Origin: Hymenobacter chitinivorans DSM 11115
GTDB lineage: Bacteria > Bacteroidota > Bacteroidia > Cytophagales > Hymenobacteraceae
Assembly: GCF_002797555.1 (NCBI RefSeq)
Contig: NZ_PGFA01000002.1
Span: 310,001 to 374,000, forward strand
Direction of reading: 5' to 3'
DNA length: 64,000 nucleotides
Shown: one piece after another, positions 1-64,000 of the stretch
How positions within the stretch are numbered: the first letter of the stretch is position 1
Layout of the letters: the number at the start of each line of letters is the position of its first letter
Notes under the pieces: generated by a model
The model's database searches: none
Seen by the model: the letters and a program-made list of their open reading frames with translations, nothing else
What the model was told of the DNA's origin: nothing
Made by a program: the position numbers and the translations under genes

Positions 1-2
1 CT

Positions 3-1553
3 ATCCGGCAGGAGTGGACCCAGCTGACGCCGCGGGAGCAGCTCGACAAAACCTATATTACTGAGGGTACCATTGCCCACGAGCTGTTCCACCAGTGGTT
101 CGGCGACTACGTAACGGCCGAAAGCTGGAGCAACCTGCCCCTGAACGAGGCTTTTGCCGATTATTCCGAATTGCTCTGGGCTGAGAATAAATACGGCGCC
201 GATGCCGCTGAACTGGTGCAGCAAGAGAAACTGACCCAGTACCTGAGCGAAGCCGAAAGTAAGCGGGAGCCCCTGATTCGCTACCATTATGCCGAGCGGG
301 AGGATATGTTCGACCGGCACTCCTACGACAAAGGTGGGCGGGTGCTGCACATGCTGCGCAAATACGTGGGCGACGAGGCTTTCTACGCCTCCCTCAACCG
401 GTATTTGACTACCAACAAGTTTTCGGCCTCCGAAATAGCCAAACTGCGCATTGCCTTCGAGGAAACGACCGGCGAAGACCTGATGTGGTTCTTCGACCAG
501 TGGTTTATGCAGCGTGGTCACCCCGAGTTGCGCATCACGCACTCCTATGCCAACGGTCAGGTGAGTATGCGGGTGCAGCAAATTCAGGACTCTACCTTCA
601 CGCCCATCTACCGTCTGCCCGTCACGGTCACCACCTGGATTAACAAGCAGGCCACTGATACGCGCATCGTCGTCACCAAAGCCGACCAGACCTTCCAATG
701 GGCGGCTCCCCAACGCCCCAACTTGGTCAAGTTCGATGCCGAAGGTCAGCTGCTGGCCAAAATCCAGGAGGAGCGCACCCAGGATGAACTCATGTTCCAG
801 TACTACAATGCCCGCAACTACCTGCAGAAGTACGAAGCCATTGACGGGCTGCGCAACAAAGTAGGGGACCTGGCCGTGAGCGGCCTGCTGCGCAATGCCC
901 TGAATGATAATTTCTGGGCCGTGCGCAATGCGGCCTTGGAAGCCCTGCGCAAATACAAAGGCCCCGAGGGCAACGCCGTGCGCAAGGATATTAAGCGCGT
1001 GGCGGCCAGCGACGTAAAAAGTCAAGTGCGAGCTACGGCCATTGCTACTCTCTCTACCTTCCCCAACGAGGACTTTGGGGATGTCTACAGCGTGGCGCTC
1101 AACGACAGTTCCTACCTCGTGGCCAGCGCTGCTATTACGGCTCTAACCAAAGCACCCACGGTCGGCACCCGGGACCGGATCAGCTCGATGCAGGAAACTA
1201 CCAGCACGGCGGTTCTGAACGCCCTGGCCAACTACTATTCGCTTAACGGCAACCTTGACCAATACCCCTGGTTCCTGCGCCGTCTCAACGACGTGCCCGA
1301 AGAAGACCTCTATAACTACCTGCAGAACTTCGGCACCCTGATGACCAAGATTCCGCCTATCGAGCGGGAGAAGGGCATCCAGAAGCTCGAAACCCTAGCC
1401 CGTACCCACCGCAACTATGCTGTGAAACTAGGCGCCTACCGTGCTCTGAACACGCTCGTGGCTAGTACCCCCAGCCTGAAGCCCGTGCTACAGGACATCA
1501 AAGCCAAGGAGAAAGACAGCCAGTTAAAGGCTTTCTACAGCCTGCTGCAATAA
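3..1553 (+). CDS. M1 family metallopeptidase, C-terminal part (5' end outside window)
   Basis: The frame is open from the first in-frame codon at base 3, so the start lies upstream of the window. The zinc site of M1 aminopeptidases is visible: HELFH at 78-92, followed after the usual interval by the third ligand Glu in NEAFADYSE (Glu codon 147-149). A catalytic-domain remainder follows, then an alpha-helical, HEAT-like C-terminal region (roughly the last 250 residues) typical of the family. Such enzymes remove N-terminal residues from peptides and in Bacteroidetes are usually exported; the signal peptide cannot be checked here. NEAFA replaces the commoner NEGFA. The family call is secure, the substrate unknown. 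Confidence 0.93.
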   Translation: MRQEWTQLTPREQLDKTYITEGTIAHELFHQWFGDYVTAESWSNLPLNEAFADYSELLWAENKYGADAAELVQQEKLTQYLSEAESKREPLIRYHYAEREDMFDRHSYDKGGRVLHMLRKYVGDEAFYASLNRYLTTNKFSASEIAKLRIAFEETTGEDLMWFFDQWFMQRGHPELRITHSYANGQVSMRVQQIQDSTFTPIYRLPVTVTTWINKQATDTRIVVTKADQTFQWAAPQRPNLVKFDAEGQLLAKIQEERTQDELMFQYYNARNYLQKYEAIDGLRNKVGDLAVSGLLRNALNDNFWAVRNAALEALRKYKGPEGNAVRKDIKRVAASDVKSQVRATAIATLSTFPNEDFGDVYSVALNDSSYLVASAAITALTKAPTVGTRDRISSMQETTSTAVLNALANYYSLNGNLDQYPWFLRRLNDVPEEDLYNYLQNFGTLMTKIPPIEREKGIQKLETLARTHRNYAVKLGAYRALNTLVASTPSLKPVLQDIKAKEKDSQLKAFYSLLQ

Positions 1554-1692
1554 ATTTTAATAAAAATTATTGCAGCTCTTCACCCGGTTTGTTCGGGGTG
1601 TTAGTCCTCTGGAATCAGCGTCTTAGCTCCGGAATCAACGAAAATTCAGGTCTGCCGTCAGAAAAATATTGCAACGATTTTTGCCGACAGAC

Positions 1693-1722
1693 TTGACTTG
1701 CATCAGAAAGTGCCTAATTTTG
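1693..1722 (+). promoter_or_regulatory. Bacteroidetes-type promoter for the tRNA-tuf unit
   Basis: A TTG (1693-1695) lies 19 nt upstream of TAATTTTG (1715-1722), matching the Bacteroidetes -33/-7 consensus. It lies about 80 nt before tRNA-Tyr in an AT-rich stretch, so it probably drives the three tRNAs and tuf. Confidence 0.7.
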
Positions 1723-1804
1723 CAACTCCTTTAGCAACCACCCCACTTCAAGGGCAGGTTTTAAAGGGAAAATAATCAGTGCAAACGGTGCTGAAAAACT
1801 AACT

Positions 1805-1884
1805 GGGGGTATCGCATAGCGGCAATTGCGGGTGACTGTAACTCACCTCCTTCGGGTTCATAGGTTCGAGTCCTGTTACCCCCA
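1805..1884 (+). tRNA. tRNA-Tyr (anticodon GTA)
   Basis: The acceptor stem GGGGGTA (1805-1811) pairs with TACCCCC (1877-1883), with discriminator A. The anticodon stem GGTGA/TCACC encloses the loop CTGTAAC, anticodon GTA. A long variable arm, expected of bacterial tRNA-Tyr, precedes the T arm with TTCGAGT. CCA is not encoded. It is the first of a Tyr-Gly-Thr cluster ahead of tuf. Confidence 0.95.
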
Positions 1885-1956
1885 CAGTAAGTGAAATGTT
1901 GAAATAGAGATTCGGTGAACTTAAATCGTCGAATCTCTATTTTAAAGCTCACAAAC

Positions 1957-2029
1957 GCGGGAGTAGCTCAGTTGGTAGAGCGGCAGCCTTCCAAGCTGCA
2001 GGTCGCGGGTTCGAACCTCGTCTCCCGCT
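1957..2029 (+). tRNA. tRNA-Gly (anticodon TCC)
   Basis: The acceptor GCGGGAG (1957-1963) pairs with CTCCCGC (2022-2028), with discriminator T. The anticodon loop CTTCCAA gives anticodon TCC, and the T loop TTCGAAC is standard. CCA is not encoded. Confidence 0.96.
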
Positions 2030-2057
2030 CTAAGCAAGTCCCGAGTACAACACATAA

Positions 2058-2129
<72 letters not shown>

Positions 2130-2166
2130 CACATTACATTACAAATACCGACGGAGCAGCGCGACT

Positions 2167-2190
2167 GCACTGTTTGGATCTGTCAAACAG
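2167..2190 (+). other. Hairpin in the tuf leader
   Basis: CTGTTTG (2170-2176) and CAAACAG (2184-2190) form a 7-bp stem in the 168-nt spacer between tRNA-Thr and tuf. There is no T-tract, so it looks like a processing or leader structure, not a terminator. Confidence 0.4.
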
Positions 2191-2297
2191 GTAAAGCGAC
2201 GTGCAGGCCCTAGGTGGAGCTGCGTTTCGCTTTCTTGTAGTATAGCTCAGTCGCGTTTTACTCTCATCCCCACAAATCTCCTCTTAATCTCTTTACA

Positions 2298-3485
2298 ATG
2301 GCCAAAGAAAATTTTGATCGTTCCAAGCCGCACGTGAACATCGGTACGATCGGGCACGTCGACCACGGCAAAACCACCCTGACTGCTGCTATCACCACGG
2401 TACTGGCGAACAAAGGTTTGGCTGCTAAGCGTGACTTCTCTTCGATTGACAATGCTCCCGAAGAAAAAGAGCGTGGTATCACCATCAACACCGCTCACGT
2501 AGAGTACGCTACCGAAAACCGTCACTACGCTCACGTTGACTGCCCCGGTCACGCTGACTATGTGAAGAACATGGTAACGGGTGCTGCCCAGATGGACGGC
2601 GCTATCCTCGTAGTAGCTGCTACCGACGGTCCGATGCCCCAGACGCGTGAGCACATCCTGCTGGCTCGCCAGGTAGGTGTACCTCAGCTGGTTGTGTTCA
2701 TGAACAAAGTGGACATGGTGGATGACCCCGAGCTGCTCGAGCTCGTGGAAATGGAAATCCGCGAACTGCTCTCGTTCTACGACTTTGACGGCGACAACAT
2801 TCCCGTTATCCAGGGTTCGGCTCTGGGTGGCCTGAATGGCGATGCCAACTGGGTTCCCAAGATCGAAGAGCTGATGGATGCTGTTGACTCGTTCATTCCG
2901 ATTCCTGCTCGTCTGACCGACCTGCCCTTCCTGATGCCCGTAGAGGACGTATTCTCTATCACGGGTCGTGGTACGGTAGCTACCGGCCGTATCGAGCGTG
3001 GTATCATCAACTCGGGTGAGCAGGTTGACATCCTCGGCATGGGTGCTGAAGGTCTGAAGTCGACCGTAACCGGTGTTGAGATGTTCCGCAAGATCCTCGA
3101 CCGTGGCGAAGCTGGTGACAACGTAGGTTTGCTGCTCCGTGGTATTGAAAAAGAAGCCATCCGTCGTGGTATGGTTATCTGCAAGCCCGGCTCGGTAACT
3201 CCTCACCAGAAGTTCAAAGCTGAGGTGTACGTGCTGTCGAAAGAAGAAGGTGGCCGTCACACGCCCTTCTTCAACAACTACCGTCCCCAGTTCTACCTGC
3301 GTACCACGGACGTTACCGGCATCATCACCCTCCCAGAAGGTGTTGAAATGGTAATGCCCGGTGACAACATCACCATCCAAGTTGAGCTGATCAACAAGGT
3401 GGCAATGGAGAAAGGTCTGCGTTTCGCTATCCGCGAAGGTGGCCGTACGGTAGGTGCCGGTCAGGTAACTGAAATCCTCGACTAG
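2298..3485 (+). CDS. tuf: Elongation factor Tu
   Basis: This 395-residue GTPase delivers aminoacyl-tRNA to the ribosome. The G1 motif GHVDHGKTT is at about residues 19-27, DCPGH (G3) at about 81-85 and NKVD (G4) at about 136-139, followed by the two beta-barrel domains to the C-terminal VTEILD. The length is normal. The order tRNA-Thr, tuf, tRNA-Trp, secE, nusG is the classical bacterial arrangement. The start ATG follows an AT-rich, Shine-Dalgarno-free leader, as is usual in Bacteroidetes. Confidence 0.99.
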
Positions 3486-3515
3486 TTTCTGCTGGATATC
3501 CAGTAAATCAATACA

Positions 3516-3553
3516 ATCCGCCTCTGATTTTTTCAGGGGCGGATTTGTTTTGT
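3516..3553 (+). terminator. Rho-independent terminator after tuf
   Basis: ATCCGCCTCTGA (3516-3527) pairs with TCAGGGGCGGAT (3533-3544), a 12-bp stem with one G-T pair. It is followed by a T-rich tail ending at 3551. The tail overlaps the -33 element of the next promoter. Confidence 0.8.
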
Positions 3554-3574
3554 ATAAAGAGTTCAGTACATTTG
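3544..3574 (+). promoter_or_regulatory. Promoter for tRNA-Trp, secE, nusG and downstream genes
   Basis: TTTG (3544-3547), then 19 nt, then TACATTTG (3567-3574) is a near-perfect match to the Bacteroidetes -33/-7 consensus. It begins inside the tuf terminator and lies about 38 nt before tRNA-Trp. Confidence 0.8.
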
Positions 3575-3612
3575 CAGTCCCAATCCGGCTTTAAAGGAAA
3601 AGGGACGCATCC

Positions 3613-3683
3613 ACGGGCGTAGTTCAAGGGTAGAATAGAGGTCTCCAAAACCTTTGATGGGAGTTCGAATCTCTCCGCCCGTG
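3613..3683 (+). tRNA. tRNA-Trp (anticodon CCA)
   Basis: The acceptor ACGGGCG (3613-3619) pairs with CGCCCGT (3676-3682), with discriminator G, the usual tRNA-Trp base. The anticodon loop CTCCAAA gives anticodon CCA and the T loop is TTCGAAT. It lies between tuf and secE, a conserved position. Confidence 0.95.
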
Positions 3684-3735
3684 CAAGATTGGTTACGGAG
3701 AAGTAACCGCAGTAGTTAAAGCCAAAACCGGCACC

Positions 3736-3930
3736 ATGAGCAAGCTGACGAAATATTTCCGCGATACCACGGAGGAGATGCGTTACAAGGTAACGTGGTC
3801 TTCTTTTGAGGAACTGCAGAAGAGTGCCGGTCTGGTGCTCATCGGTTCGCTCGTGTTTGCCGCAGTAGTAGGCATTATGGACGTAGTGTTCAATAAGAGC
3901 CTCGAAGCGTTTTACAACTCATTCCGTTAA
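3736..3930 (+). CDS. secE: Preprotein translocase subunit SecE
   Basis: This 64-residue protein has one predicted transmembrane helix (around residues 32-52) preceded by the conserved amphipathic region (YKVTWSSFEEL). It is the short, single-span SecE form common outside the Gammaproteobacteria and clamps SecY in the SecYEG channel. It lies 15 nt upstream of nusG, the standard order. Confidence 0.96.
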   Translation: MSKLTKYFRDTTEEMRYKVTWSSFEELQKSAGLVLIGSLVFAAVVGIMDVVFNKSLEAFYNSFR

Positions 3931-3945
3931 TCGAATTTAGTAGAG

Positions 3946-4506
3946 ATGGGAGAGTTGAAGTGGTACGTAGTTCGTTCGGTTAGCGGACAGGAGAAAAAAG
4001 CCAAGCAGTACTTGGAAACCGAGATTGGTCGTCATGGCCTGTCTGACTTGGTGCCCCAGGTATTGATTCCGGCCGAGAAGGTTTACGAAATGCGCAACGG
4101 CAAGAAGCGCGTTCGGGAGCGGAACTTCTTTCCTGGCTACATCCTAATCCACGCCGACCTGACCCACGGCGAAGTTGACCACATTATTACCAGCACCCCT
4201 GGGGTAATTGGTTTCCTGAGCGACAAAGAAGGTAAAAGCACGAACACAAAGCCAATTCCGTTGCGCCTGTCCGAAGTAAACCGGATTCTGGGCATTGTGG
4301 ACGAAGCTGAAGAAGAAACGGCCAGCCTCGAAACTCCATTTGTGGTAGGCGAGCTGGTGAAGGTAGTCGATGGAGCTTTCAGTGGCTTCTCCGGCAACGT
4401 TTCGGAAGTGTTCGAAGAGCGCAAGAAGCTCAATGTAATTGTGAAAATATTCGGCCGTAGCACGCCCATGGAGCTGAGCTACACCCAGGTCGAGAAAGAA
4501 TCATAA
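3946..4506 (+). CDS. nusG: Transcription termination/antitermination protein NusG
   Basis: This 186-residue protein starts with the NGN domain (WYVVRSVSGQE, about residues 6-16; FFPGYILI, about 61-68). It ends with a KOW domain (around residues 130-165, VVDGAFSGFSGNV). NusG binds RNA polymerase and links it to Rho or the leading ribosome. It forms a unit with secE; the next gene, rplK, is separated by a structured 188-nt spacer. Confidence 0.97.
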   Translation: MGELKWYVVRSVSGQEKKAKQYLETEIGRHGLSDLVPQVLIPAEKVYEMRNGKKRVRERNFFPGYILIHADLTHGEVDHIITSTPGVIGFLSDKEGKSTNTKPIPLRLSEVNRILGIVDEAEEETASLETPFVVGELVKVVDGAFSGFSGNVSEVFEERKKLNVIVKIFGRSTPMELSYTQVEKES

Positions 4507-4523
4507 GTCAGCTAGTACAAGAC

Positions 4524-4678
4524 GAGAGCGTAGAAGTGGGAGAGACCTCCTGATTCTACGCTCTCTGATCTAACTTCTGCAAAGAACGTCGTCGGTTATT
4601 CGCTCTGAGCCGGCGGGGCTTCCACTAGAGCACACATAAAATAAAACGGAGGGCTGCTTGTGTTACGACATACAGCCC
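4524..4678 (+). other. Structured leader between nusG and rplK
   Basis: Two stems lie in this spacer. AGAGCGTAGAA (4525-4535) pairs with TTCTACGCTCT (4554-4564) around an inner GGAG/CTCC stem. GGGCTG (4651-4656) pairs with CAGCCC (4673-4678) 16 nt before the rplK start. Neither has a strong T-tract. In E. coli, L1 represses its own operon by binding the rplK leader; a similar role is inference. Confidence 0.5.
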
Positions 4679-4694
4679 GAAGCCTTTCAAACCA

Positions 4695-5138
4695 ATGGCC
4701 AAAGAAATTAGAGGTTATCTGAAGCTTCAGATAAAGGGAGGCGCTGCGAACCCCTCGCCGCCGGTTGGACCTGCACTTGGTAGCAAAGGCCTTAACATCA
4801 TGGAATTCTGCAAGCAGTTCAACGCTCGCACCCAGGATAAGGCCGGCCAAGTATGTCCCGTATTGATCACCATGTACACCGACAAGTCGTTTGACTTTGT
4901 GGTGAAGACCCCTCCGGCACCAGTAATGCTGCTGGAAGCTGCCAAGCTCCAGGGTGGTTCGAAAGAGCCAAACCGGAACAAGGTAGGTTCGGTTACGTGG
5001 GACCAAATCCGCACGATTGCCGAAGTGAAAATGCCCGACTTGAACGCCTTCCAGGTGGAGTCGGCCATGAAGCAGGTGGCAGGTACGGCCCGCAGCATGG
5101 GTATTACCATCAAGGGCGATTCTCCCTTTGCTGAATAA
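4695..5138 (+). CDS. rplK: 50S ribosomal protein L11
   Basis: This 147-residue protein opens with the L11 signature [21 protein letters not shown] and includes the rRNA-binding C-terminal domain ending DSPFAE. It forms the GTPase-associated region with L10 and L7/L12. It lies 21 nt before rplA, the usual rplKA pair. The N-terminal Pro-rich hinge is intact. Confidence 0.98.
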
Positions 5139-5159
5139 CTTTAAAGGAGAAGAAAACTG

Positions 5160-5855
5160 ATGGCACAAGTTAGCAAAAAGCGCAAGGAAGCCCTTGCCAA
5201 ACACGACCTGACGCAGGTACGCAACCTTGTTGAGGCAGCCAAAGTGGTGAAGGACATTACCTACACCAAGTTTGACGCTTCCGTTGACATCGACGTACGT
5301 CTGGGCGTTGACCCCCGTAAAGCCGACCAAATGGTTCGTGGCGTTGCTACGCTGCCCCACGGTACCGGCAAAACCGTACGCGTTCTGGCTCTGGTTACTC
5401 CCGACAAGGAGGCCGAAGCTACCGCTGCCGGCGCTGATTTCGTAGGCTTGGACGACTACATCTCGAAAATCGAGAAAGGCTGGACCGACATCGACGTGAT
5501 TATCACGATGCCGTCGGTAATGGCTAAAGTAGGTCGCCTGGGCCGCGTACTTGGCCCCCGTGGTCTGATGCCAAACCCCAAGTCGGGTACGGTAACGACC
5601 GACGTAGCCAAGGCAGTACAGGAAGTGAAGGCTGGTAAAATCGACTTCAAAGTTGACAAAACCGGTATCATTCACACCAGCGTTGGCAAAGTGTCTTTTG
5701 ATGACCAGAAGCTGGCTGAAAACGCCATCGAAGTAATCCAGACGCTGATCCGTCTGAAGCCTTCGTCGGCCAAAGGCACCTACATCAAGAGCATCACGCT
5801 GAGCAGCACGATGAGCCCCGCCGTTCCGGTTGACACTTCGGTTACTTCCGCTTAA
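5160..5855 (+). CDS. rplA: 50S ribosomal protein L1
   Basis: This 231-residue protein has the typical two-domain L1 sequence ([20 protein letters not shown] at about residues 124-143). L1 forms the mobile stalk near the E site and is the usual autogenous repressor of the rplKA mRNA. Only 17 nt separate it from rplJ, so the L11-L1-L10-L7/L12 genes look cotranscribed. Confidence 0.98.
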
Positions 5856-5872
5856 TTCACAATCAAGACGAT

Positions 5873-6427
5873 ATGACCCGGGAAGAAAAACAAGCCCTCG
5901 TCGACGAGTTGAGCGAAAAGTTTCAATCGCACAACGCGTTCTACATTACCGATGCTTCGGGAATGTCGGTGGCGAAAATCAACGAATTCCGCCGGTTGTG
6001 CTTCAACCGTGGCCTGGAGTTCAAAGTGTACAAAAACACGCTGATCCGCAAGGCGCTCGACACGCTGGATACGGACACGGCTGAGCTGGACGCAGCGCTG
6101 AAAAGCCAGTCGGGTGTACTGTTCTCGAAAGAGGCCGGCAACGCTCCCGGCAAACTGCTGAAGGACTTCTATAAGGCTCAGAACTACGGCAAAAACGCTG
6201 TTCCGAAGCCCGCTCTGAAGGGTGCTTACATCGACGCCAGCATCTACCTGGGTGCTGAGCAGCTCGAAACCCTGAGCACGCTGAAAGGCAAAAATGAGCT
6301 TATCGGTGAAGTTATCGGTCTGCTCCAGTCGCCCGCCAAGAACGTTATCAGCGCTCTGTCGAGCGGTGGCAACAAGCTGGCTGGCATCCTCAAGACGCTT
6401 TCCGAAAAAGAAGAGGCGGCTGCTTAA
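5873..6427 (+). CDS. rplJ: 50S ribosomal protein L10
   Basis: This 184-residue stalk-base protein starts MTREEKQALVDELSEKF. It keeps the rRNA-binding N-terminal domain and the C-terminal helix (LAGILKTLSEKEEAAA) to which L7/L12 dimers attach. It is slightly longer than E. coli L10. Gene order with rplL is standard. Confidence 0.97.
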   Translation: MTREEKQALVDELSEKFQSHNAFYITDASGMSVAKINEFRRLCFNRGLEFKVYKNTLIRKALDTLDTDTAELDAALKSQSGVLFSKEAGNAPGKLLKDFYKAQNYGKNAVPKPALKGAYIDASIYLGAEQLETLSTLKGKNELIGEVIGLLQSPAKNVISALSSGGNKLAGILKTLSEKEEAAA

Positions 6428-6493
6428 TTGCCCCTACCTTTTTCTCCCTAAATCAAATTCAACAACCCCCTCTTTTTTTAACAATCTACAGAA

Positions 6494-6871
6494 ATGGCAG
6501 ATTTGAAAGCATTCGCTGAGCAGCTCGTTAACCTGACGGTGAAAGAAGTAAACGAACTGGCTACGATCCTGAAGGACGAGTATGGCATTGAGCCTGCTGC
6601 TGCTGCTCCCGTAATGGTAGCTGGTGGTGGCGCTGCTGCTGCTGAAGCTCCCGAGGAGAAGACGGCCTTCGACGTAATCCTGAAATCGGCTGGCGCAAGC
6701 AAGCTGGCAGTAGTTAAGCTGGTAAAAGACCTGACCGGTCTGGGCCTGAAAGAAGCCAAAGAACTGGTTGACGGTGCTCCCAAGCCCCTGAAAGAAGGTG
6801 TTGCTAAAGACGAGGCTGAAGGCCTGAAGAAGCAACTGGAAGAAGCCGGCGCTGAAGTAGAAGTTAAGTAA
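6494..6871 (+). CDS. rplL: 50S ribosomal protein L7/L12
   Basis: This 125-residue protein has an N-terminal dimerisation domain, an Ala/Gly-rich hinge (around residues 36-53) and the C-terminal factor-binding domain ([20 protein letters not shown]). It is present in several copies per ribosome, so its expression usually exceeds that of rpoBC. Two terminator-like hairpins downstream fit this. Confidence 0.98.
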
Positions 6872-6906
6872 GCTGCCCCGCGCTTTTTCTCATACAAATA
6901 AGGATA

Positions 6907-6934
6907 GGCCTGGCAACTAAGCCAGGTCTTTTCC
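6907..6934 (+). terminator. Terminator-like hairpin after rplL
   Basis: GGCCTGGC (6907-6914) pairs with GCCAGGTC (6921-6928) around a 6-nt loop and is followed by TTTT. It is the first of two hairpins before rpoB, probably a partial terminator (attenuator). Confidence 0.65.
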
Positions 6935-6973
6935 TGTTTGTAGGCTACGATCTTTACCAGATTGCCCCCAGAC

Positions 6974-6992
6974 GCCGCATTGCGGCTTTTTG
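6974..6992 (+). terminator. Second terminator-like hairpin before rpoB
   Basis: GCCGC (6974-6978) pairs with GCGGC (6982-6986) around a 3-nt loop, followed by TTTTTG. It is a compact intrinsic terminator, also within the rplL-rpoB spacer. Confidence 0.6.
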
Positions 6993-7075
6993 TGCCTACG
7001 GGTAACGGACGAGGGCGCGGCAGGGTTTGCCGATAGTTTAGTACGCTTCAGTGTCCATTTTTAACCTTCAACGCA

Positions 7076-10966
<3,891 letters not shown>

Positions 10967-11321
10967 TAAAGTCAGTTGAAATTAGGAGTTGTTGGTGCCC
11001 CGGTACCGGCAACTCCTATTTCGGGCTTTATACAATAGAGTTTACCGCGGTTCGGGCAGCCGAGAATAGCTGCCGCCGGCGTCGTTCCGAGATATGGTCA
11101 GAACGGCATTTAAAGCCAGCAGCAGCTAGCCGCACCAAGCTCAGGTTTGCCAAAACCTGCGCTCTTACCCATCAGACCTGACGAAACCTACTGCCCGACG
11201 TACCTATCCGATCGGCAGAGCACTTTTATCAGAGTCGAACTGTTTTGGTTTTTCGGACTCCTCTTAAGAAGAGCCGATCATTCAAGGCAGCCACAAAGCC
11301 AACAGCTAACAGCTCTACTAC
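10967..11321 (+). other. Structured 355-nt spacer between rpoB and rpoC
   Basis: No convincing gene is present. Visible structures: AGGAGTTG (10984-10991)/CAACTCCT (11010-11017) enclosing a CCGG-containing stem, without a strong T-tract; GGCAGC (11055-11060)/GCTGCC (11069-11074); and CAGGTTT (11142-11148)/AAACCTG (11153-11159). In most bacteria rpoB and rpoC are separated by only tens of bases. The first hairpin could be a weak terminator or processing site. Confidence 0.5.
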
Positions 11322-15668
<4,347 letters not shown>

Positions 15669-15685
15669 GCTGAAGTGAATACTGG

Positions 15686-15724
15686 AAAAGCCGACTGGAG
15701 AAATCCGGTCGGCTTTTTCTTTTT
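15686..15724 (+). terminator. Rho-independent terminator after rpoC
   Basis: AAAAGCCGACTGGA (15686-15699) and TCCGGTCGGCTTTT (15704-15717) form a 14-bp stem with a GAAA tetraloop and a T-rich tail. Confidence 0.92.
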
Positions 15725-15766
15725 AGTAGCTTTAGCAGCAACTCTTCCTCATCTTACTTATTACGT

Positions 15767-16180
15767 ATGGCAGCCGATGTCCCGGTTCCTTTAGTTGACA
15801 TTACTACTTCCAGGTTTCAGGTCGGGCAAGTCTGGGAGTACCACACGAGGCCAACTGAAACGGGTTCCGTGTTAACAGTAGTCAAGGTGGAGTTGCAGCA
15901 TGGTACCGAAGTTGCCGTGCACATACACGTAGATGGGTTGAAGCTAAAAACACCCAACCCGGATGGAAAGCCCGGCACCACGGCGTCCCATCTGCCCTTT
16001 TCCGAGGAAGCTCTAACTGCCAGTGTAACTCATGTAGTACGCCATGCCGCCACGCTTCCTGATTTTGAAGAAGGTTATGAACTCTGGCGGGAAGCCTTTC
16101 TGGCAGGACAAGCCGGGGTATTTAGCGTAACAGTGGCTGAAGTAATGGACTTCATTGAGTCTACTTTCAGCAATCAGTAA
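15767..16180 (+). CDS. Uncharacterised 137-residue protein
   Basis: I do not recognise the family. The protein is soluble, with no signal peptide or membrane segment. It has a beta-rich first half (FQVGQVWEYHTRPTETGSVL, then VAVHIHVDGL) and an acidic helical end. It follows the rpoC terminator; a possible weak -7 element (TAGCTTTA, 15727-15734) lies 33 nt before the ATG. It ends 12 nt before the DUF3467 gene, so the two are probably cotranscribed. Codon use matches the flanks, and the frame is convincing as coding. Confidence 0.75.
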   Translation: MAADVPVPLVDITTSRFQVGQVWEYHTRPTETGSVLTVVKVELQHGTEVAVHIHVDGLKLKTPNPDGKPGTTASHLPFSEEALTASVTHVVRHAATLPDFEEGYELWREAFLAGQAGVFSVTVAEVMDFIESTFSNQ

Positions 16181-16192
16181 AATAATGACCTC

Positions 16193-16525
16193 ATGAACGA
16201 ACCCCAGGAAATTCCCGGACCTCAGGACCCCAACGCCATCAACATCGAACTCTCGGAGGCCATTGCCGAAGGCGAGTATGCTAACCTAGCCATGATAGCG
16301 CACAGCAGCAGCGAGTTTGTCATCGACTTCATTCGCCTCATGCCCGGCGTGCCCAAAGCCAAGGTCAAAGCCCGCATCATCGTCACGCCCGAGCATGCCA
16401 AGCGGCTGCTGTCGGCCTTGGCCGACAACGTAGAGCGTTTTGAACAGACGTTCGGTCCAATCAAGCAGCAAAATGATATGCCCAGCTACCCGCTGGGATT
16501 TGGCGGCACGGTGGGAGAGGCCTAG
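16193..16525 (+). CDS. DUF3467 domain protein
   Basis: This 110-residue protein resembles the DUF3467 family: INIELSEAIAEGEYANLAMIAHSSSEFVIDF, then IRLMPGVPKAKVKARIIVTPEHAKRLL, with a Pro/Gly-rich end. DUF3467 proteins are small, cytoplasmic and of unknown function, and I recall them near rpoC in Bacteroidetes. A link to transcription is only suggested by that position. Two hairpins follow, the second with a good T-tract. Confidence 0.85.
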   Translation: MNEPQEIPGPQDPNAINIELSEAIAEGEYANLAMIAHSSSEFVIDFIRLMPGVPKAKVKARIIVTPEHAKRLLSALADNVERFEQTFGPIKQQNDMPSYPLGFGGTVGEA

Positions 16526-16547
16526 ACCTCGGAATAATACAGCGTAT

Positions 16548-16582
16548 GAAGCGGCTTTTATCGGGAAGATAGAAGCCGCTTC
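16548..16582 (+). terminator. Hairpin after the DUF3467 gene
   Basis: GAAGCGGCTT (16548-16557) pairs with AAGCCGCTTC (16573-16582). The tail (TTCG) is weak, so termination here is less certain than at the next hairpin. Confidence 0.6.
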
Positions 16583-16688
16583 TTCGTTGAATACAAAAAC
16601 GGGCTAAAAGGAGAGCTACGTTAGGCAGACGACACTATGGAGCAGGCCTAGACTAAAAGACGTAGCCTCAACGAACGTATTTACCCTG

Positions 16689-16724
16689 AAAAAGCCTTAT
16701 GGACTCGTCCGTAAGGCTTTTTTT
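16689..16724 (+). terminator. Rho-independent terminator before the rpsL unit
   Basis: AAAAAGCCTTATGGA (16689-16703) and TCCGTAAGGCTTTTT (16708-16722) form a 15-bp stem with a CTCG loop and a run of seven T. The rest of the 363-nt gap (16526-16888) holds only the preceding hairpin and the rpsL promoter. Confidence 0.93.
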
Positions 16725-16807
16725 GTGCGGGCAGCTGGTTGGAATAGATGGTTTGAAGCGCATAAGAAGCTCTTCTATGGTTTCCTAAGACAAACTATTT
16801 CAACCTG

Positions 16808-16839
16808 TTTGCTATTTCCGAGTAGCTTTTATACCTTTG
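16808..16839 (+). promoter_or_regulatory. Promoter for the rpsL-rpsG-fusA-rpsJ unit
   Basis: TTTG (16808-16811), then 20 nt, then TACCTTTG (16832-16839) matches the Bacteroidetes consensus. The start codon of rpsL lies 49 nt beyond the -7 element. Confidence 0.8.
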
Positions 16840-16888
16840 CAAGCCTAATTTTTTGGGAGAGAACCCTCCTTGACAAACCATTCCGTAG

Positions 16889-17317
16889 ATGCCTACCATT
16901 AACCAATTAGTACGAAAAGGCCGCGAGAAGCTGACGACGAAGTCAAAGTCGCCGGCTCTTGACTCGTGCCCGCAGCGCCGTGGCGTTTGCACCCGGGTGT
17001 ACACCACCACGCCTAAGAAGCCGAACTCGGCTATGCGTAAGGTTGCCCGTGTGCGCCTCACCAACGGCAAAGAAGTTAACGCCTACATCCCTGGTGAAGG
17101 CCACAACCTGCAGGAGCACAGCATCGTGCTGATCCGTGGTGGCCGGGTGAAAGACCTTCCCGGTGTACGTTACCACATCATCCGTGGCGCCCTCGATACT
17201 GCCGGTGTAAACGGCCGTACCCAGCGTCGTTCGAAGTATGGCGCCAAGCGTCCCAAGCCAGGTCAGCCTGCTGCTACGGGCAAAGGCGGCAAACCAGCAC
17301 CCGGCAAGAAAAAGTAA
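16889..17317 (+). CDS. rpsL: 30S ribosomal protein S12
   Basis: This 142-residue protein has the decoding-site loops TTPKKPNSA and [12 protein letters not shown] in wild-type form, so no streptomycin-resistance change is seen at the usual lysines. The C-terminus is extended beyond the usual length by a Gly/Pro/Lys tail ([19 protein letters not shown]). It is followed by rpsG, fusA and rpsJ in the str-operon order. Confidence 0.98.
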
Positions 17318-17401
17318 TTGATACGAGTGTGGTAGCGCGCAGTGCTGGATAGCACATGGTTCTTATCCCACTTCCCGCTACTCACCCTCATTTCTAAGCT
17401 C

Positions 17402-17869
17402 ATGAGAAAGTCAAAACCAAAGAAGCGCATCCTGCTTCCCGATCCTAAGTACAAGGAGACCTTGGTAACTCGTTTCGTCAACTACATGATGTATGACGGA
17501 AAGAAGAACCTGGCCTACACCATTTTCTACGATGCCTGCGAACTGGTTGAGCAGCGCACCAAGGAAAACGGCCTGGAAATGTGGCGCAAAGCCCTGAACA
17601 ACGTGATGCCGACCGTAGAAGTGAAGAGCCGCCGCGTAGGTGGTGCTACCTTCCAGGTGCCGATCGAAGTTCGCCCCGACCGTCGTATCTCGGTAGGTGC
17701 TAAGTGGATGATTCAGTACGCTCGTCGTCGTGGTGAGAAAACCATGAAGGACAAGCTGGCTGGCGAAATCATTGCCGCTGCGAAAGGTGAAGGTGCTTCC
17801 GTGAAGAAGAAGGACGACACCCACCGCATGGCTGAAGCCAACAAGGCCTTCTCGCACTTCCGCTTCTAA
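17402..17869 (+). CDS. rpsG: 30S ribosomal protein S7
   Basis: The protein is 155 residues from the ATG at 17402 ([19 protein letters not shown]). An in-frame GTG at 17342 would add 20 residues not expected in S7, so it is rejected. S7 is a primary 16S rRNA binder at the head and E site and contains the usual [11 protein letters not shown] motif. In E. coli it represses the str operon; a fusA-proximal inverted repeat downstream could be involved, but this is not shown. Confidence 0.97.
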
Positions 17870-17891
17870 CAATCGTTATTAGGCACTATAG

Positions 17892-17954
17892 GGTCTTAAG
17901 GACTTGGATTTTTTTGACGGATTGTTCTGTTGAGTAGCCCAAGACCTTAAGACC
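17892..17954 (+). other. Inverted repeat before fusA
   Basis: GGTCTTAAGGACTTGG (17892-17907) is the inverse complement of CCAAGACCTTAAGACC (17939-17954) with one mismatch, around a 31-nt loop with seven T. A short direct repeat (GACCTTAA) overlaps the right arm. It lies in the rpsG-fusA spacer and could terminate, attenuate or simply be a repeat remnant. Confidence 0.55.
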
Positions 17955-17982
17955 TTAAGTATCTAAGACCCCAATAAAAGCA

Positions 17983-20127
17983 ATGGCTGTTAATAAAGAC
18001 CTGCAATACCTCCGGAACATCGGGATTATGGCGCACATCGACGCCGGTAAGACCACGACTTCGGAGCGCATTCTCTACTACACCGGTAAGACCCACAAAA
18101 TCGGGGAAGTGCACGAAGGTGCCGCCACGATGGACTGGATGGAGCAGGAGCAGGAGCGTGGTATCACCATCACTTCGGCTGCTACCACTACGTTCTGGAA
18201 TTACCCCACCGACGCGAAAGGTGACCCAACCCCGGAGACCAAGCAGTACAAGATCAACCTCATCGATACTCCCGGCCACGTTGACTTCACGGTAGAAGTT
18301 GAACGCTCGCTGCGTGTACTCGATGGTGCCGTTGCTCTGTTCTGCGCCGTTTCGGGCGTTGAGCCCCAGTCGGAAACCGTATGGCGTCAGGCTGACAAGT
18401 ACAAGGTGCCCCGCATCTGCTTCGTCAACAAGATGGACCGTGCCGGTGCTGACTTCTTCAAGGCTGTTAGCGAAATCAAAGACAAGCTCGGCGCTAACCC
18501 CGTGCCCCTGCAAATCCCAATCGGCGCCGAAGACACCTTCAAAGGTGTTGTCGACCTGCTGACGGGTAAGGCTATCGTATGGGATGACGCTACCCAAGGC
18601 AAGTCGTACCACGAAATCCCCGTTCCCGAGGATCTGGTGGAGACCGTAGCCGAGTGGCGTCAGAAGCTCGTTGAGAGCGTTGCCGAGTACGACGACCGTC
18701 TGCTGGAGAAATTCTTCGACGATCCGGACTCCATTACCCGCGAGGAAATGATGGTTGTTATCCGCCAGGCGGTTATCGACATGAAGTTCTCGCCCGTAAT
18801 GTGCGGCTCCGCTTTCAAAAACAAAGGTGTTCAGTCGATGCTGGACGGCGTTATGGCTTACCTGCCTTCGCCGCTCGACATGCCGGCCATCGTTGGTACG
18901 GACCCCGACACCGGGGAGTCCGTTGAGCGTCACCCCGACAACAGCGAGCCTTTCACGGCTCTGGCCTTCAAAATCGCCACTGACCCCTTCGTAGGTCGCT
19001 TGTGCTTCTTCCGCTGCTACAGCGGCGTGCTGGATGCTGGCTCGTACGTGCACAACAACCGCACGAACAAGAAAGAGCGTATCTCGCGTCTGATGCAGAT
19101 GCACTCCAACAAGCAGAACCCAATCGATAAGATTCAGGCGGGTGACATTGCTGCGGGTGTTGGCTTCAAAGACATCAAAACCGGTGACACGCTGACCGAC
19201 GAGAAGTCGCGCGTGGTACTGGAGTCGATGAGCTTCCCTGAGCCCGTTATCGGCTACGCCATTGAGCCCAAAACTCAGGCTGACGTTGATAAAATGGGTA
19301 TGGCTATTGCCAAACTTGTGGAAGAAGACCCCACGCTGGTTGTTCAGACCGACCCCGAGACCGGCCAGACCGTGTTGAAAGGTATGGGTGAGCTTCACCT
19401 TGAAATCATCATCGACCGGATGCGTCGGGAGTTCAAGGTTGAAATCAACCAGGGTGCTCCTCAGGTTGCCTACAAAGAGATTCTGACTAAGTCCGTGGAA
19501 CACCGCGAGACGTATAAGAAGCAAACGGGTGGTCGTGGTAAATTCGGTGACATCGTATTCGAACTCGGTCCGAAACTGACCGATCCGGAGAAACCCGGTC
19601 TGGAGTTCGTAAACGACATCACGGGTGGTGTTATCCCCCGCGAATTCATTGCGCCGGTTCAGAAAGGTTTCGAAGAAGCCATGAAGAACGGTCCGTTGGC
19701 GGGCTTCCCCATCGAAGGCATGCGCGTGCGTCTGTTCTACGGTTCCTACCACGACGTTGACTCGGACGCCCTGTCGTTCGAACTCGCGGCCCGTGGTGGT
19801 TTCCGCGAAGCCGGCCGCTTGGCTGGTCCGAAACTGCTCGAGCCCATCATGGCCGTTGAAGTAGTTTCGCCCGACGAGTACACGGGTTCGGTAACCGGTG
19901 ACTTGAACCGTCGCCGCGGCATCATGAAGGGCCTCGATACCAAAGGTGGTCTGAACGTAATCAAGGCTGACGTTCCGCTGTCGGAGCTGTTCGGCTACGT
20001 AACCACGCTCCGTACGATTTCGTCGGGCCGCGCTTCGGCGTCGCTCACGTTCTCGCACTACGATCAGGTTCCCCAGAACCTCGCCGAAGGTATCATCGCC
20101 AAGCAAAAGGGTAACGCCATTCGCTAA
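17983..20127 (+). CDS. fusA: Elongation factor G
   Basis: This 714-residue translocation GTPase has AHIDAGKTT (about residues 17-25), DTPGHVDF and NKMDRAG, followed by domains II-V to a normal C-terminus. Its place between rpsG and rpsJ is classical, although tuf, often next in the str operon, lies elsewhere (at 2298). The upstream spacer carries an inverted repeat. Confidence 0.99.
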
Positions 20128-20147
20128 TCCGCTTCCACATTACAGAC

Positions 20148-20453
20148 ATGAACCAGAAAATTCGCATTAAACTCAAATCCTACGACCACAACCTGGTGGA
20201 CAAATCGTCGGAGAAGATTGTGAAGGCGGTGAAGGCTACGGGCGCTATCGTAAGCGGTCCAATTCCATTGCCGACCGACAAAGAAAAATTCACCGTTCTT
20301 CGTTCGCCCCACGTGAACAAGAAGTCGCGTGAGCAGTTCCAGCTCTGCACCTACAAGCGCCTCGTGGATATCTACTCGACTTCGTCGAAGACGGTAGATG
20401 CCCTGATGAAGCTTGAGCTGCCCAGCGGCGTTGACGTTGAAATCAAAGTCTGA
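20148..20453 (+). CDS. rpsJ: 30S ribosomal protein S10 (NusE)
   Basis: This 101-residue protein begins [20 protein letters not shown] and has the standard loop region ([26 protein letters not shown]). S10 also acts as NusE in antitermination. It follows fusA by 20 nt. A strong terminator then separates it from rplC, with which it is usually cotranscribed. Confidence 0.98.
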
Positions 20454-20481
20454 GGACCGGTTTCACCGCAATGAATAGGAC

Positions 20482-20520
20482 AAACACCCCATCAGTTTTC
20501 GAACTGGTGGGGTGTTTTCT
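20482..20520 (+). terminator. Rho-independent terminator after rpsJ
   Basis: AAACACCCCATCAGTT (20482-20497) and AACTGGTGGGGTGTTT (20502-20517) form a 16-bp stem, with one G-T pair, around a TTCG tetraloop and with a T-rich tail. It ends the rpsL-rpsJ unit. Confidence 0.93.
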
Positions 20521-20607
20521 TATATATCCTAAGCAACTTGCACCGTTGAGTTGTGCTCTACCTTGAAGTAGGAGGGAGGCTCCGACAAATTCACGTTGTA
20601 CGATTGT

Positions 20608-21882
20608 ATGCAGTTAATCCTGACAATTCCACGCCTGACCATAGCCGCAGCAGTATTCTGCTCCTTTATTATCGTGGGGTTGTTCGTGGCCGACTTCTTC
20701 CGAATTCTGCCCAGCATCGGTATTATCGGAATTACCCTTACTGCCATCTGTTACGCAGTGGTACACCGTGGGCAGAAGCGGAGCCACAACGATTGGCGGG
20801 GCTATGCCGCATTGGCCTGCGTGTTTGGCCTGCACGTTGCGGCAGGATTTACGACCAGCCCGCACAACCTGGGGGAGTATACCAAAGACGTGGTGCTGCA
20901 GTCCCCCTTTCTGCTGTTGCCCTTAGCCTTCTGGCTGCTGCCAGCGTTGCCGAGCCGCTACCTTATTCAGCTTTGGCAACTCTTTATTGGTTGCGTAGTG
21001 GTAGCCGCAGTAGCCGCTACTGGTAATTACTTGCTGCACGCGGCTGAAATCAACGAGATGTACCTGCACTCGAAGATTATGCCGACGGAGCCCGACCATA
21101 TTCGGTTCAGCCTGATGGTGACGCTGGCCACTGCCGCCGCTGTGGTGCTGCTGACTTTCGCCCCGGAGTCGACGAAGCGCCAGCGCCAGCTGCTGAGCGT
21201 AAGTGTGGTAGTGCTGGCGCTGTTCCAGCATCTGCTGGCTGTACGAAGCGGTTTGGTTACCTTTTACGCGGTAGGCATTCTGATGGCCGGTTGGCTGCTG
21301 GTGAGTCAACGTGCTTACCGCCGGGCTTTGGTCGTAGCAGTGGTGCTGATGATACTACCCGTGGTAAGCTATGCCTGCTTCCCCACATTCCGGAATAAAT
21401 TCGTGAATACCCAAGACGACTTAAGTAAGGTCGACAATACCGATGCCGCGAATAATTACTCCCTCGTTGCCCGGGTGTATTCCTACAAAGTGGCCGCCAA
21501 GCTGGTAAAAGACAACCCGTGGTTTGGCGTAAGCAAGGCCGACATGCCCGAGGAAATGGCCAAGCACTACGGGCAGGATTATCCAAGTATCCATCCGCAA
21601 TCCTACATTCAGCCCCACAATCAGTTTATCTACTCGGCCGTAGCTTTCGGCTTGGTGGGGGTACTGATCTTTACCCTGTGCTTTTACTATCCACTGCTCT
21701 GGACCTGGCCCCGTTTTGCTCCATTGGTTATTATCCAATACGTCATCGTGTCCTTGTCCTTTCTAGTGGAATACACGCTGGAAACCCAGATTGGCCTGAC
21801 CTACTCCCTACTTTTTATTCTGCTTGGGCTAAACGGGCTGCGCCCGGCAACCGATGCGCCGCAAGGCTGGCGGCCGGCGTAA
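20608..21882 (+). CDS. O-antigen ligase-type polytopic membrane protein
   Basis: The protein has 424 residues from ATG 20608 (an in-frame TTG 12 nt upstream is possible). It has roughly ten hydrophobic segments and a large periplasmic loop in the C-terminal half containing YIQPHNQFIYSAVAFGLVG, the His-containing signature of the O-antigen ligase/Wzy_C family. Such enzymes join or polymerise lipid-linked glycans at the periplasmic face. It sits alone between the rpsJ terminator and the rplC promoter, with a weak promoter-like TTG-N18-TACCTTGA at 20538-20566. The insertion is unusual; no glycan genes are nearby. Substrate unknown. Confidence 0.8.
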   Translation: MQLILTIPRLTIAAAVFCSFIIVGLFVADFFRILPSIGIIGITLTAICYAVVHRGQKRSHNDWRGYAALACVFGLHVAAGFTTSPHNLGEYTKDVVLQSPFLLLPLAFWLLPALPSRYLIQLWQLFIGCVVVAAVAATGNYLLHAAEINEMYLHSKIMPTEPDHIRFSLMVTLATAAAVVLLTFAPESTKRQRQLLSVSVVVLALFQHLLAVRSGLVTFYAVGILMAGWLLVSQRAYRRALVVAVVLMILPVVSYACFPTFRNKFVNTQDDLSKVDNTDAANNYSLVARVYSYKVAAKLVKDNPWFGVSKADMPEEMAKHYGQDYPSIHPQSYIQPHNQFIYSAVAFGLVGVLIFTLCFYYPLLWTWPRFAPLVIIQYVIVSLSFLVEYTLETQIGLTYSLLFILLGLNGLRPATDAPQGWRPA

Positions 21883-21915
21883 GCAGGCAGTTTGAGTCGA
21901 GTTATTGTACTTTTT

Positions 21916-21964
21916 AGGAGCCCAACCTTGCGCCGAGCACTTGCGGCCGAGGTTGGGCTCCTTC
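21916..21964 (+). terminator. Hairpin terminator after the ligase-type gene
   Basis: AGGAGCCCAACCT (21916-21928) pairs exactly with AGGTTGGGCTCCT (21950-21962). The 21-nt loop is GC-rich and the T-tract is short. Confidence 0.7.
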
Positions 21965-22072
21965 ATGCCCTCCCGTTACCAGGGATTGGTGGGAGCGGAA
22001 AGGTCCTGAAACTGAGCGAATAGCTGCTTGCCGGAGTCAACTAAGTGATTCTGAAAATATTTCGGAGCGGGG

Positions 22073-22104
22073 TTGGATTATGCCCTAACTATTTGCTAGC
22101 TTTG
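22073..22104 (+). promoter_or_regulatory. Promoter for the rplC (S10/spc) unit
   Basis: TTG (22073-22075), then 21 nt, then TAGCTTTG (22097-22104). It restarts transcription of the S10 cluster after the ligase-type insertion. Confidence 0.7.
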
Positions 22105-22116
22105 CACTCCCATTCC

Positions 22117-22140
22117 GAAAACGCTATTTGGGCGTTTTCT
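22117..22140 (+). other. Leader hairpin before rplC (attenuator candidate)
   Basis: GAAAACGC (22117-22124) pairs with GCGTTTTC (22132-22139) and is followed by TTATTG. It begins only about 12 nt after the -7 element, so it would be the first structure in the mRNA. In E. coli the S10 leader is an L4-controlled attenuator; the analogy is inference. Confidence 0.55.
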
Positions 22141-22169
22141 TATTGCGTCTTTTCATAAAATCTAACAGA

Positions 22170-22790
22170 ATGCCTGGCATCATCGGTAAAAAAATCGGTA
22201 TGACAAGCCTCTTCACTCCGGACGGGAAAAACATTCCCTGCACGCTCATCGAAGCGGGTCCGTGCGTAGTGACGCAGGTTAAAACGCTGGCCAACGACGG
22301 TTACACCGCCGTTCAGGTTGGCTACGGCGAGAAAAAAGCGAAGAACACGACCAAAGCTCTGGCTGGTCACTTCGCTAAAGCCGGTACCACCCCCAAGAAA
22401 AAGCTGGTTGAATTCCGCCTCGACGCGGAATCGACGTACGCTGCAGGCGCCACCATCGACGCTAGCCTCTTCGAAGAAGGCGAGTTTGTCGATGTAGTTG
22501 GTACCTCAAAAGGTAAAGGTTTCCAGGGCGTAGTAAAGCGCTACAACTTTGCCGGTGTAGGCGGGCAGACCCACGGTCAGCACAACCGTCTGCGTCACCC
22601 TGGTTCTATCGGTGCTTGCTCCTGGCCTTCGCGCGTATTCAAAGGAATGCGCATGGGTGGCCGCATGGGCAACGACCGGGTAAAAGTGCAGAACCTGAAA
22701 GTGATGCGCGTAGTGGCCGACAAGAATCTGATTCTGGTGAGCGGCTCTATTCCCGGTGCCAAGAACTCTTACGTGGTCCTGGAAAAATAA
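22170..22790 (+). CDS. rplC: 50S ribosomal protein L3
   Basis: The protein has 206 residues from ATG 22170 ([15 protein letters not shown]). The longer reading from 22128 adds residues encoded by the leader hairpin and is rejected. The [17 protein letters not shown] loop reaches toward the peptidyl-transferase centre. It lies six nt before rplD. Confidence 0.98.
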
Positions 22791-22796
22791 CGCGAG

Positions 22797-23435
22797 ATGG
22801 AACTGTCAGTATATAACATCAAAGGTGAGGACACCGGCCGCAAGGTAACCCTGTCCGACGCCATCTTCGGCCTCACGCCGAATGAGCACGTGATGTACCT
22901 CGACGTGAAGCAGTACTTGGCTAACCAGCGCCAGGGCACGCACAAGTCGAAGCAGCGCAACGAGGTGCACGGCACCACGAAGAAGCTCAAGAAACAAAAA
23001 GGTACGGGCGGTGCCCGCGCCGGCAGCATGAAGTCGCCAGTTTTCGTTGGTGGTGGCCGCGTATTCGGTCCCGAGCCCCGCGACTACGGCTTCAAGCTGA
23101 ACAAAAAGACCAAGCGTCTGGCCCGTCTCTCCGCTCTGTCGGTACTGGCCCAGGATGGCAAGGTTGCTCTGGTGGAGAACATCTCGCTGAGCGCTCCTAA
23201 AACGAAAGATTTCCTCTCGATCTTGAACGGTCTGAAGCTCAACAACGGCAAGAAAACCTTGTTCGTTGCCGCTGAAGCCGACAAGAACGTGCTGCTCTCG
23301 GCCCGTAACATCCAGCGCGTGAAGGTAGCTACCCCCGTAGCCCTGAACACCCACGACCTGCTGAACACGGACACCTTGCTGCTGTCGGAAGACGGGTTGA
23401 AATCCTTGGAACAACTCTATACTACCGCTGAGTAA
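22797..23435 (+). CDS. rplD: 50S ribosomal protein L4
   Basis: This 212-residue protein has the extended exit-tunnel loop (about residues 40-95, KQKGTGGARAGSMKSPVFVGGG). L4 is the usual autogenous regulator of the S10 operon. Its stop codon TAA shares one base with the rplW start, suggesting translational coupling. Confidence 0.97.
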   Translation: MELSVYNIKGEDTGRKVTLSDAIFGLTPNEHVMYLDVKQYLANQRQGTHKSKQRNEVHGTTKKLKKQKGTGGARAGSMKSPVFVGGGRVFGPEPRDYGFKLNKKTKRLARLSALSVLAQDGKVALVENISLSAPKTKDFLSILNGLKLNNGKKTLFVAAEADKNVLLSARNIQRVKVATPVALNTHDLLNTDTLLLSEDGLKSLEQLYTTAE

Positions 23436-23722
23436 TGAGCACGCTGAAGAAACCTATCGTGACCGAGAAGGCCACGGCCCTGAACGAAAAAGGTCAGTAC
23501 GCTTTCGAAGTAGAGCGCACGGCCAACAAGGTTCAGATCAAAAAGGAAATCGAGGCTCTGTACGGGGTAACGGTAACGGGCATTAGCACGATCCGCACCA
23601 ACGGCAAGCTGAAGTCGAAATTCACCAAGGGCGGCTCCGTTTCGGGTCGTCGTCCCCATGGGAAAAAGGCTATTGTAACCGTGAAAGAAGGCGACGTAAT
23701 CGACTTCTATAACGGTATCTAA
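23435..23722 (+). CDS. rplW: 50S ribosomal protein L23
   Basis: This 95-residue tunnel-exit protein (MSTLKKPIVTEKATALNE) docks SRP and trigger factor. It overlaps rplD by one base. The length is normal. Confidence 0.97.
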   Translation: MSTLKKPIVTEKATALNEKGQYAFEVERTANKVQIKKEIEALYGVTVTGISTIRTNGKLKSKFTKGGSVSGRRPHGKKAIVTVKEGDVIDFYNGI

Positions 23723-23759
23723 GGTCGGGCAACCGACGAAACGCGCATTTTAAGATAAA

Positions 23760-24587
23760 ATGGCACTCAAAAAACTAAGACCAACATCACCGGGTCAGCG
23801 CTTCCGCATCGCACCGGGCTTCGACGAGATTACGACGTCGACGCCGGAGAAGTCGCTGTTGGCACCCCTGAAAAAATCCGGTGGCCGGAATGAATCCGGA
23901 AAAATGACCAACCGCTACATCGGTGGTGGTCACAAGCAGAAGTATCGGGTAATCGACTTCAAGCGTGACAAGGCTGGTGTTCCGGCTACCGTCAAAACGA
24001 TTGAATACGATCCGAACCGCACTGCCCGCATCGCTCTGCTGAGCTACGCCGACGGCGAAAAGCGCTACATCATCGCGCCCGCTGGTCTGGAAGTAGGTAC
24101 GGTAGTAGTATCGGGCCCTGGTGTAGCTCCCGAAGTTGGCAACGCTCTGTCCCTGCGCGAAATTCCGCTGGGTACGATCGTGCACAACATCGAGCTGATG
24201 CCCGGTGGCGGTGCTTCTATCGCTCGCTCGGCTGGCACCTATGCCCAGCTCGTAGCTCGCGAAGAGAAATACGCAACTCTGAAATTGCCTTCCGGCGAGA
24301 TGCGCATGGTACTCGTTACCTGCATGGCTACGGTTGGTACGGTTTCGAACGGTGACCACATGAACGTACGTCTCGGCAAAGCCGGTCGTAACCGTTGGTT
24401 GGGTCGTCGCCCACGTGTTCGTGGTGTTGCCATGAACCCCGTGGATCACCCCATGGGTGGTGGTGAAGGTCGTTCGTCGGGTGGTCACCCACGCAGCCGC
24501 AACGGTATCTTCGCTAAGGGTCAGAAGACCCGCAACAAGAACAAGTACTCCGAGCAGCTCATCGTTAACCGTAAAGGCAAGAAGTAA
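23760..24587 (+). CDS. rplB: 50S ribosomal protein L2
   Basis: This 275-residue protein has the conserved C-terminal segment [13 protein letters not shown] near the peptidyl-transferase centre. The functionally important His is kept, and Met replaces the second His of E. coli L2. It lies three nt before rpsS. Confidence 0.98.
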
Positions 24588-24590
24588 CCA

Positions 24591-24869
24591 ATGGCACGTT
24601 CGCTAAAAAAAGGGCCGTACATTGACTTCCGGCTCGAGAAGAAAGTCACGGCAATGGAAGATTCCGGCAAAAAGTCGGTGGTGAAGACTTGGTCGCGCCG
24701 CTCGATGATTTCGCCCGACTTCGTAGGCCACACCTTCGCCGTTCACAACGGCAATAAGTTCATCCCGGTGTATGTAACGGAGAACATGGTAGGTCACAAA
24801 CTCGGTGAGTTTGCCCCCACCCGTAACTTCCGTGGCCACATCGCCAAGAAAGATAAAGGCAAGCGCTAA
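24591..24869 (+). CDS. rpsS: 30S ribosomal protein S19
   Basis: This 92-residue protein ([19 protein letters not shown]) contains the typical [13 protein letters not shown] motif. It packs with S13 in the 30S head. Standard position before rplV. Confidence 0.98.
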
Positions 24870-24870
24870 T

Positions 24871-25356
24871 ATGGAAGCTACCGCTAAACTCCGTAACGTG
24901 CCTACCTCGCCTCGCAAGATGCGCATGGTAGCCAACCTGGTACGTGGTCAGAAAGTGACCCGTGCTCTGGGCTTGCTGAAGTTCGAAGCTAACTCGGGCG
25001 CTGAGAAAATCGAGAAACTGCTCCTGTCGGCCCTGGCCAACTGGCAGCAGAAGAACGAGGACGAGCGTATCGAGGATGCTAACCTCTACATCAAAGAGAT
25101 TTTCGTTGATGAAGGTCGTCAGCTGAAGCGTTTGCGTCCCGCCCCTCAGGGTCGTGGTCACCGCATCCGCAAGCGTAGCAACCACGTGACGCTGACCATC
25201 GACACCAAAGTAGAAGCACTGGGAAGCAAGGCTGCTGTAAAGCAGGCTGCTGAAACCAAACCTGCTACTGACGCTGTTGCTGAGGCTCCGAAGAAAACTA
25301 CTCGTCGTAGCTCGGCTAAGAAATCCAACGAAACCTCGGCTGAAGCCACCGCATAA
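24871..25356 (+). CDS. rplV: 50S ribosomal protein L22 with C-terminal tail
   Basis: The protein has 161 residues from ATG 24871, one base after the rpsS stop; the longer reading from 24805 overlaps rpsS and is rejected. The core with its tunnel hairpin ([20 protein letters not shown]) ends near residue 112. A low-complexity Ala/Lys/Thr tail of about 48 residues follows ([20 protein letters not shown]). E. coli L22 has 110 residues. Confidence 0.97.
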
Positions 25357-25361
25357 GCACT

Positions 25362-26252
25362 ATGGGACAGAAAGTAAATCCGGTTGGCTTCCGTCTGGGC
25401 GTCATCAAAGGGTGGGACTCGAACTGGTATGGCGGCAAGGACTTTGCCGACAAGCTGGTTGAGGACGAAAAAATCCGCAAATACGTACTCGCTCGTATCC
25501 CGAAAGGTGGCATCAGCCGCATCGTAATCGAGCGTACCCTGAAGCGCATCACCATTACCATCAACACGGCTCGTCCGGGGGTGGTAATCGGTAAAGGCGG
25601 TCAGGAAGTTGACAAGATCAAGGACGAGCTGAAGCAGATCACCAGCAAGGACGTTCAGATCAACATCTTCGAAATTAAGCGTCCGGAACTCGACGCCAAG
25701 CTCGTAGGCGAAAGCATCGCTCAGCAGCTGCAGGCTCGTATCTCGTTCCGTCGCGCTATGAAGATGTCTATCCAGGCTGCAATGCGTGTTGGTGCCGAAG
25801 GCATCAAGATTCAGTGCGGTGGCCGTTTGGGTGGCGCCGAAATTGCTCGTTCCGAGCAGTACAAAGAAGGCCGCACCCCGCTGCACACCCTGCGCGCCGA
25901 CATCGACTATGCTCTGTCGGAAGCGCAGACCGTGTATGGCAAGATCGGCATCAAGGTGTGGATCATGCGTGGTGAGGTATTCGGCAAGCCCGACTTGTCG
26001 CCGAACCAGCAGCCTGCCAACCAGGGCAACGACACCCGTGGCGGCGGCAACGACCGTGGCCCCCGTGGTGAGCGTGGCGACCGTGGCGGCGACCGTGGCC
26101 CGCGTCGGGACCGGAACGACCGTGGCGGTGACAACCGTGGCGGTGGCCAGGGTGGTGATAACCGTGGCGGCCAGGGCGGCGGCCAGCGTCGTGGCGGTGG
26201 AGCACCCGGTGGTGCCAACCGTGGCGGCGGTCAGGGCGGCCCCCGTCGCTAG
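25362..26252 (+). CDS. rpsC: 30S ribosomal protein S3 with C-terminal RGG-repeat extension
   Basis: This protein has 296 residues against about 210-250 in the family. It has the N-terminal domain, a KH domain with the [10 protein letters not shown] loop and the S3 C-terminal domain ending near WIMRGEVFG. From about residue 226 a disordered Arg/Gly/Asp/Asn tail runs to the end with seven RGG motifs plus further RG pairs. S3 lines the mRNA entry channel and helps unwind mRNA. RGG tracts commonly bind RNA, so the tail may contact incoming mRNA; this is inference. S5, its neighbour on the ribosome, carries a similar tract. Confidence 0.97.
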
Positions 26253-26291
26253 TCCTTTTCTCTTTTCCAGAATTTCAATTTTCGATAACTC

Positions 26292-26717
26292 ATGTTACAA
26301 CCGAAAAGGACCAAGTATCGCAAGATGCAAAAGGGTCGCGTAACAGGCCTAGCCTACCGCGGCAGCTCCATAGACTTCGGTTCCTTCGCTATCAAGTCGT
26401 TGGAAGTGGCTTGGATTACGGCTCGCCAGATTGAGGCAGCTCGTATCGCCATGACCCGCGCCATGAAACGGGAAGGTCAAGTATGGATCCGTATTTTCCC
26501 CGATAAGCCAATTACCAAGAAGCCCGCTGAGGTTCGGATGGGTAAGGGTAAGGGTAGCCCCGAATATTGGGTAGCCTGCGTGAAGCCCGGCACCATCATG
26601 TTCGAATCGGACGGCGTGCCGCTGGAAGTGGCTCAGGAATCCCTGCGTTTAGCTGCGCAGAAGCTGCCAGTGAAAACTAAGTTTGTTGTTCGTCGCGACT
26701 ACGAAGAGAACAAGTAA
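26292..26717 (+). CDS. rplP: 50S ribosomal protein L16
   Basis: This 141-residue protein ([19 protein letters not shown]) contains the loop [18 protein letters not shown] near the A site. Normal length; one nt before rpmC. Confidence 0.98.
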
Positions 26718-26718
26718 G

Positions 26719-26931
26719 ATGAAGAACGCAGAAATCCAAGCCCTTTCGCTAGAAGCGCTGAAGGAGCAAATCAAGACTGAACAAACCAGCGGCCAGGCAC
26801 TGCGTTTCGCACACGCCATTTCGCCCCTGGAAAACCCAGTTCGCCTGAAGCACAGCCGCCGTACCGTAGCTCGTCTGAAGACTGAGTTGACCCGTCGCGA
26901 AAACGAGCAGGCAAACCAAACTGCTAAATAA
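26719..26931 (+). CDS. rpmC: 50S ribosomal protein L29
   Basis: The protein has 70 residues from ATG 26719 ([19 protein letters not shown]), a two-helix protein at the tunnel exit. An upstream in-frame start at 26683 lies within rplP and is rejected. Confidence 0.96.
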
Positions 26932-26933
26932 CG

Positions 26934-27224
26934 ATGGCAAGCAACGAAGAACAGCAGGTAGCAACCGCCGAAGAGCGGAACCTGCGGAAAGAAATCATCG
27001 GGCGCGTTTCCTCGACCAAAATGGACAAGTCCATCACGGTTGTGGTAGAAAGCAAAATGAAGCACCCGATCTACGGTAAGTTCGTTACCAAGTCGACCAA
27101 GTTTATGGCCCACGACGAGAACAACGAATGCGGCGAAGGGGATACGGTTCGCATCATGTCGACCCGCCCTCTGAGCAAGAACAAGCGCTGGAGATTGGTA
27201 GAAATTCTAGAACGCGCCAAGTAA
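26934..27224 (+). CDS. rpsQ: 30S ribosomal protein S17
   Basis: This 96-residue protein has a short N-terminal extension ([17 protein letters not shown]) before the OB-fold core ([15 protein letters not shown]...). It binds 16S rRNA early in assembly and lies two nt after rpmC. Confidence 0.97.
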
Positions 27225-27225
27225 G

Positions 27226-27594
27226 ATGATACAGCAAGAATCCCGTCTGACCGTCGCTGATAACAGCGGCGCCAAAGAAGTTCTCTGCATCCGTGTCCTC
27301 GGTGGCACGGGCAAGAAATACGCCAGCGTAGGCGACAAGATCGTTGTTTCGATCAAGTCGGCTCTGCCCTCCGGCAACGCTAAGAAAGGCACTGTGTCGA
27401 AAGCAGTAGTTGTTCGTACCAAGAAAGAAGTACGCCGTAAAGACGGTTCGTACATCCGCTTCGACGACAACGCCGCCGTTCTGCTCAACAACAACGACGA
27501 GCCCCGCGGTACCCGTATCTTCGGCCCCGTAGCCCGTGAGTTGCGTGAGCGTCAGTTCATGAAAATTGTTTCACTAGCTCCTGAAGTTCTCTAA
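27226..27594 (+). CDS. rplN: 50S ribosomal protein L14
   Basis: This 122-residue protein ([19 protein letters not shown]) with conserved core and [13 protein letters not shown] end. Normal length, first gene of the classical spc order. Confidence 0.98.
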
Positions 27595-27598
27595 GCAC

Positions 27599-27862
27599 AT
27601 GGCAACGAAGACGAAAGCTCAGCCCGTGAAACTGCACGTCAAAACTGGTGATACCGTTCTGGTAATTGCTGGTGATGAGCGTGGCAAGACCGGCGTTATC
27701 AAGTCGGTAAACCGTTCGACGCAGCGCGTTATCGTGGAAGGTCTGAACCTGGTGACCAAGCACAACAAACCTAGTGCTAAGAACCCGCAAGGGGGTATCA
27801 CCAAGATCGAAGCCCCCATCCACGTATCCAACGTGAAGGCAGTTGAATCGAAAAACGCCTAA
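27599..27862 (+). CDS. rplX: 50S ribosomal protein L24 (short form)
   Basis: The 87-residue protein has the KOW motif (GDTVLVIAGDERGKTGVI) and ends shortly after HVSNVKAVESKNA. E. coli L24 has 104 residues, so roughly the last 15 are missing. No frameshift is evident: the stop is followed at once by the rplE leader, so it is probably a lineage-specific short form. Confidence 0.95.
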   Translation: MATKTKAQPVKLHVKTGDTVLVIAGDERGKTGVIKSVNRSTQRVIVEGLNLVTKHNKPSAKNPQGGITKIEAPIHVSNVKAVESKNA

Positions 27863-27877
27863 CCCGGTACGACGACA

Positions 27878-28438
27878 ATGGCCCGACTGAAAGATATATA
27901 TCAAAAAGAAGTAGTACCCGCGCTCCAGGAGAAATTCCAGTTCAAGAGCATCATGCAGGTACCACGCATCACCAAGATCTGCATCAACCGCGGTATTGGT
28001 TCGGCAGTAGCCGACAAGAAGCTGGTTGACAATGGTGTGGACGAGCTGACGACCATCACGGGTCAGAAAGCCGTTGCGACCATTGCCAAGCGTTCGGTGT
28101 CGAACTTCAAACTCCGTGAAGGCATGCCCATCGGCGCCCGCGTTACCCTGCGCGGCGAGCAGATGTACGAGTTCATGGACCGTTTGCTGACGGTTGCTCT
28201 CCCCCGGGTGCGCGACTTCAAAGGCATCAATGACAAAGGCTTTGACGGCCGGGGTAACTATACCCTCGGTATCAAGGAGCAGATCATTTTCCCCGAAATT
28301 TCGATCGACAAGATCAAGTCAATCTCGGGTATGGACATTACCTTCGTAACGACCGCCGAGAACGACGAGCAGAGCTACGAGCTCCTCAAAGCTTTCGGAA
28401 TGCCGTTCGCTAACGCCAAGAAACAGAACAATGGCTAA
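27878..28438 (+). CDS. rplE: 50S ribosomal protein L5
   Basis: This 186-residue 5S-rRNA-binding protein contains the signature [19 protein letters not shown]. Its end overlaps the rpsN start by eight bases, suggesting coupled translation. Confidence 0.98.
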
Positions 28439-28700
28439 GGAATCCGTCAAAGCAAGAGAAAGAAAGCGCATCGCTACGGTAGAACGTTACGCTGAGAAGC
28501 GTAAGGCTCTGAAAGCCGCCGGCGATTACGAAGGCCTGGACAAGCTGCCCCGCAACGCCTCGCCCGTGCGCATCCACAACCGGGATAAAATCAACGGTCG
28601 TCCTCGTGGTTACATGCGTAAGTTCGGCATCAGCCGCGTTACGTTCCGCGAAATGGCACTGGCTGGTAAGATCCCCGGCGTAACGAAGTCGAGCTGGTAA
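28431..28700 (+). CDS. rpsN: 30S ribosomal protein S14 (zinc-free form)
   Basis: This 89-residue protein is the long form without the CxxC...CxxC zinc site: there is no Cys in the sequence. The C-terminal motif [19 protein letters not shown] is typical. A terminator-promoter arrangement follows before rpsH. Confidence 0.97.
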
Positions 28701-28801
28701 CACAGCTTTGGTCTTACTCACACTAAGACCGTGATATTTGGCAGGTTGCCGAAAGAAACCATTGGCCGAGCCTCAATAAGTCGAGCCAAGTAGTCTTAAC
28801 C

Positions 28802-28841
28802 GAAAATTTCGTCGCCACTTTCAAATGGCGGCGAAATTTTC
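28802..28841 (+). terminator. Long hairpin between rpsN and rpsH
   Basis: GAAAATTTCGTCGCCA (28802-28817) and TGGCGGCGAAATTTTC (28826-28841) form a 16-bp stem with one G-T pair. A smaller hairpin, GGTCTTA/TAAGACC, is at 28710-28730. No long T-tract follows; a -7 element does. Confidence 0.6.
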
Positions 28842-28842
28842 A

Positions 28843-28850
28843 TATCTTTG
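28843..28850 (+). promoter_or_regulatory. -7 element upstream of rpsH
   Basis: TATCTTTG matches TAnnTTTG and lies 36 nt before the rpsH ATG, directly after a long hairpin. A -33 partner would fall inside the hairpin and is not clear. It suggests a secondary start for the second half of the spc cluster. Confidence 0.6.
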
Positions 28851-28886
28851 CGGCTCCCTAAAAAACGGGCTGCTCTCATCTACACA

Positions 28887-29285
28887 ATGAATACAGATCC
28901 AATTGCCGACTTCCTGACCCGGGTGCGCAATGCCATCAAGGCAAACCACCGGGTAGTTGAAATTCCGGCCAGCAACATCAAAAAGGAAATCACGAAAGTG
29001 CTTTACCACAAGGGTTACATCCAGAGCTACCGCTTTGATGACTCTTCGGTACAGGGCACCATCAAGATTGCCTTGAAGTACAACCCCACTACGAAGCAGC
29101 CTGCTATCACCAAACTGGAGCGCATCAGCACCCCCGGTCTGCGTCAGTATGCTCACGTGGAGAACATGCCGCGCGTACTCAGCGGCCTGGGTATTGCTAT
29201 CCTGTCGACCTCGAAAGGGGTGATGACGGAGAAAGAGGCGAAAGCCCAGAACGTGGGTGGTGAAGTATTGTGCCACGTTTACTAA
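28887..29285 (+). CDS. rpsH: 30S ribosomal protein S8
   Basis: The protein has 132 residues from ATG 28887 (MNTDPIADFLTRVRNAIKA). The reading from 28848 would add residues encoded by the promoter region and is rejected. S8 is the spc-operon repressor in E. coli. Confidence 0.97.
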   Translation: MNTDPIADFLTRVRNAIKANHRVVEIPASNIKKEITKVLYHKGYIQSYRFDDSSVQGTIKIALKYNPTTKQPAITKLERISTPGLRQYAHVENMPRVLSGLGIAILSTSKGVMTEKEAKAQNVGGEVLCHVY

Positions 29286-29303
29286 TCGAGGAGAAACGAG
29301 ACT

Positions 29304-29858
29304 ATGTCACGCATTGGTAAACTGCCCATCAGCCTGCCCTCGGGCGTTCAGGTTGAAGTGAGCAACGAAAACACCGTTACGGTGAAGGGCCCGAAAGGCA
29401 CCCTGACTACCCCGGTTGACCGCGACATTACCCTTACCCAAGCCGACGGCCAGCTGGTGGTTGAGCGTCCAACCGAGCAGAAGCGCCACAAGGCCATGCA
29501 CGGTTTGTATCGCTCGCTGATCAACAATATGGTCAACGGTGTAAGCAACGGGTTTGAGCTGAAGCTGGAACTGGTAGGTGTAGGTTACAAAGCAGCAATG
29601 GCCGGTACTACGCTGGAATTGTCGCTGGGTTACTCGCACAACATCTTCCTGGCCTTGCCGAAAGAAGTTACCGCTACGGCCGTAACCGAAAAAGGTAAGA
29701 ACCCAATTGTTACCCTGAACAGCATTGATAACCAATTGCTGGGCCAGGTAGCAGCTAAGATTCGCTCGCTGCGCAAAGTTGAGCCCTACAAAGGCAAAGG
29801 CGTGCGCTTCGTGGGTGAGCAAATTCGTCGTAAGGCTGGTAAAACGGCTTCGAAATAA
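29304..29858 (+). CDS. rplF: 50S ribosomal protein L6
   Basis: This 184-residue protein (MSRIGKLPISLPSGVQVEV) has the duplicated L6 fold and the C-terminal motif EPYKGKGVRF. Standard position. Confidence 0.98.
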   Translation: MSRIGKLPISLPSGVQVEVSNENTVTVKGPKGTLTTPVDRDITLTQADGQLVVERPTEQKRHKAMHGLYRSLINNMVNGVSNGFELKLELVGVGYKAAMAGTTLELSLGYSHNIFLALPKEVTATAVTEKGKNPIVTLNSIDNQLLGQVAAKIRSLRKVEPYKGKGVRFVGEQIRRKAGKTASK

Positions 29859-29867
29859 TTTCGCATC

Positions 29868-30218
29868 ATGGCTTTCGATAAAGCAACTAGAAGAAAACGG
29901 ATCCAGCGCATCATCCGCACTAAGGTGGCTGGCACGTCCGAGCGTCCACGTTTGTCAGTGTTCCGCAGCAATACGGGCATCTATGCTCAGATTATTGACG
30001 ACACCACTGGCCGTACGTTGGCGGCTGCTTCCTCGAAGCACGTTTCGGTGGAAGAGGGCAACGGAGTCGCCCTGGCTGCCGCAGTAGGCAAAGAACTTGC
30101 CTCCCGTGCTCAGGAAAAAGGAATTTCGAAAGTGGTATTTGACCGTTCGGGTTACCTCTACCACGGCCGCGTAAAATCATTGGCAGAAGGAGCCCGCGAA
30201 GGCGGCCTCAATTTCTAA
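29868..30218 (+). CDS. rplR: 50S ribosomal protein L18
   Basis: This 116-residue 5S-rRNA binder ([20 protein letters not shown]) has the usual C-terminal [20 protein letters not shown]. Six nt before rpsE. Confidence 0.98.
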
Positions 30219-30224
30219 ATCATC

Positions 30225-30824
30225 ATGGCAGAATTCAACAACAACCCCCGTGGTGGTGGCAATGACCGTGGCGGCAACGACCGTCGGGGTGGTGGCAATG
30301 ACCGTGGTGGCAATCGTGAGCAGCAAGCTCCCCGCGCCGGCGAATCCGATCTGAAAGAAAAGGTAGTAGCTATCAACCGCGTTGCCAAAGTAGTAAAAGG
30401 TGGTCGTCGCTTCAGCTTCTCGGCCATCGTAGTAGTAGGTGACGGCAACGGCACCGTAGGTTACGGCCTCGGCAAAGCCAACGAAGTTACCGACGCTATT
30501 GCTAAAGGTATCGACGACGCTAAAAAGAACTTGGTGAAAGTGCCGCTCTATAAGCACACTGTTCCCCACGTGATGGAAGGCAAATATTCCGGTGGTTTCG
30601 TGCTCGTGCAGCCCGCTGCGGCTGGTACTGGTGTAATTGCTGGTGGTGCTATGCGTGCCGTATTTGAAAGCGCCGGCATCAAGGACGTACTGGCTAAGTC
30701 GAAAGGTTCTTCGAACCCCCACAACGTAGTTAAGGCAACCTTCGACGCTCTGCTGAAGATGCGTGACCCCATGCAGATTGCTCAGCAGCGTGGTATCACT
30801 CTGGCCCAAGTTTTTAACGGTTAA
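30225..30824 (+). CDS. rpsE: 30S ribosomal protein S5 with N-terminal RGG repeats
   Basis: The 199-residue protein begins with an extension of about 35 residues rich in Arg, Gly, Asn and Asp. It has four RGG motifs ([20 protein letters not shown]) before the S5 core ([20 protein letters not shown]). The core includes the dsRNA-binding-like domain and a normal C-terminus. The ATG at 30225 is six nt after rplR; no internal Met before the core would remove the repeats. S5 lies beside S3 at the mRNA entry site. Confidence 0.97.
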
Positions 30825-30830
30825 GCAGCG

Positions 30831-31010
30831 ATGGCGCAGATCCAAATCAAACTCGTGAAAAGCGTTATTGACCGCCCTGAGCGTCAAAAGCGTACCGTTA
30901 AGGCCCTGGGCCTCGGTAAAATCGGTAGCACGAAGGCCGTAGAAAATACGCCCCAGGTTGCCGGTATGGTAGCCGCTGTGCAGCACCTCTTGGAAGTAAC
31001 TGAACTCTAG
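30831..31010 (+). CDS. rpmD: 50S ribosomal protein L30
   Basis: This 59-residue gene is easily missed because of its size ([20 protein letters not shown], then LGLGKIGST). It fits the spc order between rpsE and rplO with six nt of spacing. Confidence 0.97.
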
Positions 31011-31023
31011 GATTCCCCTCGAT

Positions 31024-31470
31024 ATGAATCTCAGCAATCTATCACCCGCCGTAGGCTCAACGCGCACCAACAAGCGCCTTGGCCGTGGTACGGGTTCCGG
31101 CCGCGGCGGCACGTCGACGCGTGGTCACAAAGGTCAAAAGTCTCGTTCGGGTTACTCTAAGAAGTCTGGCTTCGAAGGTGGCCAGATGCCCCTGCAGCGT
31201 CGTGTTCCGAAGTTCGGCTTCAAGAACATCAACCGCGTGGAGTACAAAGGCATCAATCTGGATGCTCTGACTAGCCTCAACGAGAAGAACAGCACTTCCA
31301 CCATGGACGTTGCCTACTTCGTATCGGCTGGCTTGGTTTCCAAGAACGCCAAAATCAAAATCCTGGGCCGTGGCGAAGTTACCACTGCACTGGAGGTACA
31401 CGCCCACGCATTCTCGAAGTCGGCTGTTGAAGCCATCGAGAAAGCTGGTGGTAAAGCTGTGACGCTGTAA
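31024..31470 (+). CDS. rplO: 50S ribosomal protein L15
   Basis: This 148-residue protein has the basic Gly-rich N-terminal extension ([20 protein letters not shown]) typical of L15. It lies 13 nt before secY. Confidence 0.98.
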
Positions 31471-31483
31471 AGTCTTATCGGCG

Positions 31484-32806
31484 ATGAAAAAGTTTATCGA
31501 AACGATAAAGAACATTTTTGCGATTGAAGATCTGCGTACGCGGATCTTCAATACGCTTTTTTTCATTGCCATCTATCGGCTTGGTTCCTATGTGGTGCTG
31601 CCCGGCGTTGATCCTGCGCTTCTGAAGCAAGGTGGTGCGCAAGGGCTGTTTGGTATTCTGGATACATTGCTCGGCGGTGCTTTCAGTCATGCCTCAATCT
31701 TCGCCCTGGGTATCATGCCGTATATCTCGGCCTCGATTGTACTGCAGCTGCTGACCATCGCAGTGCCTTACTTCCAGAAGCTGCAGAAAGAAGGCGAATC
31801 AGGTCGGAAGAAGATCAACCAGTACACTCGAATTCTCACGATTCCGATTGTAATGGCTCAGTCGGTCGGCTTTATTGCTACCATCAATGCGGAAGCTATC
31901 ATTGCTCCCGGTCCGTTCTTCACCTTCTCAACTATGCTCATCATCACGGCTGGAACGCTGTTTTGCATGTGGCTAGGCGAGAAGATTACGGACAAAGGCA
32001 TTGGCAACGGTATTTCCATGATCATTATGATTGGGATTGTATCACGCTTCCCCGGAGCAATTATCGGTGAGGCAGCAGCCAAGGGCATGCGGGGCTCCCT
32101 GATCTTCCTGATTGAGCTGGTGGTACTGTTCTTGGTGGTAATGGCCGTAATCGTGCTGACGCAGGCTGTTCGCCGGATTCCGGTGCAGTATGCCAAGCAG
32201 GTCGGTGGTACTACGCAGCTGAATGCTCAGCGTCAGTTCATTCCGCTGAAAGTAAATGCCGCTGGCGTAATGCCGATCATCTTTGCTCAGTCGCTGATGT
32301 TCGTGCCCGCCATCGTTGCATCCGTTTGGCAAGCCGATAGTGATTTTGCTGCTACCGTTGGGCAGAAGTTCTCGGACTACACCTCCTGGCAGTACAACGT
32401 GGTATTTGCCACGCTCATCATTGTCTTCACTTACTTCTACACTGCTATCAGCGTTAACCCGAACCAAATTGCGGATGACCTGAAACGTAGTGGTGGTTTC
32501 GTACCGGGTGTTAAGCCCGGCCGCGACACCTCGGAGCACATTGACGAGATTCTGACGCACATCACGTTGCCTGGTGCCGTAGTGCTGGCGCTGATTGCCA
32601 TCTTCCCGGCGTTGGCTTTGCTGGCTGGGGTGACGCGTCCGTTCTCGGCCTTCTATGGTGGCACTTCGCTGATCATCATGGTAGGGGTGGTGCTGGACAC
32701 GCTGAATCAAGTGGAAAGCTACTTGCTGATGCGCCATTACGATGGTATGATGAAGACAGGCAAGCTGCGTGGCCGTTCTACCCAGAACGTAGCGTTGGCA
32801 TCCTAA
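31484..32806 (+). CDS. secY: Preprotein translocase subunit SecY
   Basis: This 440-residue protein with ten predicted transmembrane helices forms the channel that works with SecE (3736). The plug and lateral-gate regions are of normal length. Its location in the spc cluster is standard. Confidence 0.98.
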   Translation: MKKFIETIKNIFAIEDLRTRIFNTLFFIAIYRLGSYVVLPGVDPALLKQGGAQGLFGILDTLLGGAFSHASIFALGIMPYISASIVLQLLTIAVPYFQKLQKEGESGRKKINQYTRILTIPIVMAQSVGFIATINAEAIIAPGPFFTFSTMLIITAGTLFCMWLGEKITDKGIGNGISMIIMIGIVSRFPGAIIGEAAAKGMRGSLIFLIELVVLFLVVMAVIVLTQAVRRIPVQYAKQVGGTTQLNAQRQFIPLKVNAAGVMPIIFAQSLMFVPAIVASVWQADSDFAATVGQKFSDYTSWQYNVVFATLIIVFTYFYTAISVNPNQIADDLKRSGGFVPGVKPGRDTSEHIDEILTHITLPGAVVLALIAIFPALALLAGVTRPFSAFYGGTSLIIMVGVVLDTLNQVESYLLMRHYDGMMKTGKLRGRSTQNVALAS

Positions 32807-32813
32807 TTCGGTC

Positions 32814-33584
32814 ATGATCATCTACAAGACCGAAGAAGAAATAGAACTCATCCGGACCAGCGCGAAAGTGCTGGCTCAAGCCCACGGAGAAGTTGCGGGC
32901 ATGATTAAGGAAGGAGTTACGACGCGTGCCCTCGACCAGCGCGCGGAGGAATTCATCCGGGACCATGGCGGACAGCCCTCCTTCAAAGGGTATAATGGTT
33001 TTGAATACAGTCTCTGCATCTCGCCTAACTCAGTCGTGGTGCATGGTTTCCCGAGTGACTATCAGCTAAAGAGCGGAGATGTTGTTTCGGTAGACTGCGG
33101 AGTCTTGTTGAACGGCTACCATGCCGATAGTGCTTACACCTACCCAGTAGGGGAGGTGGCGCCGGAAGTGCTCAAGCTTCTGGAAGAAACCAAAAAGTCG
33201 CTGTACCTGGGCATTGAACAGGCAGTGGCGGGCAACCGAATGGGCGACCTGGGTTACGCCATCCAGAACCACGTTGAAAAGCAAGGTTATGGAGTAGTGC
33301 GGGAACTTGTTGGCCACGGAATTGGTCAGAAGCTCCACGAGCGGCCCGAAGTACCCAACTACGGTAAACGTGGGGCGGGGCTTAAGCTGCAAGCGGGCCT
33401 AGTGCTGGCCATCGAGCCCATGGTGAATCTGGGTACGAAGAGCGTGGTTCAGGAAAAGGATGGCTGGACTATCCGGACCAAGGACTTCAAGCCTTCGGCG
33501 CACTTTGAGCACACGGTCGTAGTACGAAAAGACAAAGCGGAGATTCTCACTTCCTTTGAATACATAGAAAAAGCCTTACAGTAG
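32814..33584 (+). CDS. map: Type I methionine aminopeptidase
   Basis: This 256-residue enzyme removes the initiator Met. The metal ligands of the pita-bread fold are visible: the Asp pair in SVDCG and [19 protein letters not shown], and the Glu in AIEPM plus EHTVVV. Position secY-map-infA is conserved. Confidence 0.98.
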
Positions 33585-33588
33585 CCTT

Positions 33589-33807
33589 ATGGCCAAACAA
33601 TCCTCCATTGAACAGGACGGAGTCATTCTGGAAGCCCTTTCAAACGCCATGTTTCGCGTGGAATTAGAAAACGGTCACCAGCTAGTTGCTCACATTTCGG
33701 GCAAAATGCGAATGCACTACATCAAAATCCTGCCGGGCGATAAGGTGAAGCTGGAAATGTCCCCTTACGACTTGTCGAAGGGCCGAATTGTTTACCGTTA
33801 CAAATAA
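33589..33807 (+). CDS. infA: Translation initiation factor IF-1
   Basis: This 72-residue OB-fold protein ([20 protein letters not shown], with [19 protein letters not shown]) occupies the A site at initiation. Four nt after map. Confidence 0.98.
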
Positions 33808-33816
33808 CCCGACGAC

Positions 33817-33933
33817 ATGAAAGTCAAAACCTCGGTCAAGAAACGCAGTGTTGACTGTAAGCTGGTTCGCCGCAACGGCAAGCTGTACGTCATCAACAAA
33901 AAGAACCCCCGCTTCAAGCAGCGTCAGGGTTAG
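33817..33933 (+). CDS. rpmJ: 50S ribosomal protein L36 (zinc-free form)
   Basis: This 38-residue protein ([20 protein letters not shown]) keeps only one of the four zinc ligands of the classical form: the first and third Cys and the His are Ser, Asn and Phe here. The end NPRFKQRQG is typical. It lies between infA and rpsM. Confidence 0.96.
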
Positions 33934-33959
33934 TAGCACCAGACTTTTTAAAAAAGCAA

Positions 33960-34337
33960 ATGGCTCGTATTGCAGGGGTAGATATCCCGGACAACAAGCG
34001 CGGTGAAATCGCGCTGACCTACATTTTCGGCATCGGCCGTCCTTCCGCACAGAAAATCTTGACCAAGGCCGGCATCGACCTGAACAAGAAAGTAAAGGAT
34101 TGGACGGAAGCAGAAGCTGGCGAAATCCGCAGCATCATTGCTGCCGAAGTAAAGACTGAAGGTGTTCTGCGCTCGGAAGTGCAGCTGAACATCAAGCGTC
34201 TGATGGACATCGGTTGCTACCGGGGTCTGCGTCACCGCAAAGGTCTGCCAGTTCGTGGTCAGCGTACCAAGAACAACTCGCGCACGCGCAAAGGCAAGCG
34301 GAAAACCGTTGCCAACAAGAAAAAAGCTACTAAATAA
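33960..34337 (+). CDS. rpsM: 30S ribosomal protein S13
   Basis: This 125-residue head protein ([20 protein letters not shown]) has the typical [21 protein letters not shown]-terminal motif. Followed by a hairpin before rpsK. Confidence 0.98.
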
Positions 34338-34352
34338 ATTGTAGCGGGAATC

Positions 34353-34382
34353 GAAGCCGGTTCAGGACTCTGAACCGGCTTC
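34353..34382 (+). other. Hairpin between rpsM and rpsK
   Basis: GAAGCCGGTTCAG (34353-34365) pairs exactly with CTGAACCGGCTTC (34370-34382) around a 4-nt loop. The following sequence lacks a T-tract, so a processing or attenuation role is as likely as termination. Confidence 0.6.
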
Positions 34383-34413
34383 AACACCTTCCGCAGTTTT
34401 TTGCGATAACCAA

Positions 34414-34806
34414 ATGGCACAAAAGAGAAAAGACAAAGCCAAAAAGCGCGTTGTCGTTGTTGAGCAGGTTGGCCAGATTCACATCAAGGCTTCCTTCAAC
34501 AACATCATCATCTCCATCACCAACAACAATGGTCAGGTTATTTCCTGGGCATCGGCTGGTAAGATGGGTTTCAAAGGTTCTAAGAAGAACACGCCCTACG
34601 CTGCTCAGATGGCAGCTACGGATTGCGCCAAAGTGGCCCACGACCTGGGTATGCGCAAGGCCGAAGTATTCGTGAAAGGTCCGGGTGCTGGCCGTGAGTC
34701 GGCTATCCGTACCCTCCAGAACGTGGGCATTGAGGTAACCACCATCCGCGACGTGACCCCGCTGCCCCACAACGGCTGCCGTCCTCCTAAGCGTCGTCGC
34801 GTCTGA
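34414..34806 (+). CDS. rpsK: 30S ribosomal protein S11
   Basis: This 130-residue platform protein contains [15 protein letters not shown] and the [13 protein letters not shown] end. Normal length. Confidence 0.98.
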
Positions 34807-34818
34807 TATACTGAACTC

Positions 34819-34899
34819 GCGAACCATTTGGTTCGCCCCTGTGTCGGGTTTCCGATCCGGCTTGCACTACGTGTGAGCCGCATCCGAGGAGCCCGACAC
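34819..34899 (+). other. Structured spacer before rpsD
   Basis: The 130-nt rpsK-rpsD spacer folds into a 7-bp hairpin (GCGAACC 34819-34825/GGTTCGC 34830-34836). A larger element has GTGTCGGG (34841-34848) pairing with CCCGACAC (34892-34899) and an inner CGGCT (34858-34862)/AGCCG (34876-34880) stem. No T-tract. S4 autoregulation is known in other bacteria, so this is a candidate S4-binding leader. Confidence 0.55.
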
Positions 34900-34936
34900 G
34901 CGTGGTTCAACCCCTGCAAAACTCAAATACCCCGAA

Positions 34937-35542
34937 ATGGCACGTTATACTGGTCCTAAAACCAAGATTGCCCGTCGCTTCGCAGAGCCAATCTTCGGCC
35001 CGAGCAAGGCACTCAACAAAAAGAATTACCCTCCTGGCCAGCACGGCCGTGGCCGCCGCAAGAAGCAGTCGGAATACGCGGTGCAGCTGATGGAGAAGCA
35101 GAAAGTAAAGTACATGTACGGTGTACTGGAGAAGCAATTCGAAAACCTGTTCCACAAAGCAGCAACTCTGCCCGGCATCACCGGCGACAACCTGCTGGCG
35201 CTGCTCGAGTCGCGTCTGGACAACACGGTGTATCGTTTTGGCATTGCTCCGACCCGTCGTGCTGCTCGCCAGCTGGTGTTGCACAAGCACATCACGGTAA
35301 ACGGTGAAGTAGTAAACATCGCCTCGTACAAGCTCCGCGCTGGTGACGTAGTAGGTGTTCGCGAAAAATCGAAGTCTCTGGAAGCTATTACCACCAGCCT
35401 GAGCGCCCGCAACTCGCGTGCTTTCTCGTGGCTGGAGTGGGACGGCAAGGAATTGGTGGGCAAGTTCTTGAACGCCCCCTCGCGTGACCTGATTCCGGAG
35501 AAAATCACGGAGCAGCTCATCGTCGAGCTTTACTCGAAGTAA
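34937..35542 (+). CDS. rpsD: 30S ribosomal protein S4 (zinc-free form)
   Basis: This 201-residue protein has the S4 domain (about residues 90-155, [20 protein letters not shown]) and no Cys cluster at the N-terminus, so it is the zinc-free type. S4 nucleates 30S assembly, lines the mRNA entry site with S3 and S5, and often represses the alpha operon. Confidence 0.98.
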
Positions 35543-35612
35543 TTTGTGGAACCCGGCTTATGGTCGGGTTCTTACTTCGTTTTTTCCTTGTTGTATTTTT
35601 AAAGCCCCACTT

Positions 35613-36602
35613 ATGTCAATCTTAGCTTTTCAAATGCCGGAGAAAGTAGTGATGGAGAAATCCGACGACTTCTACGGAACATTTGAATTTAAACCGCTGG
35701 AGAAAGGCTACGGCGTCACGATCGGCAACGCATTGCGCCGTATCCTGCTGTCGTCGCTGGAGGGCTATGCCATCACGTCGGTCCGCACTTCCAGTGTGCT
35801 GCACGAGTTCATGACGATTGAAGGCGTGATTGAGGACATGTCCGAAATCATTCTGAACCTGAAGCAGGTTCGCTTCAAGAAAGTGAGCGACGCCATCGAG
35901 GACAAAATCACGGTCCGCATCAAGGGCCAGGAGACGTTCACGGCTGGTGACATCAACAAATTCACGACTGGCTTCGAAGTACTCAACACAGATATGGTTA
36001 TCTGCAACGTTGATCCTTCGGTTGAGTTGGAGTTTGAATTCACGATTCAGAAAGGCCGCGGCTACGTACCAGCCGAGGAGAATAAGCCTGCCGACCAGGT
36101 GTTCGGGCAAATTGCCATCGATGCCATCTTCACGCCGATTAAGAACGTGAAGTACAGCATCGAGAATACCCGGGTAGAGCAGAAAACCGACTACGAGAAG
36201 CTCCTCATCGAGATTCAGACGGACGGTTCGATTCACCCCGAGGACGCGCTGAAGGGTGCGGCCAACATTCTGATTCAACACTTCATGCTGTTCTCGGACA
36301 ACACCATGACCTTCGAAACGGCCAAGGCCGAGGAAGAAGAGACGGTAGACGAAGAGACGCTGCACATGCGTAAGGTTCTAAAGACGCCCCTGGCGGATAT
36401 GGACCTGAGCGTACGTGCTTACAACTGCCTCAAGGCCGCTGACATCAAAACGCTCGGCGAACTGGTGCAGCTGGACATGAGCGACATGATGAAGTTCCGC
36501 AACTTCGGTAAGAAGTCGCTGACCGAACTTGAAAACCTCGTGGAGGAAAAGGGTCTGACCTTCGGGATGGATCTGGGCAAGTACCGCCTCGACGAAGACT
36601 AG
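35613..36602 (+). CDS. rpoA: DNA-directed RNA polymerase subunit alpha
   Basis: The protein has 329 residues from ATG 35613 ([17 protein letters not shown]); the ORF start at 35544 precedes the normal N-terminus and is rejected. The N-terminal assembly domain includes [17 protein letters not shown]. The C-terminal domain (about residues 265-320) carries the helix-hairpin-helix sequence [18 protein letters not shown] used for DNA and activator contacts. Confidence 0.98.
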
Positions 36603-36610
36603 CATTTCTG

Positions 36611-36780
36611 ATGTGCTAATGTGGTAAATGTGGGTAATGTGCTAATGCGAGTTAGCCGAGCATCCACCGCCGCATTAGCACATTTTGCTTGTCTGCTGAT
36701 CTGCTACCGAAACAGCAAAGCCTTAGTTGGCCGAAGTAGCATTAGCACATCAGCACATTAATAACACATTAGCACATTTC
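36611..36780 (+). repeat. Dispersed ATTAGCACAT repeats between rpoA and rplQ
   Basis: ATGTGCTAAT occurs at 36611-36620 and within AATGTGCTAATGCG (36636-36649), which is inverted as CGCATTAGCACATT (36671-36684). Further ATTAGCACAT copies are at 36741-36750 and 36768-36777. The region has no gene. The inner pair could form a 14-bp stem. Confidence 0.7.
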
Positions 36781-36895
36781 TTTTTCATCAGTGTGCCCGA
36801 GGTAGGATGGTTCTAATGAGGCCGCCGAACTAAGTGGTAGCCCGCCGTGGTCATCCTACGCAAGCACACACATTCCTGCTGAGAAGCACAAACCA

Positions 36896-37483
36896 ATGAG
36901 ACACGGTAAGAAAATCAACCACCTCGGTCGTACCACCTCCCACCGCAACGCGATGCTGTCGAACATGGCATCGTCGCTGATCCTGCACAAGCGCTTGACC
37001 ACTACCGTGGCTAAAGCCAAAGCCCTGCGCAAGTTCGTAGAGCCCCTGCTGACCAAGTCGAAGAGCGACACGACGCACTCGCGCCGTACCGTATTCGCTA
37101 CGCTGCAGAACAAGGAGTCGATTAAGGAGCTGTACGACTCGGTAGCCGCTAAAATTGCTACCCGTCCCGGTGGTTACACCCGCATCATCAAGCTGAGCGA
37201 CAACCGCCTGGGCGACAACGCCGAGGTGTGCATCATCGAGTTGGTGGATTACAACGAGACCCTGCTGGAAGCTAAGACGGCCGGCGAAGCCAAGGCTACG
37301 ACTCGTCGCTCGCGCGGCAAGAAGAAGTCGGGTGCTGACGCTGCTGCTCCCGCCGCTGAAGCTACTACCGCTGCTCCGGCTGCCGTAGTTAGCGAAGAGG
37401 CTGCTGCCGCTACGGACGCTCCGACCGAGACGCTGACCGAAGGCGAAACTCGTGACGAGGCTACCGAAGAAGCTGCTTCGTAG
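36896..37483 (+). CDS. rplQ: 50S ribosomal protein L17 with acidic tail
   Basis: The 195-residue protein has the L17 core ([20 protein letters not shown]) to about residue 120. An Ala/Thr/Glu-rich tail of some 70 residues follows ([20 protein letters not shown]), preceded by a short basic RRSRGKKK patch. E. coli L17 has 127 residues. The 293-nt gap from rpoA holds repeats; a terminator follows. Confidence 0.97.
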
Positions 37484-37508
37484 TTTTCGAGCAATTTAAT
37501 ATAGAAAA

Positions 37509-37537
37509 GGGACGTGCCGGCTGGTACGTCCCTTTTT
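37509..37537 (+). terminator. Rho-independent terminator after rplQ
   Basis: GGGACGTGCC (37509-37518) pairs with GGTACGTCCC (37523-37532) around a GGCT loop and is followed by TTTTT. Confidence 0.9.
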
Positions 37538-37591
37538 GCTTTTTAAGGATTACAGAAGCGAAGAGGCAGCGTGCTTCGGGACCGTAACGAG

Positions 37592-37643
37592 TTCAAACAA
37601 TTTTGGCCAAACAATTTAAATTGTTTGGCCAAAATTGTTTGAA
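37592..37643. repeat. Perfect 52-bp palindrome
   Basis: The left 26 bases (starting TTCAAACAATTTTGGCC) are the exact inverse complement of the right 26, with the centre at TTTAAA between 37617 and 37618 and no spacer. Each arm contains CAAACAATTT twice. It is strongly AT-rich against the GC-rich flanks and sits in the 373-nt gap after rplQ. Its role is unknown. Confidence 0.9.
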
Positions 37644-37856
37644 GTGACAGGCTCGGGTTGGCGGGCATGAAACAGAAGCCAGCAGGGCGGTAAGCCATGG
37701 GCGATGAGCACTGGTAGTGCAGCCAGCTTAAGTCATCAGATTCAAAGCTGGTTTTGCTGAGTTGGGAGGAATTCTACTGGGGTTCGGGAGAAAGGACCTG
37801 CGAATGGGGGAGAGGAAGGCTTGTTTTGGGCATCTTCTCACTGGAACCCCATTGCT

Positions 37857-40223
37857 ATGAAAGCTCTTCTCACTCTCCTGCTTTTCCTGCTGACCGTGGT
37901 AGGCAGCTTCGCGCAGCAGCGCTTTACCGTCAGTGGCCGGTTGGTGGATGCTCAGCGTCAGCCCGTGGCTTTTGCCGCCGTGGCGCTACTGGCCGCCGAC
38001 TCCAGCATGGTAGCCAGCACCCAGAGCAGCGCGACCGGCGTGTACCAGCTGACGGGCGTGCCGGCGGGGACCTACCGGGTGCAGGCCGCGGCCCTGGGGT
38101 TTGGTAAAAGCCGCAGCGCCTGGATTACGGTAGGCCAGAACCTGACGGTGCCGGACCTGACGCTGACGACGACTACCCACGCGTTGGCCGAGGTGCAGGT
38201 GGTGGGCCGCAAGCCGCTGCTGGAAATGCAGGCCGGTAAGATGATTGTAAACGTGGCCGGCAGCCTCACGGCGGGAGCTACGGCGTTGGAAGCGCTGCAG
38301 AAGGTGCCGGGCCTGGTGGTGATGAATGACCGGCTGAGTTTGGCCGGGCGCGAGGGGCTCATCATTATGATTGATGGGCGGACCACCCAGTACACCGATG
38401 TGGTGAGCGTACTGCGCGACTTTCCCAGCAGCAACATCGAGCGGATTGAGGTTTCGACTCAACCCGATGCCAGCAAGGATGCGGCGGGCAGCGCGGGCAT
38501 CATCAACATTATCCTGAAGAAGAATACCAGCGTGGGCACCAACGGCACTCTGACCCTGGGCGCCGGCTACGGGCGGTTTGGCAAGGGCAACGCGGGGCTG
38601 GACCTAACCCACCAGAATACGAAGCTGAGTTTGTACGGCAACTACAGCTACGCCCGGCGCAAGACGTACGAGCAGCTCAATACTGAGCGGCAGGCCCCCG
38701 AAGCCGAGGCTCGCTACGAGCAGCAGAGCTACCAGCCTCGACTGGCCAACGTGCATACTTTCCGGACCGGGGCCGACTACAGCCTGAGCAAGCGGCAGAC
38801 CCTGGGCGTACTACTCAACGGCTATACCAACCGCACCACCGTGAATGCCGAGAGTGGCACCGTGGCCGGCAGTGGGGCCCAGGTGGTATCCATGAACGAC
38901 ACCCGCCGCCAAACCGACTCTTACGCGGCCAATCTGAACTACCGGCTGCAGGTGGACACCCTGGGCCGGGAGCTGACGGCGGATGCCAATTACTCGCGCT
39001 ACCGGAACGATTTGGGCAGCGACATTGCTAACAGCATCCGGGACGAGCGGGGCAACCAGGCGCGGCAGCAGCTGCGCAACGACCAGAACACGGCCATTGA
39101 ATTGCAGAATGTCCGCCTGGATTACGTATGGCCGCTGCTACGCGGTACGAAGCTGGGCCTGGGGGTGAAGACTAGTCGGGCCGACATTGAGAGTGACTTG
39201 CAGCTGACGGCCGGGCAGCAGAGCAGCTTGGGCCGCGCCGACAGCTTCCGCTACTCCGAGCAAATTCATGCGGGCTACGGGCAGCTGGACGGCAGCGGCA
39301 AGAGCTGGAGCTGGCAGGCGGGCCTGCGGGCCGAGCAAACCCGGACTTCGGCCACTTCCCTAGCCGACAACCATACCGTAGCCCGGAACTACACCCAGCT
39401 GTTTCCGAGCCTGAGCGTGGACCGGAGCCTGACCAAGGCCGTGGCCCTGAATGCCGCCTACAGCCGCCGCATCGACCGGCCCAGCTACCAGGATTTGAAC
39501 CCGAGCATCGTGTACCTGGACCCCTATACCTCCCAGCGCGGCAATTCCTTTCTCAAGCCCCAGTTTACCAACAGCTATAAGCTGGGCCTGCTCTATAACA
39601 AGCAGCCCTTCCTGCTGGTGGGCTACAGCCGCACCCACGACGCCATCAGCCTGGTGACGGCCACCGAGGACAGCGCCATTTACTCGACGACGGCCAACCT
39701 GGACCGCCTGGACCGGTACAGCGCCACCCTGAACCTGCCGCTGAACCTGGGCAAGCTGCTCACAGGCTACGCCGGCGTCAACGTGTTCTATAACCAGTAC
39801 CTGAGCCAGTATTTGGGCAGCACCTACCGCACCGGGCGCACGGCGGCCACCTTCTACGGGCAGGCCAACGTGAAGCTGCCCGCGCACCTGAGCTTCGAGG
39901 CTTCGGGCTACTTCCAGACCAGCGGCCTGAACGGGCTCATCCGTTTCCGCTCCTTCGGGGCCCTGAACCTAGGGGTGCAGAAAACCCTGCTGCAGGAGCG
40001 GGCTACGCTGCGGCTGGCAATGAACGACGTGCTGTTTACGGCCAAGCAGCGCGGCACCATCCGCTACCAGGCGCTGGACGTGGATTTTCTGAGCTACGGG
40101 GAGTCGCGGCAGGTGCGGCTCAGCTTCAGCTACAAGCTCGGCAACCAGCAGCTCAAAGCCCTGCGCAAGCGCACCACGGGGCTGGAAGAGGAGAAGGGCC
40201 GGGTGAAATCGGAGAAAGAGTAG
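37857..40223 (+). CDS. TonB-dependent receptor-like outer-membrane beta-barrel protein
   Basis: The protein has 788 residues from ATG 37857, where a signal peptide starts (MKALLTLLLFLLTVVGSFAQ). A carboxypeptidase-regulatory-like domain follows (about residues 22-105, VSGRLVDAQRQPVAFAAVAL), then a plug-like segment and a long beta-barrel of the OMP_b-brl_3 type found in Bacteroidetes. Family members are outer-membrane receptors or porins; the substrate is not readable. A histidine kinase gene starts 12 nt after its stop and a response regulator follows, so the three form an operon. Confidence 0.88.
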   Translation: MKALLTLLLFLLTVVGSFAQQRFTVSGRLVDAQRQPVAFAAVALLAADSSMVASTQSSATGVYQLTGVPAGTYRVQAAALGFGKSRSAWITVGQNLTVPDLTLTTTTHALAEVQVVGRKPLLEMQAGKMIVNVAGSLTAGATALEALQKVPGLVVMNDRLSLAGREGLIIMIDGRTTQYTDVVSVLRDFPSSNIERIEVSTQPDASKDAAGSAGIINIILKKNTSVGTNGTLTLGAGYGRFGKGNAGLDLTHQNTKLSLYGNYSYARRKTYEQLNTERQAPEAEARYEQQSYQPRLANVHTFRTGADYSLSKRQTLGVLLNGYTNRTTVNAESGTVAGSGAQVVSMNDTRRQTDSYAANLNYRLQVDTLGRELTADANYSRYRNDLGSDIANSIRDERGNQARQQLRNDQNTAIELQNVRLDYVWPLLRGTKLGLGVKTSRADIESDLQLTAGQQSSLGRADSFRYSEQIHAGYGQLDGSGKSWSWQAGLRAEQTRTSATSLADNHTVARNYTQLFPSLSVDRSLTKAVALNAAYSRRIDRPSYQDLNPSIVYLDPYTSQRGNSFLKPQFTNSYKLGLLYNKQPFLLVGYSRTHDAISLVTATEDSAIYSTTANLDRLDRYSATLNLPLNLGKLLTGYAGVNVFYNQYLSQYLGSTYRTGRTAATFYGQANVKLPAHLSFEASGYFQTSGLNGLIRFRSFGALNLGVQKTLLQERATLRLAMNDVLFTAKQRGTIRYQALDVDFLSYGESRQVRLSFSYKLGNQQLKALRKRTTGLEEEKGRVKSEKE

Positions 40224-40235
40224 CAACTTCCGGCT

Positions 40236-41351
40236 GTGAAGATTCTCGACCGTTTTTCCGGGGGCTGGCCGCTGGAGCGTCCTTCCCGCTCCGATGCGCT
40301 GCTGGTGCTGGTGTACTGGCTGCTGGCGGCCCCGCTTATCGGCTACAGCTACGTGGTGCAGTTTGGCGTGCTGCGGGCCGTGCCGGGCATCCTCTATACC
40401 ATGGTGCTCGATACCACGGCCGTGTACCTGCTCGTGTTTGGGCTAATGCCCCTGGCCCTGGCCCGCCGTAGTGTGCTGATTGTGCTGGGCAGCCTGGTTA
40501 CGTTCGTGGTTATCGACGGGCACTTCTACTGGCTGGGCTACTGGCTGCTGTTCAGCAAAGAGCCCCTGCAGTGGCAGGCCGTTTACTTACTGCAGGATAT
40601 TCTGCGACACGCCCAGAGCTACGGGATGCTGGGCATTCTGCTGGCCGGCAAGCGCTACTTCAACGTGCAGCAGCACTTGCTGCAGGCGCAGAAGGCCCAG
40701 ACCGAAAGTGAGCTGCGCAGCCTCAAAGCCCAGATTGACCCCCACTTTTTGTTCAACAACCTGAACGTGCTGCGCGGCCTGATTCAGCAGGACCCGGCCG
40801 TGGCCAACGAGTACCTGAGCCGCTTTGCCAATCTCTACCGGTTTCTGATTCGGCACAAGGAAGAGGACGTAGTGACCCTGGCCGAGGAGCTGCAGTTTGT
40901 GGAGGAGTACATCTACTTGCTCCGCCACCGCTTCGGCTCGGCGTATGAGTTTCGGCAGGAGCACCCCGTCCCCGTCGACCCGGGCGGCCTGCTGGTGGTG
41001 CCGGGTACGTTGCAGCTGCTGGTCGAAAACGCCATTAAGCACAACGCCGGCGACGAGGACCACCCGCTGCTGATTACCATCGGGCTAACCGAAACCGAGC
41101 TGGCCGTGGAGCACGCGCTGCGCCCCAAGCTCACGGCCGTGGATTCGACCGGCACGGGGCTGGCCAACCTGCGGGAGCGGTACCGGCTGCTGTTTGGTCA
41201 GGCCATTACCGTGGAAAATACCGGGGTTATCTTCCGGGTGCGGGTGCCGCTGCTGCGGCCGGCCCCACGCTGGTCGGCCCCGGATACCGCGGCGGCCCCG
41301 GATACCGCGGCGGCCCCGGCGCCGGCCACTAGTAAGCTTGCCAGCCGATGA
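40236..41351 (+). CDS. LytS/YehU-type sensor histidine kinase
   Basis: This 371-residue membrane kinase starts with GTG. Four hydrophobic segments lie in residues 20-135, followed by a coiled linker. The His_kinase domain has the phospho-acceptor in IDPHFLFNNLNVL (His170), and the ATPase domain has the N box LLVENAIKHN and G box GTGLANLRERY. The C-terminal 25 residues include an 18-bp tandem repeat (41275-41320) coding PDTAAA twice. Its end overlaps the next gene by four bases, so it pairs with that regulator. The signal sensed is unknown. Confidence 0.93.
   Translation: MKILDRFSGGWPLERPSRSDALLVLVYWLLAAPLIGYSYVVQFGVLRAVPGILYTMVLDTTAVYLLVFGLMPLALARRSVLIVLGSLVTFVVIDGHFYWLGYWLLFSKEPLQWQAVYLLQDILRHAQSYGMLGILLAGKRYFNVQQHLLQAQKAQTESELRSLKAQIDPHFLFNNLNVLRGLIQQDPAVANEYLSRFANLYRFLIRHKEEDVVTLAEELQFVEEYIYLLRHRFGSAYEFRQEHPVPVDPGGLLVVPGTLQLLVENAIKHNAGDEDHPLLITIGLTETELAVEHALRPKLTAVDSTGTGLANLRERYRLLFGQAITVENTGVIFRVRVPLLRPAPRWSAPDTAAAPDTAAAPAPATSKLASR
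41275..41320 (+). repeat. 18-bp tandem repeat at the histidine kinase 3' end
   Basis: Two full copies of an 18-bp unit (CGGCCCCGGATACCGCGG, 41275-41292 and 41293-41310) plus a partial third lie in frame and encode a Pro/Asp/Thr/Ala tail. The copy number may vary by slippage. Confidence 0.85.
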
Positions 41352-42154
41352 ACATCCTCATTCTCGAAGACGAAGAGCTGGCCGCCCGCCAGACCATCCA
41401 GTTTCTGGAGCAGGCCGGCCTGCTAACTGAAGCCCCGCCGGTGGTGCGCAGCGTGGAAAAAGCCCTGAGCTGGCTCCAAACCCACCCCATGCCCGACCTG
41501 CTCTTCTCGGATATCGAGCTGCTCGACGGCAACGTGTTCAGCCTCTACGAACGGTTCCGGGTGACCTGCCCCATCATTTTCACCACGGCCTACGACCAGT
41601 TTCTGCTGGCTGCTTTCCGCGGCAACGGCATTGCCTACCTGCTCAAGCCCTACAGCTACGAGCAGTTTCGGGAAGCCCTCGACAAGTACCACTTCCTGCA
41701 AAGCAGCTTTGCCGCGCCGACTGTCCCGGCAGCCGCCCCCGAGCCCACCCCGGCCGCTCTGAGCCCGGAGGTGCTGCGGGAGCTGAGCCAGGCATTGCGC
41801 CACAACGCCCAGCCCCAGTTCAAGCAGCGCTTTTCGGTCCGGATGCGCAACGGGCTCTACATTCTGCAGGTGGATGACGTGGCCTACGTGCAGGCCGACG
41901 AGGGCGTGACCTTTGCCGTGGACGGGGCCGGCACCCGCTACCCGCTGGGCGGCACGCTCAGTGAGCTGGAGCGGCAGCTCGACCCGGCCCGTTTCGGGCG
42001 GCTCAACCGCTCGGAGCTGGTCAATATTGCCTTTATTGAGAAAGTGGAGCCCTATTTCAACAGCCGGCTGGCCGTGAAGCTGCGCGGCAGCAGTGCCGCC
42101 CTTATTACCAGCGCGGCCCAAACGCCGGAGTTTCGGAAGTGGCTGGAAGGGTAG
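41348..42154 (+). CDS. LytTR-family response regulator
   Basis: This 268-residue protein has a receiver domain with phospho-acceptor Asp55 (LLFSDIELLDG), acidic pocket EDEE and Lys in YLLKPYSYEQ. A Pro/Ala linker follows, then a C-terminal LytTR DNA-binding domain (RMRNGLYILQVDDVAYVQAD). It overlaps the kinase gene by four bases (ATGA), a typical coupled kinase-regulator pair. Its target may be the upstream outer-membrane gene, by analogy; no LytTR site was identified. Confidence 0.95.
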   Translation: MNILILEDEELAARQTIQFLEQAGLLTEAPPVVRSVEKALSWLQTHPMPDLLFSDIELLDGNVFSLYERFRVTCPIIFTTAYDQFLLAAFRGNGIAYLLKPYSYEQFREALDKYHFLQSSFAAPTVPAAAPEPTPAALSPEVLRELSQALRHNAQPQFKQRFSVRMRNGLYILQVDDVAYVQADEGVTFAVDGAGTRYPLGGTLSELERQLDPARFGRLNRSELVNIAFIEKVEPYFNSRLAVKLRGSSAALITSAAQTPEFRKWLEG

Positions 42155-42169
42155 GAGGGTACTGAGTGA

Positions 42170-43534
<1,365 letters not shown>

Positions 43535-43570
43535 TTGTTGGCTACTGTCACGGCTACACTTGAAAATTAA

Positions 43571-43598
43571 GGGCCCGGTCTGCACGCAGACCGGGCCC
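43571..43598 (+). terminator. Terminator after eno
   Basis: GGGCCCGGTCTGC (43571-43583) and GCAGACCGGGCCC (43586-43598) are exact inverse complements with a 2-nt centre, so the innermost pairs form the loop. TTTGCTTT follows. Confidence 0.85.
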
Positions 43599-43605
43599 TT
43601 TGCTT

Positions 43606-43613
43606 TATCTTTG
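43606..43613 (+). promoter_or_regulatory. -7 element for the DivIC-like gene
   Basis: TATCTTTG matches TAnnTTTG and ends six nt before the ATG at 43620, so transcription may start at or next to the start codon. No clear -33 element is seen because the eno terminator occupies that place. Confidence 0.55.
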
Positions 43614-43619
43614 AATACT

Positions 43620-43934
43620 ATGCAGTTTTCCCAAGTCGTTCAGCGGGTTCCGCGGTTTTTGCGCAGCTTTTACTTTCTGACCGGATCAGCCTTTCTGGTT
43701 TGGATGCTGGTCTTCGATGCCAACGACTTACTAAAGCAGTACGACATGTACGCCAAGTGGCGGGAGCTGCAGGCCGAAAAAGAGTACTATCTCAATAACA
43801 TCGAGGTCGTTAAGAAAGACCGGGCTGAACTGCTGAGCAGCCCGGAGTTGCTGGAGAAGTTTGCCCGCGAAAAGTACATTATGAAGCGGCCCGGCGAGGA
43901 CGTTTTTATTCTGGTTCCGCAGGAGCAGGAGTAA
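43620..43934 (+). CDS. Septum formation initiator (DivIC/FtsB-like)
   Basis: The protein has 104 residues from ATG 43620. It has one transmembrane segment near the N-terminus (about residues 19-35), then a coiled coil (LQAEKEYYLNNIEVVKKDRAEL), then the family's short C-terminal motif (LEKFAREKYIMKRPGEDVF). FtsB/DivIC proteins bridge the divisome. Its place next to eno is seen for ftsB in other bacteria, which supports the call. The upstream extension in frame lies across the terminator and is rejected. Confidence 0.9.
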   Translation: MQFSQVVQRVPRFLRSFYFLTGSAFLVWMLVFDANDLLKQYDMYAKWRELQAEKEYYLNNIEVVKKDRAELLSSPELLEKFAREKYIMKRPGEDVFILVPQEQE

Positions 43935-44083
43935 TTTTACACCATTGCCATTGTGCCAGCTGAGGCCGCGGTGCGAATACCTTCGCCGCCCCCTTGGTAA
44001 GGCTTATCCAAAAGCGGGTCAATGGGGGCTTAATCGCCGTGGCCCCGTATTTGAAAGGCCCGCGGTAGAATGGCTAAGGGTAT

Positions 44084-44533
44084 ATGAAACAGATTAGAGA
44101 ATTTGCCGCGGCGCGGCGCTGGTTGGTTTTGCTGGGAGCAGTGCTCCTGCTCGCGGTGCCGGGGCTGGCCCGGCCGTCCCAGGTGCAGGTGGCCCGGCAG
44201 TTTCTGCTGGCCGTGCTGCGGGGCGAATATCCGACGGCCTATGCCTTGTTAACCCCCGAAGCCCAGGCTAAGATGAGTACCCGGCAGTTTAAGGCGGCCG
44301 TGCAGCCGCTGCGGGCCCAGGCCCAGCGCCGGGGCCAGCCCTTCGACCTCTACAAGCTCGGCTACCGCATTAGCGAGGCCAATGAGGTCCGTAGCTTCTA
44401 CAGCTTTATGTTCAAGAGTGATACGCTGGCCGGCAAGCCCGAAGTACAACTCGACGTGACCTTTCAGGACAGCACCGCCGGCCGGATTCTCACCTTCGGC
44501 CTGATTCCGGCCCCGCAGAGCCGACGCAAGTAG
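44084..44533 (+). CDS. Exported protein, DUF3887-like fold possible
   Basis: The 149-residue protein has an N-terminal signal or membrane segment (WLVLLGAVLLLAVPGLA). A small alpha/beta domain follows, beginning VARQFLLAVLRGEYPTAYALLTPEAQ, a pattern shared by DUF3887/DUF4864-like domains that fold like a cystatin or NTF2. The specific family is not certain and no function can be stated. It is convergent with anmK, their stops five nt apart. Confidence 0.7.
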   Translation: MKQIREFAAARRWLVLLGAVLLLAVPGLARPSQVQVARQFLLAVLRGEYPTAYALLTPEAQAKMSTRQFKAAVQPLRAQAQRRGQPFDLYKLGYRISEANEVRSFYSFMFKSDTLAGKPEVQLDVTFQDSTAGRILTFGLIPAPQSRRK

Positions 44534-44538
44534 CGGGA

Positions 44539-45741
44539 CTAATCGGGAAAGGAAATTTTGCCGAGCGACACGGCCGGCACTGCCTGCTCGTTCCGCCCGA
44601 TGGGCCGGGCTTCGCCCACCAGGGTTTCGTTGGCCAGAATGGCGAACAGCACGGCCTCCTTGGCGTCGGGAGCAATGCCCAGGGCGGCGGTAGTCGAAAA
44701 CCGACAGTGGGGCAGGGCGGCGCGCAAGGCGGCCATCAGCGTGGGATTGTGCATGCCGCCGCCGCTGGCGTAAATACTCAGGGCCGGTAAAGCGGGAAAA
44801 GCCTGACGTACGGCCCCGGCAATGCTGGTGGCGCTAAAGGCGGTGAGCGTGGCCAGCAAATCGGGTGGGGCAAGGTGAGCCGTATGGCTGCGGTGCTGGG
44901 CTTCGCGCACGTAGGTCGGGCTAAACAGCTCGGGGCCCGTGGTGCGCGGAATGGACGCCGCGAAAAACGGGTGGTCGAGCAGGGCCGCCAGCAGTTCGGT
45001 ATTGATTTGTCCCTGGGCGGCCAGCGCACCGTTTTCGTCGTACTGCCGGCCCGGGTATAGCTCCCGTACGAAGGCGTCGAGCAGGGTATTGCCCGGGCCG
45101 GTATCGGTGCTGAACACGGCCGTGGCATCGAGGTTGCCGGCCAGGTAGGTGAAGTTGGCAATGCCGCCCAGGTTGAGCAGGAGCCGGTCTTCGCCGGACT
45201 GGGAAAAAATGAGGTAGTCGCCGTACACGGCCAGCGGGGCGCCTTGCCCGCCGGCGGCCACGTGCTTCTGCCGAAAATCACTCAAAGTCAGGATACCGGT
45301 GCGCACGGCCAGGTGGTCGGCGTCGCCGAGCTGCAGAGTGGCGTTGGGCCAGTCGGGCAGGCCGTGCTGGTGCCGGGGCGCGTGAAACACGGTTTGGCCG
45401 TGGCTGGCAATGGCATCTACGTCGGTGGGCGCCACTTGCCACTGCGTCAGGCACTGCTGCACCATGTCGGCGTGGGTGGTGCCCAGCCAGGCGTGCAGCA
45501 GGGTAAGATGCTGCAGCTCCACAGTTTGGCGGGCAAATACTCGGCGTACCTGGGCCTGCAAATTGGCCGAGTAAGGCACCGTGGCAAAGTGTTCTACCAC
45601 CACCCGCGTAGCCGGCCCGTGGCCCGAAAACCGGCACAGCGCCACATCCAGACCGTCGAGCGAAGTGCCCGACATTAGCCCAATGATGCGGCGCTCCGGC
45701 TTTTGGGCCACGGCTACGAGTCGGCTAAGGTTGCGGTTCAA
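44539..45741 (-). CDS. anmK: Anhydro-N-acetylmuramic acid kinase
   Basis: This 400-residue enzyme phosphorylates and opens 1,6-anhydro-MurNAc, the first step of peptidoglycan-sugar recycling. The ATP-binding signature GLMSGTSLDGLDVAL is near residue 21, and DTGPGNTLLDAF is in the middle. It is downstream of hscA in the same direction, separated by 145 nt of repeats. The first 15 residues before the signature are variable, so the exact start is less certain. Confidence 0.96.
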   Translation of the reverse strand: MNRNLSRLVAVAQKPERRIIGLMSGTSLDGLDVALCRFSGHGPATRVVVEHFATVPYSANLQAQVRRVFARQTVELQHLTLLHAWLGTTHADMVQQCLTQWQVAPTDVDAIASHGQTVFHAPRHQHGLPDWPNATLQLGDADHLAVRTGILTLSDFRQKHVAAGGQGAPLAVYGDYLIFSQSGEDRLLLNLGGIANFTYLAGNLDATAVFSTDTGPGNTLLDAFVRELYPGRQYDENGALAAQGQINTELLAALLDHPFFAASIPRTTGPELFSPTYVREAQHRSHTAHLAPPDLLATLTAFSATSIAGAVRQAFPALPALSIYASGGGMHNPTLMAALRAALPHCRFSTTAALGIAPDAKEAVLFAILANETLVGEARPIGRNEQAVPAVSLGKISFPD

Positions 45742-45743
45742 CG

Positions 45744-45883
45744 GTGAATGAGTGAAGTTGTGAATGAGTGAGTTGCGAATGAAGTAGTGGATGAGGGAAT
45801 CGGTAAGAGAAAGTTGTTTTACCGCGCCAACAGCGCCGCCAGAACAAAGAACTCACTCATTCGCTCATTCACTCATTCACTGC
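45744..45883. repeat. Short GAATGAGTGA repeats between hscA and anmK
   Basis: TGAATGAGTG occurs twice on one side (around 45746 and 45771) with GAATGA variants. The inverse complement, CACTCATTC, occurs several times on the other (around 45856-45880), so the spacer can fold back on itself. It has no gene. The pattern resembles degenerate intergenic repeats. Confidence 0.65.
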
Positions 45884-45886
45884 TAC

Positions 45887-47749
45887 TTATTCACCGATTT
45901 TCTTCCCCGTCATGGCCTGCTTGATGGAAATGTTCATCACCCGCTCGGCGAAGGGGCTGGTGAGGCTTTCCAGGTCGTCGACGGCCTTCAGGATGGTGTC
46001 CTTGTCGTTGGTTTCGAGGGCTTCGCGCAGCACCTGGGTTTGGGCGGCGGTGTGGGTAATTTCGTCCTCGGTCAGGTACTGGGAGTTTTTCTCCACGAAA
46101 CGCTCCACCTGATACAGCATCTGCTCGGCCACGGTGCGGGCCTCGATGACCATGCGGGCCGCCACGTCCTCGCGGGCGTGGGTTAAGGAATCCATCAGCA
46201 TCTGTTCCACCTGCTCGTCGGTCAGGCCGTACTGGGGCTTGATTTCGACGGCCTGCCGGGTGTTAGAGCGCAGCTCAATGGCTTCCACCTGCAGAATGCC
46301 GTCGGCGTTGAGCAGGAAGTTCACGTCCACTTTGGGCAAGCCGGCGGGCATGGCCGGAATGCCGCGCAGGTCAAACTCGGCCAGCTTGCGGTTTTCCTTC
46401 ACCAAGTCCCGCTCACCCTGGTACACCGAGATTTTCAGGTTCACCTGCCCGTCCACGGAAGTCGTGTACTGGCGGCCGGCCTTGGTCGGGATTTTGGAGT
46501 TGCGCGGAATAATGGGGTCCATGAGCCCGCCCAGGGTTTCGATGCCGAGCGTGAGGGGCGTCACGTCGAGCAGGAGCACGTCGCGGCGGTTACCGGCCAG
46601 AATATCGGCCTGAATGGCCGCGCCCAGGGCCACCACTTCGTCGGGGTTGAGGGAGTTGTTGGCCGGCTGCTGGAAGAATTCTGACACCGAGTCGTACACC
46701 AGCGGTACCCGGGTGGAGCCGCCCACGAGCAGCACCGCGTCGAGCTGCTGGGGCTGGAGCTGGGCATCGGCCAGGGCCTGGCGGCAGGAGGCAATGGTGC
46801 GCTCCACGTAGGGCCGGATCAGCTCGTTGAATTTTTCCTTGGTCAGCGGCAGCGTCGTTTCGCTGAATTCGGCTTCAAACGAGTCGTGGCTGCTCAGGTG
46901 GCGTTTGGCCTGCTCGGCCAGCAGGCGCAGCTGTTGCTGGGCAATAGGATTCTGGAACAGCACGGTAGCCAGCTGGTACTCGGCGGTCCAGTAGTCGGAA
47001 ATGGCCCGGTCCAGATCGTCGCCGCCCAGGTAGGTGTCGCCGTTGGTGCTGAGTACCTCGAAAATGCCCTGCTGAATGCGCAGAATGCTGATGTCGAAGG
47101 TGCCGCCGCCCAGGTCGTAGACGGCCACGGTTTTCTCGTCCTCGGGGCTCAGGCCGATGCCGTAGGCCAGGGCCGCGGCGGTGGGCTCATTCACAATGCG
47201 CAGCACTTCGAGACCCGCCAAACGACCGGCGTCGCGGGTGGCCTGGCGCTGGGAGTCGTTGAAGTAAGCCGGCACGGTAATCACGGCCCGGTTGACGGGC
47301 GTCTTGAGGGCGTGCTCGGCCCGGGCCCGCAGCTCCTTCAGAATCTCGGCACTCAGCTCGATGGGGGAGTAGAACCGGTCGGCCACCCGGATTTTGACCA
47401 GGCCCTCGGAGTTGTCGTCGATGACTTTGTAGCCCAGCTGGGTGGCGTGCTCGCCCAGGTCGCGGTACGACTTGCCCAGCAGGCGCTTCACCGAATAAAT
47501 CGTGTTCTGGGGCTCGGTGAGCAGGTACTGCTTGGCGTCGGTGCCCACAATTGGGTCGGGGGCGTCGAGGGGGAAGTGCACGACCGAGGGTACGATGGTG
47601 CCCCGGCCCTGGTCGTTGATGGCCAGCGGGTGGCGGCCGTCGGGGTGAATATAGGCTACCAGGCTGTTGGTGGTGCCCAAATCAATGCCGACGATGATTT
47701 CTTCCTGCTGAATGCTCCCGGTAGAGAGGTTGATTGCGACTTTGGCCAT
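45887..47749 (-). CDS. hscA: Hsp70-family chaperone, HscA-like
   Basis: This 620-residue protein has the Hsp70 ATPase domain ([15 protein letters not shown] at about residues 19-33; [23 protein letters not shown]). The substrate domain starts at [20 protein letters not shown]. Length and N-terminus fit HscA, the iron-sulfur cluster-assembly chaperone, better than DnaK. It lacks the long acidic DnaK tail. No isc or hscB genes are visible nearby, so the symbol rests on family resemblance. Confidence 0.85.
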
Positions 47750-47835
47750 GGGGGTCTGGGGCGGCGCGGTAAAGCGCGCGGTAAGCGTAATTGAGACGAG
47801 TAAAACCGGACTAGATTTTCCCTACGATGCGGGGG

Positions 47836-47843
47836 CAAAAGTA
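47836..47843 (-). promoter_or_regulatory. -7 element for hscA
   Basis: On the minus strand this reads TACTTTTG, matching TAnnTTTG, 86 nt before the hscA start. It lies in the 426-nt divergent gap with the DUF4331 gene. Confidence 0.5.
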
Positions 47844-48097
47844 GCGAAGAAATGCCGGTAGGGGAGGATAACAAGTCGGCGGCCCGGATGGGCGTACAGT
47901 CGGTTCTATTTTTTTTAAGAAAAAGTTCCATTGCCTTCAATCCAAGCGGAGCAGTGGTTGCGTATAGTCCAACAAATCCCGCCCTCCTTTATTGCCGGCT
48001 CATCCCTGAGCCCGTGGCGCGCACCCGCCACGCCTTATTCCCGGGCCAGCACCTCCTGGACAAGGTGCCTGGCAAATTCCAGCCCGCGCTTTTCGCG

Positions 48098-48127
48098 CTT
48101 GTACTGCTCTTTTCCAGCCTAGCTTTT
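48098..48127 (+). promoter_or_regulatory. Candidate promoter for the DUF4331 gene
   Basis: CTTG (48098-48101), then 18 nt, then TAGCTTTT (48120-48127) is an acceptable match to the consensus, 48 nt before the ATG. The rest of the 47750-48175 gap shows no other gene or element. Confidence 0.45.
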
Positions 48128-48175
48128 TGCCTGGCCTGGCTTTGTATTCCTTTTTTTCACCCCAACCCTTTCACC

Positions 48176-50242
48176 ATGAAGAAGACCTATACCCGTCCGA
48201 TTCTCCACATGGGCTTAGCCGCAACGGCAATCGTCGGCGCCCTGGCCTGGAGCGGACAGAACACCCGTTTGGAAGCCTCCAGCCACCGCGAAGCCCCGCT
48301 TATTGCCGATGACCCGCTGGCCGACAATACGGACTTGTACGCCTTCCGCGACCCGAACAATCCGGAGCTGATCAACATCATTGCCAACTACATTCCGCTG
48401 GAGTTGCCCCAGGGGGGGCCGATCTACAACACGTTTGGAGAAAACATACGCTACGAAATCCACATCAAGAACAAGACGACCACGACGGGCGACGACCTGA
48501 CGTATCGTTTTACGTTCACGCGGACCAACGAAGACCCCACCACGTTTTTCCGGACCCGCCTGGGCAAGGAAAACCAGAAAACGACCTACACCGCTGAGCT
48601 CAGCGTCAATGGCGGCGCTTTTACGCCCATCGTAACGGGCGGCGTGGTGCCCCCGCCCAACATTGGCGTCCGTTCTATTGAAGGTGATGCCGGGTTGAAA
48701 ACGCCCTACAATACGCTCATGACCAACGCTATCCGGACGTTGGCCAACGGTACGAAAGTATTCTGCGGCCCGGTGGATGACCCGTTCTTCGTGGATTTGG
48801 GCGGCATCTTCGACCTGGGCGGCGTGCGCCCCAGCACCGCCCGTGACGGTGTAGCCCGCAAGAACACCCACACCATTGCCCTGCAAATTCCGATTTCGGT
48901 ACTGCAGAAAGACGGCAAAACCGGCGCCCAAGCCGCCAACATCCTGGATTCGGACTACATTATCGGTGTGTGGGCCTCGGCCAGCCGCCAAGCCATCCGC
49001 ACCCTGAACACGGACGGTACCCAGACGCAGTCGGGCAACTACGTGCAGGTGTCGCGCCTGGGCATGCCCCTGACCAACGAAGTAGTTATTCCCATCGGGC
49101 AGAAAGACGAGTGGAACGCCGGCAACCCCTACGGGATGGTAGCTAAGTTCGACGAAAACGCCATGAACCCCGAGCTGGCCCTCTACATGGACGACAGCCG
49201 CTTCGGGGGCGCCGTGCCCGGCCTGGGCGCCCTGCGTATCCAGTCTAACTCCCTGCAGGCTTTCGACTTCCGTAACGGCAAAGACGGCCTGGCTAACCTG
49301 ACCACCGCCCAGCGCGCCGGTACGGTCTTCGCCGACCCCACTTTCGGCCCCTATCTGCTGCGCGCCGGCAAGCCCCGCTCGGTCGACATTCTGCCCATCT
49401 TCCACACGGGCGTGCCTAACCTGCCTCCGTATCAGCTGGCTACCGGCAAACCGCTGCGCAACCCGCTGGCCGCTGGTAAGCCATTTATCAACAACTTCCT
49501 GCCCACCCTGGGCGACATGCTGCGCCTGAACATGGCCGTGCCCGCCACGCCTCGCACCCTGTCTAACGGTGCCCCCAACCCCGAGTTCAGCTCGGAGGGT
49601 CTGCTGGCCGCCGCCGTGCTGGGTCTGACCGACACGCGCTTCAACGGTAGCGCTGCCCTGCAGGCTATTCCGAACATGGACGGCTTCCCCAACGGCCGTC
49701 GCCTGGAAGATGACGTGACCCGCATCGAGCTGCAAGCCGTGGGTGGCGTGGTACTGGCTGCCATCGGCCTGTTCTACGACGACTTCTCGGCTACGGCCAC
49801 CAACCCCGTAACGGCTCAGCTGGGCGGCGTACTCGGCTTCCGGACCGGCGTAGAAGCCAATGACACGACCTTCAAGGCGGCTTTCCCTTACATGCAGACG
49901 CCTTGGCGCGGCAGCAAGGCCCAGTCGACGGTTACTTCGCAGCGCGGCAGCGTAGGCATGGGCCTGCAGGCGGCTCCGGTGGAAGTAGCCCAGAACTATC
50001 CTAACCCCTTCACCGAAAAAACCACGATTCGCTACGAAGTGGGCGTGAAAGGTCCGCTGACGATTGTGATTTCCGACATGATGGGCCGCCCCGTCAAAAC
50101 CCTAGTCGACAACAAGGAGCACAAGCCCGGTACCTACGAAACGGCCTGGAAAGTGCAGAACCTGGCCGCCGGCACCTACATTGCCACGGTAAAATCGGGC
50201 GAAACGGTGCTGCAGTCCATCAAGCTGGTGCACACCAACTAA
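48176..50242 (+). CDS. DUF4331 protein with type IX secretion signal
   Basis: The protein has 688 residues from ATG 48176; the upstream in-frame extension covers the divergent gap and is rejected. A signal peptide (AATAIVGALAWSG) precedes the DUF4331 signature SSHREAPLIADDPLADNTDL. A long domain follows, then a C-terminal sorting domain of the type IX system (VAQNYPNPFTEKTTIRYEV, ending SIKLVHTN). It is therefore predicted to be secreted or cell-surface attached. DUF4331 function is unknown; the acidic and His residues of the signature could bind metal. A terminator follows. Confidence 0.9.
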   Translation: MKKTYTRPILHMGLAATAIVGALAWSGQNTRLEASSHREAPLIADDPLADNTDLYAFRDPNNPELINIIANYIPLELPQGGPIYNTFGENIRYEIHIKNKTTTTGDDLTYRFTFTRTNEDPTTFFRTRLGKENQKTTYTAELSVNGGAFTPIVTGGVVPPPNIGVRSIEGDAGLKTPYNTLMTNAIRTLANGTKVFCGPVDDPFFVDLGGIFDLGGVRPSTARDGVARKNTHTIALQIPISVLQKDGKTGAQAANILDSDYIIGVWASASRQAIRTLNTDGTQTQSGNYVQVSRLGMPLTNEVVIPIGQKDEWNAGNPYGMVAKFDENAMNPELALYMDDSRFGGAVPGLGALRIQSNSLQAFDFRNGKDGLANLTTAQRAGTVFADPTFGPYLLRAGKPRSVDILPIFHTGVPNLPPYQLATGKPLRNPLAAGKPFINNFLPTLGDMLRLNMAVPATPRTLSNGAPNPEFSSEGLLAAAVLGLTDTRFNGSAALQAIPNMDGFPNGRRLEDDVTRIELQAVGGVVLAAIGLFYDDFSATATNPVTAQLGGVLGFRTGVEANDTTFKAAFPYMQTPWRGSKAQSTVTSQRGSVGMGLQAAPVEVAQNYPNPFTEKTTIRYEVGVKGPLTIVISDMMGRPVKTLVDNKEHKPGTYETAWKVQNLAAGTYIATVKSGETVLQSIKLVHTN

Positions 50243-50356
50243 GCCACCGGCCTGCCCCGGCGGCAACGAGCAGGAATAGTTTCTGCTGGTTGCCGCCGAT
50301 GGTGGCCTCTCTGCTAGCCGGGCCCGGGTGAGTTCGGCTAGCTTGCTGGTATATAC

Positions 50357-50386
50357 GGAGCCCGACTTCACCGTCGGGCTCCTTTT
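50357..50386 (+). terminator. Terminator after the DUF4331 gene
   Basis: GGAGCCCGAC (50357-50366) pairs with GTCGGGCTCC (50373-50382), followed by TTTT. It lies inside the open frame that runs up to the TPR gene, which argues that the TPR protein starts downstream of it. Confidence 0.9.
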
Positions 50387-50408
50387 CCCATTCTTAGCCC
50401 CTGCTGCT

Positions 50409-51734
50409 TTGCGCAAATATCTTTACCCTTCGTTGCTGGTGTGCTTCGGTTTGGCCGTCGCCGCCCTGTTTATTTTCCGCAAGCCCGAGCCCATTCCCCA
50501 GCTGAAAGAGCGCCACGGCGACCTGGCCCTGGGCGGGGAGTGGCTGAACACCAAGAATGCCATTGGCGGCCTGCTGGCCCAGCTGCGGGCCAAGCCCGAC
50601 GACAACAAAGCCAAGCTGCTGCTGGCCCAGGCCTACATGCAGGAAGCCCGCGTCACGGGCGACCATCCCTACTACGACATGGCCGCCATGCAGCTGCTCA
50701 ACGGCATTCTGCAGAAAGAGCCCGAAAACTTCGAGGCCCTGTGCTGCAAGGCCTCGCTGTGCCTAACCCAGCACCACTTCTCCGAAGGGCTGGCCGTGGC
50801 CGAGCAGGCCGTGAGTCTGAACCCGCACAACGCCTTCGTGTACGGACTGCTCTGCGACGCCAACGTGGAGCTGGGCCGCTACGCCGAGGCCGTGAAAATG
50901 GCCGACAAAATGAACCAGGTGCGCCCCGATTTGCGCTCCTACTCCCGCGTTTCGTACCTGCGGGAAATCTACGGCGACTATCCCGGCTCCATCGAGGCCA
51001 TGGACATGGCCGTCAAAGCCGGTTACCCGGGCCTGGAGCAAACGGCTTGGTCGCGCATTACGCTGGGCCACTTGTATGAGAATACCGGGGACCTGGGCAA
51101 CGCCGAAAAGCAGTACCAGCTGGCCCTGATTGAGCGGCCCTACTACGCCTATGCCCTGGCCGGCATGGGGCGGGTGGAAAAAGCCCGCAAGAACTATCCG
51201 GCCGCCATTGACTACTTCGGCAAGGCCCGCGCTACGGTGAAAGATTACGCTTTTGCCGACGAGCTGACTGACCTCTACCGCCTCAACCACGAGCCCGCCA
51301 AAGCTACCCAAATGGCCAAGGAAGCCATTTCGATGCTGGCCAACGATGCCCAGGAAGCCGATGCCAACGAGGCCATGGGCCACTACGCCGACCGGGAGCT
51401 GGCCTACGCCTACCTCAAGACCAACGAGCTGGACAAAGCCCTGGAGCACGCCAAAATCGAGTATGAGCGCCGCCCCGATAACATCGACGTGTGCGAAACC
51501 ATGGCTTGGGTGCACTACAAGCGGGGCGAGTATGCCGAGGCGCAAAAGCTGATGACCAAGGCCCTGCGCACCAACTCCCACAACCCCACGCTGCTGTGCC
51601 GCGCCGGCCTGATTGCCTCCAAAAACGGGCAGGCCGAGAAAGGCCAGGCCCTGATCCGACAGGCGTTGAGCACCAATCCTTACCTGAGCTTCGACTTGGC
51701 CGACGAGGGCAAGAAGCTACTGGCCGTTAACTAA
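50409..51734 (+). CDS. TPR-repeat protein with N-terminal membrane anchor
   Basis: The start is taken as TTG at 50409 (LRKYLYPSLLVCFGLAVAAL) because the earlier in-frame GTG at 50328 precedes the terminator hairpin. This gives 441 residues: one hydrophobic N-terminal anchor, then a series of TPR motifs (LAEQAVSLNPHNAFVYGLLC, YAEAVKMADKMNQV, LDKALEHAKIEYERRPDNID) to the end. TPR domains bind proteins; no enzymatic domain is visible. It lies between DUF4331 and HupE genes, 19 nt before the latter. Confidence 0.85.
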   Translation: MRKYLYPSLLVCFGLAVAALFIFRKPEPIPQLKERHGDLALGGEWLNTKNAIGGLLAQLRAKPDDNKAKLLLAQAYMQEARVTGDHPYYDMAAMQLLNGILQKEPENFEALCCKASLCLTQHHFSEGLAVAEQAVSLNPHNAFVYGLLCDANVELGRYAEAVKMADKMNQVRPDLRSYSRVSYLREIYGDYPGSIEAMDMAVKAGYPGLEQTAWSRITLGHLYENTGDLGNAEKQYQLALIERPYYAYALAGMGRVEKARKNYPAAIDYFGKARATVKDYAFADELTDLYRLNHEPAKATQMAKEAISMLANDAQEADANEAMGHYADRELAYAYLKTNELDKALEHAKIEYERRPDNIDVCETMAWVHYKRGEYAEAQKLMTKALRTNSHNPTLLCRAGLIASKNGQAEKGQALIRQALSTNPYLSFDLADEGKKLLAVN

Positions 51735-51753
51735 GCTCCTTGTTGCTGGCTGT

Positions 51754-52440
51754 ATGAAAACTTTGGTTGGGTCCAGAATGCTGATGGCGCGGACGGCGGT
51801 TTTGCTGCTCGTGGGGCTGCTATTGCCGCACCTGGCCGCGGCCCACGTGCTGGATGTGGACGTGAGCAAACTTTCCCGCACCGACATTATCAGCACCTAC
51901 CTCAAGCTGGGCTACACCCACATTTTGCCCCTCGGCCTCGACCATATCCTGTTCGTGCTGAGTTTGTATTTTCTGGAGCCCCGCCTCAGAGCCGTGCTCT
52001 GGCAGGCTACGGCCTTTACCGTGGCCCACTCCATTACGTTGGGAATGGCCATGTACGGCCTGATTTCGCCGCCCGCTTCCATCGTGGAGCCGGTTATTGC
52101 CTTGTCCATTCTGTTTGTGGCCATCGAGAATATCGTGGCCGACCGGCTCAACCCGTGGCGGGTGGCCATCGTCTTCGGCTTTGGCTTGATTCACGGCATG
52201 GGCTTCGCCAGCGTGCTAACCGGACTCGGACTACCCCGCGCTATGTTCGTCGAGTCGTTGATTTCCTTTAACGTGGGCGTGGAGCTGGGTCAGGTGACGG
52301 TGATTCTGCTGGCCTGGCTGCTGGTGGGCCGCTGGTTTGCCGACAAGCCCTGGTACAAGCAGCGCGTAGTAATACCGGTTTCGGTCCTCATCGGGCTGGT
52401 AGCTGCCTACTGGACCGTCGAGCGGGTGTTTTTCGCCTGA
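51754..52440 (+). CDS. HupE/UreJ-family membrane protein
   Basis: This 228-residue protein has a signal-like N-terminus and about six further transmembrane segments. The family's His-rich motifs are present: GYTHILPLGLDHILFVLSL (about residues 53-71), VAHSITLGMAMYG and LIHGMGFASVL. HupE/UreJ proteins are linked to nickel or cobalt uptake in hydrogenase and urease clusters, but here no such enzyme is present. It follows the TPR gene by 19 nt and leads toward a TonB-dependent receptor. Confidence 0.92.
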   Translation: MKTLVGSRMLMARTAVLLLVGLLLPHLAAAHVLDVDVSKLSRTDIISTYLKLGYTHILPLGLDHILFVLSLYFLEPRLRAVLWQATAFTVAHSITLGMAMYGLISPPASIVEPVIALSILFVAIENIVADRLNPWRVAIVFGFGLIHGMGFASVLTGLGLPRAMFVESLISFNVGVELGQVTVILLAWLLVGRWFADKPWYKQRVVIPVSVLIGLVAAYWTVERVFFA

Positions 52441-52500
52441 GGCCAAAAGTTGGCAAGAGCTGGTTTATAATTCACAATTCAGCATTTATAATTTCTAAAA

Positions 52501-52887
52501 ATGTTGCGCTCCGGGCTCGTGCTGCTGTTGCTCACCCACTACCTGCTGGTAGTGGGGGCCGGCCTCGTGAACCGGCCGCAACCACCGCGCTACTCGGCCG
52601 CCCACCCCTACGTGCACCGCGCCGACTGCCAGCAGAAGCACTACCTCATGGTCGACTGCTTCGATACCTGCAACGGCGACCAGCACGTGGTGCAAAAGCG
52701 CACCGCCGGTGAAAATGCCCAGCACCTGCTGACGCTAATGAAAGGCGTTGACGCGCATATGCTGGCCGAAACCATCAGCCTGCCGCCGGTGTATCCGGCC
52801 CCTAAGCCAACCCTGCCCGCGGAGCTGCGCCAGTCGGTGCCCCCGGGTTTTGCCGCGTTAGTTTACGCTCCGCCCCGTCGGGGATAA
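52501..52887 (+). CDS. Small exported Cys/His protein
   Basis: This 128-residue protein has an N-terminal hydrophobic segment (MLRSGLVLLLLTHYLLVVGA). A short region with three Cys and several His follows (HRADCQQKHYLMVDCFDTCN, about residues 39-58), then a Pro-rich tail. It resembles small Cys-containing proteins found next to metal-linked receptors in Bacteroidetes, but I cannot name a family. The pattern suits metal binding or a disulfide. It sits 60 nt after hupE and before the receptor. Confidence 0.7.
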   Translation: MLRSGLVLLLLTHYLLVVGAGLVNRPQPPRYSAAHPYVHRADCQQKHYLMVDCFDTCNGDQHVVQKRTAGENAQHLLTLMKGVDAHMLAETISLPPVYPAPKPTLPAELRQSVPPGFAALVYAPPRRG

Positions 52888-53011
52888 GTCCGGGGTGGCC
52901 CATGTAGAGCCGCCCGTAGCGCGTTGAAGTACTCCGCGCCGTGGTCTTATCCTTTGTTTTGCTGCCTGCTGCCGGCTCATCGCGCCCGTAGTGCCAGCTC
53001 ATTCCCGACGT

Positions 53012-53233
53012 ATGAACTCCCTTTTCCGTTTTTCTCTGCCCTCGGCTACGTCTGCTCAGGGTTTTATTGCCGTGCCGGTGCCCGCCGCGGTTTCCGCCCT
53101 CATCAGCCCGCCCGCCGCGGCCCGGCCCGTGCAGCAGTACACGGCCCGGCAACTGGCCGCCGGGCAGGCGCACCGGGCCCAGGCCCTGGCCAGCCGCCGC
53201 TCCTCGATTCCCTCTTCCGCCAAACGGTTCTAA
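53012..53233 (+). CDS. Possible small protein, 73 residues
   Basis: This small ORF (MNSLFRFSLPSATSAQGFIA, ending SIPSSAKRF) stops three nt before the receptor start. Its third codon positions are strongly G/C, like the neighbouring genes, unlike the overlapping frame of the receptor's upstream extension. No known domain or signal peptide is visible. It is plausible but unproven; it could be a translationally coupled leader peptide. Confidence 0.45.
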   Translation: MNSLFRFSLPSATSAQGFIAVPVPAAVSALISPPAAARPVQQYTARQLAAGQAHRAQALASRRSSIPSSAKRF

Positions 53234-53235
53234 GC

Positions 53236-55590
53236 ATGAGCCAGTTGTACGCGGCCCTTCCTGCCCGTCACGCGCGGCCCGCCTTGTGGTCGGTTGTCGT
53301 GGGGCTTTTTCTTTTGCTATCCACTTTCTCCCATCCGGTGCTGGGCCAAAACCCGGCGGTACTGCGCGGCTTTGTCACCGATTCGCTGTCGGGGCAGCGC
53401 CTGCCCGGCGTGGGTATCCGCCTCGATGGGCAGCCCCAGGGCACGGCTTCCGACGCGGCCGGGACTTTTCGCCTTGCCAATCTGCCGGCGGGCACCTACA
53501 CCGTGCGGGCTACGGCCCTGGGCTACCGCAGCCCGGCTACCACCGTCACGCTTACGGCCGGCTCTACTCAGACGCTGAACCTGCGGCTTTCGGCCGTGGC
53601 CCTGAGCCTGCGCGAAGTCACCGTGTCCCAGCCCCGGGACCCGAACCAGTCGGTGGCCGCCATTTCCCACATCGACCAGGCGCTGCGGCCCGTCAACTCG
53701 GCCCAGGATCTGCTGCGGCTGGTGCCGGGCCTCTTTATTGCCCAGCACGCCGGCGGGGGCAAGGCCGAGCAAATCTTCCTGCGCGGCTTCGACTGTGACC
53801 ATGGCACCGACTTCGCCGTGAGCATCGACGGGCTGCCGGTGAACATGGTGAGCCACGCCCACGGCCAGGGCTACGCCGACTTTCACTTCGTCATTCCCGA
53901 AACCGTGGAACAGCTGCGCGTCTACAAAGGGCCGTACACGGCCCGGTTCGGGGATTTCGCCACGGCCGGGGCGGGGGAGTTTACTACCAAAACCAGCCTG
54001 GACCGTAGCCAGATCAAGGTGGAAGTGGGCCGGTTCGACACCCGCCGGGCCCTGGTCATGCTGGACTTGCTAGGCCACAACAAGCACCACTTGCTGAGCA
54101 AAAAGCCGGAAAGCGCCTACGTGGCGGCCGAGTACAACTTTACCAATTCCTACTTCGACCAGAAGCAGCACTTCCAGCGCTTCAACGGCCTGGCCAAGTA
54201 CACCGGTCAGCTCACCGACCAAACGTCGCTCACGCTGCTGGGCTCCCACTTTACTTCCAACTGGGACGCCAGCGGGCAGATTCCGGAGCGGGGCGTGGCC
54301 GAGGGGCTGATTTCGCGCTACGGCAGCATCGACCCCACCGAGGGCGGCAGCACCAGCCGCACCAACGCTTCGGCGGTGCTGACCACCGGCCTGCCCCACG
54401 ACGCGGTGTTGCGGCAGCAGGCCTACTACTCGAAGTACGATTTCAGCCTGTATTCCAACTTCACCTTCTTCCTGCAGGACCCGGTAAACGGCGACGAAAT
54501 TCAGCAGCTCGACAACCGCCACCTGTTTGGCTACACCGCTACCTACGAGCAAAGCACCCAGCTCGGCAGCCGCAGCTTGCACTCGACGCTGGGCGTGGGC
54601 ACCCGCAACGACTTTTCAAATCTGGGCCTGCGCCACACCGTGCGCCGCGAGGTGCTGGATACTGTGACAACCGGCAAACTCTACGAGCGGAACCTCAACG
54701 CCTACCTCGACGAAACCCTGCCGCTGACCGAGCAGCTGACCCTGAATGCCGCAGTGCGGGCCGACGTGTTTACCTTCGACTTCCGCGGCCAGCTCTACGA
54801 TACCACTTCGTTGAGTCTGCAGCCGCTGCGGGGCCGCGTGACCAAGGCCCGGGTGTCGCCGAAGCTGAATCTGTACTACGAGCTGACGCCCCAGGTGCAG
54901 CTCTTCGTGCGCTCCGGTATCGGGTTTCACTCCAATGATGCCCGGGGCGTGATTCGGGGCACGGTGGGGCAGAATGTGCTGCCTCGGGCTATTGGCTACG
55001 AGGTGGGCAGCACGTTTAAGCCCGTGCCCAGCCTGGTCGTCAACGCAGCCGTGTGGGCCCTGCACCTGCAGGACGAGCTGGTGTACATCGGCGACGCGGG
55101 CGAGGTGGAAAGCACCGGCCCCACCCGCCGCTTCGGTCTCGACGCCTCGGTCCGCTACCAGCTGACGCCCTCCCTGTTTGCCGATCTGGACCTGAATTTC
55201 AACCACGGCCGGCAGGTGGCGGCGCCCAAGGGGGCCAACTACATTCCGCTGGCGCCCAGCTTCACCAGCATCGGCGGCCTGACGCTGAAGCGGCCCTCGG
55301 GCCTCAATGCCAGCCTGCGCTACCGCTACATCGACGACCGGCCGGCCAACGACGACGGCAGCATTACGGCCCGGGGCTACTTCCTGCTCGATGCGGTGGT
55401 GAGCTACACCAAGGCCTGGTTTCAGCTGGGCGCTACCGTCGAAAACCTGCTCAACGTGGAGTGGAACCAGGCTCAGTTTGCTACCGAAACCCGCCTGCCC
55501 ACCGAGCCCGTGGGCACGTCGGTGGATGAGCTGCACTTCACGCCCGGCACGCCATTTTACCTGAAAGCCACCTTCAGCGTCTTTTTCTAA
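53236..55590 (+). CDS. TonB-dependent receptor with His-rich plug
   Basis: The protein has 784 residues from ATG 53236; the in-frame stretch from 52924 has no signal peptide and poor coding character. A signal peptide ends near VLGQ, followed by a carboxypeptidase-regulatory-like domain (VLRGFVTDSLSGQRLPGVGI). The plug has a conspicuous His/Asp cluster (FDCDHGTDFAVSIDGLPV, then MVSHAHGQGYADFHFVIPE), and a 22-strand-type barrel ends in LKATFSVFF. Such receptors import metals or metal complexes at the outer membrane with TonB energy. Next to hupE this suggests metal uptake; the substrate is unproven. Confidence 0.92.
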   Translation: MSQLYAALPARHARPALWSVVVGLFLLLSTFSHPVLGQNPAVLRGFVTDSLSGQRLPGVGIRLDGQPQGTASDAAGTFRLANLPAGTYTVRATALGYRSPATTVTLTAGSTQTLNLRLSAVALSLREVTVSQPRDPNQSVAAISHIDQALRPVNSAQDLLRLVPGLFIAQHAGGGKAEQIFLRGFDCDHGTDFAVSIDGLPVNMVSHAHGQGYADFHFVIPETVEQLRVYKGPYTARFGDFATAGAGEFTTKTSLDRSQIKVEVGRFDTRRALVMLDLLGHNKHHLLSKKPESAYVAAEYNFTNSYFDQKQHFQRFNGLAKYTGQLTDQTSLTLLGSHFTSNWDASGQIPERGVAEGLISRYGSIDPTEGGSTSRTNASAVLTTGLPHDAVLRQQAYYSKYDFSLYSNFTFFLQDPVNGDEIQQLDNRHLFGYTATYEQSTQLGSRSLHSTLGVGTRNDFSNLGLRHTVRREVLDTVTTGKLYERNLNAYLDETLPLTEQLTLNAAVRADVFTFDFRGQLYDTTSLSLQPLRGRVTKARVSPKLNLYYELTPQVQLFVRSGIGFHSNDARGVIRGTVGQNVLPRAIGYEVGSTFKPVPSLVVNAAVWALHLQDELVYIGDAGEVESTGPTRRFGLDASVRYQLTPSLFADLDLNFNHGRQVAAPKGANYIPLAPSFTSIGGLTLKRPSGLNASLRYRYIDDRPANDDGSITARGYFLLDAVVSYTKAWFQLGATVENLLNVEWNQAQFATETRLPTEPVGTSVDELHFTPGTPFYLKATFSVFF

Positions 55591-55658
55591 GCCGGCACTT
55601 CAGCCTCGCGGCCAGCTGACCGGCGCTGACTTCTGGAAAAGAAAGATGAACTTGGGCC

Positions 55659-56534
55659 ATGGCTTTTTTTCCTTCCACTTCTGTGTTTTTCCCCGGTCGG
55701 CTTCGGTGGCAATGCCTGTTGGGCGTCGTTGCGGCGGGGCTGCTGGTCGCAGAAAGCGGCTGCCAGTCGGCCGAAAAGGAGAGCCGCAAGCCTACCATCG
55801 GCAGCCAGACCATGTGCCAGGCCCCGGTGCCCGTAGCCGCCGCGGCCCCGCCCGACTCCTTGCAGCCCGTAGCGTTGGCACCATTGCCGGGCCTTTCGGC
55901 GGAAGTGCGGCAGCAGGTGGCAGAGCTGTACCAAGCCCTGGGCAGCGAAGCCCAAGAGCTGCGCCTGCCGGTGCTGGAGCGGGCCTGCGTGGGCTACCTC
56001 ACGCTGCGCCACGCCGGCCGCATCCGCCGCCCCGCCGTGCTGGCTGTGGCCGACATGGATTTGCCCTCAACCAAAAAGCGGCTCTGGGTGCTGGATTTGA
56101 ACAAAAAGCGGGTGCTGCAGCACAGCTACGTGGCCCACGGCCGGGGCTCGGGCTACGTGCGGGCCCGGCGCTTTTCCAACCGGATTAAGTCGGCCTGCAC
56201 GGCCCTGGGCTTCTACCGCACCGCCGATACCTACGACGGCAAGCACGGCCTCTCGCGCCGCCTGCACGGCCTCGACCCGGGCCAGAACAGCAACGCCCTG
56301 GACCGCTACGTGGTGCTGCACGGCGCCGACTACGCCGGGCAAGCATACCTGGCCAAACACCAACAGTTGGGCTACAGCCGGGGCTGCCCGGCCCTGCCGC
56401 CCGAGCAGTACCGCGCCGTCATCAAGGCGGTGGGGGAGGGAGCCTGCCTGTTTTTGAGCGGGCCCGGGCTGGAGTCGAAGTGGCTGGATGGAGGCGTGGC
56501 AGCTCAGCAGCTGGCAGCCCGGGGCTGGCAGTAG
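55659..56534 (+). CDS. YkuD_2-type L,D-transpeptidase-like protein
   Basis: This 291-residue protein has an N-terminal hydrophobic segment ending at LLVAESGC, an imperfect lipobox. The catalytic-type domain includes LRHAGRIRRPAVLAVADMDLPSTKK, HGADYAGQAYLAK and SRGCPALPPEQY (catalytic Cys243), the His-Gly-Cys pattern of the YkuD_2 family of murein transpeptidase-like proteins. It is probably periplasmic or envelope-attached and may modify peptidoglycan. A paralogue is at 59918. Confidence 0.85.
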   Translation: MAFFPSTSVFFPGRLRWQCLLGVVAAGLLVAESGCQSAEKESRKPTIGSQTMCQAPVPVAAAAPPDSLQPVALAPLPGLSAEVRQQVAELYQALGSEAQELRLPVLERACVGYLTLRHAGRIRRPAVLAVADMDLPSTKKRLWVLDLNKKRVLQHSYVAHGRGSGYVRARRFSNRIKSACTALGFYRTADTYDGKHGLSRRLHGLDPGQNSNALDRYVVLHGADYAGQAYLAKHQQLGYSRGCPALPPEQYRAVIKAVGEGACLFLSGPGLESKWLDGGVAAQQLAARGWQ

Positions 56535-56659
56535 CATACGGTTGAGCGGCGGGTAACCGGTAGGGGTTGGGGGAAAGCTGAGCCGTAGCAACTTGCTGGT
56601 TTTTTGGGGCGTACAGAGAGGCTCTAAACGTTTTGCCCACATCCAAACCCCGAAATAGC

Positions 56660-57151
56660 ATGGCCCAGTTAACCGATTTGCACGACCTGCTTTGTCACGA
56701 AGTTCAGGCTATGTACAGCGCCGAGAAGCTCATCGTGGCCGGCCTGCCCCGCATGATTGAAAAAGCCCACAACGAGGAGCTTAAGCACGCTTTCCGCAAG
56801 CACCTGACCGAAACCGAAAAGCAGGTGGAGCGCCTGCAGGAAGTTGCCAAGCTGCTCAACATCGACGCCGACGGCGACTCCAACCCCGGAATGAAGGGCA
56901 TCATTGCCGAAGGTGAGAAGGTGATGGAAAAGAACAAAGAATCCGAAGTGCTGGACGCGGCCCTGATCTGCGGGGCCCAGAAGATTGAGCACTACGAAAT
57001 TGCCGGCTACGGCACGGCCGTATACCTGGCCAACGAGCTGGGCCTGGAAGCTGTGGCCCGCATCCTGGACGCCACCCTGGAAGAAGAAAAGAACACCAAC
57101 TCGATTCTGAATCACTTGGCCAAAAACACGGTAAACCCCATGGCCGAGTAA
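56660..57151 (+). CDS. DUF892/YciE-type ferritin-like protein
   Basis: The protein has 163 residues from ATG 56660 (MAQLTDLHDLLCHEVQAMYS). It is a four-helix ferritin-like protein of the DUF892 family, with conserved Glu/His positions in EVQAMYSAE, KAHNEELKHAF and KIEHYEIAGYGT. Family members are stress-induced and may bind di-iron; the activity is not established. A bidirectional terminator follows. Confidence 0.9.
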   Translation: MAQLTDLHDLLCHEVQAMYSAEKLIVAGLPRMIEKAHNEELKHAFRKHLTETEKQVERLQEVAKLLNIDADGDSNPGMKGIIAEGEKVMEKNKESEVLDAALICGAQKIEHYEIAGYGTAVYLANELGLEAVARILDATLEEEKNTNSILNHLAKNTVNPMAE

Positions 57152-57177
57152 AGCCGAAGGTTTTCCAACGGAATAAT

Positions 57178-57212
57178 AAAAAGCCTCTCCGAGACTCGGA
57201 GAGGCTTTTTTT
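57178..57212. terminator. Bidirectional terminator between the ferritin-like gene and amylase
   Basis: GCCTCTCCGAG (57183-57193) and CTCGGAGAGGC (57195-57205) are inverse complements with A-rich and T-rich flanks, serving the two convergent genes. Confidence 0.92.
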
Positions 57213-57233
57213 AATGCTTGGATGAACGGCGGA

Positions 57234-59618
57234 CTACTTAATTACCAACTTCTGGGTGAGGCCAAACTCAGCTACCGACAACTGGTAGATACCGGCCGGA
57301 ATGGCTTTGGCCGGGGCCAGGTGGAGCTGATTAGAGCCGCGGTAGAGGCGCACCGTTTCCTGGTGCATTAGGCGGCCCGTCACGTCGAACAGGCGTAGGG
57401 TGGCGGGCTGCTCGGCGGTGGTTTGCAGCACCAGCTCAATCCGGTCGGCAGTCGTGGGATTAGGGAACAGCTGCAGCTCGGCCTGGGGCTTGGCGGCTGC
57501 GCTGGCCGTGGGCGAAGCCGTAGCAGTAGCCAGGGCCGGGCGGGCCGTCATCGAGCCGCTCACTACGGTGGGAGCCGTGTAGGTGGCCTTCACGAAAGCG
57601 CGCTGGGCGGGGTTGGCCGTGGAGGCGTTTTTCGCCTTCAGCGTAATCCAGCCGGCGGTGGTGGGCGTGTAGGTGCCGGTCAGGTTGCCGGTGCCGGTTT
57701 GGCTGCTGACGAGCGTGCCGGCGCTATTGTAGAGGGCTACCGTGAGGCTGCGGGTGGCGTCGGTGGGGAAGAGGCTGTAGGTAATGGCTTTGTTGGCGTC
57801 GGAGTAGATGCGGCCGGCCGTGCGCAGCGCCGTGGAGCTGGCCGGCAGCTGCCCGCCCTGCTGCAGGGACCGGGCGTCACTGTCGCCGAGGTCGTCGGCC
57901 AGTTCCCACTCCTGGGTGGTGGCCATGGCGGCCCGCACGTAGTTGGTGCCAATATTGACCGGGGCCCACACCGAGTAGCCGCGGCGGCCCCCGGCGGCCG
58001 TGCCGTTGCAGGGCGGCGTGTTGATGACCACCGTCTGGGAGCCGCTCACGGTCACCGTGGCCGTCCCGTTGGCGCCGGAATAGTCCTTGAGCACGGTGCC
58101 GGGCGCGAAGTCACAGGAAACCGTGCTGTTCTGCCAGGCCGAGTAGTTGTCGTTAATGCCGATGATGGCCTTGGTGCTGCGCTCAATCACGAGGTGGTCG
58201 GCGGCCTGCCAGCGCACTTTGTAGGCCCCGTCCTTGAAGTGCAGGTTCTGATGGCACCAAATTAGGTTTTCCAGGTCGGAACGCGTCGGCAAATCCACGC
58301 TGCTCTTAGGGCTATGCGAAAAACGCTTGCCGGTGTTGCCGAGGTTAAACAAGTCCTCGAAGAAAATCTGGGGTGAGCCGTCCACGGCCATGGCCGCGGC
58401 GTAGGCGGCCGACAGGCGCGGGTCGAACGGGTCGATGTGGGGCGCCAGCTCCGAGCCGGTATTCCAGCCGGTGTAGTTGCCGCTGGCGTCGGTGGTGGGC
58501 CGGAAGGTGTCGTGGTTGTTCACAAACGGCACGGTACGGTGCACGTACTGCCCGTTGAGGAGCACCGTGCGGGTGCCCTGCTGGTAGCCCGGCAGGCTGC
58601 CCAAATCGAAGTTGCCCCCGCCGCTGACGATGCTGTAAATACCGTTGCGCAGCGAAAAGTCGAAGGTGCCGGCCCGGTTCTGCACGTTGCTCACCCAGCC
58701 GTCCATCTGGGTGCTGGAGCCCACCCATTCGCCCACGGCAAACATAGTGGCTCCGCCATTGGCCCAGCCGGCGTTGCTTTGCAGGTTGTAGAGGAAATCC
58801 TCCATGGCAAAGTCCGGGAAGTGCTTTACCGCGTCGAGGCGCACCCCGTCGAAGCCCACCTGCTTTTTGTACCACACCAGCCAGCTGCGGGTGTTGTTGC
58901 GCATGTAGTCGGCGCTCTGGGCGGGGTTGAAGGTGGCGTTGGAGCTCAGGCCGTAGGAGCCGTTGTAGTAGCTCACGTCGGGCCCGAAGTACACCGCGTT
59001 CCAGTCGCCGGAGGTCGAGTTATTGCCGGGGTTGGGGTTGAAGTTCTGCCAGTTTTTGGCGAAACGGCCGTTGCGGGCCAGATAGTTGGCGGCCGTTTCG
59101 TCGGTGGCGGGCTTGGTGTAGCTCACGTACCGGAAGTTCTTGTACTTGCTGGTCGTGTAGTCGTCCCAGGCAGCCGGGTCGGGCCCGCCCTGCCCGGTAG
59201 CCGAGCCGGCATTGTCGAGGTGGTTGAGCACAATATCCTGCACGACTTCAATGCCGTTGGCGTGCAGAATGGCCACGCCGCGCAGCAATTCATCCTTGGT
59301 GCCGAGCCGGGTCGGCAAAAAACCTTTCTGGTACTTATCCCCGAGGTCGTAGTTGTCGAAGGGCGAGTAGCCGTTGCCCTGGTTACCGTTCTTGATGGAA
59401 GGCGGCATCCAGACGGCGTCGATGCCCATGGCCTTGAGGCGGGGCGCGAGGTCGGCAATGTAGTTGGCCCAGCCGTTGGGGTAGTTCGAGTTCCAGTAGT
59501 CCCACCAGAAGCCTTGCAGAACGACTTTCTGCGCGCGGGCCGGACTGCCGGTCAGGAGCAGGAACACGGATAGGGCGACCAGCAGCCAGCGGCTGGGTCG
59601 GAGAGTAGAGTTGAGCAT
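57234..59618 (-). CDS. Secreted GH13 alpha-amylase with type IX sorting domain
   Basis: The 794-residue protein begins with a signal peptide (LLVALSVFLLLTGSPARA). The GH13 catalytic barrel follows with all three acids: Asp262 in GVRLDAVKH, Glu297 in AVGEWVG and Asp370 in NNHDT. The beta-barrel domain C region (LIWCHQNLHFKDGAYKV) and a further beta-sandwich come next. The end is a sorting domain (LQLFPNPTTADRIELVL ... GIYQLSVAEFGLTQKLVIK) for type IX secretion. It should hydrolyse starch-like alpha-1,4-glucans outside the cell. The gene stands alone, without sus-type neighbours. Confidence 0.95.
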   Translation of the reverse strand: MLNSTLRPSRWLLVALSVFLLLTGSPARAQKVVLQGFWWDYWNSNYPNGWANYIADLAPRLKAMGIDAVWMPPSIKNGNQGNGYSPFDNYDLGDKYQKGFLPTRLGTKDELLRGVAILHANGIEVVQDIVLNHLDNAGSATGQGGPDPAAWDDYTTSKYKNFRYVSYTKPATDETAANYLARNGRFAKNWQNFNPNPGNNSTSGDWNAVYFGPDVSYYNGSYGLSSNATFNPAQSADYMRNNTRSWLVWYKKQVGFDGVRLDAVKHFPDFAMEDFLYNLQSNAGWANGGATMFAVGEWVGSSTQMDGWVSNVQNRAGTFDFSLRNGIYSIVSGGGNFDLGSLPGYQQGTRTVLLNGQYVHRTVPFVNNHDTFRPTTDASGNYTGWNTGSELAPHIDPFDPRLSAAYAAAMAVDGSPQIFFEDLFNLGNTGKRFSHSPKSSVDLPTRSDLENLIWCHQNLHFKDGAYKVRWQAADHLVIERSTKAIIGINDNYSAWQNSTVSCDFAPGTVLKDYSGANGTATVTVSGSQTVVINTPPCNGTAAGGRRGYSVWAPVNIGTNYVRAAMATTQEWELADDLGDSDARSLQQGGQLPASSTALRTAGRIYSDANKAITYSLFPTDATRSLTVALYNSAGTLVSSQTGTGNLTGTYTPTTAGWITLKAKNASTANPAQRAFVKATYTAPTVVSGSMTARPALATATASPTASAAAKPQAELQLFPNPTTADRIELVLQTTAEQPATLRLFDVTGRLMHQETVRLYRGSNQLHLAPAKAIPAGIYQLSVAEFGLTQKLVIK

Positions 59619-59917
59619 GCGTACTGTGGGAATTGGTTGGAAAAAGGAGCGGGCGAAAAGAATTACTTGCGTAGTATTTTTCGTTAGTAAGGTAAGCGTC
59701 TATAGAACTAAAACAATATGCTGGCCGGCCTAAAAGATTATGGCCTGCGCCGGGCCGGCGCAAAAACGGCCCTGGGGAATTAATTGAATATGGTCATTGT
59801 TGTATATGCTGGCCGCCGGAACTTACACCGTCGGCAAGTTTTTATCGTATAGCCATTTATTCGGGTCCTTGGCCTAGAGTAAGACTATATTCTGACAACT
59901 GAAATCAATCTGTATCC

Positions 59918-60748
59918 ATGGAAAAGCCAAGTGTAACCCAGCGTAAACGACTCAAAATCCGGGCCCGTCGACTGACGCGCCGGGTGCTGCCGTTTGTGGC
60001 TTCGTTGTTTATGGCTACTCCGCTGGCCGCCCCCGTGGCCCGCACCACTGCCGCCGGTATGGAAACCAAGATGCCGTCGGCCAAAGCCATGCAGGCTGCC
60101 TTCTTCGACCAGCGCATGCACGACCTCTACCGCGACCTGCAGGTCGAGCAGCAGGGCCTGCGCTACGACGTATTCGAAAAGGCCGTAACGGGCTATTTCA
60201 ACCTCAAAAACGACGGCAAGCTCAGCGACAAGCAGCTGCTGACCGTTATCGACTTCAACCTGCCTTCCACCGAAAAGCGCCTCTGGGTACTGGATCTGGC
60301 TTCGAAGCAGGTAGTATTTAACACCCTGGTGGCCCACGGCCACAACTCGGGCGAGAACATGGCCACGAACTTCTCCAACGAGAACGAGTCGAACATGAGT
60401 AGCCTGGGCTTCTACGTTACGCAGTCGGAGTACGTGGGCAAGCACGGCCGCTCGCTCAAGCTCGAAGGCGTGGACCAAGGCTATAATGACAATGCGCAAA
60501 TGCGCTCCGTCGTCATGCACGGCGCCGACTACGTGAGCGAGGACTTCATTCGCCAGAACGGCCGCCTGGGCCGCAGCCTCGGCTGCCCCGCCCTGCCCAT
60601 GGACCAGTACGCCCAGATTATCGACACCGTCGGCAACGGCACCTGCCTGTTTTTGAACGGCAACGACACGACGTACTCGTCGAAGTACCTGAATCCGGAC
60701 GTGGCCCAGGATGTGGCTATGAACACGCTGCTGAGCACGCAAAGCTAA
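59918..60748 (+). CDS. YkuD_2-type L,D-transpeptidase-like protein (paralogue)
   Basis: This 276-residue protein has a basic N-terminus (KRLKIRARRLTRRVLPFVAS) and a hydrophobic signal-like segment. The same domain as the gene at 55659 follows: LTVIDFNLPSTEKRLWVLDL, VMHGADYVSEDF and GRSLGCPALPMDQY (catalytic Cys223). Conserved His, Gly and Cys support an active enzyme of the murein transpeptidase-like type. The 299-nt gap before it holds no gene; only weak promoter-like motifs are seen. Confidence 0.88.
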   Translation: MEKPSVTQRKRLKIRARRLTRRVLPFVASLFMATPLAAPVARTTAAGMETKMPSAKAMQAAFFDQRMHDLYRDLQVEQQGLRYDVFEKAVTGYFNLKNDGKLSDKQLLTVIDFNLPSTEKRLWVLDLASKQVVFNTLVAHGHNSGENMATNFSNENESNMSSLGFYVTQSEYVGKHGRSLKLEGVDQGYNDNAQMRSVVMHGADYVSEDFIRQNGRLGRSLGCPALPMDQYAQIIDTVGNGTCLFLNGNDTTYSSKYLNPDVAQDVAMNTLLSTQS

Positions 60749-60770
60749 ACCACTGTTGCTTCTGCCATAG

Positions 60771-60804
60771 AAAAGGCCACCCGTTTGCGCGGGTGGCCTT
60801 TTTT
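60771..60804. terminator. Bidirectional terminator
   Basis: AAAAGGCCACCCG (60771-60783) and CGGGTGGCCTTTT (60790-60802) form a 13-bp stem with A and T tracts on both sides. It lies between the convergent YkuD_2 gene and the Ldh-family gene. Confidence 0.93.
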
Positions 60805-60825
60805 CGTTGTCAAGCAGCTTGTCGG

Positions 60826-61893
60826 CTACAGCGTCACACCGAATTTCTTGCCGACGCTTTCCAAGTCGTTAATTACTGGGTCCAGCAGCGGAATACCGTC
60901 GAGCAGGCGGTGCTGGGCCATAATCCGCTCTGGGTCGCCGGGAATAATTACCTGCTTGCCTTCCACGGCCTGGGCGTTGCGGAAGGTGCTGATCCAATTG
61001 TCCATGTGGGCCTTGAACTCGGCGGCCGGCCGGAAGGCATCCACCCGCATGGCCCCGAAGAAGTGCCCGATGCCCTGGCCCACCGGGTCGGCCGGCGGCT
61101 GCAGGAAGGCCACGAAGGGCGGCACCCAAGGCCCGTAGTTGGCCCCCGACAATACCGCCGAGAATATGTCCACGATGCTGCCCAGGCAGTAACCCTTGTG
61201 GGAGCCGGTTTCGCCGCCGAGCGGGAGCAGGGCGCCGCCGTTTTTCACGGCGTTGGCATCGGTCGAGCCGCTGCCGTCGGCGTTCTGCACCCAGCCTTCG
61301 GGCACCGGAATCTGCTTGCGCTGGGCAATTTCGAGCTTACCGTTGGCGGCCGTAGTCGTGGCAAAGTCGGCGACGAAATCGGGCTGCTCCCCGGCCGGAA
61401 TGGCTACCGCAATGGGGTTGGTACCCAGCAGGCGGTCCAGGGAATAGGTGGGCGCCACGAGCGGACTGGCGTTGGTCATGGCCATACCAATCATGTCGTG
61501 GGCCAGGGCCTTCATGGCGTGGTAGCCGGCAATGCCGAAGTGGTTGGAGTTCTTGACCGATACCCAGCCGGTGCCGGCCACGCGGGCTTTTTCCAGGGCA
61601 ATAGTCATGGCCTTGGGCGCCACCACCAGGCCCAGGCCCCCGTCGCCATCCACCACGGCCGTGCTGGGCGTTTCGTGCACGATGCCCACCCGCGGCGTGG
61701 CATTAATGCGGCCCGCTTCCCAGAGCCGCACGTAGCCGATAAGCCGGGCTACGCCGTGGGAGTCGATACCGCGCAGGTCGGCCGAGAGCAGCACTTCGGT
61801 AGCCAGCGTGGCGTCTTCCGCCGGGCAGCCAAGGCTGAGAAAAACAGACTCGGTGAAGGTGAAAAGCTGGTTATAGGGAAAGATATGAGTCAT
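60826..61893 (-). CDS. Malate/L-lactate dehydrogenase-family oxidoreductase
   Basis: This 355-residue protein belongs to the Ldh_2 family of NAD(P)-dependent 2-hydroxyacid or ureidoglycolate dehydrogenases. The motifs DLRGIDSHGVARL (about residues 39-51), NSNHFGIAGYH (about 114-124) and KGYCLGSIVDI are characteristic. The fold is unlike classical lactate dehydrogenase. The substrate (malate, lactate, sulfolactate or ureidoglycolate) cannot be told. An inverted repeat lies just upstream. Confidence 0.9.
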   Translation of the reverse strand: MTHIFPYNQLFTFTESVFLSLGCPAEDATLATEVLLSADLRGIDSHGVARLIGYVRLWEAGRINATPRVGIVHETPSTAVVDGDGGLGLVVAPKAMTIALEKARVAGTGWVSVKNSNHFGIAGYHAMKALAHDMIGMAMTNASPLVAPTYSLDRLLGTNPIAVAIPAGEQPDFVADFATTTAANGKLEIAQRKQIPVPEGWVQNADGSGSTDANAVKNGGALLPLGGETGSHKGYCLGSIVDIFSAVLSGANYGPWVPPFVAFLQPPADPVGQGIGHFFGAMRVDAFRPAAEFKAHMDNWISTFRNAQAVEGKQVIIPGDPERIMAQHRLLDGIPLLDPVINDLESVGKKFGVTL

Positions 61894-61913
61894 GAGGAGA
61901 AGCGAAAAAGAAC

Positions 61914-62009
61914 GTCATGCTGAGCTTGCCGAAGCATCTCTACCACTTTGTTGCTAAAGTAAATGATGTTAGCACTGCGGTAGAGATGCTTCGGCAAGCT
62001 CAGCATGAC
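61914..62009. repeat. Inverted repeat with 31-bp arms (REP/MITE-like)
   Basis: The left arm (61914-61944, starting GTCATGCTGAGCTTGCCGA) and right arm (61979-62009) are perfect inverse complements around a 34-nt loop, which itself pairs TGCTAA (61952-61957) with TTAGCA (61969-61974). Sequences of the form GTCATGCTGAGC...AAGCATCTC recur in many Bacteroidetes genomes, so it is probably a dispersed repeat. It occupies the gap between the Ldh and phosphatase genes. Confidence 0.85.
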
Positions 62010-62047
62010 ACATCCTATATAATGACTGATTAAAGCTTCGGCCGGCG

Positions 62048-62992
62048 CTACTGCGTCAGCATTTCCTGCAAAAGGCCTTCTTTCAGAGCATAAGCCGAGG
62101 CGCGGATGTGCAGGAAGTCGTAGGTTTTGAGCACGAAGTCAATCAGGATGCTGGCCACCACTATCATGTCGGCGCGCATGGGCGTCATGCCGGGCATGGC
62201 CACGCGCTGCTCGTGGGTGCTGTGCAGCAGCTGGTGGTAGCTCTGGTAGAAACTGTCCAGGGAAATCGGCGTTTCGGGCGGCAGGTTGTTGCCGCGGGGC
62301 TGCCCGTCGCGGGCGGCCTGCAGGTCGCCGAGCGTATCGAAGGTGCCCGAGGCGCCGACCAGGGCCGAGGGCCGGAAATGCTGCACGGCGGCCGTCAGGG
62401 CGGTGAGCTTTTGGGCCAGGTAGTCCTGCAACTCGCGCACGTCGTCGGTGGTGAGCGGGTCGTGCTTGAAAAACCGGTCGAGCAGGCGCTGGGCCCCAAT
62501 TTCGAAGCTCTGCTTCCAGAATATCGTTTCCTGGTTGGCCACGATAAACTCCACGCTGCCCCCGCCGATGTCCATAATCAGGTGGGGCTCGGTGCCCAAA
62601 GGCACGGCCTGCCGCACGCCCTGGCAAATCAGCTCGGCCTCCCGGGCCCCGGGAATAATTTCAACCTGAATGCCGGTTTGCTCGAAAATGTCGCGCACCA
62701 GGGCCGGGCCGTTATTGGCGTTGCGCACGGCGCTGGTGGCCGTAGCCCGCACTTCCGTCACTTGGTGCAGCTCGATTTCCTCCTGAAACGCGGCCAGCGT
62801 GTGCAAGGCCCGGGCGTAGGCTTCCGGCGCAATTTCGCCCTTGCTGATACCGTCCTCGCCCAGGCGCACGCCTACTTTGGTGCGCAACAGTACCACGGGC
62901 TCGGGGTGGCGGGCCTCGGGCAGCTCTACGATCATCAGATGAAACGTATTGGTGCCCATATCAATCAGGGCCAGACGGCGGTGACGAATCAT
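62048..62992 (-). CDS. Ppx/GppA-family phosphatase
   Basis: The protein has 314 residues from the ATG at 62992 (MIRHRRLALIDMGTNTFHLM); the longer ORF start at 63109 lies in repeat-like spacer. It has the two actin-like phosphate-binding motifs (IDMGTNTFHLM and IMDIGGGSVEF) of exopolyphosphatase and guanosine pentaphosphatase. It is shorter than E. coli Ppx and GppA because only the catalytic core is present. Which substrate it uses, polyphosphate or pppGpp, is not known. Confidence 0.93.
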   Translation of the reverse strand: MIRHRRLALIDMGTNTFHLMIVELPEARHPEPVVLLRTKVGVRLGEDGISKGEIAPEAYARALHTLAAFQEEIELHQVTEVRATATSAVRNANNGPALVRDIFEQTGIQVEIIPGAREAELICQGVRQAVPLGTEPHLIMDIGGGSVEFIVANQETIFWKQSFEIGAQRLLDRFFKHDPLTTDDVRELQDYLAQKLTALTAAVQHFRPSALVGASGTFDTLGDLQAARDGQPRGNNLPPETPISLDSFYQSYHQLLHSTHEQRVAMPGMTPMRADMIVVASILIDFVLKTYDFLHIRASAYALKEGLLQEMLTQ

Positions 62993-63090
62993 TGGTTTTT
63001 GATTAGTGGTTGCTGGTTTTTCGTCCCGTCGGTGCAGTTGGTTGCTGACGCTGAGCCAATAACCACAAACGACCAACAAAAAACCAAGGC
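62993..63090. repeat. Imperfect inverted repeat between methyltransferase and phosphatase
   Basis: A stretch rich in GGTTTTTG and GTGGTTGCTGG (62994-63025) faces an imperfect inverse complement near 63057-63088 (CCAATAACCACAAACGACC). No gene is seen. It resembles the short repeats elsewhere in this window. Confidence 0.5.
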
Positions 63091-63972
63091 TCAGGTGGCA
63101 AACCGGCAAAACGTGCCCAGCGGCAGCTTGCGCTGGCCCCGGTCGTGCAGGTAGATTTCCCCGATTTCGCGCGTTTGGTGCGTTTTGGGGAAGATTTCCG
63201 TCACCAGGTTGTCCAGAATCAGGGCCGAGAAGCCCAGGGAATACAGGTTAATCAGGAAAAAATGGTCGGCGGGGTCGAGTAGCTGCTGGCAGAGCTTGAG
63301 CATCTCGTTGAGCTCATCTTCCAGCTGCCACTTCTCGCCGTTGGGGCCGCGGCCGTAGGCGGGCGGGTCCAGAATCAGGCCCTGGTACTTGTTGCCGCGC
63401 TTTACTTCCCGCTGCACGTACTTCATGGCGTCTTCCACCAGCCACCGCACCCCGTCGAGGTTGGAGGCTTCCATATTGTCGCGGGCCCAGAAGTTGACCT
63501 GCTTTACCGAGTCGAGGTGGGTCACGTCGGCCCCGGCGGCGCGGGCGGCCAGCGTGGCGGCCCCGGTGTAGGCAAACAAGTTCAGCACCCGCGGCACGGC
63601 GGCTTTGCGCTGCTTGGTCTGCTGGTAGATAAACTGCCAGTTGGGGTCCTGCTCCGGAAACAAACCCACGTGCTTGAACGAGGACATGCCCAGTCGGAAC
63701 CGCAGCTTGAGCCCGTCCTGCCCGTAGTTGATAATCCACTGCTCGGGCGTGCCGGGCTTGATTTTCCACTGGCCTTTCTCCTGGCTGCCTTTTTCGCGGG
63801 TAAACGTAGCATTGGCGCGCTGCCATTCGCTGGCGGGCAGGTGCGGGTCCCAGATGGCCTGGGGCTCGGGGCGGGCCAGCACGTGCTTGCCAAATCGTTC
63901 GAGCTTTTCGAAGTTGCCCGAGTCGATAAGCTCGTAGTCAGGCCAGTTGCCGGTGGTCAGAAAAGAATACAT
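63091..63972 (-). CDS. Class I SAM-dependent methyltransferase, RlmI-like
   Basis: This 293-residue protein has an N-terminal RNA-associated-looking region and a Rossmann core. The SAM-binding motif I is LNLFAYTGAATLAARAAGADV; motif IV is LILDPPAYGRG, typical of the RlmI/RlmK/YccW group that methylates 23S rRNA cytosine or guanine. The PUA domain of RlmI is not evident. Specificity is not settled. Its start lies 28 nt inside the window's right edge and no upstream element can be judged. Confidence 0.87.
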   Translation of the reverse strand: MYSFLTTGNWPDYELIDSGNFEKLERFGKHVLARPEPQAIWDPHLPASEWQRANATFTREKGSQEKGQWKIKPGTPEQWIINYGQDGLKLRFRLGMSSFKHVGLFPEQDPNWQFIYQQTKQRKAAVPRVLNLFAYTGAATLAARAAGADVTHLDSVKQVNFWARDNMEASNLDGVRWLVEDAMKYVQREVKRGNKYQGLILDPPAYGRGPNGEKWQLEDELNEMLKLCQQLLDPADHFFLINLYSLGFSALILDNLVTEIFPKTHQTREIGEIYLHDRGQRKLPLGTFCRFAT

Positions 63973-64000
63973 ACAAGTGCGCTAAAAATGCCGCGCTGCG

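Follow-up and report, generated by a model that had tools for sequence, protein, structure and literature searches.

The closest described systems are of three kinds. Anglerases, which are HupE-linked His1 domains, are reported to bind Cu by thermal shift, with crystallography for Ang-1, and Ang-1 binds Ni as well as Cu, the latter more tightly (Kd of 220 and 74 nM, respectively; PMC12537917, published in 2025). Nickel TonB-dependent transporters include FrpB4, FecA3, and Bll6948 (PMC11247825), and NicO/RcnA and UreH form a third group, the nickel/cobalt permeases. The locus described here, from Hymenobacter chitinivorans DSM 11115, shares features with all three. Its HupE protein belongs to the same Pfam family as Ang-1 and Ang-2, which together with DUF6702 and DUF4198 are described as secreted N-terminal chelators (PMC12537917), and like them it has a predicted His1 after the signal peptide. 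However, anglerases have an extracytoplasmic metal-binding domain fused ahead of HupE, with a linker near residue 175-184 in the published examples, whereas the HupE of this locus has a short N-terminal piece and no Ang domain. The DUF4331 protein encoded beside it has its histidine at position 3 instead of position 1 and would therefore be missed by a His1 search; the main text of the anglerase paper contains neither ATCUN nor TPR or tetratricopeptide. The TonB-dependent receptor of the locus is of the same receptor family as the nickel transporters named in PMC11247825, and its kin, as opposed to the gene itself, lie beside nikR/hoxN; it would differ from those transporters by its linkage to DUF4331, TPR, and HupE genes and by an N-terminal CarboxypepD_reg domain. 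A NicO-type protein stands in the place of HupE in many related loci, and these cassette forms add an exported His1 domain (HPLGNFT). The receptor and the permease are of known kinds, and the DUF4331-TPR core and the predicted N-terminal chelator would be the new elements. In the literature searched, neither a mention of DUF4331 (PF14224) nor a description of the DUF4331-TPR-permease cassette as a unit was found, which, together with the conserved neighborhood reported below, supports the proposal of an earlier sequence-only reading that an undescribed metal-acquisition module is encoded here.

The window analyzed (64,000 nucleotides in total) contains genes for DUF4331, TPR, HupE/UreJ_2, a small Cys/His protein, a tiny ORF, and a TonB receptor, in this order and all on the + strand, with intergenic gaps of 166, 19, 60, 124, and 2 nt (Table 1). 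All six closely spaced ORFs of the sequence-only reading were thus present in the order given, and the families of DUF4331, TPR, HupE, and the receptor were confirmed by profile searches. The DUF4331 protein matched PF14224 with 409.8 bits (cut-off, 27; E value, 2.1e-122) over the whole model (1-421 of 421). Its tail matched the T9SS sorting domains PF18962 (36 bits; cut-off, 27; E value, 8.4e-9) and TIGR04183 (35.4 bits; cut-off, 23; E value, 7.7e-9), which implies secretion to the cell surface, as had been claimed from the sequence. The HupE protein scored 160.5 bits against PF13795 (cut-off, 24.5), and both the plug (PF07715) and the barrel (PF00593) of the receptor were above the cut-off, placing it among the TonB-dependent receptors. 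The TPR reading frame is open from 50328 with GTG, so that its start codon is uncertain, and its anchor helix was identified by eye. Since the tiny ORF matched three close relatives (E values of 3e-12 to 4e-5), it is probably real.

Table 1. Features of the DUF4331 locus (positions in the window).
Feature	Position	Strand	Basis or remark
Exported DUF4331 protein of 688 aa carrying a T9SS sorting domain at its C-terminus	48176..50242	+	PF14224, PF18962, TIGR04183
Ser-Ser-His codons, predicted mature DUF4331 residues 1-3 (ATCUN-like NH2-X-X-His)	48278..48286	+	cleavage site predicted
T9SS type A sorting domain of DUF4331	49997..50230	+	residues 608-678 (Pfam), 608-685 (NCBIfam)
Strong 10-pair hairpin in the DUF4331-TPR gap; candidate attenuator or weak terminator	50357..50382	+	folding, z -6.7
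Membrane-anchored TPR protein	about 50409..51734, start codon uncertain	+	PF07719 (E value, 1.1e-19) and others; orthologues adjoin DUF4331
HupE/UreJ_2 permease, predicted mature start His31	51754..52440	+	PF13795 (E value, 3.2e-47)
Small membrane-anchored Cys/His-rich protein	52501..52887	+	no family above cut-off
Tiny ORF, 73 aa	53012..53233	+	kept in three close relatives
TonB-dependent receptor, CarboxypepD_reg domain, plug motif DHGTD...SHAHGQGY	53236..55590	+	plug E value, 4e-19; barrel E value, 5e-23

The hairpin between DUF4331 and TPR (-22.2 kcal/mol) was stronger than chance would give, because none of 200 shuffled sequences folded equally well, and it may attenuate or terminate transcription at this point. 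The sequence-only reading had seen a terminator here and deduced at least two transcripts. A strong hairpin does lie there, but no more than four U residues come after it, and a terminator scan did not list it; two or more transcripts are therefore only a possibility. No conserved motif or operator was seen in an alignment of eight regions upstream of DUF4331, one row of which had been reversed by the aligner, and the search for riboswitches returned no match at the Rfam threshold, with tRNAs alone matching (four sources). An Hsp70/DnaK-like gene (window positions 45887-47749) is divergent from DUF4331 and occupies the same place in several same-genus loci. A gene for a YkuD_2 L,D-transpeptidase (55659-56534) lies 3' of the receptor gene, and relatives of it are close by in several same-genus loci.

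The distribution of the cassette was examined in Cytophagales and in other phyla. A Pfam search detected DUF4331 in 18 of 148 Cytophagales genomes, including that of the window, and in 19 Cytophagales loci of 20 kb each, a TPR gene was found downstream of DUF4331 in 16, HupE in 11, the receptor in 16, and the Cys/His protein in eight. TPR and HupE precede DUF4331 in one locus (L039), and another (L038) has no receptor. Two loci (L037 and L041) hold DUF4331 pairs without the other cassette genes, and the full set is present elsewhere in the same genomes (L049 and L048, respectively). In the phylum search, 48 of 395 genomes carried DUF4331, and TPR was present in the short flank of 14 of 17 new full-length loci and six of seven loci with a split form of the protein. 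Beyond these, 80 named loci, which were the best of at least 576 confirmed candidates and lean to Actinobacteria, were compared. TPR lay directly 3' of DUF4331 in 60 of the 72 with at least 1 kb of downstream sequence, and upstream in four more. Among the 62 named loci with at least 4 kb, 48 contained a nickel/cobalt-type permease (NicO/RcnA-like in 46, HupE in two) and 14 contained none. In 1.7 Mb of DUF4331-centered loci, a DUF4331 ORF lay no further than 500 bp from 85 of 90 TPR matches and no further than 4 kb from 67 of 68 permease matches. An Acidobacteria locus (L080) contains DUF4331, TPR, HupE, and the receptor. In six inspected records out of 32 DUF4331 plasmid records, plasmids of Pseudoalteromonas, Marinobacter, and a Comamonadaceae bacterium carry DUF4331, a small protein, TPR, and HupE; a plasmid record of Miltoncostaea (Actinomycetota) carries DUF4331-TPR, and a Jannaschia plasmid carries DUF4331 without TPR or HupE. 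In the Pseudoalteromonas locus L051, a gene pair for a sigma-70 factor and an anti-sigma factor (7594-8810) lies ahead of the cassette. The gene order, whose absence from related genomes the sequence-only reading had named as a refuting result, thus recurs in related genomes and beyond. No gene accompanies DUF4331 as constantly as that for TPR, whose product would probably be a scaffold or docking platform.

Of 132 full-length DUF4331 ORFs whose start is legible, 131 encode a predicted mature protein that begins with Ser-Ser-His and one encodes Ala-Ser-His at this place. The residue ahead of the tripeptide was Ala in 98, Gly in five, Ser in one, and Met in five of 109 ORFs with an HREAP motif. 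Nine of 118 ORFs had no HREAP: four split forms, four with an altered REAP, and one (L064) without the N-terminal piece. The four DUF4331 proteins with altered REAP (L062, L064, L081, and L092) kept Ser-Ser-His. Because '[AS]SSHREAP' was one of the two patterns by which the 80 named loci were fetched, the constancy of Ser-Ser-His in these is partly by construction. On the other hand, the sets found by HMM are free of this bias, and all 45 of their full-length ORFs (26 + 19) have Ser-Ser-His; in the 19 of these from the phylum search the preceding residue is Ala (16) or Ser (three). The Met- and Gly-preceded forms likewise do not fit the fetch pattern. Apart from His3, none of the His residues was invariant across a 60-row alignment, the invariance of residues 1-3 in such alignments being due to the choice of rows, which were cut to start at Ser/Ala-Ser-His. 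Ala, Gly, and Ser before a cleavage site fit the signal peptidase I rule, and we infer that the signal is cleaved exactly before Ser-Ser-His.

Five homologues (L073, L075, L078, L086, and L102) begin with Met-Ser-Ser-His, with no hydrophobic stretch before the Met, and are apparently cytosolic. In two of them the frame opens only 2-3 codons before the Met; in L075, L086, and L102 it is open further upstream, so that an upstream start is possible, although the last 45 residues of this upstream part have no hydrophobic stretch. None of the five fetched loci contains TPR or the permease, and the role of these five proteins may therefore differ. An initiator Met ahead of Ser is normally removed. 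Accordingly, signal cleavage and Met removal are two routes that would both leave a free Ser-Ser-His on DUF4331. A His1 (His-brace) arrangement, with cleavage after Ser-Ser, was also considered and is disfavored, because Met removal cannot expose His as residue 1 in the Met-Ser-Ser-His homologues. The split forms of some Bacteroidota, perhaps Flavobacteria-like (L046, L047, and L164-L170), consist of two exported proteins, the second of which resembles a lipoprotein in most cases. The first starts with X-Asp-His in 9 of 9 (Ala-Asp-His in eight, Gly-Asp-His in one), preceded by Ala or Ser in seven. NH2-X-X-His is the ATCUN pattern, which binds Cu(II) and Ni(II). With His3 following residues that permit cleavage, the predicted mature protein belongs to this pattern, and its start is a candidate ATCUN site for Ni(II) or Cu(II). 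The ends of three Streptomyces and one Nocardioides DUF4331 proteins were inspected and show a C-terminal hydrophobic stretch followed by Arg, a tail that would keep the protein outside the cell and anchored.

The structural model of the receptor (pLDDT of 77; below 50 in the conserved HAHG loop, residues 205-214) matched PqqU in Foldseek with an E value of 1.1e-32 and resembled FecA, FoxA, OprC, and BtuB alike; the structure therefore does not name a substrate. Relatives of the receptor on Pseudomonadota plasmids share 29-33% identity with it and retain its plug motif in slightly altered form. Fourteen of 49 records were inspected, of which the first eight were partly picked by name (hydrogenase plasmids) and the next six for spread; two had no annotation, and one was a Hymenobacter plasmid without nikR. 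Among the 11 annotated non-Bacteroidota regions of this selection, eight contained nikR and/or HoxN/NixA, and in the six records chosen for spread, nikR or HoxN was found in three of four annotated regions. The regions with nikR were those of Afipia, Comamonadaceae, Paraburkholderia, Methylomagnum, and Polymorphobacter, and those with HoxN/NixA were Cupriavidus necator pHG1 (4.4 kb off), Bradyrhizobium, Paraburkholderia, and Sphingopyxis. Hydrogenase genes were also among the neighbors, a ninth region (Methylobacterium extorquens CM4) had cobalamin genes nearby, and the Afipia region also had a heavy-metal P-type ATPase close by. Neither nikR nor HoxN/NixA was present near the receptor relatives of Sphingobium and Indioceanicola. 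Of all the evidence, these neighborhoods point most strongly to nickel and, after it, to cobalt. With the alternation of NicO and HupE, they make nickel acquisition the probable function of the cassette, cobalt being possible. A same-family receptor also occurs on a plasmid of Hymenobacter sp. GOD-10R (L177, 2802-13639) with an Ang-type HupE, three DUF3500 proteins, and a cytochrome c peroxidase, and without DUF4331. This set is possibly a sister cassette with another secreted partner; by eye, L145 (7241-11768) has a similar arrangement.

The DUF4331 cassette might instead be one for copper, in which DUF4331 and HupE capture extracellular Cu(II). ATCUN sites do prefer Cu(II), and the small Cys/His protein, for which no Pfam or NCBIfam family scored above the cut-off, has a CxxxC cluster (H-x3-C-Q and CF-x-x-CNG are present in 9 of 10 aligned rows). 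Copper is likewise the metal that Ang-1 prefers to Ni and to which Ang-2 responds most (PMC12537917). This explanation is nevertheless unlikely, since it accounts neither for the eight of 11 receptor-relative regions with nikR/hoxN nor for the alternation of the permease with NicO/RcnA-like proteins.

The genome of the window was then considered for users of nickel. Urease and hydrogenase had been noted as missing nearby. For urease this holds within the neighborhood, but the enzyme is encoded elsewhere in the genome, with urease alpha as a full-length ORF (contig C2:587595-587951) about 225 kb from the cassette; NiFe hydrogenase was not found in the genome. The urease cluster includes a UreH-like protein, named by eye, with a sub-threshold NicO match (26.3 bits versus 27.7). 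Strong urease matches (E value below 1e-50; weaker ones, such as a broken remnant in G074 and a 25.8-bit match in G004, were not counted) were found in 7 of 18 genomes with DUF4331, compared with 9 of the 130 that lack it (p = 0.0007). This excess is not taken as proof of a link, because it stems from the family of the window: inside it the counts were 7 of 9 versus 0 of 2 (p = 0.11), and outside it 0 of 9 versus 9 of 128. NiFe hydrogenase occurred in 1 of 18 genomes with DUF4331 and 17 of 130 others. DUF4331 thus shows no general association with Ni enzymes, and since the cassette is independent of urease and hydrogenase across Cytophagales, the metal must have other uses as well.

The predicted structure of DUF4331 (pLDDT of 92.8 overall) is beta-sandwich-like with a helical part. 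Residues 1-10 have a mean pLDDT of 59, and the N-terminus is therefore not fixed by the model. Foldseek returned nothing at an E value of 0.001 or better (best, 4jpq at 5e-3), a second structure comparison (VIA) gave Ig-like Fab and nanobody rows with Z below 7, and in an hmmsearch against PDB sequences every row had an E value above 1. Such a fold, a large conserved domain of over 400 residues, which is much for a simple chelator, and the large number of invariant residues other than typical ligands, as around GFPNGRR, could also befit a surface enzyme or ligand-binding protein in which the N-terminal His is structural and the metal genes adjoin for another reason. We regard this as quite improbable in view of the linkage to TPR and permease genes across phyla and the two routes that place the same Ser-Ser-His for exposure.

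The permeases carry a predicted N-terminal His of their own. In the HupE of the window, His directly follows the predicted signal peptide (LAAA|HVLDVD, with the site predicted from the sequence), and the HupE domain starts at residue 49, 18 residues past His31; in three Pseudomonadota homologues it starts at 178-208. His1 was predicted in all 17 HupE proteins (A|H in 16, S|H in one) and in all 48 legible sequences of 51 NicO proteins (A|H in 46, G|H in one, T|H in one). Most of the Actinobacteria loci inspected, and several of those from Chloroflexi, have the NicO-type protein instead of HupE. These NicO partners have an exported N-terminal domain starting with His1 (HPLGNFT), a His-rich loop where inspected, and a NicO match above the Pfam cut-off in 4 of 4 tested. 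HupE_UreJ_2 was found in 113 of 148 genomes, most of which are without urease or hydrogenase, and HupE therefore need not mean nickel. By eye, an EF-hand-like loop (e.g., D-x-N-x-D near residue 60) can be recognized in the additional N-terminal domain that the Pseudomonadota HupE proteins (L051, L053, and L055) and some NicO partners carry. A second Cytophagales HupE (L137-L143), again judged by eye, adjoins an M1 peptidase-like protein and in some cases also a DUF6702-like His-start protein. An export or sequestration role, in which surface-located DUF4331 would hold back surplus Ni/Co and the permease would pump metal out, is suggested by the resemblance of the Gram-positive partner, with its His-rich loop, to RcnA (the Ni/Co efflux model NF007454 of NCBIfam matched 3 of 3 tested, all below the cut-off), but is just as improbable as the enzyme, because the TonB receptor found in 16 of 19 Cytophagales loci is an importer and the NicO family includes importers too.

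Returning to nickel acquisition, we envisage the following route, in which the binding of the metal, its identity, its inward direction, and the hand-over roles are all predictions. DUF4331 would leave the cell through the T9SS and stay at the surface; there, NH2-Ser-Ser-His at its free end would bind Ni(II) as an ATCUN site. The TonB receptor, with the conserved Asp and His residues of its plug (DHGTD, SHAHGQGY), would then bring the metal, or a small complex of it, through the outer membrane. In the periplasm, the anchored Cys/His and TPR proteins may pass the metal on or hold the parts together, and HupE, with its predicted mature N-terminal His, would move it to the cytoplasm, urease being one user.

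Members of the cassette are mostly labeled DUF or 'hypothetical', yet the cassette recurs in different phyla, most of the inspected Streptomyces loci included. We tentatively suggest that DUF4331 could be a large and widespread family of extracellular proteins that capture Ni(II) via a free NH2-Ser-Ser-His (ATCUN) end. Such proteins would be exported equivalents of a metallophore, and in many phyla, both Gram-positive and Gram-negative, they would work alongside a TPR protein of their own and a HupE or NicO permease that bears His1. The prediction for DUF4331 is one residue wide. If true, it would give PF14224 a function, the idea of the N-terminal chelator (His1) would gain a second type (His3), and Gram-negative and Gram-positive bacteria would have common ground in catching scarce extracellular nickel.
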